DNA of 44,662 bases from a virus, in the IMG/VR virus record IMGVR_UViG_3300044700_000257, positions 1 through 44,662 of that record; one strand, 5' to 3'. A program made the translations under genes and the position numbers. The stretch's first letter is position 1, and each line of letters starts with the position of its first letter. Positions 1 through 44,662 of this stretch are shown one piece after another. The notes below the pieces were generated by a model. That model searched no databases and was not told where the DNA came from. It saw nothing but the letters and a program-made list of their open reading frames with translations.

Positions 1-6
1 TTCTAT

Positions 7-13
7 ATAAATA
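7..13 (-). promoter_or_regulatory. TATTTAT element, minus strand
   Basis: TATTTAT on the minus strand lies immediately after the stop of the SOD fusion gene. By analogy with the other copies it should serve a minus-strand gene beyond the left edge of the window. Confidence 0.35.
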
Positions 14-1552
14 TCAATCTACTGTGTAAATTAAATTGTTTTCAGGAAAAACAAAAGTTCCATTAACAATTTTAGAATCACTATTTTTAAAAACTAAAAT
101 CTGTCCTTTACTGTTCGCAAAAATTAATAAGTCGGTATTATATTTCTTAACATTACCCGAACCAAAAATACTAACAAGTCCATTGATATTTTTTGTGTAA
201 GTAAATGGTTTGATTTGTGCGGTATTCTTCACACCATCAATATTAATTTCACAATCAATACCACCAATCATATCTTCACGACTACCTAATTGACCTACCT
301 TAGTAACATTTTTCTCACCAAACATTGGTTTTAATTTTTTAACAACTAAATCTTCACGAGCATCACCCCACTTATTAGTTTGATTTAAGATTGACATTAA
401 ATTTAAAAATGTTGAAGATTCAGTATTGAATATTCTTTCTTTGAATTTATCAATGATACTAACAAATTTGTCGGTTGCACTATTTTGTTCTGTTTTTGAT
501 TTACCTATTAAATAAATTGGGTCAACACCTTTCTTTTTTAAGACGGTATTGATATCGTTTAATAACACACAGAAACAACTATAGTTAGTGTTTAATTTAT
601 TGATAACAGACCTACCTTGGGTTTCTAAGTCATAAATACCCGACATTTCACCTTCACCATATTCATTAACACCATAGTAGTTATCCGGAAACACTTCTTT
701 AAGAATTCTATCTATTGATTGTTTGTATATGTATTTTACAGTGGGGTTTGAATTAAATACTTTTCTAATTTCCTCAGTGATTGACGGACTACATTTTTCT
801 GATTTTTGTTCCATAATTAATTGATTAATTCTTACACTCTCAGTTAACGTTTTATTCGTTTTCATTGAGTAAAGTTGGTTAACAAATTCCCAATTTACAC
901 ACTTCCAAAAATTTTTAATATACTCGTCTCTTTTGTTACGGTATTTTAAATAATAGGCGTGTTCCCATAAATCAAGGCCTAATAAAGGATAACCCCCATT
1001 CTTAATGATGTTCATTAATGGATTATCTTGATTTGGTGTTGTTACAATTTTTAATGTTTTATTACTTGATAAAACTAACCAAACCCATCCTGAACCAAAC
1101 CCATCTTTTGCAACTTCCTCAAATTTTGTTTTAAAATTTGCAAAAGTTTTAAATTGTGATATAATTTTTTTGTAAACTTCACCTGATGGTTTTTGTGTGG
1201 TAGGTGTTAACATTTTCCAAAATAATGCGTGGTTAAAAGCACCACCGGCATTGTTTCTAATTGTTTTATTGTACTTACTAATATTTTTAATAATATCTTC
1301 AAGTTCCAAGTCACCGTATTTTCCTTTTGACAATGCGTTATTTAACTTCTCAACGTAACCTTTATAATGTTTATTATAATGGTAGGACATTGTTTCCGCA
1401 TCAATAAATTGTTTTAAGGCAGTATACGAGTATGGTAATTTTTCAATTCCAATTTTTTTCATTTCAGTTAAGAACAATTCTTTGTTTTTCTTAACTTCAA
1501 TTTCATTTAGTTGTTTATTTATTCTTTCAACTTTTTCTTCGATTGCATTCAT
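14..1552 (-). CDS. Mn-type superoxide dismutase fused to a PD-(D/E)XK nuclease-like domain
   Basis: The protein has 512 residues when started at the ATG at 1552. The upstream in-frame ATG at 1573 overlaps a TATTTAT element, and 1552 gives the usual 19-nt spacing. Residues about 35-230 are a full Fe/Mn superoxide dismutase: YHYNKHY carries the first His (58), FNHALFW the second (108), and DLWEHAYY the Asp (194) and third His (198). AGGAFNH and NQDNPLM (Gln175) match the Mn type rather than the Fe type. This domain should convert superoxide to oxygen and hydrogen peroxide. Residues about 236-249 (LTESVRINQLIMEQ) form a linker. After an unrecognised middle region, residues about 393-490 look like a PD-(D/E)XK nuclease: Glu in AREDLVVKKL, Asp433 in GGIDCEI, then QIK (446-448), the QxK variant seen in Mrr-type enzymes. 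The SOD call is firm; the nuclease call is inference from the motif and the alternating hydrophobic strands. It lies 20 nt after the helicase gene on the same strand. Confidence 0.85.
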   Translation of the reverse strand: MNAIEEKVERINKQLNEIEVKKNKELFLTEMKKIGIEKLPYSYTALKQFIDAETMSYHYNKHYKGYVEKLNNALSKGKYGDLELEDIIKNISKYNKTIRNNAGGAFNHALFWKMLTPTTQKPSGEVYKKIISQFKTFANFKTKFEEVAKDGFGSGWVWLVLSSNKTLKIVTTPNQDNPLMNIIKNGGYPLLGLDLWEHAYYLKYRNKRDEYIKNFWKCVNWEFVNQLYSMKTNKTLTESVRINQLIMEQKSEKCSPSITEEIRKVFNSNPTVKYIYKQSIDRILKEVFPDNYYGVNEYGEGEMSGIYDLETQGRSVINKLNTNYSCFCVLLNDINTVLKKKGVDPIYLIGKSKTEQNSATDKFVSIIDKFKERIFNTESSTFLNLMSILNQTNKWGDAREDLVVKKLKPMFGEKNVTKVGQLGSREDMIGGIDCEINIDGVKNTAQIKPFTYTKNINGLVSIFGSGNVKKYNTDLLIFANSKGQILVFKNSDSKIVNGTFVFPENNLIYTVD

Positions 1553-1571
1553 ATCGCTTATTTTATATAAC

Positions 1572-1578
1572 ATAAATA
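1572..1578 (-). promoter_or_regulatory. TATTTAT element before the SOD fusion gene
   Basis: TATTTAT on the minus strand, 19 nt before the ATG at 1552 and inside the short gap after the helicase gene. It overlaps the alternative ATG at 1573, which is one reason to prefer 1552 as the start. It implies that the SOD fusion can be transcribed separately from the helicase. Confidence 0.45.
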
Positions 1579-1593
1579 AGCGGAAGGGTTGAA

Positions 1594-3351
1594 TTATCTC
1601 CTTTGATTTATGAGATTCATCATTTGTTCTACAATGTCACCTTTTTCAATATTATCCCCCATTACCGTCTCAAAGATATTTTTCTTGTTTGTTAACATAT
1701 CGTAAATTATCCCCTCAATAGTGTTTTCAAATATCGGGTAATAAACGGATACATTAGATTTTTGTCCGTATCTATATGCTCGGTCTTCAGCTTGTGAATG
1801 GTCTGAAGGGACGAATGATAAGTCATTCATAATACAAGCCTCACCAGCGGTGAGAGTAATTCCAACACCCGCAGCTTTCAAGTTTCCGACAAACACTTTT
1901 ATTTTATCGTTTTCTTGGAATTGGTCTACGGAGTATTGTCTTTGTGGTTTAGTACAAGAACCATCTAAGTAAACCGACTGTTTACCAAAATGTTCGTGTA
2001 TTTTTCTCAAAGTATCTGTAAAGTTAGTAAAAATAATAACTTTTTTACCTTGTTCTATAATATTTTCGGCTAGTTCTATTGTTTGTTTTATTTTCTCTTC
2101 CGCAATTATCTGTCTAACTTTCATTAACCTACTAAACTGTATTGTTAATGATTTAGACTCTTCTTTTTTATTTTCATACCAATTATAGTATTCCCCAACT
2201 TCAGTTTCGTATTCTTTAGATTTTAATCTAAGATAAACGGGGGTTATGATTTTATCAGGTAAATCTAACACATCCTCCTTCAATCTTCTCAACACCTGTC
2301 TTGACGTGCGGTCTCTTAGTTCTTCTAAATTAGACGCCCCTGACACATTCCAAATTTTTCGTTTTCCCGCATTAAATTGGTAACCTTGACAGTACCTAAT
2401 AGCATAAGCCATCCAATTTTGTGCCACGGGACTTTCGATTATATTTAATAGATTGAAATAGTTCATCGGTCTTGAGGTCATAGGCGTTCCTGTTAATAAC
2501 CAAACTCTATTGATGTCTTTCGCAAAACTATTAATTAATTTTGTTCTCTGTGCCTGGGCGTTTTGTATATAGTGAGCCTCATCAATGATAACTAAATCAA
2601 AATTACTTTGTGTAATTAATGAATTTTGTTTATCTTTGAGGTCGTAAAAGTTCTTAATTATATCGTAATTGATAATCACAAAATCATGTTCCGTTGAAAA
2701 GTTCTTACCTTCACTAATGTAAACGGGTCTGTCAGAATAATTTTCAATCTCTCTTTGCCAATTAATTTTTAAAGTTGCGGGACAGATAATCAATATCTTT
2801 TTTGCATCTGTTTCTAACGCCGCAATAATTGTTGAAGTTGTTTTACCTAACCCCATATCATCCGCTAATATGTATCGTTTAGAACCCGCTAATGATTCTA
2901 TTGCAAGTTTTTGATGTTCTAATGGGGGACGGTGAGAATACTTCGTGTAATCAACATTAATGTCTTCAGTTCTATGGGTTTTTAATAACGCACCTTTTGG
3001 TAACCACAAATCACGAATAGTTTCAGTTTCAAAAAACTTACCCCAAACATGATATGATTTATCTTTCTCAACCAATAATTTCTCTACCCACATTTCTTTT
3101 GGGATTTCAGTGAATAAATTATCGTTAGCGATTTTTTTTGCAAAGTAAGGGTCTAATTCAACCCATTTCTTAGCGACTTTTGGTTGTGTTTCAGAATAGT
3201 TAATTACGTAATCCGATTGTGACCTTGTAGGGTAAAAGTTTTTATTCTTTTCCTTTTGATTTTTTAACTTAATTATATAGTTGTTAGCCCCTGAGTAAGA
3301 CTCAAGTAACTTAATGGCTTTCTGTTCTATAGTAATGATTTTATCTTCCAA
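1594..3351 (-). CDS. SNF2-family DNA helicase/translocase
   Basis: The 585-residue protein is a superfamily 2 ATPase of the SNF2 class, which moves along double-stranded DNA and remodels forks or protein-DNA complexes. Visible motifs in order are the Q-like RPPLEHQ, Walker A DDMGLGKTT (164-172), motif Ia ICPATLKINW, Walker B IIDEAH, motif III LLTGTP, motif V region GVGITLTAG and motif VI QAEDRAYRYGQ. The RxGQ ending and the single compact C-terminal lobe resemble SMARCAL1/RapA-type enzymes. The first 140 residues are unrecognised. Translation appears to begin at TTG (3349-3351): the nearest ATG (3354-3356) is out of frame and meets a stop quickly. A minus-strand TATTTAT lies 23 nt upstream. 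It may do the job of T4 UvsW (fork reversal, recombination-dependent replication), but this is inference from family and phage type. It is the first gene of a two-gene minus-strand unit with the SOD-nuclease fusion. Confidence 0.9.
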   Translation of the reverse strand: MEDKIITIEQKAIKLLESYSGANNYIIKLKNQKEKNKNFYPTRSQSDYVINYSETQPKVAKKWVELDPYFAKKIANDNLFTEIPKEMWVEKLLVEKDKSYHVWGKFFETETIRDLWLPKGALLKTHRTEDINVDYTKYSHRPPLEHQKLAIESLAGSKRYILADDMGLGKTTSTIIAALETDAKKILIICPATLKINWQREIENYSDRPVYISEGKNFSTEHDFVIINYDIIKNFYDLKDKQNSLITQSNFDLVIIDEAHYIQNAQAQRTKLINSFAKDINRVWLLTGTPMTSRPMNYFNLLNIIESPVAQNWMAYAIRYCQGYQFNAGKRKIWNVSGASNLEELRDRTSRQVLRRLKEDVLDLPDKIITPVYLRLKSKEYETEVGEYYNWYENKKEESKSLTIQFSRLMKVRQIIAEEKIKQTIELAENIIEQGKKVIIFTNFTDTLRKIHEHFGKQSVYLDGSCTKPQRQYSVDQFQENDKIKVFVGNLKAAGVGITLTAGEACIMNDLSFVPSDHSQAEDRAYRYGQKSNVSVYYPIFENTIEGIIYDMLTNKKNIFETVMGDNIEKGDIVEQMMNLINQRR

Positions 3352-3374
3352 AACATTCTCTTTGTTATAAAATA

Positions 3375-3381
3375 ATAAATA
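3375..3381 (-). promoter_or_regulatory. TATTTAT element before the SNF2 helicase gene
   Basis: TATTTAT on the minus strand, 23 nt before the TTG start of the helicase. A separate plus-strand copy lies only 6 nt away, so this short divergent region carries one element per direction. Confidence 0.5.
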
Positions 3382-3387
3382 TTATGA

Positions 3388-3394
3388 TATTTAT
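3388..3394 (+). promoter_or_regulatory. TATTTAT element before the neck candidate gene
   Basis: TATTTAT on the plus strand, 4 nt before the ATG at 3399. If transcription starts a few bases after the element, as for T4 late promoters, the transcript would be leaderless or nearly so. Confidence 0.45.
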
Positions 3395-3398
3395 CAAT

Positions 3399-3914
3399 AT
3401 GTCAAACAATAGAGTTCCAATAAATCGTTTAGGTAAATTCTTCGGTGGTGAAGATTATAACCTTGATTTGAATATGGGTGAGGAGTGGTTACATGGTGAT
3501 ATGAACTTCACACTTGTATTATATCGTATTGACCGTATTAAAACTAAAACAGATGATGTTTATGGTGAGACGGTTAGTGATGGTATTAAATTCTTAGCAC
3601 CTGTTGAGTTTAAAGGTTACGTTCAAGTATTAGCACCTGAGAATAAAATGATAGGTAATTCTAAAATAGAACAATTTGAGCCGGGTAATATTAAAGTTGG
3701 TGTTTACCAAAAACATTTAGATGAATTGGGTGTCGATATTAATTTTGGTGATTATCTTGCGTATTACGAAACTGAAGATGTTATAAGATATTATACGGTG
3801 AATAATGACGGTAGGATAGTTTCTGATAACAAACATACTTATGGTGGTTATAAACCATTCTATCGTAGTATTGGAGCATCACCTGTTACTAACAATGAAT
3901 TTAGAGGTTTATGA
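3399..3914 (+). CDS. Putative neck / head-closure structural protein (gp14-like position)
   Basis: A protein of 171 residues from the ATG at 3399. The in-frame ATG at 3384 lies upstream of and overlaps the TATTTAT element region, so it is less likely. The protein is mixed alpha/beta with no membrane segment. The central block containing VLYRIDRIKTKTDDVYGE, followed by FLAPVEFKGYVQV, resembles the fold pattern of neck or head-completion proteins of T4-like phages as I remember them, but I cannot align it. Position supports a virion role: it comes first in a plus-strand run leading to a tail-terminator candidate and the tail sheath, as gene 14 does in T4 (14-15-18-19). Its stop overlaps the start of the next gene as ATGA. 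The exact identity is uncertain; the call rests mainly on gene order. Confidence 0.45.
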   Translation: MSNNRVPINRLGKFFGGEDYNLDLNMGEEWLHGDMNFTLVLYRIDRIKTKTDDVYGETVSDGIKFLAPVEFKGYVQVLAPENKMIGNSKIEQFEPGNIKVGVYQKHLDELGVDINFGDYLAYYETEDVIRYYTVNNDGRIVSDNKHTYGGYKPFYRSIGASPVTNNEFRGL

Positions 3915-4084
3915 AAATAATAATAACTGAAAGACAATTAACCCTTATTGAACGTATTATAAAAAACAAAGTTTTTTGTGATGGGGACGGTTGTGATTGG
4001 AGTTGGGATTGGAAAAAAGAAAAGGGTAAAAAAGACCAATACGTTTGTCATAAATGCGGTCACGATAACACACCAAAAAAATAA
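3911..4084 (+). CDS. Small zinc-ribbon protein
   Basis: A 57-residue protein whose ATG overlaps the stop of the preceding gene (ATGA), which implies translational coupling. It begins MKIIITERQLTLIERIIKNK, a basic helical segment, and then carries two Cys pairs, CDGDGC (residues 23-28) and CHKCGHDN (46-53), separated by a Trp-rich stretch. This is a four-cysteine zinc-ribbon pattern. The last residues are TPKK. Similar short YVCHKCGHDNTP tails occur in many phage proteins I know from marine metagenomes, but their role is not established. It lies between two putative neck/tail-connector genes, so it may be a minor virion or assembly protein. The N-terminal helix with I/L-x-E could be a prohead-targeting signal (inference). 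Confidence 0.75.
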   Translation: MKIIITERQLTLIERIIKNKVFCDGDGCDWSWDWKKEKGKKDQYVCHKCGHDNTPKK

Positions 4085-4088
4085 TATA

Positions 4089-5132
4089 ATGGGGTTACCG
4101 AAAAAAAATAATATTAAAAAACATATTCCATTAACGGAAGAAAAAACTTTATTACCAAGAAGGTATGAGTTATTGGATAAAATTAATAGGGACGGTACTT
4201 ACCTTCCTAAATCATTATTACATGCCGATTTAGATAAAGGTTTTTTAGATTTTGTTAAAAATGACTTGAAAACGGTTATTGAAGGTAAGACCATTCCTAT
4301 GGTCGATATTTTAATCACAACACAAAATTGGTCTCAGTTTGTTGAAACTTGGGACATTCAGAATTTAGACAAAAACGTAGAACCCCCATTTATAACTGTT
4401 GTTAGAATTCCTGAAGTTAAATATGGAACTAACCCATCAACCGTATATAATATACCTAATAGACGACAATATTTCTACGCTCAAGTTCCAACTTGGGACG
4501 GACAAAGAAATGGTACGGATATTTACAAAATACCTCAACCTGTTCCTGTCGATATACAATATCAAGTTAAGATTGTGTGTAACAGAATGAGGGAACTGAA
4601 TAAATTCAATCAAATTATTTTAGAAAAATTTGCATCGAGACAAGCCTACGCTAATATCAAAGGACATTACATTCCAATTCTAAATATGGGTATTGCCGAT
4701 GAGTCCGTTAATGATTTAGAAAAACGAAGATACTACGTTCAAAGTTATGACTTCACAATGTTAGGATTCTTAATAGATGAGGACGAATTTGAAGTTTCTC
4801 CAGCAATAAATCGTTTATTACAAGTTTATGAGGTTGACACTAATAAATCAAGAAAACAAAATAAACCTGACACAAATCCTAACAGTACTGAATTAAGTGC
4901 ATTGTTTGTTGCGGGTAATAATACCATAACCCAATTATTTGAATACAATGTTAATTTAAACTTAGGTGATATGGTTAACGTAACAACTTTTGAGGTGTAC
5001 ATTAATAACCAATATTACGGTAATGACGTTAGTGAAATTCAAATTAACTATGGTGATATCTTGAGATTAGTTGTAACAAAAACTGATAATACAATTGACG
5101 CGACTATTAAATTTAACAACGAGTTACTTTAA
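4089..5132 (+). CDS. Putative tail terminator / sheath stabiliser (gp15-like position)
   Basis: A protein of 347 residues started at the ATG at 4089 (MGLPKKNNIK), 4 nt after the zinc-ribbon gene. The open frame runs further upstream to 3978, but that part overlaps the zinc-ribbon gene in another frame and is low-quality sequence. The central region has a conserved-looking alpha/beta core (PPFITVVRIPEV, VDIQYQVKIVCNRMRELN, FASRQAYANIKGHYIPI, RRYYVQSYDFTMLGFLIDE), the kind of pattern found in tail-completion proteins that cap the tube and bind the last sheath ring. The C-terminal 80 residues look like a separate beta domain. Its place just before the sheath gene fits T4 gene 15. Family assignment is inference from order and pattern. 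Confidence 0.5.
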   Translation: MGLPKKNNIKKHIPLTEEKTLLPRRYELLDKINRDGTYLPKSLLHADLDKGFLDFVKNDLKTVIEGKTIPMVDILITTQNWSQFVETWDIQNLDKNVEPPFITVVRIPEVKYGTNPSTVYNIPNRRQYFYAQVPTWDGQRNGTDIYKIPQPVPVDIQYQVKIVCNRMRELNKFNQIILEKFASRQAYANIKGHYIPILNMGIADESVNDLEKRRYYVQSYDFTMLGFLIDEDEFEVSPAINRLLQVYEVDTNKSRKQNKPDTNPNSTELSALFVAGNNTITQLFEYNVNLNLGDMVNVTTFEVYINNQYYGNDVSEIQINYGDILRLVVTKTDNTIDATIKFNNELL

Positions 5133-5293
5133 TTTTCACCGTAAATATCCTTTTTATCTTTACACTTTTCAACAATTAATTTCTCTAAAAATCGGTATAT
5201 TTTTATACCTCTTTTATCACAATAGTTTTTCAAAATTTCGTGAACCTCCTCACTAATTTTTAAATTTTTTACTTTTTTATTATCTTCAGACAT
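5129..5293 (-). CDS. Tiny ribbon-helix-helix protein, antisense to the structural run
   Basis: A 54-residue protein on the minus strand beginning MSEDNKKVKNLKISEEVHEI. The stretch KNLKISEEVHEILKNYC (beta strand then helix) followed by KRGIKIYRFLEKLIVEKC (second helix) is the ribbon-helix-helix layout of Arc/CopG-type DNA-binding proteins, which bind operator DNA as dimers. Its stop codon overlaps the stop of the tail-terminator candidate by two bases (tail to tail). A minus-strand TATTTAT lies 35 nt upstream, within the region that also holds the sheath gene's element, so it could regulate the sheath promoter (inference). Confidence 0.65.
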   Translation of the reverse strand: MSEDNKKVKNLKISEEVHEILKNYCDKRGIKIYRFLEKLIVEKCKDKKDIYGEN

Positions 5294-5328
5294 AGTATAA
5301 AAAAGGAAGAAAATATTCTACCTAAAAT

Positions 5329-5335
5329 ATAAATA
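5329..5335 (-). promoter_or_regulatory. TATTTAT element before the RHH gene
   Basis: TATTTAT on the minus strand, 35 nt before the ATG of the small ribbon-helix-helix gene. It shares the divergent 123-nt region with the sheath gene's own element. Confidence 0.45.
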
Positions 5336-5372
5336 GTTCAATCAAAGTAAAGTATTTTGGTTTTTTTCTGAA

Positions 5373-5379
5373 TATTTAT
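5373..5379 (+). promoter_or_regulatory. TATTTAT element before the sheath gene
   Basis: TATTTAT on the plus strand, exactly 37 nt before the sheath ATG. The tail tube gene has the same 37-nt spacing. The leader between is A-rich with no Shine-Dalgarno sequence. Confidence 0.5.
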
Positions 5380-5416
5380 GAAATAAATAAATCTTTTTAG
5401 AAAAAAACAAAAAATA

Positions 5417-8400
5417 ATGGCAACAAACAGTAAAGTATTCGTTTCGCCAGGTGTTTATACTTCTGAAGTTGATTTGAGTTTCGTAGCTCAAAGTGTAGGG
5501 GTAACTACATTAGGTATCGTAGGTGAGACTTTGAAAGGTCCAGCTTTCGAACCTATCTTTATCCGTAACTTTGACGAATTCTCAACATTCTTTGGAGGAA
5601 CTTCACCTGAGAAATTTGTAAACACCCAAATCCCAAAATATGAGGCGGCATATATTGCAAAGTCTTATTTACAACAATCTAATCAATTGTTCGTAACAAG
5701 AATTTTAGGTCTTTCGGGTTATGATGCAGGTCCTTCTTGGTCAATTAAAACAATTGCGAATGTTGACCCAACAACAATAACACCTATGTGTGAACCGGGA
5801 GCACTTCAAACAATTGATTGTGAGTTGGTATGTAGTAATTATTTGAACTCGGCATTTACTATGACTTTCACAGGTTGTACTAATGGTGCGACAACAATAA
5901 CAATGACAAATGGAGCATCATTCCCACCTGAATTAAACGCAAAATTAAATTTACCTTTCGAACAATTTAATGGAGATGTTAGTACGTTGATAAGTCAAAT
6001 TAAAACACAAGTGTTTAATACAATGGTTACACCATCAACATCAGGTAGTTCAATCTATTATTTTGGTGCGGTTCCTAATGATTATTACACAGGTAACACA
6101 AGTAATGGTTATAGTGCAAGAACTGATGTGTTTGAAGTAACTAATCTTATTGAGGAACAAATTAATTACTCAGACAGATTAAATGATGCTTGGTATTATG
6201 CTATGTTCGATAACATTGGTGGTGGTCAATATACAGGTTCGTCTTTCTACACTTATGTGACAGGTTTAACTCAAACATCAAGTGCGTCGAACTGTGCGTC
6301 TTTCTACAATTATAGTGTTAACGGTCACGTAGCTAGTCTTGAACTTACACTTTCAGGTGGTTCAGGTTATTCAAACGGAACTGATGTTGCAACAACAACA
6401 ACAGGTAATGGTGAAGGTTTAACTCTTAACACCTTAGTTAATGGTTCAGGTGCTGTAACAGGTGGAACTATTTATTCTGCGGGTACGGGTTACCAAGTTG
6501 GTGATATTATAAACGTAGCTGGGGGTAACGGTCAAGCGGCTTTAGTAATCCTTTCAATCACATCAACAAATGGTAACATTAATTACAATACTAAACAAAT
6601 ATATGTTTATCTACCTGATAACTTATTAGTTTCACCAACACAAATTGTTTCTTCATTCAGTGCTTGTACTTCAAATGTTAAAATTGGTGGGGTAACACAA
6701 GTAAGTGGTGTAACAGAAAATGATTTCACAACTTGTTTAACTTACACATTAACTTCAGCTGATAATACAGTTACTAATGATTGGTTAGTTTGTATTACAA
6801 ATGATGACGCTTGTAATCCAGCAACAACAGGAACAACAGGTAGTATCGGCACCTCTTCAATCACAAACTGTTTCAGTGGTACTGTTGTTGGTAATTTTGT
6901 TTATTTTGACGGTGAATCATATAAAGATTATGATGATTTAGTTGTTACAACTTTACGTTCAAGAGGTCTTGCTAATTATAGTAATGATGATGGTGCGGTA
7001 TATGAAGTATCAGGTCTAACTCAAGTAAGTTTAGATATGTCAGGTGTTTATTCAGGTGTAACTAAAAACCCTTACTCGACATTCTTAATTAATGCAACAG
7101 GTAGAACAGGAACTAATTATTCATTTGAAACTTCATTGTCTAATTCTGATTCTAGATACGTTACTAAATTATTCGGTATGAGTAACTTTAGTAAAGATAG
7201 AACATCAGTTCCATTATTTGTTGAAGAGAGATATCAAGCATTATTAAATTACGCTTGGAGAAAAGGATATATCAGAGGTTTAAGTCCTGATTTAATCTCA
7301 TTACCTAACGCTAGACAAGGTAATGACCCATCATCAATTGGTTTCTACTTAGAAAAATACCAATCACCGGAATCACCTTGGGTTGTTTCTGAATTAAGAG
7401 GTAACAAAGTTTACAGTTTATTCAAGTTCATAACAATTTCTGACGGTTATGCGGCAAATATGGAAGTTAAAGTTTCAATTGCTAATATTTCATTTGGAAA
7501 TGGAACATTTGATGTTATGGTGAGAGATTATTTTGATACGGACTCAGCTCCTCAAGTTATTGAAAAATTCACTAACTGTTCGATGGACCCAAATCAAAAT
7601 AATTATATCGCAAAAAAAATCGGTACACTTGACGGTGAATACCAATTAAATTCAAAATATATTATGGTTGAAGTTAACGAGGAGGCACCAATAGATGCGT
7701 TACCTTGTGGTTTTGACGGTTATAATACAAGAACATACAATGGAGCTCGTTCACCATTCCCAATTTTCAAAACAAAATATGATTTCCCAGGTGAAGTAAT
7801 TTATAACCCACCATTCGGTTTATCTTCAGGTGCTGATGATACAATTAGAACTGCTGGTGATAATGTTAGAAGAACTTATTTAGGTATCTCAGATACTGTA
7901 GGGTATGATATTGATTTTGTTAATTACAAAGGTAAACAATTACCGTTAGATATTTGTACGGCAGTTTCAGGTAACATTTGGGATACTAAAACAAGAGGTT
8001 TCCATATGGATAACAGAGCGTCGGCTATCACAATTAATAACACATTCTACGAAAAAACGTTAGACCCACAAACTAACAAGTATGTGATGAGTGCTATTAC
8101 AAGTGCAACAACTAAATTCTACACAGGTAATGCTGAATTCAGTTCTGACCCTTCAAATGAATCTAACCCATACTACAGACTTTACGCACGTAAATTCACT
8201 ATGGTAGTTGCTGGTGGTTTTGACGGATGGGATATCTATAGAGATTCAAGAACAAACACCGATAGATTTGCATTAGGTAGAAGTGGTTACTTAAAAGGTT
8301 CTTGTCCTTCAGTTAAATACCCTACCGCAACAGGTTGGGGAGCGTTTAAACAAATCACAGTTGGAGACAATTCTCAAGATTGGGGTAATACTGACTATTA

Positions 8401-9277
8401 CGCATATATGTTAGGACAAAGAAGTTTTTCTAACCCTGAAGCGGTTAATATTAACGTATTCGCAACTCCGGGTGTTGATTATGTAAACCATTCAGATGTT
8501 GTTGAGTACGCAATTGATATGATTGAAAATGACAGAGCTGACTCAATCTATATCTGTACAACACCTGATTCTCAAATGTTTACACCTACATTTAGTCCTG
8601 AAGATTTAATTTACCCTCAAGAGGCGGTAGATAACTTAGAAGGAACAGGTATTGATTCTAACTACACTGCAACATATTACCCTTGGGTATTAACGAGAGA
8701 TAGTGTTAATAATACTCAAATTTATTTACCACCAACAGCTGAGGTTACAAGAAACTTAGCATTAACCGATAACATCGCGTTCCCTTGGTTCGCAGCGGCA
8801 GGTTACACAAGAGGTATCGTAAATGCGGTTAAGGCACGTAAGAAATTAACTCAAGAAGATAGAGACGTTCTTTACAGTGGTAGAATTAACCCAATCGCAA
8901 CATTCTCTGACGTAGGTACAGTAATTTGGGGTAACAAAACTCTTCAAATTAGAGAGTCTGCATTAGACAGAATAAACGTAAGAAGATTGTTATTACAAGC
9001 TCGTAAGTTAATTTCAGCGGTTTCAGTGAGATTGTTGTTCGAACAAAACGACCAAAAAGTAAGACAAGATTTCTTAAATGCGGTTAACCCTATCTTAGAT
9101 TCAATCAGAAGAGACAGAGGTCTTTATGATTTCCGAGTAACAGTTTCATCAGACGCAGCTGATTTAGATAGAAATCAAATGACAGGTAAGATTTACATCA
9201 AACCAACTAAATCATTAGAGTTCATTGATATCACATTCTACATCACACCAACAGGGGCATCGTTTGAAAATATATAA
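5417..9277 (+). CDS. Tail sheath protein (gp18-like), enlarged
   Basis: This 1286-residue protein forms the contractile sheath. The N-terminus (FVSPGVYTSEVDLS, then GIVGETLKGPAFEP and FDEFSTFFGG) is typical of T4 gp18-family sheaths. The C-terminus (RRLLLQARKLISAVSVRLLFEQND to the end) is the conserved domain that packs on the tube and links neighbouring subunits. T4 gp18 has about 660 residues, so roughly 600 extra residues are inserted between the two conserved ends. Around residues 314-380 the insert has GGSGYSNGTDV and AGTGYQVGDIINVAGG, a glycine-rich beta motif seen in surface-exposed phage domains. The inserts probably face outward on the sheath. It is followed by a strong terminator, as expected for a very highly expressed gene. 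Confidence 0.95.
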   Translation: MATNSKVFVSPGVYTSEVDLSFVAQSVGVTTLGIVGETLKGPAFEPIFIRNFDEFSTFFGGTSPEKFVNTQIPKYEAAYIAKSYLQQSNQLFVTRILGLSGYDAGPSWSIKTIANVDPTTITPMCEPGALQTIDCELVCSNYLNSAFTMTFTGCTNGATTITMTNGASFPPELNAKLNLPFEQFNGDVSTLISQIKTQVFNTMVTPSTSGSSIYYFGAVPNDYYTGNTSNGYSARTDVFEVTNLIEEQINYSDRLNDAWYYAMFDNIGGGQYTGSSFYTYVTGLTQTSSASNCASFYNYSVNGHVASLELTLSGGSGYSNGTDVATTTTGNGEGLTLNTLVNGSGAVTGGTIYSAGTGYQVGDIINVAGGNGQAALVILSITSTNGNINYNTKQIYVYLPDNLLVSPTQIVSSFSACTSNVKIGGVTQVSGVTENDFTTCLTYTLTSADNTVTNDWLVCITNDDACNPATTGTTGSIGTSSITNCFSGTVVGNFVYFDGESYKDYDDLVVTTLRSRGLANYSNDDGAVYEVSGLTQVSLDMSGVYSGVTKNPYSTFLINATGRTGTNYSFETSLSNSDSRYVTKLFGMSNFSKDRTSVPLFVEERYQALLNYAWRKGYIRGLSPDLISLPNARQGNDPSSIGFYLEKYQSPESPWVVSELRGNKVYSLFKFITISDGYAANMEVKVSIANISFGNGTFDVMVRDYFDTDSAPQVIEKFTNCSMDPNQNNYIAKKIGTLDGEYQLNSKYIMVEVNEEAPIDALPCGFDGYNTRTYNGARSPFPIFKTKYDFPGEVIYNPPFGLSSGADDTIRTAGDNVRRTYLGISDTVGYDIDFVNYKGKQLPLDICTAVSGNIWDTKTRGFHMDNRASAITINNTFYEKTLDPQTNKYVMSAITSATTKFYTGNAEFSSDPSNESNPYYRLYARKFTMVVAGGFDGWDIYRDSRTNTDRFALGRSGYLKGSCPSVKYPTATGWGAFKQITVGDNSQDWGNTDYYAYMLGQRSFSNPEAVNINVFATPGVDYVNHSDVVEYAIDMIENDRADSIYICTTPDSQMFTPTFSPEDLIYPQEAVDNLEGTGIDSNYTATYYPWVLTRDSVNNTQIYLPPTAEVTRNLALTDNIAFPWFAAAGYTRGIVNAVKARKKLTQEDRDVLYSGRINPIATFSDVGTVIWGNKTLQIRESALDRINVRRLLLQARKLISAVSVRLLFEQNDQKVRQDFLNAVNPILDSIRRDRGLYDFRVTVSSDAADLDRNQMTGKIYIKPTKSLEFIDITFYITPTGASFENI

Positions 9278-9295
9278 CAAACAACTCTAAAAATA

Positions 9296-9324
9296 AAAAG
9301 GGAGACAAGTTCTCCCTTTTTTTT
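9296..9324 (+). terminator. Rho-independent terminator after the sheath gene
   Basis: A perfect 10-bp stem (AAAAGGGAGA, loop CAAGT, TCTCCCTTTT) is followed by a T run. It lies 18 nt after the sheath stop codon. Confidence 0.92.
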
Positions 9325-9333
9325 ATATAATAA

Positions 9334-9340
9334 TATTTAT
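9334..9340 (+). promoter_or_regulatory. TATTTAT element before the HAD gene
   Basis: TATTTAT on the plus strand lies directly after the sheath terminator and 4 nt before the ATG at 9345, so the transcript may be leaderless. Confidence 0.45.
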
Positions 9341-9344
9341 ATGT

Positions 9345-10301
9345 ATGAGTAATAGAAATTTAATTAAAAAAATTTTAAAAGAGGTTGCTGAAGAAAGAAA
9401 TCTAAGATTATACGCTTTAGATTGGGATGACAATATTTTAGGAATGCCAACTAAAATTTATCTTAAAGATGAAGAGGGTTATTCTATTGGAATGCCGACA
9501 GACCATTTTGCCGAATATAGACATTTAATCGGTAAGGAACCTTTTGAATATGAAGACTCGACAATTGTTGGGTTTGATGAAGACCCGTTTAGAGATTTCA
9601 CACATCCTGAAACATTTTTAAGGGATACGATTAAAGCTGTTAAAAATAATAGGTTTTCCCCAAGTTTTGAGAAATTCAAAGAGACATTAATTTACGCTAA
9701 TCCATTTTCAATTATCACGGCTAGAGGTCATAGTCCGAAAGTAATTAAAAAAGGTGTTAAATTATTTATAGACATTGCATTAACACCGGAAGAAAAACAA
9801 GAAATGATTAGTAACATCAAAGATGTTTTGAACTTTGAAGAAATCGGAGGTTACTACAAAACAGGTGATTTAGACGATTCTCAAATGATTGACGTGTATT
9901 TAGATGAAAAAGGAGAATACTATCCTGTATCGTCAAAAGAATTCGGTCAGAGGTTTAAATTGGACCCAAGTAAAGGTGCGTCTAGTCCGGAACATAATAA
10001 GAAATTAGCATTATCTGACTTTTTAGACCAAGTATATAATAAGGTAGGTAGATTAATTGATAGTGGTAAATATGGTTCTGTTTCATTAGGATTTTCAGAT
10101 GACGACATTAGTAATGTAAGAAGTATGGTTCAACACATAGAAGATGAATTATCAAGAGTTTATCCTGAAATACATTTTGTCGTGAAAGATACTTCTGAAG
10201 GTGGAATGAAAAAGATAGTTATAACTAGACTTAACAATGAGGCAGACTCTGAGTCTTTACTAGAAAATTATATGATTAATAAAATATTAAGCTATTTATA
10301 A
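9345..10301 (+). CDS. HAD-superfamily phosphatase-like protein
   Basis: The 318-residue protein has the four HAD motifs. Motif I is LDWDDN (Asp26 nucleophile and Asp28). Motif II is SIITARG (Thr125). A Lys candidate is in PEHNKKLALSDF (about 219-220), and the acidic motif IV is FSDDD (251-254). Such enzymes remove phosphate from small molecules, proteins or DNA 3' ends; the substrate cannot be read from the sequence. The first 17 residues (LIKKILKEVAEE) are a basic helix with an L-x-E site that could direct packaging into the prohead or the virion (inference). It stands alone as a unit between the terminator after sheath and the tube gene, an odd place for an enzyme. The ATG at 9341 is out of frame and is followed at once by a stop. 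Confidence 0.75.
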   Translation: MSNRNLIKKILKEVAEERNLRLYALDWDDNILGMPTKIYLKDEEGYSIGMPTDHFAEYRHLIGKEPFEYEDSTIVGFDEDPFRDFTHPETFLRDTIKAVKNNRFSPSFEKFKETLIYANPFSIITARGHSPKVIKKGVKLFIDIALTPEEKQEMISNIKDVLNFEEIGGYYKTGDLDDSQMIDVYLDEKGEYYPVSSKEFGQRFKLDPSKGASSPEHNKKLALSDFLDQVYNKVGRLIDSGKYGSVSLGFSDDDISNVRSMVQHIEDELSRVYPEIHFVVKDTSEGGMKKIVITRLNNEADSESLLENYMINKILSYL

Positions 10302-10332
10302 TAAATTAATATATTAAAATAATTAACTAGAA

Positions 10333-10339
10333 TATTTAT
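10333..10339 (+). promoter_or_regulatory. Distal TATTTAT element before the tube gene
   Basis: The first of two plus-strand TATTTAT copies upstream of the tail tube gene, 108 nt before the ATG. The flanks read CTAG-aatatttata-aCTAG, so the element sits inside a short inverted repeat. Confidence 0.35.
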
Positions 10340-10403
10340 AACTAGATTAATAGAATTATAAAAATAAAAAAAATAAAAGTCAATAGAAAAATTATTCAAA
10401 GAC

Positions 10404-10410
10404 TATTTAT
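10404..10410 (+). promoter_or_regulatory. Proximal TATTTAT element before the tube gene
   Basis: TATTTAT on the plus strand, 37 nt before the tube ATG. This is the same spacing as for the sheath gene. Confidence 0.5.
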
Positions 10411-10447
10411 ATACAAAAATAAACATAAAAATTAAAAATAAGATAAG

Positions 10448-10936
10448 ATGGCTGATTTATTAATGAAAATGCCGATACCATATGAACCTAAAAGACAAAA
10501 TAGGTTTATAATGAGGTTTCCTTCAACATTAGGAATTAACGAATGGTTTGTGGAAAGTACGGCTAGACCTAAATTAACTGTTGGAGCAACTGAGATTCAA
10601 TTCTTAAATACTTCAACTTGGGTTGCGGGTCGTTTTAACTGGGGTGAGATAAGTGTTAAATTTAGAGACCCAATCGGACCTTCAGCTTCACAAGCGTTAA
10701 TGGAATGGGTTCGTTTATGTGCGGAATCAGTAACAGGACGTATGGGTTATGCTGCGGGTTATAAGAAAAATATCGACTTAGAACTTTTGGACCCAACAGG
10801 TGTTGTTGTTGAGAAATGGATTTTAGAAGGGGCTTGGTTATCAAGTGTTGACTTTGGTTCGTTAGGTTATAGTACTGATGGTATCGCTGAGATTAATGCG
10901 ACATTAAGACCTGACCGTTGTATTTTAGTATACTAA
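10448..10936 (+). CDS. Tail tube protein (gp19-like)
   Basis: This 162-residue protein almost matches the length of T4 gp19 (163) and has the beta-barrel pattern of tube subunits: RQNRFIMRFPSTLGINEWFVE near the N-terminus, the RPKLTV strand, WVAGRFNWGEISVKFRDP in the middle and ALMEWVRLCAES in the helix. It ends with EINATLRPDRCILVY. Hexameric rings of it form the inner tube through which DNA passes. It forms its own transcription unit between a double TATTTAT leader and a terminator, which fits high-level expression. Confidence 0.93.
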   Translation: MADLLMKMPIPYEPKRQNRFIMRFPSTLGINEWFVESTARPKLTVGATEIQFLNTSTWVAGRFNWGEISVKFRDPIGPSASQALMEWVRLCAESVTGRMGYAAGYKKNIDLELLDPTGVVVEKWILEGAWLSSVDFGSLGYSTDGIAEINATLRPDRCILVY

Positions 10937-10959
10937 TTAAATTATTCAAATATAATTTC

Positions 10960-10992
10960 AATCCACGTAACTTTGTTTGCGTGGATTTTTTT
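10960..10992 (+). terminator. Rho-independent terminator after the tube gene
   Basis: An 8-bp stem, AATCCACG/CGTGGATT, with a 12-nt loop, followed by a T-rich run. It lies 23 nt after the tube stop. Confidence 0.85.
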
Positions 10993-11025
10993 GTTTTATA
11001 CTTTATATAAAATGTATGTAAATTA

Positions 11026-11032
11026 TATTTAA
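11026..11032 (+). promoter_or_regulatory. Variant element TATTTAA before the assembly chaperone gene
   Basis: TATTTAA, one base off the TATTTAT element, lies 15 nt before the ATG at 11048. The spacing fits the main class. Confidence 0.3.
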
Positions 11033-11047
11033 AAAAAAAGATATAAT

Positions 11048-11806
11048 ATGGAAATGGATGAAAATACTTTAAGGGCCGCCACCGAAAATTTAAGTTTACC
11101 GCACGACGTTATTAAATTACCGACTCAAGGTATTTTTTATAAGTCAAAAAAATCATCACTAAAGGTTGGTTATTTGACGGCAACTGATGAAAATTATTTA
11201 ATGAGTAATGATAATAAAGAAAATATTGTAATTTCATTATTAAGAAATAAAATTTATGAACACGATTTAAGACCTGAAGAACTTATCGAAAGTGACGTTG
11301 AGTCTGTTTTAATATTTTTACGTAATTCATCTTTCGGTCCTGAATATAAACTTAATTTGGTTGACCCTAAAACAAATAAATTGTTTGAGCACACCGAGAT
11401 TCTTGATACTTTGGCGTTAAAACAATGTGATTTAAAACCTGATGAAAATGGAACGTTTAGTACTGTCTTACCAAAATCAAATGTTGAGGTAAAATTAAGA
11501 CCGATAACTTTTTATGAATCGGTTGAGTTGGATAAACTTTCCGAAAAATATCCAAAAGGGGTGACCGCACCAATTATTACGCATCGTTTAATGAAAGAGA
11601 TAGTTTCTATTGAAGGAAACTCTGACCTTGGAAACATATCTCAATTTGTTTCGACATTACCTATTATGGATTCAAAACATATTAGAAAAATATTAAGAGA
11701 AAATGTTCCTCAATTGGATTTAAAAAGACAAGTATACGCCCCGTCAGGAGAATTGGTTACATTTAATGTATCCTTTGGGGTGGACTTTTTTCGCCCTTTC
11801 TTCTGA
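11048..11806 (+). CDS. Tail/baseplate hub assembly chaperone, short form (gp26-like)
   Basis: A 252-residue protein that is probably an assembly factor placed, as in many tailed phages, between the tube and the tape-measure gene. It starts with LPHDVIKLPTQGIFYKSKKSSLKVGYLTATDENYLM, the pattern of T4 gp26-family proteins, and its C-terminal half is alpha-helical with a final strand FNVSFGVDFFRPFF. Just before its end it meets an overlapping open frame in the +1 phase, and the run TTT TTT CGC (11786-11794) is a likely site where some ribosomes move forward one base. The short form would end at 11806 and the long form at 11948. The T4 gp26 assignment rests on pattern and position. Confidence 0.65.
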   Translation: MEMDENTLRAATENLSLPHDVIKLPTQGIFYKSKKSSLKVGYLTATDENYLMSNDNKENIVISLLRNKIYEHDLRPEELIESDVESVLIFLRNSSFGPEYKLNLVDPKTNKLFEHTEILDTLALKQCDLKPDENGTFSTVLPKSNVEVKLRPITFYESVELDKLSEKYPKGVTAPIITHRLMKEIVSIEGNSDLGNISQFVSTLPIMDSKHIRKILRENVPQLDLKRQVYAPSGELVTFNVSFGVDFFRPFF

Positions 11807-11948
11807 TTATGGAAAAAATTTAATAGAAGAATATTATTTAATGTCAAAAATATTAAGGACACAATATTCTGAATTCCTGAAAATCCCTACTTACATACGA
11901 AAATATATCATAGATAGAATAATTGAAGATAATACACCAAAGACTTAA
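11766..11948 (+). CDS. Frameshift extension of the assembly chaperone (gp51-like)
   Basis: This open frame, +1 relative to the chaperone gene, overlaps its last 41 bases. If entered by a +1 shift at 11786-11792, it adds ALSSDYGKNLIEEYYLMSKI and a helical tail ending YSEFLKIPTYIRKYIIDRII, giving a product of about 299 residues. The IPTYIRKYIIDRI pattern resembles the short second protein found after tail-assembly chaperones, analogous to the T part of lambda G-GT or to T4 gp51. Alternatively the ATG at 11766 could start a separate 60-residue protein. Codon use is normal for this genome, so the frame is likely expressed. Confidence 0.6.
   Translation: MYPLGWTFFALSSDYGKNLIEEYYLMSKILRTQYSEFLKIPTYIRKYIIDRIIEDNTPKT
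11786..11794 (+). promoter_or_regulatory. Candidate +1 programmed frameshift site TTT TTT CGC
   Basis: In the chaperone frame the P-site codon is TTT and the A-site codon is CGC, which is scarce in this AT-rich genome. A one-base forward slip changes TTT to TTC, a better match for tRNA-Phe, and puts the ribosome into the second frame (GCC CTT). A -2 slip on the same six Ts would reach the same frame. A sequencing error in the T run is the main alternative. Confidence 0.5.
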
Positions 11949-11967
11949 ATTACGTCTTTGGTGTATT
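11931..11967 (+). terminator. Strong hairpin after the chaperone genes
   Basis: A perfect 14-bp stem, AATACACCAAAGAC/GTCTTTGGTGTATT, with a 9-nt loop. It includes the stop codon of the frameshift extension. The T tract after it is short and runs into a TATTTAT element, so termination may be partial. Confidence 0.75.
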
Positions 11968-11970
11968 TAT
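11964..11970 (+). promoter_or_regulatory. TATTTAT element before the tape-measure gene
   Basis: TATTTAT on the plus strand, 18 nt before the tape-measure ATG, overlapping the 3' arm of the preceding hairpin. Confidence 0.45.
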
Positions 11971-11988
11971 TTATAAAACATATTAATT

Positions 11989-13902
11989 ATGGGAACAGGT
12001 GATGAAGAATCAGTTGGTGGTATTAGCGAAGGTATGGCGGGAACCGCTAAAACTGTAAAAGAGGTTTTAGATTATAATACATCCATTGCGGGTATTATGA
12101 AAGAAGTGAATGCTTCAGAAGAGTCTTGGCATAATATATCAAGATATGCGGGTTTAACCCGTGAATCGGCGGTTGGTGTTAAAAAGTTTATGAATGATGC
12201 GTATTCCGATGTTGCAAAACTAGGTGGTTCTATGCAAGATATAGAAGATATGCACTTGGGGTTAATGAAGGCAACGGGTAGGAACATTTTATTAGCCACT
12301 GATTACCAAGATGACTTATTTGCTGCGGCTCAAGTTGCGGGAACATCAACTGATAGTTTAACTAAAGCCTTTGTCGATGCGGGTTATAGTGTTTATAACA
12401 TTGGTGAAGAAATGAATAGTGTTTTTAACACTGCTCGTGAGATGGGGGTGAGTTTAAATAAAGTTTCCGAACAAGTTTTATCAAATATGGATAAACTTGA
12501 CGAACATAATTTCCAAGGTGGTGTTGAAGGATTAGCTAAAATGGCAGCAACATCCGCAACATTACGTGTTGATATGGGAACAATGATGGGTATTGTTGAC
12601 AAAGCGTTTGACCCTGAAGGTGCTATTAAAATGGCGTCAGCATTCCAAAGATTAGGTGTTACTCAAAGTGAATTATTAGACCCTCTTAAATTAATGAATA
12701 TGTCTATGAACGACCCGGAACAATTTACTAAGTCAATTGGTGAAATGGGTAAATCTTTGACAGATTTAGATAAAAAAGGTAATGTTAGAATAGCTCCTGG
12801 TAGTATTCGAAAAATGAAACAATTGGCGGGGGAAATGGGTATATCGACCGGTGAATTAGCTAAAATGTCTAAAGCCGCGAAAGAAGCTGAGATTAAAATG
12901 CAGAAGATTCAATTCCCAAGTGATATGAATATTTCTGAAGAACAAAAACAATTGTTAACGAATGTTTCACAAATGAAAGACGGTGAAATTAAGATTCGAA
13001 CTAAGAGTGGTGATTTAGAAGATATAAATAAAGTTCTTAAAGATGTTGGTGGTGATAAGGATAAATTAAAAGAATTAATGGAGGCTAATACTCCAAAAAC
13101 AACTGAAGACTTATTACGTGAATCTAATACATACGCACAAGAACAAACAAACGCAATAAACGCATTAAGAGGTAAAACAGGAAAAGCGATTGCGTCAAGT
13201 AGTACTACTGAAAAATTTTTAGATGCTGAAACTCAATTAGTTAAGGGTGTTGCAAATACATTTGATAAAGCATTGAATATATCAAGTATCAGAAAAGGGT
13301 TTGATGATAATGTTGGTGGTATAACATCGGCTTTAGCTAAATTAGCGACAGGTGAAGGTTCTATGACTGATGTATCAAACGCATTTAAAGATGCGGTTAC
13401 AAAGACCGGTGAAGGTCTAACTAAAGTTTATGATGATGTTAAAAAATATGGTAGTGAAGAGACCGAAAAAATTATGGGTGGTAAAAATGAGTATGCTAAA
13501 GCGGTTGTTACCATTTTAGATAAATTTGTTGAGTACGCCGGTAAAGTTGAAAAAGTTGATTTAGATTTAGTTGATAATAAAAAAACCTCAACATTAAAAG
13601 AAATATCTGAACCTACATTAACTAAAATAAATCCATCAACATCAAATGATATTTTGAGAGACGTTTCTGTTGGGTCAGGTGTTAGTCAACCTGATTTAAC
13701 TAAAATATTAGAAGAAACAAGTAAATACAATAATATTACTGGTAAATTAGAACTTGAATTGAAAATTAACGCACCTTCGGGTATGGATACAAAACAATTG
13801 GAGATTATGTTAAGAGACCCTAAAGTTCGTGAGGCGGTTATAAATACGATACACGCAGCTAAAACTAATGACGGGGCTAAAGGATATTTGGGAAGAAAAT
13901 AA
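11989..13902 (+). CDS. Tape measure protein
   Basis: The 637-residue protein is almost all helix, with recurring Gly/Ala/Met-rich segments (GGISEGMAGTAKTVKEVLDY, GGVEGLAKMAATSATLRVD, GKSLTDLDKK) and very few aromatic residues, as in tail tape measures. It sets tail length and is thought to leave through the tube during infection. T4 gp29 is about 590 residues, so tail length should be similar. Its place right after the assembly chaperone and its frameshifted extension is the standard order. I see no strong transmembrane segment, which differs from many tape measures. The last 100 residues contain a small beta/alpha domain (GKLELELKINAPSGMDTKQLEIMLRDPKVREAV), probably the part that docks on the hub. 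Confidence 0.8.
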   Translation: MGTGDEESVGGISEGMAGTAKTVKEVLDYNTSIAGIMKEVNASEESWHNISRYAGLTRESAVGVKKFMNDAYSDVAKLGGSMQDIEDMHLGLMKATGRNILLATDYQDDLFAAAQVAGTSTDSLTKAFVDAGYSVYNIGEEMNSVFNTAREMGVSLNKVSEQVLSNMDKLDEHNFQGGVEGLAKMAATSATLRVDMGTMMGIVDKAFDPEGAIKMASAFQRLGVTQSELLDPLKLMNMSMNDPEQFTKSIGEMGKSLTDLDKKGNVRIAPGSIRKMKQLAGEMGISTGELAKMSKAAKEAEIKMQKIQFPSDMNISEEQKQLLTNVSQMKDGEIKIRTKSGDLEDINKVLKDVGGDKDKLKELMEANTPKTTEDLLRESNTYAQEQTNAINALRGKTGKAIASSSTTEKFLDAETQLVKGVANTFDKALNISSIRKGFDDNVGGITSALAKLATGEGSMTDVSNAFKDAVTKTGEGLTKVYDDVKKYGSEETEKIMGGKNEYAKAVVTILDKFVEYAGKVEKVDLDLVDNKKTSTLKEISEPTLTKINPSTSNDILRDVSVGSGVSQPDLTKILEETSKYNNITGKLELELKINAPSGMDTKQLEIMLRDPKVREAVINTIHAAKTNDGAKGYLGRK

Positions 13903-13911
13903 AAAACATTC

Positions 13912-13918
13912 TATTTAT
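13912..13918 (+). promoter_or_regulatory. TATTTAT element before the large baseplate gene
   Basis: TATTTAT on the plus strand, 19 nt before the ATG at 13938, in a 35-nt intergenic gap with no other signal. Confidence 0.45.
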
Positions 13919-13937
13919 AATATAAAAGAAATAAGTA

Positions 13938-16900
13938 ATGCCGAATAGTACACTATCATTTGCTTCATCTTCATCGTTTAGAGATGCGTTAATGGCTAAA
14001 AATTTAGCCACATACAGTGTGACAGGTGTGTATACACCACCTGCAGGACCACTAAATTATGAAATTATTTTGAGTCAATCACCTGTGGTTGATTCTCCTA
14101 ATGGTTTAATAGCAAATGACCCATTCGCAGATAATTTATATCCTTTAAATTCATTTGGACCTGATGGTGGTTTTGATAAAACAATTAGTTTTAACGGACC
14201 ATTATTACCTGTAATTCCAAATCAAGGACCCTACGCACCACTTCAAAGTTCTGTGTTAACTAGTGGTGGTTTATATTTAAATATTTTACCCACATCCCCA
14301 TTAATACAAAACAAGTTTATTCCACTTACAGGGAATTATCAATATGTTGTTAATGTTGGGGACATTCAAAATAATAATAAATTATTTTTACCGTATGTGT
14401 TAGATAACACGGTAACACCGGCAACTTACATAGCGTCGTTATATACACCTTATGATATCTTATTATCAACAGACCCGACAGGTAGTGATGGTAAATTATC
14501 TAATGATTCTTATTTAGCGAAGATAGGTGCTAAACAATTAAGTTTCTTATTTCAAGAACGAGTTAATTTTGAAATATATCAAAATACTGTAGGTGCGGTT
14601 AATTTACAATCATTATCAGACCCGTTTGAAGCGAGTTTATTAGCCTCAGGTAAGGAACCTTTAATTTATCGTAATTGGAGAATTACAGTTCCCGAATCAC
14701 CTGTTACCGCAGCGTTTGATTTTGCGACAAGAATATCGGGGGCTTATTGGCCTGTTTCATTTATACCTGGTGATTATTTTGATGAAAATACTAAAGGTGG
14801 TATTGAAACTCAACAAACCTCAAATGCTTTAAATGTTGTAAATCAATTAACAGGTGGGTTTTTAGGTCCGATATTAAATGTGAAGAGAAATCCTTCACAA
14901 ATATTTTTGGCGAATACAGGTAACGGTCAAAGGTCGGTATTGTTTAACAATATTGAGTTAAATAGATATCAACCGGGTTATAAAAAAGATTTTGGTGGTA
15001 TATTAGGTATTGCTCAAGCGGTTGTTAATTTAGCTGCTAGTTTGATTAATAACAATGGTACGTTATCAGGTGGTTATTATGTTGGTAGTGTAAATTCAGA
15101 ACCAAGTACGATAACATCACCTTCTGAGGCGATACCTGTTAATCCTTATGGGGAACAAGTTGAAAGTCCTGTTTATGGACCGTCCGAATTAGGTATATTG
15201 TTTGAAGGTAACCAAAATGATTTAAATTTTGGATTAGCGGGTAAATCATTAACAGATGGTGGTGGTATTGATGGTGGTTTAGTTTGGGTTTCCCCAAAAT
15301 ACAAATCAAACGCGGGGTATAAAGCAACACCGGGTGGGGGTTCAGGCTCTAAAGACGAACAATTCAATGAGATTTCAAGTAACTTTCAAAAAGCCGAATC
15401 GTCAGCAATTGATTTTAAAGAGAATTCGATATTAGACAATACTCAAAGATTAATTGATTCGGCGGATAACGTATCGGGTATTAATAGATTAAAACATGTT
15501 GGTAATGCGATGAATCAAGTTAGTAAAGTCTTTAACGATGGTTACAAAGAAATGACTAAAGGTTCTATGGTATTATCATATAAAGATAATACTGATGGTT
15601 CTCAACAAGGTATGGAATATTGTCGTGTATTTACAAAAGATACTCCATATTACACTTACGCTGATTTACAAAAAACAGATGGTATTACGACATCGGGAAG
15701 ACGTTTTACATATTCTGTTTTAGATAACACATATAACCTTAATATTGCCCCATTAAAAGGTGTGGATTCAACAAATATCATACCTGACGATGCTAGTGGC
15801 AAAGGGGGTCACGTTAAAAAATATATGTTCTCGATTGAGAACTTAGCTTGGAGAACATCAAGTAGACCTGGGTTTACTTATGATGATTTACCTGTTTGTG
15901 AAAGAGGGCCAAATGGTGGTAGAGTTATGTGGTTTCCACCGTATAATTTAACATTTAATGATACTAGTCAGGCGGATTGGGGTCAAGCGGTTTTCTTAGG
16001 TAGACCTGAACCAATTTATACTTATAAAAGTACGAGTAGAACAGGTTCATTAACTTGGAAAATAATTGTTGACCACCCGTCAGTTATGAATACGGTTGTT
16101 GAAAAACAATTAAAAGGTGCGTCTAAAGAACGAATAGAATCTATTATTGATTCGTTTTTTGCGGGATGTGTTAAATATGATATCTATGAATTAGCGATTA
16201 AATTTAATACTTTAAGTGTTAGTGATTTGTACACTTATCAAGAAATTTTAAGTAATCCGAGATTGACGGATGTTGAAACAGTATCACAAATAAATAAAGA
16301 AATACCAAAAGGAGCGTCAAATAATAGTGGTACGCAGGCTGGTGACGTTTCAACTAACAATGAAAAGAAACAAACAGAACCTGATAGTTCTATTAAAACT
16401 TTTGAGGATAAATATTTAGATTTTGCCTTCTATTTTGAAAACGATATACCGGGTAAAAACCCTGATACAACAACGTCGGCAAAATACGATGAAATTTATG
16501 ATACTTACATCAGCCCAACGAATATTGAAAAATATAAAAAGAATGCTGAGAGTGTTTTTAAACCAGGTGATGTTAATCTTAATGTGAGTGGTTTTTTTGA
16601 AAGTGTTGTGAAAGGTAATTACAATAAAATTGCTGGTGGTGATAAAGATAATTTTATTACAGATGCTTATGATATTTTATCTAAAGGGTTGGGTACTATT
16701 ACTATTACTATGGAAGGTTCAGCATCTGCGGTTGCGTCACCCGCTTATAATAAAAAACTATCCGATAGACGTATAGATTCTGTTAAAAATTTCTTAAAAA
16801 GTAAAACTATAGGGACAAAAAATTTAGGTGAATTTTTTGACAAAGGTTTAATTAAGATTGTTAATGAAACGGGTAATGGTGAAGAGATTGTGATACCTAA

Positions 16901-19034
16901 AACAAATATTGAGGAAGGTGCTGATGGTAAAAAAAATGAAACTACAGATTCAGGAACAGGTACTGACGTTGATTGTAAGGTAAATCAAGTACCAAATAAA
17001 CCTGGTGTACCAAGTAATACAGCAAATAAAAATATTGCACAAATAAACTCAACAACGGCAATGGCTTGTCGTAGGGTTAAAATTAAATCAATTACGGTAA
17101 AAGCTAACGAAACTACCACAACAACAACCACTGCAAGACCTGTTGATGTTACCTCAACTGCGGGTAACACTCAAACAATACCTGTAAAAAAACCTGAACA
17201 ACAAGTTAACATTGTTAAAAAGATAAAAGAGGGTATATCTAAAAAGATATTAAGAAACTTATTAACTGAGTGTGATTATTTCCAAGTAATCAAGGAAAGT
17301 TCACCAATGGTGTATGACTCATTTAAAGAGAAGATTAAGTACTTTAATCCGGCGTTTCACTCTATGACACCTGAAGGGTTAAATGCTCGTTTAACGTTCT
17401 TAAATCAATGTGTTAGACCTGGTGAAACAATCCCTGTTATTAGTGATAATAAAGTTAAAAGTTTGGATGCAGTTAATACATCGTTTGGGGCACCTCCTGT
17501 ATTAGTTCTTAGGATTGGGGATTTCTACAATACGAAGATTATTCCTGATAGTGTTTCGTTCACGTATGACCCATTAGTGTTGGATATGAATCCTGAAGGT
17601 ATTGGTCTTCAACCAATGATTGCTAACGTAACACTTGGATTTAAAATAATTGGTGGTATGGGGTTAAAAGAACCTGTAGACCAATTACAAAACGCGTTGT
17701 CATTTAATTATTATGCTAATACTGAAATATATGACGAAAGAGCGACTTGGACTGAAGATACCTCGGCTTTAGATAAAATGGTTGTTGATGCTATTGTTGC
17801 TAAACAACCACCTGTAAGTGTTGATAACGATGCTGGTGTACAACAAACAAATGATGCAGGACAAACTATTGGTGAAATTAAAACAACAACACCTTTACCA
17901 ACAAGTGGTGAAACAGGTGAGATGAGTTATATGAAGATTATGGATGTATTATACGATAATAGTAAAACGTATTTTACAAACACATATAATTCAATGGATG
18001 AGATTAGAGCGAAAACTAATTATGGTATGTTGAGTGTTGTATGTAGTAAAAGAGATTTTATGAAAGGAACATTAAACTTAGGTGGTGTTGAGACAGGTAA
18101 TGTTGTTACAATATTAGGTAAACCGGTGTATCAAGAAAATATTGATAAATTATTCAGTATGGCAATTGACGATGTTAATAATGATAGTAACCCAATATTA
18201 GAGGGGTTGGATGCTGAAAAGTTTACTAATGATAGTAGTAATACAACTATTAGTATTATTAAGAATAATTTAACAAAATATCTTAAAAGTTTAAAAAGTT
18301 CGGTGTCAAGCGATATTGGTACTATTGTTAATAGTAAAATTGGTATACCACAACAAGATTTCGTTCAAACTATTAGAAAAGTAAGTTTTGTTAATTCAAA
18401 AACTGATGGTAAAATATTAGATAACGGTAGTTTAAAAATATACAATTTAGTTAGTAGTCCTGGTTTTGATGACTTAGTTGCTGATTATACAATCTTTAAA
18501 ATACAATTAAATGATTACTATTCATTATTAACAAGTACTGATTATGATTATAAGATAATCCCTGATAAAGTTGATGAAAAAGATTTTACATACGTAACTA
18601 AAGAGGATTTTAAAACAGCTGAAAACAAACGATTCTACATCATAATGGGTAGAATATTTGAAGATAAAAATAAAGTAAAAGATTTTATTGATAAAATAAT
18701 AACCCCAAACATTAAGGATGTAAAAAAACCTAAAAAATTAAGTAGGGTGTTTGAAAACATTGTTGATAAGTTAGTTGGTGATTATAAAGACGAACTTAAA
18801 AATGAATTAAAAGCGTTTGAAAAATTCAAGAAAAAAAGTGATTATGATAAGTTTGTTAATGGTTTAGATGAGGTGTTGTATAAAAAAGGTAAACCAAGAA
18901 TTGTTAATTTCACAACTGAACCTGACCCGACAGAACAAGCAACTAAAGAAACAAATTTAACAGAATTGTATACAGGTGTCCCATCTGAGATAGACGATTT
19001 TGAAACTTTTGATGGTAAAATAAAACTTAATTGA
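13938..19034 (+). CDS. Large baseplate protein with an embedded OmpA-like domain
   Basis: The 1698-residue protein starts with a Pro/Gly-rich beta region, then RTGSLTWKIIVDHPSVMN near residue 700. At about residues 860-1070 it contains an OmpA-like peptidoglycan-binding domain: LGTITITMEGSASAVASPAY, the core YNKKLSDRRIDSVKNFL and, near its end, MACRRVKI. A Thr-rich linker follows. Residues about 1190-1290 (VLRIGDFYNTKIIPDSVSFT ... YDPLVLDMNPEGIGLQPMIA) resemble proteins at the tube-baseplate junction. The last 300 residues are helical and lysine-rich. It is followed after one base by the LysM-like baseplate gene, so it is part of the baseplate operon. Its role is probably in the central baseplate, with the OmpA-like domain contacting the host cell wall (inference). 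It is far larger than T4 gp48 or gp54. Confidence 0.7.
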   Translation: MPNSTLSFASSSSFRDALMAKNLATYSVTGVYTPPAGPLNYEIILSQSPVVDSPNGLIANDPFADNLYPLNSFGPDGGFDKTISFNGPLLPVIPNQGPYAPLQSSVLTSGGLYLNILPTSPLIQNKFIPLTGNYQYVVNVGDIQNNNKLFLPYVLDNTVTPATYIASLYTPYDILLSTDPTGSDGKLSNDSYLAKIGAKQLSFLFQERVNFEIYQNTVGAVNLQSLSDPFEASLLASGKEPLIYRNWRITVPESPVTAAFDFATRISGAYWPVSFIPGDYFDENTKGGIETQQTSNALNVVNQLTGGFLGPILNVKRNPSQIFLANTGNGQRSVLFNNIELNRYQPGYKKDFGGILGIAQAVVNLAASLINNNGTLSGGYYVGSVNSEPSTITSPSEAIPVNPYGEQVESPVYGPSELGILFEGNQNDLNFGLAGKSLTDGGGIDGGLVWVSPKYKSNAGYKATPGGGSGSKDEQFNEISSNFQKAESSAIDFKENSILDNTQRLIDSADNVSGINRLKHVGNAMNQVSKVFNDGYKEMTKGSMVLSYKDNTDGSQQGMEYCRVFTKDTPYYTYADLQKTDGITTSGRRFTYSVLDNTYNLNIAPLKGVDSTNIIPDDASGKGGHVKKYMFSIENLAWRTSSRPGFTYDDLPVCERGPNGGRVMWFPPYNLTFNDTSQADWGQAVFLGRPEPIYTYKSTSRTGSLTWKIIVDHPSVMNTVVEKQLKGASKERIESIIDSFFAGCVKYDIYELAIKFNTLSVSDLYTYQEILSNPRLTDVETVSQINKEIPKGASNNSGTQAGDVSTNNEKKQTEPDSSIKTFEDKYLDFAFYFENDIPGKNPDTTTSAKYDEIYDTYISPTNIEKYKKNAESVFKPGDVNLNVSGFFESVVKGNYNKIAGGDKDNFITDAYDILSKGLGTITITMEGSASAVASPAYNKKLSDRRIDSVKNFLKSKTIGTKNLGEFFDKGLIKIVNETGNGEEIVIPKTNIEEGADGKKNETTDSGTGTDVDCKVNQVPNKPGVPSNTANKNIAQINSTTAMACRRVKIKSITVKANETTTTTTTARPVDVTSTAGNTQTIPVKKPEQQVNIVKKIKEGISKKILRNLLTECDYFQVIKESSPMVYDSFKEKIKYFNPAFHSMTPEGLNARLTFLNQCVRPGETIPVISDNKVKSLDAVNTSFGAPPVLVLRIGDFYNTKIIPDSVSFTYDPLVLDMNPEGIGLQPMIANVTLGFKIIGGMGLKEPVDQLQNALSFNYYANTEIYDERATWTEDTSALDKMVVDAIVAKQPPVSVDNDAGVQQTNDAGQTIGEIKTTTPLPTSGETGEMSYMKIMDVLYDNSKTYFTNTYNSMDEIRAKTNYGMLSVVCSKRDFMKGTLNLGGVETGNVVTILGKPVYQENIDKLFSMAIDDVNNDSNPILEGLDAEKFTNDSSNTTISIIKNNLTKYLKSLKSSVSSDIGTIVNSKIGIPQQDFVQTIRKVSFVNSKTDGKILDNGSLKIYNLVSSPGFDDLVADYTIFKIQLNDYYSLLTSTDYDYKIIPDKVDEKDFTYVTKEDFKTAENKRFYIIMGRIFEDKNKVKDFIDKIITPNIKDVKKPKKLSRVFENIVDKLVGDYKDELKNELKAFEKFKKKSDYDKFVNGLDEVLYKKGKPRIVNFTTEPDPTEQATKETNLTELYTGVPSEIDDFETFDGKIKLN

Positions 19035-19035
19035 T

Positions 19036-19359
19036 ATGGGTGGTAAGTATTATAATAGGTATAATAATTTTGTGATTAATGGGGACCAAACCGTTGTTCC
19101 TTATGTTAATTTACCGAGTAAGAGTTCTGATAAACGTTATATATATCGAGTAGGTCAGTCACGATTAGATAAAATTTCACAACAATATTATGGTACACCT
19201 TATTTTGGTTGGTTAATTTTAATGGCTAACCCTAAATATGGTGGACAAGAATGGTATATAAATGATGGTGCAATCTTGACAATTCCATTTCCTTTAATAG
19301 CTTCATTACAAGATTATAACAATCAATTAGATAATCATTTCTTTTATTATGGTAGGTAA
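19036..19359 (+). CDS. Baseplate protein with LysM-like domain (gp53-like)
   Basis: A 107-residue protein. Its core IYRVGQSRLDKISQQYYGTP followed by FGWLILMANP and GAILTIPFP is a LysM-like fold of the kind found in T4 baseplate wedge protein gp53 and in Mu- and P2-type baseplate proteins. In these virions the domain joins the hub or tube to the wedges. T4 gp53 is about 196 residues, so this one is close to the LysM core alone. It starts one base after the upstream gene and its last 11 bases overlap the start of the next, so the three are probably translationally coupled. Confidence 0.8.
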   Translation: MGGKYYNRYNNFVINGDQTVVPYVNLPSKSSDKRYIYRVGQSRLDKISQQYYGTPYFGWLILMANPKYGGQEWYINDGAILTIPFPLIASLQDYNNQLDNHFFYYGR

Positions 19360-22300
19360 AACAGAAAATATATTAGTAGACTTCGACAGTAATAACATAG
19401 TAATTGTTGACCCAAATAGGGTTATTGACGACAATGGTGTCGTTAGTGATAGATACGTTAAACAAGAGGATTTAGTTATGTATGCTAACCTTACTTGTCA
19501 AGTATTTCCAAGAACTAAATTAGCGTTAGGGGTTGCGGCCAATGACGCGATACAAACAATCTCAATTGCCTCAATTAACTTTTTAAGTCCGGGTGGTGAA
19601 ACTTATCTTAATAATAGATACGTTGATGAAATTACGGGTAAAGGGAGTTTACAAGGTCAAGCGTTAAATCAACCAAATAAAACTAAGGTAACTAATCCTA
19701 AAGACTCTAGTGATACTTATTATAGACAAAATGTTCGTTCCAACGGTGAGGACAAGGCGACTGATAATGGTTTATTAGGTATAACAAAAATTGATATTAG
19801 ACAAGGGTTGGATTTTATGCCAACATTTAATATTGCACTTGAAGACGTTAAAGGACGTGCGTTATTTGAAGCGGGGAATAGTTCTCCATACGCTGCGTTT
19901 TTTAATATGCCATACCCAATGTTTGAATTAACTTTAAAAGGGTTTTATGGTAAAGGTGTTAGATATAATTTAATGCTTAGGTCATTTAATGCTCGATATG
20001 ACTATTCAAGTGGAAACTTTATTGTTGATTTGGTTTTCCATACTTATCAATTTAGTATTATTGCTGAGGTGTCTATGGGTTATTTATTAGCAACACCGTA
20101 TATGTATCAGTCTAAATTTTCGGTTAATCCAAGAATTGGTAGTCCAAATAATATTGTTAAAGTCACTAATGAAAACGCATATAAGGGTTATGAAAAAATA
20201 AAGGAAGTGTATGCTGAATACAAAACTAAAGGTTTGATACCTGAAAGTTTTCCTGAAATGACAATAGCTCAATTACGTTTTAATCTTGAAAATTTCGTTA
20301 AAAATGTTTTGGATAATTTTACTAAACAAAATTTAACCCCTTTAAATGATATTACTGAGTACGAAAATACTTTAATGAATTTACGTAAAGAAATTTATAT
20401 AACACAATCCGTTTCGTGGTTTGAAAAGTATATGGATACTAAAAACTTTTTAGTTTTAGATGAGCCTAATTTTGGGGATATAAAGTCATTATTACCGGTA
20501 TCTGCCGAAAATGCGTTAAATCAGTTACCTATTGGTAAAGGAAAACAATATGACCCTAAGAAAATTTATACCTTTAAACCTGAAATTAAAACATTAGGTG
20601 AAAAAGAAAATGCTAAGACTGAGTTAGATAAAATTGTAAAATCTGCGGTTAAAAAATTAAATGAAAATAGAACATTGGGTTCTAATGGGAAGTACACCGT
20701 AAATAATAAAACAAAAGAATCTGCTATTAATATTAAAGATAGTGATTTTAAATTTAATGCTGAATTTACACCTGATGATGTTGATTTAGAACAAACTTAT
20801 TTGATTACTAAAAACTCTAAAGTACAACCGACGGATGAAGAATTAATGAAGTTTAAATCTGAATTAATTAATAAAGGAACTTTAAAAAATGAATTATCGA
20901 CGACATATACTTTAAAAGACGGTGAGCGTCTTCCGGTTAATGAATATTTTTATTATGAAGGAAAACTTAGTTTTACTGATAAGTTAGATGATATTGAAAA
21001 CCAACTTAAAAAGAAACGAAAACAAATTGAAGATGATTTAACAAGTGCGTTGTATGACATGTTGAAAAGTAATAGTAATGGTATTGGATTTGTTCCGACG
21101 ATTAGAAATGTGTTAGCGGTTATTTTTGCGAGTGGTGAGGGTTTTGTTAGATTATTAGATGAAACACATAAGAAAGCTTGGGAGGTTAGGGATGATAAAG
21201 TAAGAAAAAACGCTATTTTTAATAGTTCAGTAGCCAATGCCAATCCTGATGCTATAACATCGGGGGTTAATGAGAAAGTACCTGTTTATCCTTGGCCGAC
21301 ATTTTTACAGGCAACTATGGGTGAAGACGGACACGAAAAATTTGAACCCAAATATCCTGGTGATAGTAAGATAATTCAATCAACTAAAGGTTATGATTAT
21401 ACAAGATGGCCTGAGGTAGAATTTGTTGAGGAATTTATTAAAGGATTTACAGATAGGGGTAAAAGTGACGGGTTCAAACAGTCGGTATCTAATGAAATTT
21501 TAGATGTGAAACGAATAACTTTAAATCCAATTGAATTCCCAATATCAAATCAAGTATTTCAAAATAAAGAGGAGGTTAAATATTTTTATGAGATATTTGA
21601 ACGACTTTTGTTTATTTCAACAACATCACGACTTAATCGAATTTCATCGACACCGGAAGTAATTGACATCGTTGCGAGTATTGTTGCTCAAAGTGAGGTT
21701 ATTAATATTAAAGAAAGTTTATCTAACGATAATCCATTCTTAATTAAAAAATTAACGGACTATGCTTTTTCATCTAACAATTTTGTAAATGTATTAAGAC
21801 ACATTTCAAATCAAGGGGTTGGTGTTAATTGGCAAAATTACATCAGAGGAATTTATAATACACCATACATTAAACAATTAAACAGTAGTAATAAGTTTTT
21901 ATTTTTAGATGAATTAGTAGTCCAAAATCCATTAGTTAGACCTACGGTTAGTTTAGATAATGAAGATGGGTTTATTACAACTTTAACAGGTGATTCAAAA
22001 ACGAATAATTTTGATTTGTTAGATGTTTATCCATTTATGGATATTTCATGGATTAAAAATCAATTACCTGAAGGTAAAAATCTTAGTAAAGCGATTGAGG
22101 TGTATAATACAACAAAGACAGTTTCATTCGATAAAAAATTAAAAACATTAACTAATTTTAGTTTAAATAATGAGATAACACCTATCACTAATTTTGTTTA
22201 TAAAGGTGATTTAACCATTCCGACACCGCAAGATTACTTAACTCAGTTAAAGGCGTTCTACGATGTTAGAACACCAAACAAACAGTTAATAACTGAAGGT

Positions 22301-25300
22301 AATTTAGATTATGTTAATTATAGTGGTGGTGTGTCAAGTAACCAAACAATATCAATGTTAAATACACCTTATTTTGTTAACGCAATTCAAGAAGGTATTG
22401 TTAAATTTAGAAACTTTGATAAAAATCCGTTTGTTAGTGCTGCTTATTTATTTTTGAATAGTTTACCAATCTCAACCTTACGTGAAAAATATAAAACATA
22501 TGATGATGGTCTTAATACTGAATTAGATTATATATTTGCAACACTTAAAAAATTTGGTGCGACCCATAAATTACCATACCCACTTATTGTTAAGTTAGGT
22601 TCTATATGGCATCGTTATAAAAAATACGTTAATGATGGTGTTGATATATTAGATGGTGCTTGGAAAAACTTTGATTATGTAACAAATTTTGACCCTGTAA
22701 CAAGTGCAACAACTAAAGATTATACTCTTACGGTTGATGGTGGTGTTATTGATATTATATTACAAAAAAACTCAACGTTTGGTACTGATACGTCAACACT
22801 TATTAATACAGGTTTCTATCCTAAATTAATAAATGATATGAATGTGTTCTATCAAGGGTTTGAAGTGTTTTCGGGTTATACAAATTTAGGAATACAAAGT
22901 GGTATTGATGATTTTAAAGTTGCGTTAAAGTATGTTCCCGAAACATTTATTAGGGGTGATAAAGGGTTTGATGTTAATGATGAAAATAGAGATTTAAAAG
23001 TAATTCCTTGGAGTGTGTATGTTGAAACTACGGATAGTCAATTTATATTCCCATTCCCATCAATGGGGAGTGTTATGAATCAAGCCTATAATGAATGTTT
23101 TACCGGTACAACAATGAGTATCGAATTAACTGGTAATACATCATTATATAATGGAACAGTAAGGAATTTTTGGGCATTACCAACTTATGGTTATTTTGAT
23201 AACGGTAAAGTTTTCAAAAATAATCCAAAAGAATATCTTAAAGAAATGAAGGTTGGGAAACCCGACACCTCAAATGAGAAAATGATTCAAGAAAATTTCG
23301 GTATTAAAGGTGATAGTACAAAATACGCGGATATTAGTGAAATGTTTTCAGTTTTTGAAAAAGACATTTTAGATTTATTTGAAGAGAAGTTTTTAAATTT
23401 TAGTAAGTCAATGTATGACATTGATTCAACTGTTGATTACGGTTTAAATTTCCAAAAATTAATGGTTGATATGATGAAAATACCTAAACCAACAGGTACA
23501 ACATCAAATAAGATTGTTACTGAAATACAAGCGAAACAATTAAGTAATGTGAATCAATATTTAACTAAGTTCATTGAAACATCAATGTATGTTAAATATG
23601 GTAATCCGGGTAACTATGATAGAAAATTATTTTTAAGTTTTTCAAATTACCAAATTACAGACCCATATGATTGGACTAAATATCAATCGGTAACACCTAA
23701 TGCTTTACCAACACTTAATGGTGGTGTTACGTTATCAACGTCAAAAACTAATTACCCAAATGAGTGGAAAACATTAGAGACTTACATTGGGTTTTCAGAG
23801 ATTGGTAAATTAAAATATTCGGATAACGGTTCATATATAACTGATTTCTTTGTTGATATGAATGTCGCGTTTACTGAGGAAAATATTAAAACGTATTCCC
23901 CAATTATCAAAATATATGCAACTCAGAAATTACAAGATTACGTTGATAGTGCGATTATACCGTCAAATGAACCAAATGTTAATTCATATGCGGTGTTAAC
24001 TGATGGTAATACAATAGAATTATTACCAACAACAAATAATAGGTTAACACCTGTATTGTACGACCCAAATAAAGAATTACTATATGCTGGACCTTCAAGG
24101 TTAATGTTTTTATTTAGTGAGGAAGAATTATTTGATGAGACAATTACTGATTATTATGGACCATTTGGGTTACAAGATAATCCTATTGTGACAACATATA
24201 TAAGACCTAAAGGTTTAAAATTGGATGTACCATTTCAGTCAAACTTTAATATGCAAAATTTTAAAGTGTTGGTTGATGAATATATTGATAGTTTAAGTAA
24301 GTTCCAAGATAAAGCAATGAATAATTTAATGTTACGTTTACAAGTGACATTACCTTCAGTTACTGAAACGCCAGAACAAATAACTAACTCTAAATTAACC
24401 GATACTATTGGTAAATTAGAACATTGGGAATGTTTTAAATCATTAAATGATAAATGGATTGCGGGTTATGAATTTAATAATAAAACATTGTTTGAAGATG
24501 TGTTATTATTAGATAGAGCGTCAAGGAATATTGGTGATAAAATTTTGGTTGATATCTATAAGTTAAAGGAAAGACTTGATGGTTTATTTGCAACAGACCC
24601 TAGTATTGATATGTTATCATTTGTGGAATCAATTTTAATTGAAAATAATTTCGTTGTGATGAACTTACCATCATATGTGAATTTCTATAACGTACAAGAA
24701 GTTGTTAAAAAACCAACACCAAAATTAGAAGGAACGTTAGAATTTGCGAACACTTTATTTGGTACATTTTTAAATGTTGATGTTAGACAATCATCGGCTA
24801 AGATGGTTTGTACTTACGCTGGTAAACCTAGTGAGTATTTAGCGATTAAAAATGTTGACTTTAAATTTAGGGATGATGCCTTTGACATTACTAAAGCGTC
24901 CGACAACCCATTATTAGAAGACCAAAAAAATAAAGAAGATTGGGCAACATCAAATAGAGTTGTTGGGTTTAATGTTGATATTGGACCTGAAAATCAATCA
25001 ATATTCTTTAATTTTAGTGTGGGTCAAGAATCGGGGACTGCAACTGCGGAATCTCTTGAGGTTGAGAATATGATGGCGAATATGAGTTCAGGTAAAAACT
25101 CGGCAACACAGAGTATTTCATTGTATAATATCTATAAAAACAGAAGTTATACTTGTACGGTGTCTATGATGGGTAACGCCTTAATTCAACCTACGATGTA
25201 TTTTAATTTAAGATATGTTCCGATGTTTCACGGACCTTATATGATTACACAAGTAAGTCACGTAATCGGACCTGGTATTTTTGAAACAACTATTGAAGGT

Positions 25301-26458
25301 ATTAGACAACCAACGGCATCGGTATTAAAGATTGATGATTTTATCCAAACATTAAAAACGAGTTTATTGAAGTCAGTTGTTGATGCTCAAAAACAAACAA
25401 GTACAACCTCAAGTCTTGCAAATAGTACAGGTAGTGTTCAGAATTTACAAACAAACGCTCAAAATACGTTATCAACTCAAAATAACATTGACGAATCTGA
25501 CGCCTGTAAAGAAATATTATATACTGATTATAAAAAATATACACCTGTAGAAAGTCCAAATATAACAGTATTAACAATTGCTGATGTTACAGTAGAGGTT
25601 CAGTCAAGACTTGTTATTAAAAATATTGTAGAAACTGAGGTTTATGACAAACTAAAATATGTGGTATTTGCTGCATTATATCTTTCGTCTAATAATGGGA
25701 ATTCGTTTTCTGCTTTTGAAAACAATTTTAGTAATCTTATGTTAATTGATAAATGGTCTAGTACGCCAAATACTAAATTTTTCTGTAAAAGATTTAAGGG
25801 TAACTCAACACCATTTATGGTTTTTAATAGTATTGGTGGTAATATTGATTTTTTAATTGACAGATATAAAGGTCGAATGAAGACTCTTAAAGAAATATCA
25901 AAAGAAGAAATTGCTAAATTTTTAATCTTGAATAATGCTAATGGAACACCGGAATCGGTATACTCACAGATGGAAAAAACGGAATTATTAAATATTCAAA
26001 CTAAAGTTGAAGAATCAATAAGAGTGTTTAATCCAACTTCGGGTAATGTTACACCAGCACCACCAAAAGGTCCTACACTAGATGGTGTGTATAAAAATTC
26101 TCAAACAACACCACCATCATTTGAAAGTTTAACTGTTACTGTTGACTCAAAAATTGATGGTCCAAGACAAATTAAAGAAGTTCAGTATGATTATGAAATT
26201 GATTCTGATTGTGCTGGAGGTAGAGCTACTTATAAAAACTTTAAAAGTAATTACATATCTACGGATAAACAAACATTAAAGTTAGAAAAACAAGATTTAT
26301 TATCAGAAGTTGATTGTTTAAATGTAAAACCGTCAGAATTAATGGGGGATTATAAATTCAAAATACGTGTTTATACAACACCGGTTAGACCTGATGGGAC
26401 TCCTGACAATGCAAGGACCGATACTTATGTTAGTTTTACAATAACATTTACTATTTGA
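19349..26458 (+). CDS. Giant baseplate hub protein (gp27-like), multi-domain
   Basis: The 2369-residue protein is the largest in the window. Residues about 145-255 (GITKIDIRQGLDFMPTFNIA, GRALFEAGNSSPYAAFFNMP, FELTLKGFYGKGVRYNL) and about 1933-1987 (CTVSMMGNALIQPTMYFNLR, YVPMFHGPYMITQVSHVIGP, FETTIEGIRQP) look like the two halves of a gp27/gpD-type hub barrel that caps the tube, with about 1,700 residues inserted between them. Near residues 2100-2185 is a helical region (YVVFAALYLSSNNGNSF, ENNFSNL, PFMVF, DFLIDRYKGRM) that resembles glucosaminidase or lysozyme-like cell-wall enzymes. The final 120 residues form an Ig-like beta domain. Hub proteins of contractile phages often carry such enzymes to pierce the wall. 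The hub call is fairly firm; the enzyme call is tentative. Confidence 0.7.
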   Translation: MVGKTENILVDFDSNNIVIVDPNRVIDDNGVVSDRYVKQEDLVMYANLTCQVFPRTKLALGVAANDAIQTISIASINFLSPGGETYLNNRYVDEITGKGSLQGQALNQPNKTKVTNPKDSSDTYYRQNVRSNGEDKATDNGLLGITKIDIRQGLDFMPTFNIALEDVKGRALFEAGNSSPYAAFFNMPYPMFELTLKGFYGKGVRYNLMLRSFNARYDYSSGNFIVDLVFHTYQFSIIAEVSMGYLLATPYMYQSKFSVNPRIGSPNNIVKVTNENAYKGYEKIKEVYAEYKTKGLIPESFPEMTIAQLRFNLENFVKNVLDNFTKQNLTPLNDITEYENTLMNLRKEIYITQSVSWFEKYMDTKNFLVLDEPNFGDIKSLLPVSAENALNQLPIGKGKQYDPKKIYTFKPEIKTLGEKENAKTELDKIVKSAVKKLNENRTLGSNGKYTVNNKTKESAINIKDSDFKFNAEFTPDDVDLEQTYLITKNSKVQPTDEELMKFKSELINKGTLKNELSTTYTLKDGERLPVNEYFYYEGKLSFTDKLDDIENQLKKKRKQIEDDLTSALYDMLKSNSNGIGFVPTIRNVLAVIFASGEGFVRLLDETHKKAWEVRDDKVRKNAIFNSSVANANPDAITSGVNEKVPVYPWPTFLQATMGEDGHEKFEPKYPGDSKIIQSTKGYDYTRWPEVEFVEEFIKGFTDRGKSDGFKQSVSNEILDVKRITLNPIEFPISNQVFQNKEEVKYFYEIFERLLFISTTSRLNRISSTPEVIDIVASIVAQSEVINIKESLSNDNPFLIKKLTDYAFSSNNFVNVLRHISNQGVGVNWQNYIRGIYNTPYIKQLNSSNKFLFLDELVVQNPLVRPTVSLDNEDGFITTLTGDSKTNNFDLLDVYPFMDISWIKNQLPEGKNLSKAIEVYNTTKTVSFDKKLKTLTNFSLNNEITPITNFVYKGDLTIPTPQDYLTQLKAFYDVRTPNKQLITEGNLDYVNYSGGVSSNQTISMLNTPYFVNAIQEGIVKFRNFDKNPFVSAAYLFLNSLPISTLREKYKTYDDGLNTELDYIFATLKKFGATHKLPYPLIVKLGSIWHRYKKYVNDGVDILDGAWKNFDYVTNFDPVTSATTKDYTLTVDGGVIDIILQKNSTFGTDTSTLINTGFYPKLINDMNVFYQGFEVFSGYTNLGIQSGIDDFKVALKYVPETFIRGDKGFDVNDENRDLKVIPWSVYVETTDSQFIFPFPSMGSVMNQAYNECFTGTTMSIELTGNTSLYNGTVRNFWALPTYGYFDNGKVFKNNPKEYLKEMKVGKPDTSNEKMIQENFGIKGDSTKYADISEMFSVFEKDILDLFEEKFLNFSKSMYDIDSTVDYGLNFQKLMVDMMKIPKPTGTTSNKIVTEIQAKQLSNVNQYLTKFIETSMYVKYGNPGNYDRKLFLSFSNYQITDPYDWTKYQSVTPNALPTLNGGVTLSTSKTNYPNEWKTLETYIGFSEIGKLKYSDNGSYITDFFVDMNVAFTEENIKTYSPIIKIYATQKLQDYVDSAIIPSNEPNVNSYAVLTDGNTIELLPTTNNRLTPVLYDPNKELLYAGPSRLMFLFSEEELFDETITDYYGPFGLQDNPIVTTYIRPKGLKLDVPFQSNFNMQNFKVLVDEYIDSLSKFQDKAMNNLMLRLQVTLPSVTETPEQITNSKLTDTIGKLEHWECFKSLNDKWIAGYEFNNKTLFEDVLLLDRASRNIGDKILVDIYKLKERLDGLFATDPSIDMLSFVESILIENNFVVMNLPSYVNFYNVQEVVKKPTPKLEGTLEFANTLFGTFLNVDVRQSSAKMVCTYAGKPSEYLAIKNVDFKFRDDAFDITKASDNPLLEDQKNKEDWATSNRVVGFNVDIGPENQSIFFNFSVGQESGTATAESLEVENMMANMSSGKNSATQSISLYNIYKNRSYTCTVSMMGNALIQPTMYFNLRYVPMFHGPYMITQVSHVIGPGIFETTIEGIRQPTASVLKIDDFIQTLKTSLLKSVVDAQKQTSTTSSLANSTGSVQNLQTNAQNTLSTQNNIDESDACKEILYTDYKKYTPVESPNITVLTIADVTVEVQSRLVIKNIVETEVYDKLKYVVFAALYLSSNNGNSFSAFENNFSNLMLIDKWSSTPNTKFFCKRFKGNSTPFMVFNSIGGNIDFLIDRYKGRMKTLKEISKEEIAKFLILNNANGTPESVYSQMEKTELLNIQTKVEESIRVFNPTSGNVTPAPPKGPTLDGVYKNSQTTPPSFESLTVTVDSKIDGPRQIKEVQYDYEIDSDCAGGRATYKNFKSNYISTDKQTLKLEKQDLLSEVDCLNVKPSELMGDYKFKIRVYTTPVRPDGTPDNARTDTYVSFTITFTI

Positions 26459-26476
26459 TTTTTTTATAGTGGAAGA

Positions 26477-26483
26477 TATTTAT
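26477..26483 (+). promoter_or_regulatory. TATTTAT element before the small unknown gene
   Basis: TATTTAT on the plus strand, 16 nt before the ATG at 26500, in a 41-nt gap. Confidence 0.45.
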
Positions 26484-26499
26484 TAATAAAGTAAAAGAT

Positions 26500-26724
26500 A
26501 TGAATACAAAATTAATATTAGATAATTATTTGGGTAAGAATACCAAATATTCTGAAAAGGATGCCGGAAACGGATTTAAACAAGTGTGTGATTTAGATAC
26601 AGGTGATTGTTATACTATTAGAATGAAAGATGGTCTAATTGAACGAGTTGACAATACAATGAACACAAATAGAAGAGTTCAAGTGGAAACACATAATGGA
26701 GTAAAACAATTATTAAACGGGTAA
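26500..26724 (+). CDS. Small unknown protein
   Basis: A 74-residue protein that I do not recognise. It has two Cys (QVCDLDTGDCYTIRM) flanking a short acidic turn, then DGLIERVD, suggesting a small beta-hairpin domain, possibly with a disulphide or a metal. There is no signal peptide or membrane segment. A TATTTAT element precedes it and the following gene starts 2 nt after its stop, so the two are co-transcribed. Location at the end of the baseplate block suggests a minor structural or assembly role, but nothing in the sequence shows it. Confidence 0.6.
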   Translation: MNTKLILDNYLGKNTKYSEKDAGNGFKQVCDLDTGDCYTIRMKDGLIERVDNTMNTNRRVQVETHNGVKQLLNG

Positions 26725-26726
26725 AA

Positions 26727-27431
26727 ATGAGCGTAGATAAAAAAATATTAGAAGAGATTACACGATTTAATTCGATTAATAGATATATTAACGAACAAGA
26801 GTTACCTCCACCACCGGCTGAGGACCCATTGGCGGACCCATTAGCTGCAGGAGCTCCACCTGCCGACCCATTAGCCGCAGGAGCACCACCTGTAGACCCA
26901 TTAGCGGCAGGAACACCACCAGCACCCGCACCACCAACAGGTGATGTGCCTCAACCTGTGGATATTGAAAATGACCCTGATGTTGAGAAAGTTGATGGTG
27001 ATGGTGAAAAAAGTGAGGGTAAAAAAGAATTAGACGTAACTGAATTAGTTAATAGTCAAAAGAATGTAGAACAGAAACAAGAAGAATACTTCCAACAATT
27101 ATTTTCTCATTTAGAAAATTTGGAAAATAAATTAGGGGAAATGGATAATATCGTTAGTCAATTAAATAGTTTAGAGGCTAAAGTTGAGAAATATAGAGAA
27201 AAATCACCTCAAGAAAAAATGGAACTTAGAACTTTAGATTCAGGACCATTTAATCAAAAATTATCTCAATATTTTGAAGATAAAGAGGAGGATTTCGAAA
27301 AATTAGGTAGAGATGAATATATCTTAACTAAAGATGATGTTGAAGATTTTTCACCAAAAGAAATACAAAAAACATTTAGTGATTTTAACGGAGACGGTGA
27401 TGAAGATAGTGTTTTTAAAACAAAATATTAA
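26727..27431 (+). CDS. Acidic coiled-coil protein with Pro/Ala repeat, possible virion or assembly protein
   Basis: A 234-residue protein of unknown function. It begins with a basic helix (KKILEEITRFNSINRYINEQ) with I/L-x-E sites. A Pro/Ala-rich linker follows, with three 10-residue copies of DPLAAGxPPx (residues 37-66). Next come an acidic segment, a coiled coil at about 110-155 (FSHLENLENKLGEMDNIVSQ and onward) and a C-terminal part with DFNGDGDED, which resembles a calcium-binding EF-hand or dockerin loop. The overall layout of N-terminal tag, flexible linker and coiled coil resembles scaffold or internal head proteins. A terminator follows it. Confidence 0.65.
   Translation: MSVDKKILEEITRFNSINRYINEQELPPPPAEDPLADPLAAGAPPADPLAAGAPPVDPLAAGTPPAPAPPTGDVPQPVDIENDPDVEKVDGDGEKSEGKKELDVTELVNSQKNVEQKQEEYFQQLFSHLENLENKLGEMDNIVSQLNSLEAKVEKYREKSPQEKMELRTLDSGPFNQKLSQYFEDKEEDFEKLGRDEYILTKDDVEDFSPKEIQKTFSDFNGDGDEDSVFKTKY
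26835..26924 (+). repeat. Three tandem 30-bp repeats encoding DPLAAGxPPx
   Basis: Three in-frame 30-bp units at 26835, 26865 and 26895 encode DPLAAGAPPA, DPLAAGAPPV and DPLAAGTPPA. A partial unit (DPLA) precedes them. Synonymous third-base differences (GCT, GCC, GCG) show that the copies have diverged at the DNA level while keeping the protein sequence. Confidence 0.9.
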
Positions 27432-27446
27432 TATATAAGTAAGAGA

Positions 27447-27480
27447 AAAAAACTTGTCCTAAAAAAACAAGTTTTTTTTT
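27447..27480 (+). terminator. Rho-independent terminator before gp32
   Basis: A stem AAAAACTTGT/ACAAGTTTTT with a 10-nt loop is followed by a T run. It separates the structural block from the replication block. Confidence 0.88.
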
Positions 27481-27489
27481 CCTTACGAT

Positions 27490-27518
27490 TTGACAATACA
27501 AAAAGGCGGGCTTATAAT
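27490..27518 (+). promoter_or_regulatory. Consensus sigma70-type promoter before gp32
   Basis: TTGACA (27490-27495) and TATAAT (27513-27518) with a 17-nt spacer, a perfect match to the E. coli sigma70 consensus, lie 10 nt after the terminator. Transcription would start near 27525, giving a leader of about 24 nt without a Shine-Dalgarno sequence. Bacteroidota-type elements (TTTG, then TAnnTTTG) do not fit as well. Confidence 0.7.
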
Positions 27519-27548
27519 TAAATAAACAAATAATATAAATTAAAATTT

Positions 27549-28394
27549 ATGGCGACAAACAGTTTAGATGCAGTGTTAGCTCAGTACGAGAAAGCACAAC
27601 AAACGGGTAACTTTACCCCAAAAATGTCTCAAGAAGACAGAATGAAAAGATACTTCGCGGCTATCTTAGGTGATAATGAAAAACAAGGTCAAAAAAGACT
27701 TAGAATTCTCCCAACGGCAGACGGTTCCTCACCTTTCGTAGAAGCTATGTTTCACGAAATGTTAATTGATGGTAAGTATATTAAATTATACGACCCGGCA
27801 ATGGATAATGAACGTTCACCGTTAAATGAAGTTTATGAAGAGTTATTAATTGAAGGTGATAAAAAATTAGCTTCAGAATATAAATCTCGTAAATTCTACA
27901 TCGTTAAAGTTATCGACCGTGATAACGAACAAGATGGTCCTAAATTCTGGCGTTTTAAACACAACTATAAGAATGAAGGTATTTTAGATAAAATCATTCC
28001 TATTTGGAGAAATAAAGGTGACGTTACCGATTCTGAAAAAGGTCGTGATTTAATCCTTGAATTGACTAAAGCTAAAACACCTAAAGGTAAAGAGTATACT
28101 GTTATTCAAACAATTATGTATGATGACCCAGCACCTTTACATGAGGATGAGGAAACAAAAAAATCTTGGTCTAACGATGAGTTAACTTGGAGAGATGTTT
28201 ACTCTAAAAAACCTGTTGAGTATCTTGAAGCGATTGCTCGTGGAGAAACTCCGAAATGGAATACTGAATTAGGTAAATACACCTATGGTGATTCAACTGA
28301 GAATGTAGAGTCATTTGGTGGAACTAAACCAAAAACTGAGGTTTACGCTGACCCACAAGTGAATGACGATTCTGATGAAGATTTACCATTCTAA
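27549..28394 (+). CDS. 32: Single-stranded DNA-binding protein (gp32-like)
   Basis: The 281-residue protein coats ssDNA during replication and recombination. The body fits T4 gp32-type proteins: an N-terminal helix for cooperativity (LDAVLAQYEKAQQTGNF), the OB-fold core with KRLRILPTADGSSPF, FHEMLIDGKYIKLYDP, RKFYIVKVIDRDN and FWRFKHNY, and an acidic tail. It has no cysteine at all, so the zinc site of T4 gp32 is missing. The C-terminus DDSDEDLPF is nearly the bacterial SSB tip (DDDIPF), which recruits host replication proteins. It is a single-gene unit with its own sigma70-like promoter and terminator and stands first in the replication block, just before uvsX. Confidence 0.9.
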   Translation: MATNSLDAVLAQYEKAQQTGNFTPKMSQEDRMKRYFAAILGDNEKQGQKRLRILPTADGSSPFVEAMFHEMLIDGKYIKLYDPAMDNERSPLNEVYEELLIEGDKKLASEYKSRKFYIVKVIDRDNEQDGPKFWRFKHNYKNEGILDKIIPIWRNKGDVTDSEKGRDLILELTKAKTPKGKEYTVIQTIMYDDPAPLHEDEETKKSWSNDELTWRDVYSKKPVEYLEAIARGETPKWNTELGKYTYGDSTENVESFGGTKPKTEVYADPQVNDDSDEDLPF

Positions 28395-28412
28395 ATAAAA
28401 AAACCTATAGAT

Positions 28413-28446
28413 AGGTAGTGGTTGACTTAATCACTACCTTTTTTTA
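28413..28446 (+). terminator. Rho-independent terminator after gp32
   Basis: The stem AGGTAGTG/CACTACCT is extended by G-T and two A-T pairs to 11 bp with a 5-nt loop, followed by a run of Ts. The 5' arm and loop also contain the -35 element of a candidate promoter for uvsX. Confidence 0.9.
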
Positions 28447-28450
28447 TCTT
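28422..28450 (+). promoter_or_regulatory. Candidate sigma70-type promoter before uvsX, nested in the terminator
   Basis: TTGACT (28422-28427) and TATCTT (28445-28450) are separated by 17 nt. The -35 box lies within the hairpin of the gp32 terminator. Transcription would start about 15 nt before the uvsX ATG. The -10 box matches only four of six consensus bases. Confidence 0.35.
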
Positions 28451-28471
28451 TTATTTTAAATAACTCAATAT

Positions 28472-29476
28472 ATGGCAGTAAAGAAAAAAGAATTCTCATT
28501 AGATTCAATTAAAGGTAAGTTTTCAACAAAAACTAAATATAAACCTGATAGTTTTTATGATTGTGGTGAAGAGTTTACAGAAGCGTGTGGATTACCAGGA
28601 CCAAGTAAAGGTCACATCAATATGTTTTTAGGTCACTCAAACTCATCTAAAACTACGGCAATGATTTTGGCTGCGGCGAACGCACAAAAACAAGGTGATT
28701 TACCTGTCTTTATTATTACTGAAAGAAAATGGAATTGGGGTCACGCGGTTGAATTAGGACTTCAGGCGGAACAAAACCCTGAAGGTGAATGGGATGGTAA
28801 CTTTATCTTCAACGATAGTTTTGATTACATTGAACAAGCAACTGAATTCGTTAATCAAATCTTGGATGCTCAAGACAAAGGTGAGATTCCTTATAATATT
28901 CTATTTTTATGGGATTCAGTAGGTTCAATACCATGTAAGATGACATTTGATGGTAAAGGTGGTAAACAACACAACGCAGCAACTTTTGCGGACAAAATCG
29001 GTATGGGTATTTCGGCAAGAATATCTAAAACTAAAAAAGAAGATGTTCCTTATTGGGCTAGTATGGTTGTGATTAATCAACCTTGGGTTGAATTACCTGA
29101 TAATCCATTCGGACAACCTGAGATTAAAGCTAAAGGTGGTGAGGCGATATGGTTAGCATCTTCATTAGTGTTCTTATTTGGTAATCAAAAGAAAGCCGGT
29201 ATCAATCATATTACCGCAACTAAAAATGGTAGAACTGTTGTATATGCAACAAGAACAAAAATCTCAATATTGAAGAACCACGTTAATGGTTTATCGTTTA
29301 AAGATGGTAAGATATTGGCGGTTCCTCAAGGTTATATCAAAGATGATAAAACCGCTATTGAGAAATACAAAAAAGAGTATTCTGAATATTGGAACAAAAA
29401 ATTAGGTGGTGAAGGTGACTTTAAACTTAGTGAATCATTTGTTTCTATTGAGGAAGAAGAAGAATTCGAAGATTGA
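28472..29476 (+). CDS. uvsX: RecA-family recombinase (UvsX-like)
   Basis: The 334-residue protein carries out strand exchange for recombination-dependent replication and repair. Walker A is GHSNSSKTT (54-62). It lacks the Gly of the usual GKT, as T4 UvsX also deviates here (GPSKSFKS). The Walker B strand is ILFLWDSVGSIP. IITERKWNWG and ASMVVINQPW match the UvsX core, and the C-terminus is acidic (SIEEEEEFED), as is usual. T4 UvsX is about 390 residues, so this one is shorter at the C-terminus. It follows gp32, its partner on ssDNA, and precedes the 5' nuclease. Confidence 0.93.
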   Translation: MAVKKKEFSLDSIKGKFSTKTKYKPDSFYDCGEEFTEACGLPGPSKGHINMFLGHSNSSKTTAMILAAANAQKQGDLPVFIITERKWNWGHAVELGLQAEQNPEGEWDGNFIFNDSFDYIEQATEFVNQILDAQDKGEIPYNILFLWDSVGSIPCKMTFDGKGGKQHNAATFADKIGMGISARISKTKKEDVPYWASMVVINQPWVELPDNPFGQPEIKAKGGEAIWLASSLVFLFGNQKKAGINHITATKNGRTVVYATRTKISILKNHVNGLSFKDGKILAVPQGYIKDDKTAIEKYKKEYSEYWNKKLGGEGDFKLSESFVSIEEEEEFED

Positions 29477-29483
29477 TTGTAGA

Positions 29484-29496
29484 ACCATTTAATGGT
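29484..29496. other. Short palindrome before the 5' nuclease gene
   Basis: ACCATT-T-AATGGT is a perfect 6-bp inverted repeat in the 25-nt gap before the nuclease ATG at 29502. It is too weak to be a terminator. It could be a small operator or a start-site hairpin, or chance. Confidence 0.3.
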
Positions 29497-29501
29497 AAAA
29501 A

Positions 29502-30503
29502 ATGACTAAAACCTTATTGGTTGACGGAAACAACCTAATTAAAATTGGTGTTCATGGGGTGAAAGATTTCTTTCACTCCGGAAAACACATAGGTGGTGTG
29601 TGGCACTTTATAAACACATTACGACGTTTTATTGAAACTGAAGGGTTTGATAAAGTTGTTGTATTTTGGGATGGTGATGAAAATTCATTGTCACGAAAAA
29701 TATTATACCCCCAATACAAAGCAAATCGAAAGACCCCTTTTGATTTAACCAAAGAAGATTCTATTACCGAACAAAAGGAACGTGTTAAACAATACTTGGA
29801 AGAGTTGTTTATAAGACAGGTGTTGGTCGATAAGAACGAAGCTGATGATTTGATTGCTTATTATTGTCAAATCTCACCTGATGAAGATAAAACGATATAT
29901 TCAGGAGACCGTGATTTAACTCAATTGATTTCCGAAAATGTTAGAATTTATTTACCTGATTTGAAACAATATTTTAAACTTGGTGACAACATTAAGTTTA
30001 AGGATATTGAAATTCCCCATTATAACGTTAAGACTTACAAGATAATATCCGGTGATAAATCGGATAATATTGATGGTATCTATTACCTTGGGGATAAGAC
30101 TTTGGTTAAATTATTTCCTGAGCTACTTGACCGAGAGGTAAAATTCACCGATATTATACAAAAGGCAGAACTTCTACACAAAGAAGATAAAGACAACAAA
30201 GTTTTACAAAATCTTTTAACGGGTAAAACTAAGAGTGGAATATTTGGTGATGAGTTTTTTGTTATAAATGAGAAAATAGTAGATTTGTCAAACCCTTTAA
30301 TTACTGAAGATGGGAAAAACGTAGTAAATGAATATTATACTGAAACCTTAGACCCGGATGGTCGAGGTCACAGGAACGTAATCAAGATGATGATGGAAGA
30401 CGGATTATTTAAGTTCCTACCGAAAGGTGACAATGCTTGGGTGAGTTTTTTAACACCCTTTTTAAAATTAACAAGAAAAGAAAAACGAAAGTTTAAAAAG
30501 TAA
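29502..30503 (+). CDS. rnh: FEN-family 5'-3' exonuclease (T4 RNase H-like)
   Basis: The 333-residue protein removes RNA primers and 5' flaps from lagging-strand fragments. The metal-binding acids of the FEN/PIN family are all visible: VDGNN (Asp8), FWDGDE (Asp57, Asp59), NEADDLIA (Glu113, Asp115, Asp116), SGDRDLTQL (Asp136, Asp138) and SGDKSDNIDGI (Asp185, Asp188), which begins the helix-hairpin-helix. YPQYKANR is the family motif of the arch. T4 RNase H is 305 residues. The Lys/Arg-rich C-terminus (RKEKRKFKK) may contact gp32 or DNA. It lies between uvsX and the unknown 151-residue gene, 4 nt upstream of the latter. Confidence 0.93.
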   Translation: MTKTLLVDGNNLIKIGVHGVKDFFHSGKHIGGVWHFINTLRRFIETEGFDKVVVFWDGDENSLSRKILYPQYKANRKTPFDLTKEDSITEQKERVKQYLEELFIRQVLVDKNEADDLIAYYCQISPDEDKTIYSGDRDLTQLISENVRIYLPDLKQYFKLGDNIKFKDIEIPHYNVKTYKIISGDKSDNIDGIYYLGDKTLVKLFPELLDREVKFTDIIQKAELLHKEDKDNKVLQNLLTGKTKSGIFGDEFFVINEKIVDLSNPLITEDGKNVVNEYYTETLDPDGRGHRNVIKMMMEDGLFKFLPKGDNAWVSFLTPFLKLTRKEKRKFKK

Positions 30504-30507
30504 AATT

Positions 30508-30963
30508 ATGAAAGAACAAAACGAATCAACAAAATTAGAGTTTTTAATGATGGTTAACGATAACATTATCGTTCAACGGTTTTTTAACGTGAAAGATTTT
30601 AACCCAAGGGCTAAAACTTCAGTTGAGTTATACGACTTGATTAAAGATTTCAAACACGATTTAGTACATCAATTAAAGATGAAAACTGTAACATATATGT
30701 TAGATAATATGTATGAGATTGTTAATAATCCTGCGGTTATGGATACTTCGTTTATTGAAGGTCCTGAGTATTTTAATGTCTTCATCAAACAAGGTGATGT
30801 GACAATTTGTCATAGACAAATCGACGCTAAAATCTACCCTCCAAAAATAAGATATACCGTGGATGTAAGACCACACCTAAAAAACTTACTTTTATCATTA
30901 ACTGACATTTTTTCATCAAAAAATTTATCTTTTGAATATGCTGAAGTTAGTTTAGAGTCGTAA
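30508..30963 (+). CDS. Unknown protein in the replication block
   Basis: A 151-residue protein that I do not recognise. It begins after 4 nt in the same unit as the 5' nuclease and is followed by the gp41-like helicase. The sequence is mixed: a long helix (SVELYDLIKDFKHDLVHQLK), a beta strand region (YFNVFIKQGDVTICHRQID) and a C-terminal alpha/beta part (TVDVRPHLKNLLLSLTDIFS). There is no zinc site, ATPase motif or membrane segment. In T4 the corresponding place holds small accessory replication and transcription genes (dsbA, 33, 59). A helicase-loading or polymerase-binding role is possible by position only. Confidence 0.6.
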   Translation: MKEQNESTKLEFLMMVNDNIIVQRFFNVKDFNPRAKTSVELYDLIKDFKHDLVHQLKMKTVTYMLDNMYEIVNNPAVMDTSFIEGPEYFNVFIKQGDVTICHRQIDAKIYPPKIRYTVDVRPHLKNLLLSLTDIFSSKNLSFEYAEVSLES

Positions 30964-30970
30964 TATTTAT
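30964..30970 (+). promoter_or_regulatory. TATTTAT element before the replicative helicase gene
   Basis: TATTTAT on the plus strand, 20 nt before the helicase ATG. This copy serves a replication gene, so the element is not restricted to virion genes. Confidence 0.45.
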
Positions 30971-30990
30971 CTAAAAATACAAAAAGATAT

Positions 30991-32403
30991 ATGAGTAAAA
31001 ATAAAAATTTTGAGTACTTAGGAAGTGGTTTCCAATTACAGTTATTAAACCAAATTATTTTAGATAAAGACTTTTCTAGGTCAATTATCGACGTGATTGA
31101 TGTTGCTTATTTTGAGAACAAGTATTTCAAATTAATCATTCAGATGATTAAAGAATACTATGTAAAATACGAACACACACCAACGTTTGATACTTTGGAA
31201 CAAATAACTAAGTCGGAATTACAACAAGAGACCGCTTCAAAAATAGTTATTGACACAATTGGTAAAATTAAAGACGCACCAATAGAAGGTGCTGAGTTCG
31301 TTCAAGAAAAAGCGATGAAGTTTTGTAAACAACAAGAACTTCAAAAAGTAATGGGGAAAGCCCAAAAAATTATTGATGGTGGTGAGTTCGAAAACTACGA
31401 CAAAGTAGAACAATTAGTGAGAACTGCATTACAAGTTGGGGAAAGAGAAGATGGTATGACTAACGTTTTCTCTAACTTAGACGACGTTTTAAACGAGGAT
31501 TATAGACATCCAATACCAATGGGTATTTCAGGGATTGATAGACTCTTAAAAGGTGGGTTGGCTAAAGGTGAGATTGGTGTTGTATTGGCACCAACAGGGG
31601 TTGGTAAAACAACCTTAATGACTAAGATTACAAATCACGCATTTAACTTAGGTTATAACGTCCTACAAATATTTTTTGAAGATAATCCTAAGATTATTCA
31701 AAGAAAACATATAGTTTTGTGGACTAAGGTTCATCCTGATGAATTAACTTTGAAGAAAGATGAGGTGTTGAAACGTGTGACTGAAATCAAAACGTCAATG
31801 CCAAATCAATTAATTTTGAAAAAGTTACCGTCAGATACTATGACGATGTTACAAATCAAGAATCAGGTTAGAAAGATGATTGCTGATGGTGTTAAACTTG
31901 ATATGATATCGTTAGACTACATTGACTGTGTATTACCTGATAGAAACTTAGGTGATGAATGGAAATCGGAAGGTTCTGTAATGAGAGCGTTTGAAGCATT
32001 GTGTCACGAGTTAAATTTAGTTGGGTGGACGGCAACACAAGGTAATAGAAGTTCTATTTCATCTGAAGTTGTGACTACAGACCAAATGGGTGGTTCTATT
32101 AAGAAAGCTCAAGTAGGTCACGTTATTATAACAGTTGCTAAGTCATTACAACAAAAAGAATTGAAATTGGCGACTATTGCAATTACTAAGTCACGTATTG
32201 GTGATGATGGTGTTGTGTTTGAAAACTGTAGATTTGACAATGGAATGTTAGATATTGATACTGAATCTTCAGTTACATTCTTAGGTCTTGAAGAACAAAA
32301 CGACCAAAAACAACGTGATAAAGTTCGTGAGTTATTGGAGAGACGTAAAGAACGTGATGCACAGAAGAAAAAAGATGATGAAAATAAAAAAGATGAACAA
32401 TAA
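30991..32403 (+). CDS. 41: Replicative DNA helicase (gp41/DnaB-like)
   Basis: The 470-residue protein (T4 gp41 is 475) is the hexameric 5'-3' helicase that unwinds the fork. The N-terminal 150 residues are helical, like the DnaB collar domain. The RecA-like motor follows: [20 protein letters not shown], Walker [10 protein letters not shown] (200-208), the H1a motif ([11 protein letters not shown]), Walker [11 protein letters not shown] and the late motif TATQGNRSS. The end is a charged tail rich in Lys and Asp. Its stop overlaps the start of nrdB (TAATG), so helicase and reductase are translationally linked. Confidence 0.93.
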
Positions 32404-33362
32404 TGGAAAATAATATAGAACCAATTTTAAAAACAAATCCTGATAGATTTGTAGTGTTCCCAATCCAATATCACGATATTTGGGAATTTTATGCACAACA
32501 CAAGGCGGCGTTTTGGACGGCCGAAGAATTTGATTTAAGTGATGATATCCGAGATTGGAGTAATTTATCCGATAATGAAAAATATTTCATTAAAAATATT
32601 TTAGCGTTTTTTGCGGCGTCTGATGGTATTGTTAATGAAAACATTGCTGAGAACTTCGCAAGAGAGGTTCAGTATGCTGAGGCGAAGTTTTTCTATGGAT
32701 TTCAGATTGCGATGGAGAACGAACATTCCTTAACTTATTCGTTATTGATTGATACTTATATCACAGACTCAAAAGAAAAGGACGATTGTTTCCACGCGAT
32801 TGACAGACTACCGGCAGTTCAGAAAAAGGCTAAATGGGCTTTGGATTGGATTGAAAACTCATCGTTTCAAGAACGATTGATAGCGTTTGTTGCAGTTGAA
32901 GGAATCTTTTTTTCAGGTTCGTTCTGTTCAATATTTTGGTTAAAATCGAGAGGGATTATGCAAGGATTATGTGATGCTAATTCATTAATTTTTAAAGATG
33001 AGAATCTTCATTGTGATTTCGCAATTCACTTGTTAAATAACCATATTGTTAACAAACCAAGTGAGAAAAGAATTAAAGAAATATTACTTTCAGCGTTAGA
33101 GATTGAAAAGGAGTTTATAACTGAATCACTACCTGTTTCATTAATTGGGATGAATTCTAATTTAATGAAACAATATTTAGAGTTCGTTGTTGATGGTTTA
33201 TTATATAAGTTAGGTTGTAGTAAAGAATTTAATGTAGAACAACCTTTCAAGTTTATGGAACAGATTGCGGTTGAAACTAAAGGTAATTTCTTTGAAAATA
33301 GAACACTTGAATATCAAAAAGCGAAATTGAATGAAACAATTTCTTTTACGGATGAGTTTTAA
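32403..33362 (+). CDS. nrdB: Ribonucleotide reductase small subunit, class Ia (NrdB)
   Basis: The 319-residue protein holds the di-iron centre and tyrosyl radical needed to make dNTPs. All ligands are present: Asp74 (AASDGIV), Glu105 and His108 (AMENEHS), Glu166 (AVEGIFF), Glu200 and His203 (KDENLHCDF). The radical Tyr112 follows His108 by four residues. The sequence YGFQIAMEN and [10 protein letters not shown] is close to the animal R2 protein rather than E. coli NrdB. The C-terminus ISFTDEF corresponds to the tail that docks on the large subunit. Start and stop connect tightly to the helicase (1-nt overlap) and nrdA (18 nt). Confidence 0.96.
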
Positions 33363-33380
33363 TAAAATATTATTATCATT

Positions 33381-35795
33381 ATGATGTCATTAAAAATTAA
33401 AAAAAGAAACGGGGAGAAACAATCTTTTAATCCTCAAAAAATTTACAACAGAGTTAAAAAGGCGGCTAAAGGTCTCAATGTTAACTTTGATGAGATTTTT
33501 ATTAAAGTGACAACTTCTCTACCAACTGAGGGTTATATCACGACAAAAGAATTAGATAAATTGGTGTATGAGATTGCGTCTTCATACACAGGTAGTCATC
33601 ACGACTATTCACGATTGGCGTCTTCAGTTGCTATTTCAGCATATCACAAAGACACTATTGATAGTTTTAGTGAAACTATGCACACCTTACACACTGAAGG
33701 TGTTGTTCACGATAACTTAATGAGTGTTATTGAGAAATACGGACCAAGTAAGATTGATTCAATTATCAATCACGAAAATGATTATAACTTTGATTATTTC
33801 GCGTGGAAAGCGTTACAAGAAATGTATTTGTTGAAGTTACCTAATGGTAAAGTTGTTGAAAGACCACAACATATGTATATGAGAATTGCGTTGTGGGTGA
33901 CTGATAGTTACGAAGAGGCGGTTGATTATTACAAATCATTATCAGAACAAAGAATTTCTAAAGCAACCCCAATTATGATTAACTCAGGGACGTTAATCCC
34001 TCAGTTAGCATCGTGTGTATTACATTACAATAATTCAGATTCAAGACAAGGTTTGTTAGGAACATTGAATGACATTTCAACATACTCATCAGACGCTGCG
34101 GGTATTGGTTTATGTATGTCAAACCAAAGAAGTAAAGAAAGTCGTATCACAACTTCAGGTGGTTTTGCGGGTGGATTATTAAAGTATCTTAAAATTGTTA
34201 ACGAATCATTAAGATTCTTTAATCAACAAGGTAGAAGACCTGGTAGTGCTGCTATCTATATTGAACCTTGGCACAAAGATATCTTTGATTTATTGGATAT
34301 CAAAAAGAATACAGGTAAAGATGAATTGAGAGCGAGAGATTTGTTTACCGCATTGTGGGTTCCTGATAACTTTATGAAAGCGGTTAGAAATAATTCTGAT
34401 TGGTATTTGTTCTGTCCTAATGACATTAAGAAAGCGGGATTGAAACCTTTACAAGAGTCTTACGGTACTGAGTATGAAGAAACTTATGAGAAAGCGGTTG
34501 AGTTAGGTCTTGGTAAAAAAGTAAGTGCTACTGAAATTTGGACTAAGATTATTGAATCACAAATTGAAACAGGTGTTCCTTACTTATGTTCTAAAGACAA
34601 TGCTAATAGAAAAACTAACCACCAAAACATTGGGGTAATTCACCAATCTAACTTATGTGCTGAGATTTTCCAATATACTGATGAAAAAACTACGGCTATC
34701 TGTACGTTATCGTCAATGGTGTTGAAAAACTTTATTGTTGAAGGTATATTTGATTTCAAATTATTGTTTGATGAGGTAAGAAAGGTTACAAGAACTTTAA
34801 ATAAAGTAATTAACATTAATAGTTACTCTACTGAAAAAGGTAGAAAAGGTGGATTAGAGCAAAGAGCGATAGCTATCGGAATTCAAGGATTAGCTGACGT
34901 GTTTTATTTATTAGATTACGTATTCACATCTGAGGAGGCGAGAAAATTAAACAAACAAATTTTCGAAACTATCTACTTTGCGGCAATCACAGAAAGTAAC
35001 CAATTATGTATTGAAGAAAAATATTCACCTTATGAATACTTCAAAGGTTCACCAATGTCAAAAGGAGAGTTCCAATTTGATATGTGGGGAATGACTGAAG
35101 ATGATTTATCAGGAATGTGGGATTGGACTTCATTAAAAGAAAGTGTGATGAAATACGGTGTATGTAATTCATTATTCACGGCTCAAATGCCTGTTGCGTC
35201 TTCAGCAAAAATTACAGGTTCATTTGAAATGACAGAACCCGCTCATTCGGCATTGTTTAACAGACGAGTTGTAGGTGGTGAGATTTTGATAGTAAACAAA
35301 TACTTAATACAAGATTTTGAAAAATTAGGAATTTGGTCTGAAGATTTGAAAAATGATATCATACTAAATGAAGGTTCAATTCAGAACGTTAATTTCAATC
35401 ATTATCTTGATGTTGAGGACAAAAATTACAACAAGAAAGTTAAACGTATTGAACACTTAATGTTAAAATATAAAACAATTTGGGAAATATCACAGAAAGA
35501 ATTGATTGATATGGCGGCTGATAGAGCACCTTTTATTGACCAATCACAATCAATGAATATCTATATGGGTAACCCAACGTTGTCAAAAATTACCTCATCT
35601 CACTTTCACGGTTGGGAGAGAGGGTTAAAAACATTAAGTTACTATATCCGAACTAAAGCGATTTCGACGGGGGCTAAACACTTAGCGGTGGATATCTCAA
35701 AAAGAGAAAAACCTGTAAAAGAAAAACCAACAGTTGATGTTATACCACAAAAACCTCAAGATTCAGAATTTGAATGTTTTGGGTGTTCATCATAA
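33381..35795 (+). CDS. nrdA: Ribonucleotide reductase large subunit, class Ia (NrdA)
   Basis: The 804-residue protein reduces ribonucleoside diphosphates. Residues 1-100 are an ATP-cone (RNGEKQSFNPQKIYNRVKKA), so allosteric activity control is likely kept. Catalytic residues are complete: Cys212 (LASCVL), Asn424, Cys426 and Glu428 (SNLCAEIF) and Cys441 (ICTLSS), with the 15-residue spacing from Cys426 seen in animal R1. Tyr754-Tyr755 (LSYYIRT) carry the radical, and the C-terminal CFGC is the redox shuttle pair. It resembles eukaryotic-type enzymes (RPQHMYMR, FETIYFAA, GSPMSKGEFQFDMWGM). No intein or intron interrupts the active site, a common insertion point in phages. Two adjacent ATGs (33381, 33384) could start it. 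A strong terminator follows. Confidence 0.97.
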   Translation: MMSLKIKKRNGEKQSFNPQKIYNRVKKAAKGLNVNFDEIFIKVTTSLPTEGYITTKELDKLVYEIASSYTGSHHDYSRLASSVAISAYHKDTIDSFSETMHTLHTEGVVHDNLMSVIEKYGPSKIDSIINHENDYNFDYFAWKALQEMYLLKLPNGKVVERPQHMYMRIALWVTDSYEEAVDYYKSLSEQRISKATPIMINSGTLIPQLASCVLHYNNSDSRQGLLGTLNDISTYSSDAAGIGLCMSNQRSKESRITTSGGFAGGLLKYLKIVNESLRFFNQQGRRPGSAAIYIEPWHKDIFDLLDIKKNTGKDELRARDLFTALWVPDNFMKAVRNNSDWYLFCPNDIKKAGLKPLQESYGTEYEETYEKAVELGLGKKVSATEIWTKIIESQIETGVPYLCSKDNANRKTNHQNIGVIHQSNLCAEIFQYTDEKTTAICTLSSMVLKNFIVEGIFDFKLLFDEVRKVTRTLNKVININSYSTEKGRKGGLEQRAIAIGIQGLADVFYLLDYVFTSEEARKLNKQIFETIYFAAITESNQLCIEEKYSPYEYFKGSPMSKGEFQFDMWGMTEDDLSGMWDWTSLKESVMKYGVCNSLFTAQMPVASSAKITGSFEMTEPAHSALFNRRVVGGEILIVNKYLIQDFEKLGIWSEDLKNDIILNEGSIQNVNFNHYLDVEDKNYNKKVKRIEHLMLKYKTIWEISQKELIDMAADRAPFIDQSQSMNIYMGNPTLSKITSSHFHGWERGLKTLSYYIRTKAISTGAKHLAVDISKREKPVKEKPTVDVIPQKPQDSEFECFGCSS

Positions 35796-35811
35796 AAAAA
35801 CCGTAAATCAC

Positions 35812-35844
35812 AAAAACTCTCGGCATTGTCGAGAGTTTTTTATT
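35812..35844 (+). terminator. Rho-independent terminator after nrdA
   Basis: A perfect 11-bp stem, AAAAACTCTCG/CGAGAGTTTTT, with a 7-nt loop and a T-rich tail. It closes the replication and dNTP unit. Confidence 0.95.
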
Positions 35845-35879
35845 TTAGAACGTTATACAAAAAATTTATAACGACATTA

Positions 35880-35886
35880 TATTTAT
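35880..35886 (+). promoter_or_regulatory. TATTTAT element before the gp25-like gene
   Basis: TATTTAT on the plus strand, 5 nt before the ATG at 35892, the third copy with very short spacing. It follows the nrdA terminator by about 35 nt and should restart late transcription of the wedge genes. Confidence 0.45.
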
Positions 35887-35891
35887 GTTAT

Positions 35892-36350
35892 ATGGCAGAA
35901 GGATTAACATATGGTATTAATTTTCCCTTTAGGGATTCGTATGATGGTAAATATTTAGATTTATCTAATACGAACAGGGAAGAGATACGTTCAAATCTAA
36001 TTCATTTATTATTAACGAGAAAAGGGACTAGGTATTATTTACCTGATTTTGGTACAAGGTTATATGAATATTTATTTGAACCATTAGATGGACCAACTTT
36101 TTCACAAATAGAATCTGAAATTAGGGATTCTGTTAAAGAATATATTCCCGGTATTACAATTACTAAATTAGAGGTGACACCAGCGTCAGAGGGTGAAGAA
36201 AATAAAGGGACGATTATTAATGGTAATGATGAACGAGTTTTTAGAGTACCTGGTATTGGAACAAAAGAACACACTGCAAAAATTAAAATTGATTACTTGT
36301 TAAACGATGACGCGTTCAACTCAAGTGATTTTGTTATTATAAATTTATAA
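35892..36350 (+). CDS. 25: Baseplate wedge protein (gp25-like)
   Basis: A protein of 152 residues (T4 gp25: 132) from the ATG at 35892. The open frame continues upstream to a TTG at 35826, but that part covers the terminator arm and the TATTTAT element. GPW/gp25-family features are clear: NREEIRSNLIHLLLTRKGTR, YYLPDFGTRLYEYLFEP and IESEIRDSVKEYIPGITITK. In T4, gp25 joins the wedges and starts sheath polymerisation; the same EPR-like core occurs in type VI secretion TssE. It is followed one base later by the gp6-like gene. Confidence 0.92.
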   Translation: MAEGLTYGINFPFRDSYDGKYLDLSNTNREEIRSNLIHLLLTRKGTRYYLPDFGTRLYEYLFEPLDGPTFSQIESEIRDSVKEYIPGITITKLEVTPASEGEENKGTIINGNDERVFRVPGIGTKEHTAKIKIDYLLNDDAFNSSDFVIINL

Positions 36351-36351
36351 T

Positions 36352-38190
36352 ATGGCTAATAAAAAGATTTCGTATACTGCAAGAGATTTTCAGTCAATAA
36401 GAACTGAGTTAATTAATTTTACAAGAACGTATTATCCCGATTTAATTGAGAACGTAAATGATGCCGCGATTTTCTCGGTGTTCTTAGACTTGAACGCTGC
36501 GGTTACTGATAACCTACACTTCAACATTGATAGAAGTATTCAGGAAACGGTGTTACAATACGCTCAACAAAGGTCTTCAATATATAACATCGCAAGAACT
36601 TATGGTTTAAAAATACCGGGTCAAAGACCTTCAGTTGCCTTAGTTGACTTGTCAATAACAGTACCTGCTTACGGAGATAAAGAAGATTTAAGATACTGTG
36701 GTATATTAAGACGAGGTTCTCAAGTAAATGGTGCGGGTCAAGCCTTTGAAACTGTATATGATATTGATTTTGCATCACCAATTAGTGGTGATGGTTTTCC
36801 AAATCGTTTGAAAATCCCTAATTTTGATTCAAATAATAAATTGATTAACTACACAATTGTTAAGAGAGAAACAGTTGTTAATGGTGTTACAAAGGTTTAT
36901 AAAAAAGTAATTACACCTAACGATGTCAAACCGTTTTATGAAGTGTTTTTACCTGACAAAAATGTTTTAGGTGTTACGAGTGTGTTATTAAAAGATGGTA
37001 CACAATATGGTAACGTCCCTTCAAACCAAGAGTTTTTAGGTTTAGATAATAGATGGTTTGAAGTTAAGGCGTTAGCCGAAGATAGAGTATTCGTTGAAGA
37101 CCCAACTAAAGTATCGGATAGTCCTGGTATTAAAGTAGGAAAATACATGGAGGTAACAAGTAAATTTATTACTGAATTTACACCTGAAGGTTATTTTAAA
37201 ATGACATTTGGTGGTGGTAGTCAATCTGCTGACGAACAATTAAGGGAGTTTGCTAGAAACGGTTATAAACTAAATTTATACAAATATTCGAATAACTTCG
37301 CGTTAGGTAGTACATTAAAATCAAATACAACACTATTCGTTCAGTATAGAGTTGGTGGAGGTCAAGTTAGTAACTTGGGGGTTAATGTTATAACACAAAT
37401 TGGAACTGTGTCGTTTTTTGTTAACGGACCATCAGAGTCTGTAAACACGAATGTTGTTAACTCATTGTCTTGTAATAACGTTACTGCCGCTATTGGTGGA
37501 GCGGATTATCCAACAATTGAAGAAGTTAGAAACTTAGTGGGGTTTAACTTCTCGGCTCAAAACAGAGCTGTTACAATTAACGATTATGACTCTTTAATAA
37601 GAACAATGCCGTCACAATTCGGTGCTCCCGCTAAAGTTGCGATTACTGAAGAAAATAACAAAATTATTATTAAAATGTTATCATACGATGAGAATGGTAA
37701 GTTAACTGAAATTGTTTCTGATACGTTAAAAAACAATGTAGCTAATTATCTATCTAACTATCGAATGATGAATGACTACATATCGGTTCAGGTTGCTAAT
37801 GTAATTGATTTATCTTTCACTATTGATGTTGTTTTGGAAAGTAGTCAAAACCAAGGTTCATTAATTAGTCAAGTGATTAATATTGTATCTGATTATTTCG
37901 AACCTGGTAATAGACAAATGGGTGAGAATGTTAATGTGTCTGAAATTAGACGATTAATACAAACAACTAACGGTGTTGTTAGTGTTGCGGGTATATCGGT
38001 ATTTAATAAAGTTGGGGGTCAATATTCGTCATCTCAAACGTCTCAAAGATATCTTGATAAAGATACTAGAGAGATTGAATTAATTGATGAAACTATATTT
38101 GCTGAACCAAGTCAAACATACCAAATTAGATATGCTGGTAATGACATTAACATCCGAGTTAAGAATCTATCGTCAACTAATTTTAGTTGA
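36352..38190 (+). CDS. 6: Baseplate wedge protein (gp6-like / gpJ family)
   Basis: The 612-residue protein (T4 gp6: 660) builds the inner ring of the wedge, whose dimers drive baseplate shape change. Typical elements are ISYTARDFQSIRTELINFTR at the N-terminus, NDAAIFSVFLDLNAAVTDNL, the LRRGSQVNG loop, and in the second half FNFSAQNRAVTINDYDSLIR and MPSQFGAPAKVAITEE, shared by baseplate J-type proteins. The last part (VSEIRRLIQTTNGVVSVAGI) is the conserved C-terminal domain. It sits directly after gp25, as in many contractile systems (25-6/J order). Confidence 0.9.
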   Translation: MANKKISYTARDFQSIRTELINFTRTYYPDLIENVNDAAIFSVFLDLNAAVTDNLHFNIDRSIQETVLQYAQQRSSIYNIARTYGLKIPGQRPSVALVDLSITVPAYGDKEDLRYCGILRRGSQVNGAGQAFETVYDIDFASPISGDGFPNRLKIPNFDSNNKLINYTIVKRETVVNGVTKVYKKVITPNDVKPFYEVFLPDKNVLGVTSVLLKDGTQYGNVPSNQEFLGLDNRWFEVKALAEDRVFVEDPTKVSDSPGIKVGKYMEVTSKFITEFTPEGYFKMTFGGGSQSADEQLREFARNGYKLNLYKYSNNFALGSTLKSNTTLFVQYRVGGGQVSNLGVNVITQIGTVSFFVNGPSESVNTNVVNSLSCNNVTAAIGGADYPTIEEVRNLVGFNFSAQNRAVTINDYDSLIRTMPSQFGAPAKVAITEENNKIIIKMLSYDENGKLTEIVSDTLKNNVANYLSNYRMMNDYISVQVANVIDLSFTIDVVLESSQNQGSLISQVINIVSDYFEPGNRQMGENVNVSEIRRLIQTTNGVVSVAGISVFNKVGGQYSSSQTSQRYLDKDTREIELIDETIFAEPSQTYQIRYAGNDINIRVKNLSSTNFS

Positions 38191-38240
38191 TGATTTATTT
38201 TGAAAATATATCAATTATCTTTTAAAAATAGTATATAAAC

Positions 38241-38247
38241 TATTTAT
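38241..38247 (+). promoter_or_regulatory. TATTTAT element before the 1901-residue wedge gene
   Basis: TATTTAT on the plus strand, 14 nt before the ATG at 38262, in a 71-nt AT-rich gap without terminator. Confidence 0.45.
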
Positions 38248-38261
38248 TTTAAAAGAAAATA

Positions 38262-41200
38262 ATGTCAAATTCATACAGAATAAGAACAACGGTAGGTGTT
38301 GATAAATCTATTAGAGTTAAGTTAGACCAAGATTTTGAATCACTTGAGGTGTTATCAATAAAAGTCCTTCAAAGTGATGTCTATAATAGAAGATGTTCAG
38401 ATTACGGTGTCATCATTGGTAGGGTAAGTGTTAATAATGGTTTTGGAGTTCCAAATGCGAAAATTTCGGTGTTTGTACCATTATCAGACACTGATGTGAC
38501 TAATAATCCAATAATTGCTAATTTATACCCTTACAAAAATTTAACACAGTTAAATGGTGACGGATTCCTTTATAACTTATTACCGTCAGAACAATCATAT
38601 AGTAATCACGTACCAACAGGTTCATTTTTTACCCGTAACGAGGTTTTAACTAATTCAACTAAAGTTGAAATTTACAACAAATATTATAAATATAATTCAG
38701 TTACAAACGAAAGTGGTGATTATATGATATTGGGGATTCCTCTTGGGTCTCAAACTGTTGTTGTTAATATAGATTTATCGGATATAGGTGAGTTTTCATT
38801 ATCACCTCAAGATATGATACGAATGGGTATTGCAACACCACAACAAGTGGATGGTACTAAATTTAAATCATCAACTAATTTAAATGAATTACCTCAAATT
38901 ATAACCATTAATAGGAATATAACGGTTGAACCGTTTTGGGGTGATGAGAATGTTTGTGAAGTAGGTATTACAAGAACGGATTTTGATTTATCCGCAGAGA
39001 AAAATATTAACATTCAGCCGACCTCGATTTTTATGGGGTCAGTAATTTCAACAAACGAAGACCAAGCATTAAAACTTAAATGTAAGCCAGCATTAAAATC
39101 AGGTAGTTTATGTTCTTTAGTTACAGGTCCAGGTCAAATTCAAGCAATAAGACAGACAATTAAAACTGATATTAACGGACGACCTGCGTTAGAAGTTGCG
39201 TCTTTAGAGGAAGGTGGTCAAGTAATTGATGATAATGGTACTTGGATGTTTGATGTCCCAATGAATTTAGATTATGTGGTTACCAATGAATTTGGTGAAC
39301 AAGTATTATCAAATGACCCTAAAAAAGGTATACCAACTAAAGGTAAATACAGATTTAAGGTGATGTGGAATCAACCCACTGATTTGGGGGCTAGAATTAA
39401 ACGTGCAAATTTTTTAGTTCCAAATATTAAAGAATATGGTTGGGGGACTTCAAATGGTACTGACCCGTTAACGGGTAAAAATGCTGGTAATAGAGGTAAT
39501 TTTGGTAATCTTGATAATCCTTGTGATTATGATAGTACAATTTCAAAAACTAACAATGGTCGAGCGGCCAAAGCGTCGTATGCTTTTAGTTTAGATTGGA
39601 ATGATTATGGTGAACAAAATAATAATGGTGCTGTAACAACATTAGGTCAAGAAATGATATTAGAGGCTATCAATTGTCAAGATAGGTTCTATGAAATGAA
39701 ATACAATAAAGTATACACTGTATCACAATTAATTACTGAATATCGTAGAGGTGATTCAAATAATAGAATTATTGCGATTAAAAACATTCTTGATGATACT
39801 TGTGAATCAACAAATAATAAGTTTCCGTCAAATGATGCTATGTTTAGGATTGATATTATTTATATCCTATTCCAAGTACTGATGATTATCGCTTATGTTA
39901 TTTTATTTATTGTTATATTTATTTTCCACTTATATCTTTGGGTTTTATGTAAAATTATTCTACCAATTGTGAGTGCATTAAAGTCTTTTTGGTGTTGGTT
40001 AAAAGATAGGGGATTCTCTATTGTTGCGATAAGTTGGTATCCATTTAAAAATTATGCGGGGGGTAAATGTGATGATTTTACGGCTAAAGAACAATCAATT
40101 AAAGATAAATGTCAAGACACAGTTTTACCATTACCAAATATAACATTTCCTGACTGTGAGTTATGTGCCTGTGACCCAGCACAACCTAAACCAACACCTG
40201 CTGACCCTAATGCGGTTGTTGAAGAAGGTAATTCACCTAATGCTGACCTAGTAATTAGTGGGGCATATTCAAAAAGACCGTATAATTACGGAGACTCACC
40301 TGGGTCTTTTTCACAATATAAGAGTGCTGATGTAAATTTTATTACAGGTTTACCAACTAATGGTGAGATTAGGGATAAAGGTCAGTCACCAACTATAATA
40401 AATAATGATTATGATAATAATAAAATATTATTACAATCAACTGATTTGCCTTGGCATGAACGGTTCAATTTGTTTAATGTTAAAGCAAAATATTTTAATC
40501 CTTCATTTGATAATCCGGGTGGTGGTGTAAACCAAATTGGTGTGAGATTTGATACGGATTTAAATGGTGGACCATTAACTGTATCAAATGGTAATTTTAA
40601 TGGTAAATACCATTTAGATAATGTTATTGCGGTGTTGGTGGATTCAAATGAATCATCTAATTTTCCAATTGGCGGTATGTTAACTACCGTTGACCCAACA
40701 AAAACTAAAGATGTTAATTTATTAAATGTGTTACCGTCTAATGAGTTAGGTACTAATAGTATTACTGGTACAACTATTGGTACACCTTATAATGGTAGTA
40801 AAAAAATTAATGTTACGACTGTTAAAGTAACGTATGCTGACCCAAATCAAGGATTGATTTCTAATGGTCAAGGTGTGAATTTAGAAACAGTTTATACTAT
40901 TACAGGTGGTTCAGAACAGAGTTATCATAAATTTGCAATGGACATGGAGTATCTTCAAGTTATTGAGAATATATCGGTTAAAGATTATGTTGATGCGGTA
41001 ACAACATTAGGTTCTAATTTACCGGATTCGTTTTATGAAAGGGTTATTAACGCTAAATACTCAATTACAGCAACTAAAGGTTTTACGGTAACACCATCTG
41101 TACTGGCTCTTAATTTACCTTTTGATAAATTACAACGATATGAAAATATTTGGAGTAATTTTATTAGACCTTATATTGATAAATCAGATAGTTTAAGGGT

Positions 41201-43967
41201 TGTGTTTTTTGTTAGAGGTATTGACCCTAATTCACCAAAAACAACAATTTCTTATGATTTAAGTAAGTTATATAGTCAAAATACTTGGGGTAAGAAAATT
41301 GTTACCTTAAATAAAATGAGGATGAATATACCTGTTCAGGGGGGTATAAGATGTGTTGACCATAATAATATCGTTACCAATGATACTAAAGATACTTACA
41401 GTAAACAATATTTGTTTTATGAAACATTTATGTGGAAACCGGCATTGACTAGTTTGGCCATTGGTCCTGAACCTGACCCAACAACTTGTAAGTACGATGC
41501 TGATGGTAATCCATATGATTGTAAACCATATACTCCACCTGAAAAAGACCCATTTTATAGACCGGCTAATTATGCTTGTTTCAAACCGTTCTCAACAACT
41601 GCTCATACTTATTATTCGGCTTTAGATGAAGGTTTAGCTCAGTATAGTTATGATAATTATGGGAAAGGCGTTCAGGATAGTGCGAACTCAACGGGTAAAG
41701 GACTTAGAATTAATTTTAATAATAATGTGAATTTAGGGGGTAATCAAGGTAACGCGTTAGGGGGTTATATTGATACGCAACCTGATTATAACAATAGTGA
41801 GGTTTCACCATGGTATGAAACATGGGCCAACACAATGGTATGGTTATACCCAAATGCTCCTGGAACCACAAATAACCGAGGTTATTACCCAAATGAGATT
41901 GTTGAAGGTGGTAATTTTGCGGTTCTTAATTTAAGAACGCAAAACCCTAGCACTTGGTTTGTAAGTTATGTGAATGGTGATTGTATTCAACAGTGTACCT
42001 TGGGAGGTGTCCCAATTTGTTGTTTTGCTAATCCAACTTATTATCAACGACTTGTTTCAGGATTACGAGAAGGTTATGGATGGATTACAGATAGTTGGTA
42101 TATTTCTTTCACATATAACAGTTTGGCAATCGGGAATAATAAAGCGATTCCTCAAGTTAATATTGATTTAAGTAATGGTAATGGGCGAATGGTTATGAGG
42201 TCTGATAGATTACCTTCGTCATCGGTTGAGGAAATTAATGAAAAAATTAGACAATTAAGTTACACCTTAATGTCTAATAATAACTTTACATATTTTACTA
42301 TAGATGATGAAGGGGGTGTTAGTCAAAATGGGGGTTCATCGTCAGTTTCAGGTGTTGGTAATGCGGGTGATTCAAAAGCGGCTAACGCAGAAACAGGCGC
42401 TTGTGCTGATATCTTAGGTACGTTTAGTTGTGAAGGTATGATACCTTTAGATTGTTACTATGTAAATGGTAGTAGTAATTTCACTTATTATCCTCGTGAA
42501 GTGTCAAAACCAATTCCATCGTCAGGTCCTGGAGATTGTTGGGGTAATAGAGTTCCGGCTAGTGATGGTGGGGTGTTTGGGTTAGTTCAACCGGAAGAGA
42601 TATTTAATTCGGGTTGTTATCAATTATGTACAGTTCCATTTGAAACGTTAAAGTTAGATTATAAGTTATTAACTGAGTGGAGAGCAAGAATGGTAATATC
42701 ATTCGGAGCGTGTCGAAATGTGTTTTCACATTATTTTACTAATAATTGGGTGAATGGTACACTATACGCGTTTTCATTCAAAAATTCAAGACGATTTACG
42801 AGTCCTACGGACCCTGTTGCTACAAAAAGGAATAAACCGTATAATTGTTTTTGTAAAAATACAATTTATTTTAACACTGACAGTAATAATTTCTATTATA
42901 GAAGTAGTCCGTATAATTCAACCGATAAATCTTTTATTGGCCGACAAAATGGGGTGAATTGGTTTACTAATAGAACTTTTGGGGGTAATCGAAAAAATTT
43001 AATGTTCCCAACGACTATAACTGACTTAGGTCCTAGAGACGTATATACTCAAGAAATTGTTTTCTCAAATGATTATGATGGGTATATTATGAAAAATTTA
43101 GACACTTCAACATTTAAAGATGTTAGTGATTTATTAAATACTTTCATTATCTCAAGATTAATAAATAAAAGTACGTTAGACAAGATATTATCGGTTATTG
43201 GTGTCGGTCAAATTCTTACTTATTTTAGTCGTGAGAATTTAAAAATTGATGGTGATTATGCTCAGATGAATAGTATTAACTCTGAGTTAGGAACTGTAGG
43301 CTTTAGTGATGAAAGTTACAATAGTTGTACTGATGTTTTTTATAATGGTGCTAACTCTAAAGACGCGGTTATTGGTATCTATTTTTCATCTAACACACAA
43401 GTAAGGGATTATGTTACACCTAAACGAACTATAATTACTGATGAGAGTACCTTAAATAATGCGGATTGTGCGTTTGAGTATTTTAATGTGAAAACACAAG
43501 TTGTTCCATATTATCAGTGGTATGTTAAGAAGAATTTTAACCCTAATTCAGATAATGAAGACCCAAACCCATCGGTATTATTTGGTCCTTATAAACCTGA
43601 CAGTATATTTGGTAGTCAATTAAATGATTGGTCGACAGAACCTTATTCGGCAACTACGTTTTTTAGTTACGGTTATCAGAACCTTGACAGGTTATTGAGA
43701 AGTTCAAGATATTTTAGGACTAAAGGTAGTACTATTACAAAATACTATCGAAGTAATATTTATTCTGTAGATAGTTCAACACCACCTGTTCAAAATGCGG
43801 ATACATTATATTGGGATAAAAACAATCCTGGTGATGGTAATCCACACACTGAGAGAGTTATTAACACAGGTGCACCGTTCTATTTTTATTTTGGATTAAT
43901 ACAAGGTAAATCGGCTTTTGATAGGTTTACAAGAAAATGGATAGATACGGATATAATAACTGATTAA
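38262..43967 (+). CDS. Very large baseplate-associated protein with membrane-type segment (gp7-like position)
   Basis: The 1901-residue protein follows the gp6-like gene, where T4 has gp7 (1032 residues). Near residues 45-170 it has a carboxypeptidase-regulatory-like beta domain (VIIGRVSVNNGFGVPNAKIS and NESGDYMILGIPLGSQTVVV). Residues about 527-585 are strongly hydrophobic (IDIIYILFQVLMIIAYVILF and on through WVLCKIILPIVSALKSFW), enough for one long or two membrane helices. A Cys-rich, Pro-rich stretch follows (CQDTVLP, FPDCELCACDP). Most of the rest is Gly/Asn/Tyr-rich beta structure, and the many cysteines are unusual for a phage structural protein. A virion role is likely from position, and the hydrophobic segment may enter the host membrane (inference). 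I cannot assign it to gp7 by sequence. Confidence 0.65.
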   Translation: MSNSYRIRTTVGVDKSIRVKLDQDFESLEVLSIKVLQSDVYNRRCSDYGVIIGRVSVNNGFGVPNAKISVFVPLSDTDVTNNPIIANLYPYKNLTQLNGDGFLYNLLPSEQSYSNHVPTGSFFTRNEVLTNSTKVEIYNKYYKYNSVTNESGDYMILGIPLGSQTVVVNIDLSDIGEFSLSPQDMIRMGIATPQQVDGTKFKSSTNLNELPQIITINRNITVEPFWGDENVCEVGITRTDFDLSAEKNINIQPTSIFMGSVISTNEDQALKLKCKPALKSGSLCSLVTGPGQIQAIRQTIKTDINGRPALEVASLEEGGQVIDDNGTWMFDVPMNLDYVVTNEFGEQVLSNDPKKGIPTKGKYRFKVMWNQPTDLGARIKRANFLVPNIKEYGWGTSNGTDPLTGKNAGNRGNFGNLDNPCDYDSTISKTNNGRAAKASYAFSLDWNDYGEQNNNGAVTTLGQEMILEAINCQDRFYEMKYNKVYTVSQLITEYRRGDSNNRIIAIKNILDDTCESTNNKFPSNDAMFRIDIIYILFQVLMIIAYVILFIVIFIFHLYLWVLCKIILPIVSALKSFWCWLKDRGFSIVAISWYPFKNYAGGKCDDFTAKEQSIKDKCQDTVLPLPNITFPDCELCACDPAQPKPTPADPNAVVEEGNSPNADLVISGAYSKRPYNYGDSPGSFSQYKSADVNFITGLPTNGEIRDKGQSPTIINNDYDNNKILLQSTDLPWHERFNLFNVKAKYFNPSFDNPGGGVNQIGVRFDTDLNGGPLTVSNGNFNGKYHLDNVIAVLVDSNESSNFPIGGMLTTVDPTKTKDVNLLNVLPSNELGTNSITGTTIGTPYNGSKKINVTTVKVTYADPNQGLISNGQGVNLETVYTITGGSEQSYHKFAMDMEYLQVIENISVKDYVDAVTTLGSNLPDSFYERVINAKYSITATKGFTVTPSVLALNLPFDKLQRYENIWSNFIRPYIDKSDSLRVVFFVRGIDPNSPKTTISYDLSKLYSQNTWGKKIVTLNKMRMNIPVQGGIRCVDHNNIVTNDTKDTYSKQYLFYETFMWKPALTSLAIGPEPDPTTCKYDADGNPYDCKPYTPPEKDPFYRPANYACFKPFSTTAHTYYSALDEGLAQYSYDNYGKGVQDSANSTGKGLRINFNNNVNLGGNQGNALGGYIDTQPDYNNSEVSPWYETWANTMVWLYPNAPGTTNNRGYYPNEIVEGGNFAVLNLRTQNPSTWFVSYVNGDCIQQCTLGGVPICCFANPTYYQRLVSGLREGYGWITDSWYISFTYNSLAIGNNKAIPQVNIDLSNGNGRMVMRSDRLPSSSVEEINEKIRQLSYTLMSNNNFTYFTIDDEGGVSQNGGSSSVSGVGNAGDSKAANAETGACADILGTFSCEGMIPLDCYYVNGSSNFTYYPREVSKPIPSSGPGDCWGNRVPASDGGVFGLVQPEEIFNSGCYQLCTVPFETLKLDYKLLTEWRARMVISFGACRNVFSHYFTNNWVNGTLYAFSFKNSRRFTSPTDPVATKRNKPYNCFCKNTIYFNTDSNNFYYRSSPYNSTDKSFIGRQNGVNWFTNRTFGGNRKNLMFPTTITDLGPRDVYTQEIVFSNDYDGYIMKNLDTSTFKDVSDLLNTFIISRLINKSTLDKILSVIGVGQILTYFSRENLKIDGDYAQMNSINSELGTVGFSDESYNSCTDVFYNGANSKDAVIGIYFSSNTQVRDYVTPKRTIITDESTLNNADCAFEYFNVKTQVVPYYQWYVKKNFNPNSDNEDPNPSVLFGPYKPDSIFGSQLNDWSTEPYSATTFFSYGYQNLDRLLRSSRYFRTKGSTITKYYRSNIYSVDSSTPPVQNADTLYWDKNNPGDGNPHTERVINTGAPFYFYFGLIQGKSAFDRFTRKWIDTDIITD

Positions 43968-43970
43968 AAA

Positions 43971-44662
43971 ATGGGTAATAATAAAGATATTAGAATTGTT
44001 TTAAGTACTTTAAGGTATAAATCAGCACCTGAATTATCTTCGGCGATACAAATACCTTTAGTACAAAGTGTTAAAGAAATTATTGAATATGATAGAACCG
44101 CAAATGTTAGTTTAGAGCAAGTTTTTGATAACGAAAGACAGAAATCAACAACGTTTAGACCGACAGGTAAGTTTTCAATTTTATTTAAAAATGCTTATAC
44201 AGGTAAAACTAATTATGAACCATTTGAAAATAATTTATATTATGTTGATGTTAAAGATTTGGCGAAACAACAATGTTTAAATGACCCACAATCGGTATGG
44301 TGGAAAGGGTTTCCCCAATATAATGAGTTTGATTTTATTAGAAATGACTATAATATTTCGGGATATACAATACCACCTAATAATCATTTAGATTTTGTAA
44401 CTAAAAGTGCTAGTACATACAATTGGAATCATTTTTTAACGTATCCGTTTAATAATAATTACAGTAAAAAGTTAGTATGTACGAATTCTAATGGTGTGTT
44501 TACTTGGGTGTCAGGTGATGGTATTCCGTTTATTGTAACCAATATTATTGATAGTGGTAATAGTTTGGTTAGTTTTAAATGTTTTGTTAAACACGGATTG
44601 AACGAGGGTGAATATGTTAAACTTAGTTTTAGTTACTTAGGTAATGATTACTTTGAAATATA
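43971..44662 (+). CDS. Baseplate wedge candidate, partial (gp8-like position), cut by window end
   Basis: An open frame begins with ATG 3 nt after the previous stop (MGNNKDIRIVLSTLRYKSAP) and runs off the window after 230 codons. The visible part is beta-rich with many aromatic residues (QSVWWKGFPQYNEFDFIRND, YNWNHFLTYPF) and no known motif. Its place after the gp7-like gene matches gp8 in T4, but the sequence alone does not prove this. Codon use is like its neighbours. Confidence 0.65.
   Translation, partial: MGNNKDIRIVLSTLRYKSAPELSSAIQIPLVQSVKEIIEYDRTANVSLEQVFDNERQKSTTFRPTGKFSILFKNAYTGKTNYEPFENNLYYVDVKDLAKQQCLNDPQSVWWKGFPQYNEFDFIRNDYNISGYTIPPNNHLDFVTKSASTYNWNHFLTYPFNNNYSKKLVCTNSNGVFTWVSGDGIPFIVTNIIDSGNSLVSFKCFVKHGLNEGEYVKLSFSYLGNDYFEI

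Follow-up and report, generated by a model that had tools for sequence, protein, structure and literature searches.

The window (the whole stretch of viral DNA that was analysed, 44,662 nucleotides) carries close to its first end a minus-strand gene for a protein that combines a superoxide dismutase (SOD) with a nuclease-type domain (Table 1). A first-pass annotation had placed this gene at 14-1552; the location stands, and the strand, which had been left out, is minus. A further in-frame ATG, at position 1573, lies upstream of this start and would lengthen the protein by 7 residues. The upstream neighbour is an SNF2-type helicase gene, and the downstream neighbour encodes a neck-type protein (PHROG 211, E=2.7e-10).

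Table 1. Features of the SOD-nuclease locus in the window (a slash in a site name marks the proposed cut)
Feature	Position	Strand	Remarks
SOD-nuclease precursor gene	14..1552	minus	512 aa; coding 17-1552, stop codon 14-16
N-terminal leader, proposed head-targeting propeptide	1463..1552	minus	residues 1-30; predicted helix 3-18
Proposed protease site 1, L-T-E30/M31	1463..1471	minus	E30 in 58/66
Mn-type superoxide dismutase domain	839..1462	minus	residues 31-238; 24.4 kDa, pI 9.5
Proposed protease site 2, L-T-E238/S239	839..847	minus	E238 in 65/66
10-residue spacer SVRINQLIME, sites 2 to 3	809..838	minus	
Proposed protease site 3, I-M-E248/Q249	809..817	minus	E248 in 64/66
PD-(D/E)XK-type nuclease domain (predicted)	17..808	minus	residues 249-512; 29.8 kDa
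E400, candidate first acidic residue	353..355	minus	long core helix 380-411; invariant in 66/66
D433 of PD-(D/E)XK-type motif (GID)	254..256	minus	invariant in 66/66
Q446-x-K448 of motif	209..217	minus	invariant in 66/66; Q446 13 residues after D433
TATTTAT promoter-like element	1572..1578	minus	20-26 nt before SOD-nuclease start codon
SNF2-type helicase gene, conserved upstream neighbour	1594..3351	minus	PHROG 62, E=2.5e-110

The first-pass annotation had read one frame joining a complete Mn-type SOD to a C-terminal domain with a D...QxK pattern, which is borne out by Pfam, PDB matches and residue conservation. In a scan of IMG/VR, the whole fusion was spanned in one frame by all 80 of the best relatives listed, at 57-96% identity (the total is at least 80, and 66 non-redundant members were used for residue counts). 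Since these 80 contigs are independent, the fusion is neither a chance product nor a sequencing error. When the SOD part alone served as the query, the frame continued through the nuclease in 78 of the 80 viral loci listed; a contig end cut off the remaining two. A read error, or two separate genes, is therefore ruled out both by the one-frame fusions (at least 80) and by the 78 of 80 SOD-query loci that continue; the comparison with related phage genomes that had been proposed earlier as a check shows a conserved fusion and not two genes joined by error. The accompanying statement that SOD genes are rare in phages fails for this phage group, where almost every member has an SOD and at least two losses have occurred. 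No such fusion was found in GenBank phages, and no phage SOD-nuclease protein was found in a literature search whose coverage of subscription journals was thin. An internal start at M31 that would give a separate SOD is not favoured, because this position is Ala in 10 of the 66 members, whereas E30 is kept in 58.

The SOD domain is complete. Pfam places an Fe/Mn SOD at residues 36-226 (PF00081, Sod_Fe_N, E=7e-22, 78.1 bits against a cut-off of 27; PF02777, Sod_Fe_C, E=1e-38, 131.9 bits against 20.9), a Sphingobacterium Mn-SOD heads its PDB matches (E=2e-57), and Foldseek also matches it to MnSOD (E=1.6e-15). Alignment to MnSOD identifies the metal ligands H58, H108, D194 and H198 together with the Mn-type Q175 and G103-G104, all invariant in the 66 non-redundant relatives, which confirms the three His, one Asp and Mn-type Gln read earlier from the residues. 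H62, Y66, W156, W196, E197 and Y201, which cover gateway and dimer residues, are likewise invariant (66/66), a pattern consistent with selection for catalytic activity. Bacterial SODs related to the phage domain come mostly from Bacteroidetes (42-51% identity), which would fit acquisition from Bacteroidetes hosts. Compared with Mn-SODs of Bacteroidetes (PF00081/PF02777), to which it is about 45-51% identical, the phage SOD retains the full domain with all ligands and second-shell residues; unlike them, it is fused to a nuclease, flanked by [L/I]xE motifs and strongly basic. The median pI of the domain is 9.5 (5-95%: 9.3-9.7), in contrast to 6.2 (5-95%: 5.0-8.1) for the bacterial relatives and 5.4 for phage open reading frames, the latter taken from the proteins of a 322-kb relative (G001). 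Such a charge, along with the dispensability of the domain (at least two losses), might indicate a moonlighting or decayed SOD whose fold acts as a basic module for binding DNA or carrying metal, catalysis being irrelevant. With metal ligands, gateway Tyr/His, Mn-type Gln and dimer residues invariant in 66/66, we consider this highly improbable.

The C-terminal domain had been assigned to residues 250-512, which is about right, as the low-confidence linker covers 234-249. Modelled alone with AlphaFold2 from 32 sequences, the domain gave a confident fold (pLDDT 90, pTM 0.84), and, as regards the structure prediction suggested in the first-pass annotation, its nearest solved structures are PD-(D/E)XK nucleases: I-Ssp6803I (2ost) tops the Foldseek list against PDB (probability 1.00, E 0.003), and Sulfolobus Hjc (4tkd) is fourth (probability 0.98, E 0.013), with more Hjc entries lower down. 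Every match has E above 0.001 and TM-scores are low (0.23 query/0.43 target); the fold assignment therefore relies on topology together with residues, and the model points, not strongly, to the core fold of the PD-(D/E)XK superfamily. The D...QxK pattern is real, with E400, D433, Q446 and K448 invariant in all 66 members, and nuclease activity may be inferred from these residues. The domain shares with I-Ssp6803I and archaeal Hjc the core topology found by Foldseek and the E...D-x12-QxK residues; unlike them, it has no sequence similarity to these enzymes above threshold and possesses an extra helical N-terminal half (250-380) with conserved residues of its own. Searches of Pfam, PHROG and NCBIfam gave no match above threshold, only isolated weak ones, and nothing credible was found by sequence in PDB. 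A bacterial origin was rejected, as no relative of the nuclease turned up in one scan covering 84,980 genomes of bacteria and archaea. Known defence families were also rejected, all PADLOC matches being sub-threshold (LeoA 0.035; SduA 0.003, outside the core). As far as tested, the domain thus appears to represent a phage-restricted family with no entry in Pfam, PHROG or NCBIfam. A distant relative is a SOD-less protein of 290 aa in the 735-kb uncultured phage LR756501 (L082:3743-4612), only 24% identical, which retains the equivalents of E400, D433, Q446 and K448; no stand-alone relatives of it were found in either of two collections.

The structural relatives and the neighbourhood raise the possibility of a late role inside the producing cell with no packaging, in which the nuclease would process or degrade DNA beside the SNF2 helicase and the SOD would counter oxidative stress. 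The helicase adjacency is conserved, and a Holliday-junction resolvase is among the best solved fold relatives; however, adjacency to a helicase is weak on its own, and the protease-type motifs around the SOD, its basic charge and the neck-gene neighbour all argue against this role, which we rate as quite unlikely.

The [L/I]-x-E motifs that bracket the SOD (E30 on one side, E238 and E248 on the other) are a new observation of this analysis. T4 gp21 cleaves after L/I-X-E, and the propeptides that it removes are 7-65 residues long (PMC9026906). The motif by itself is a weak indicator: the window protein holds eight [L/I]xE, from which conservation and position alone mark out three, the remainder lying within folded parts (e.g., at catalytic E197) or being unconserved. 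At site 1, the less conserved one, [LI]xE occurs at the E30 column in 53 of 66 members and anywhere in residues 20-40 in 61. Column entropies at sites 2 and 3 are 0.11 and 0.23 bit, each with L/I/V/M two residues before the glutamate; [LI]xE is present at site 3 in 62/66, and in 65 of the 66 members the linker contains one or more strict [LI]xE. The linker is otherwise variable, most neighbouring columns having 1.2-3.6 bits, with C254 as the other fixed column. In the full-length model, pLDDT falls below 50 exactly at 11-44 and 234-249, the proposed cut regions. Among 47 bacterial SOD relatives, by comparison, [LI]xE was found at the C-flank in none and at the N-flank in four. The leader is short and helical but shows no sequence likeness to the capsid targeting sequences of T4 (ip leaders), and no precedent was found in the literature for a propeptide that sits between two enzymes, both of them retained.

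Alternatively, the protein might work uncut, in the infected cell or in the virion, as a bifunctional enzyme whose SOD oligomers gather two or four nuclease domains, the linker being a tether. Many PD-(D/E)XK nucleases act as dimers, the SOD dimer residues E197 and Y201 are kept, and a single frame is found in all relatives listed (at least 80), each of which would suit such an enzyme. A mere tether, however, sits poorly with glutamates that are near-invariant amid a variable linker, with SOD-less nucleases that keep the motif despite lacking any SOD, and with site 1, which precedes the SOD, where a tether needs no motif. An uncut enzyme is accordingly considered unlikely.

In two phage lineages, the corresponding locus, again with the SNF2 helicase upstream and the neck-type gene downstream, has no SOD. 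Both keep the site 3 motif: the protein of one type (L133) reads MKNTENKVNLLIQEINKNETDRKISLVLSE/SKAEKC, and that of the other (L163) reads ...PSINE/MKKIEIEKLKSIISE/GKSERC. The second is explained by deletion, since the first residues of the SOD are still present (MKKIGIEKL in the fusion). The SOD-less rows require four changes on the nuclease tree; they include L151 and the distant protein of the 735-kb phage, which leaves two losses within the family. L151, in which two different frames encode the SOD and nuclease parts, was rejected as a natural SOD-less gene; given its near-identity to the intact L153, we interpret it as a frameshifted copy. Relocation of the SOD was also rejected: five contigs of 91-318 kb from SOD-less phages, possibly incomplete, contain no SOD at all. 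Leader, motif and nuclease are always kept, so the principal function would lie with the nuclease, to which the SOD would be an optional addition. We see about an even chance that a prohead protease frees both enzymes in the capsid for injection and that the SOD, flanked by the cleavage sites, can be exchanged as a cassette.

Head genes are absent from the window, which is a fragment, and the evidence for a protease is drawn from its relatives. An S77 protease is encoded in 9 of 15 relative contigs, several of which are fragmentary; they include the contig of the 96%-identical protein, where the protease gene occurs alongside T4-type portal (PF07230), terminase and Gp23 genes. When gp23-type proteins were aligned on the T4 sequence FLTE/AEIGG, the cleavage position corresponded to FLINE/ATAEG in one large relative (G003), to HLINE/ATSDG in G001 and to QIVSE/ANVTG in Flavobacterium phage immuto, which is the nearest named isolate by capsid protein. 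From these alignments, the S77 protease of the group may cut the capsid protein at LINE/A. A bS21 gene was present in all six large relatives; in G003 and G001 it lies in the head-gene region, on the strand opposite the head genes, beside those for S77 protease, portal and capsid protein. Freshwater Bacteroidetes jumbo phages of up to 331 kb with ribosomal protein bS21 have been described (PMC9723584), with the same placement of bS21 near head genes; the main text of that paper does not mention superoxide dismutase. The carriers of the fusion form a large family of lake phages whose predicted hosts are Bacteroidetes.

Stand-alone SODs occur in other jumbo phages, namely the PA5oct group, which is unrelated to the fusion group, and Vibrio phage 2.275.O. 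These are also Mn/Fe-SODs with three His and one Asp, in genomes that encode an S77 protease, but they are unfused, 182-189 aa long and only 27-31% identical to the fused phage SOD. The SOD of Pseudomonas phage Callisto (L085:2956-3504; same region in PA5oct) starts MNDSIKKYISIAE/AASSVKKIPIPYSV, placing IAE/A directly before the SOD domain, as in T4 ipIII (MKTYQEFIAE/A). It is therefore a candidate for a packaged SOD in a cultivable phage; virion data on the PA5oct SOD were not found in the one paper on PA5oct that was consulted. The SOD of Vibrio phage 2.275.O (L084:2968-3537) has a C-terminal tail, KMLDESVNIRHLINFISK, that resembles the linker KTLTESVRINQLIMEQ of the window protein, a likeness that may be due to chance.

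Leader-type sequences are not confined to the SOD-nuclease. G001 encodes many small proteins with near-identical starts, such as MKKVIRLTESDLVRLVKQVINEQ and MKYLITESKL, and the motif [LI]xE[QASGE] occurs 15.2, 8.5 and 5.5 times per 1000 residues in residues 1-10, 11-20 and 21-30, compared with 2.7 beyond residue 100. Two G001 proteins, the sole matches to the linker pattern among 1294 distinct open reading frames, have N-terminal stretches like the linker of the window protein (KTLTENINSNQLITE and KNLTESVESKSRIIYE). Arrays of small proteins with shared leaders of the forms MKK(V/I)(I/V)RLTESDLxxLVKxxIxEQ and MK(Y/F)LITESKL were observed in G001 at L098-L114 (L099:11641-14179, L099:16500-20000, L100:77-1223). 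Pfam gave four matches only for 24 leader-bearing G001 proteins (GH19, PG_binding_1, DHH and phi29 SSB). These arrays have the appearance of an extensive collection of cargo proteins targeted to the head, most of which have no Pfam match. In the window itself, a plus-strand gene at 9345-10301 (also L109:1066-1884), situated between the tail sheath and tail tube genes, encodes a protein with an [LI]xE-type leader and a HAD-like YALDWDDNIL motif, for which Pfam and PHROG gave no match above threshold. A proline-rich protein encoded at 26727-27431 (+) starts with MSVDKKILEEITRFNSINRYINEQE, an [LI]xEQ-type leader.

The element TATTTAT lies within 60 nt upstream of the SOD-nuclease gene in 67 of 70 relatives, mostly at 22-30 nt and with SOD-less orthologues included; the latter also have the SNF2-type helicase upstream. 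It is enriched about tenfold, with a peak 10-30 nt before the start codons of many G001 and G003 genes, and was found within 60 nt upstream of 23/30 strict-leader genes versus 80/300 others (Fisher p about 1e-7, a value that overstates independence because some leader genes are tandem paralogues). TATTTAT is probably a (late) promoter of this phage group, unlike that of T4, TATAAATA, which was considered and rejected as the enriched element. At window positions 1554-1581, an inverted repeat, GCTTATTT...AAATAAGC, surrounds the start-proximal TATTTAT, and a similar one precedes the gene in G001.

Taken together, the near-invariant linker glutamates, the low-confidence cut regions, the S77 protease and capsid motif of relatives, the leaders elsewhere in the group, the basic SOD, the SOD-less orthologues that keep leader, motif and nuclease, the neck-type neighbour and the IAE/A of the PA5oct-group SOD argue for a head-targeted precursor from which head maturation would yield an SOD and a nuclease as separate proteins, both then delivered along with the DNA, a reading that we favour with moderate confidence. 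The leader (residues 1-30) would bring the precursor into a T4-like prohead, where a gp21/S77-type protease, recognising [L/I]-x-E, would cleave behind E30 and behind E238, E248 or both. Two products would then remain in the DNA-filled head, the basic Mn-SOD (about 208 aa) and the PD-(D/E)XK-type nuclease (about 264-274 aa). Both enzymes would be ejected with the DNA. In the new host, the nuclease would act on DNA, and the SOD would clear superoxide from around the arriving phage DNA while the host is being taken over. A plausible benefit is that the SOD shields either the nuclease or the incoming DNA from superoxide as infection begins. Sequence and models are the basis on which we infer that the protein is packaged, cleaved and ejected, that both enzymes are active, and why an SOD is present. 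The first-pass annotation had suggested a dual effector packed with the DNA; packing is indirectly favoured by the cut motifs, the gp21-type protease of relatives, the basic SOD and the late/structural neighbourhood, whereas a single chain appears doubtful, the working form probably being two enzymes freed from a precursor.

The proposed system resembles the internal head proteins of T4 (IPI-III, Alt) in its late/structural neighbourhood, short leader, L/I-X-E motif and basic cargo, the T4 internal proteins also being basic (PMC9026906), and relatives share with T4 an S77 protease and a gp23-type capsid protein. Unlike IPI-III and Alt, it has two enzyme domains per precursor, internal motifs and a different leader, and its packaging is put forward as a proposal. 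The lake phages of the group are abundant, and their nuclease appears to define a phage-restricted family with no Pfam, PHROG or NCBIfam entry. If the proposal is true, redox defence would join the weapons carried in the tailed-phage head, a ready-made antioxidant being delivered at infection, and a prohead protease would be used for splitting two enzymes made as one chain. In addition, there would be a readable head-targeting code, by which dozens of short-leader proteins could be listed from sequence as packaged effectors.
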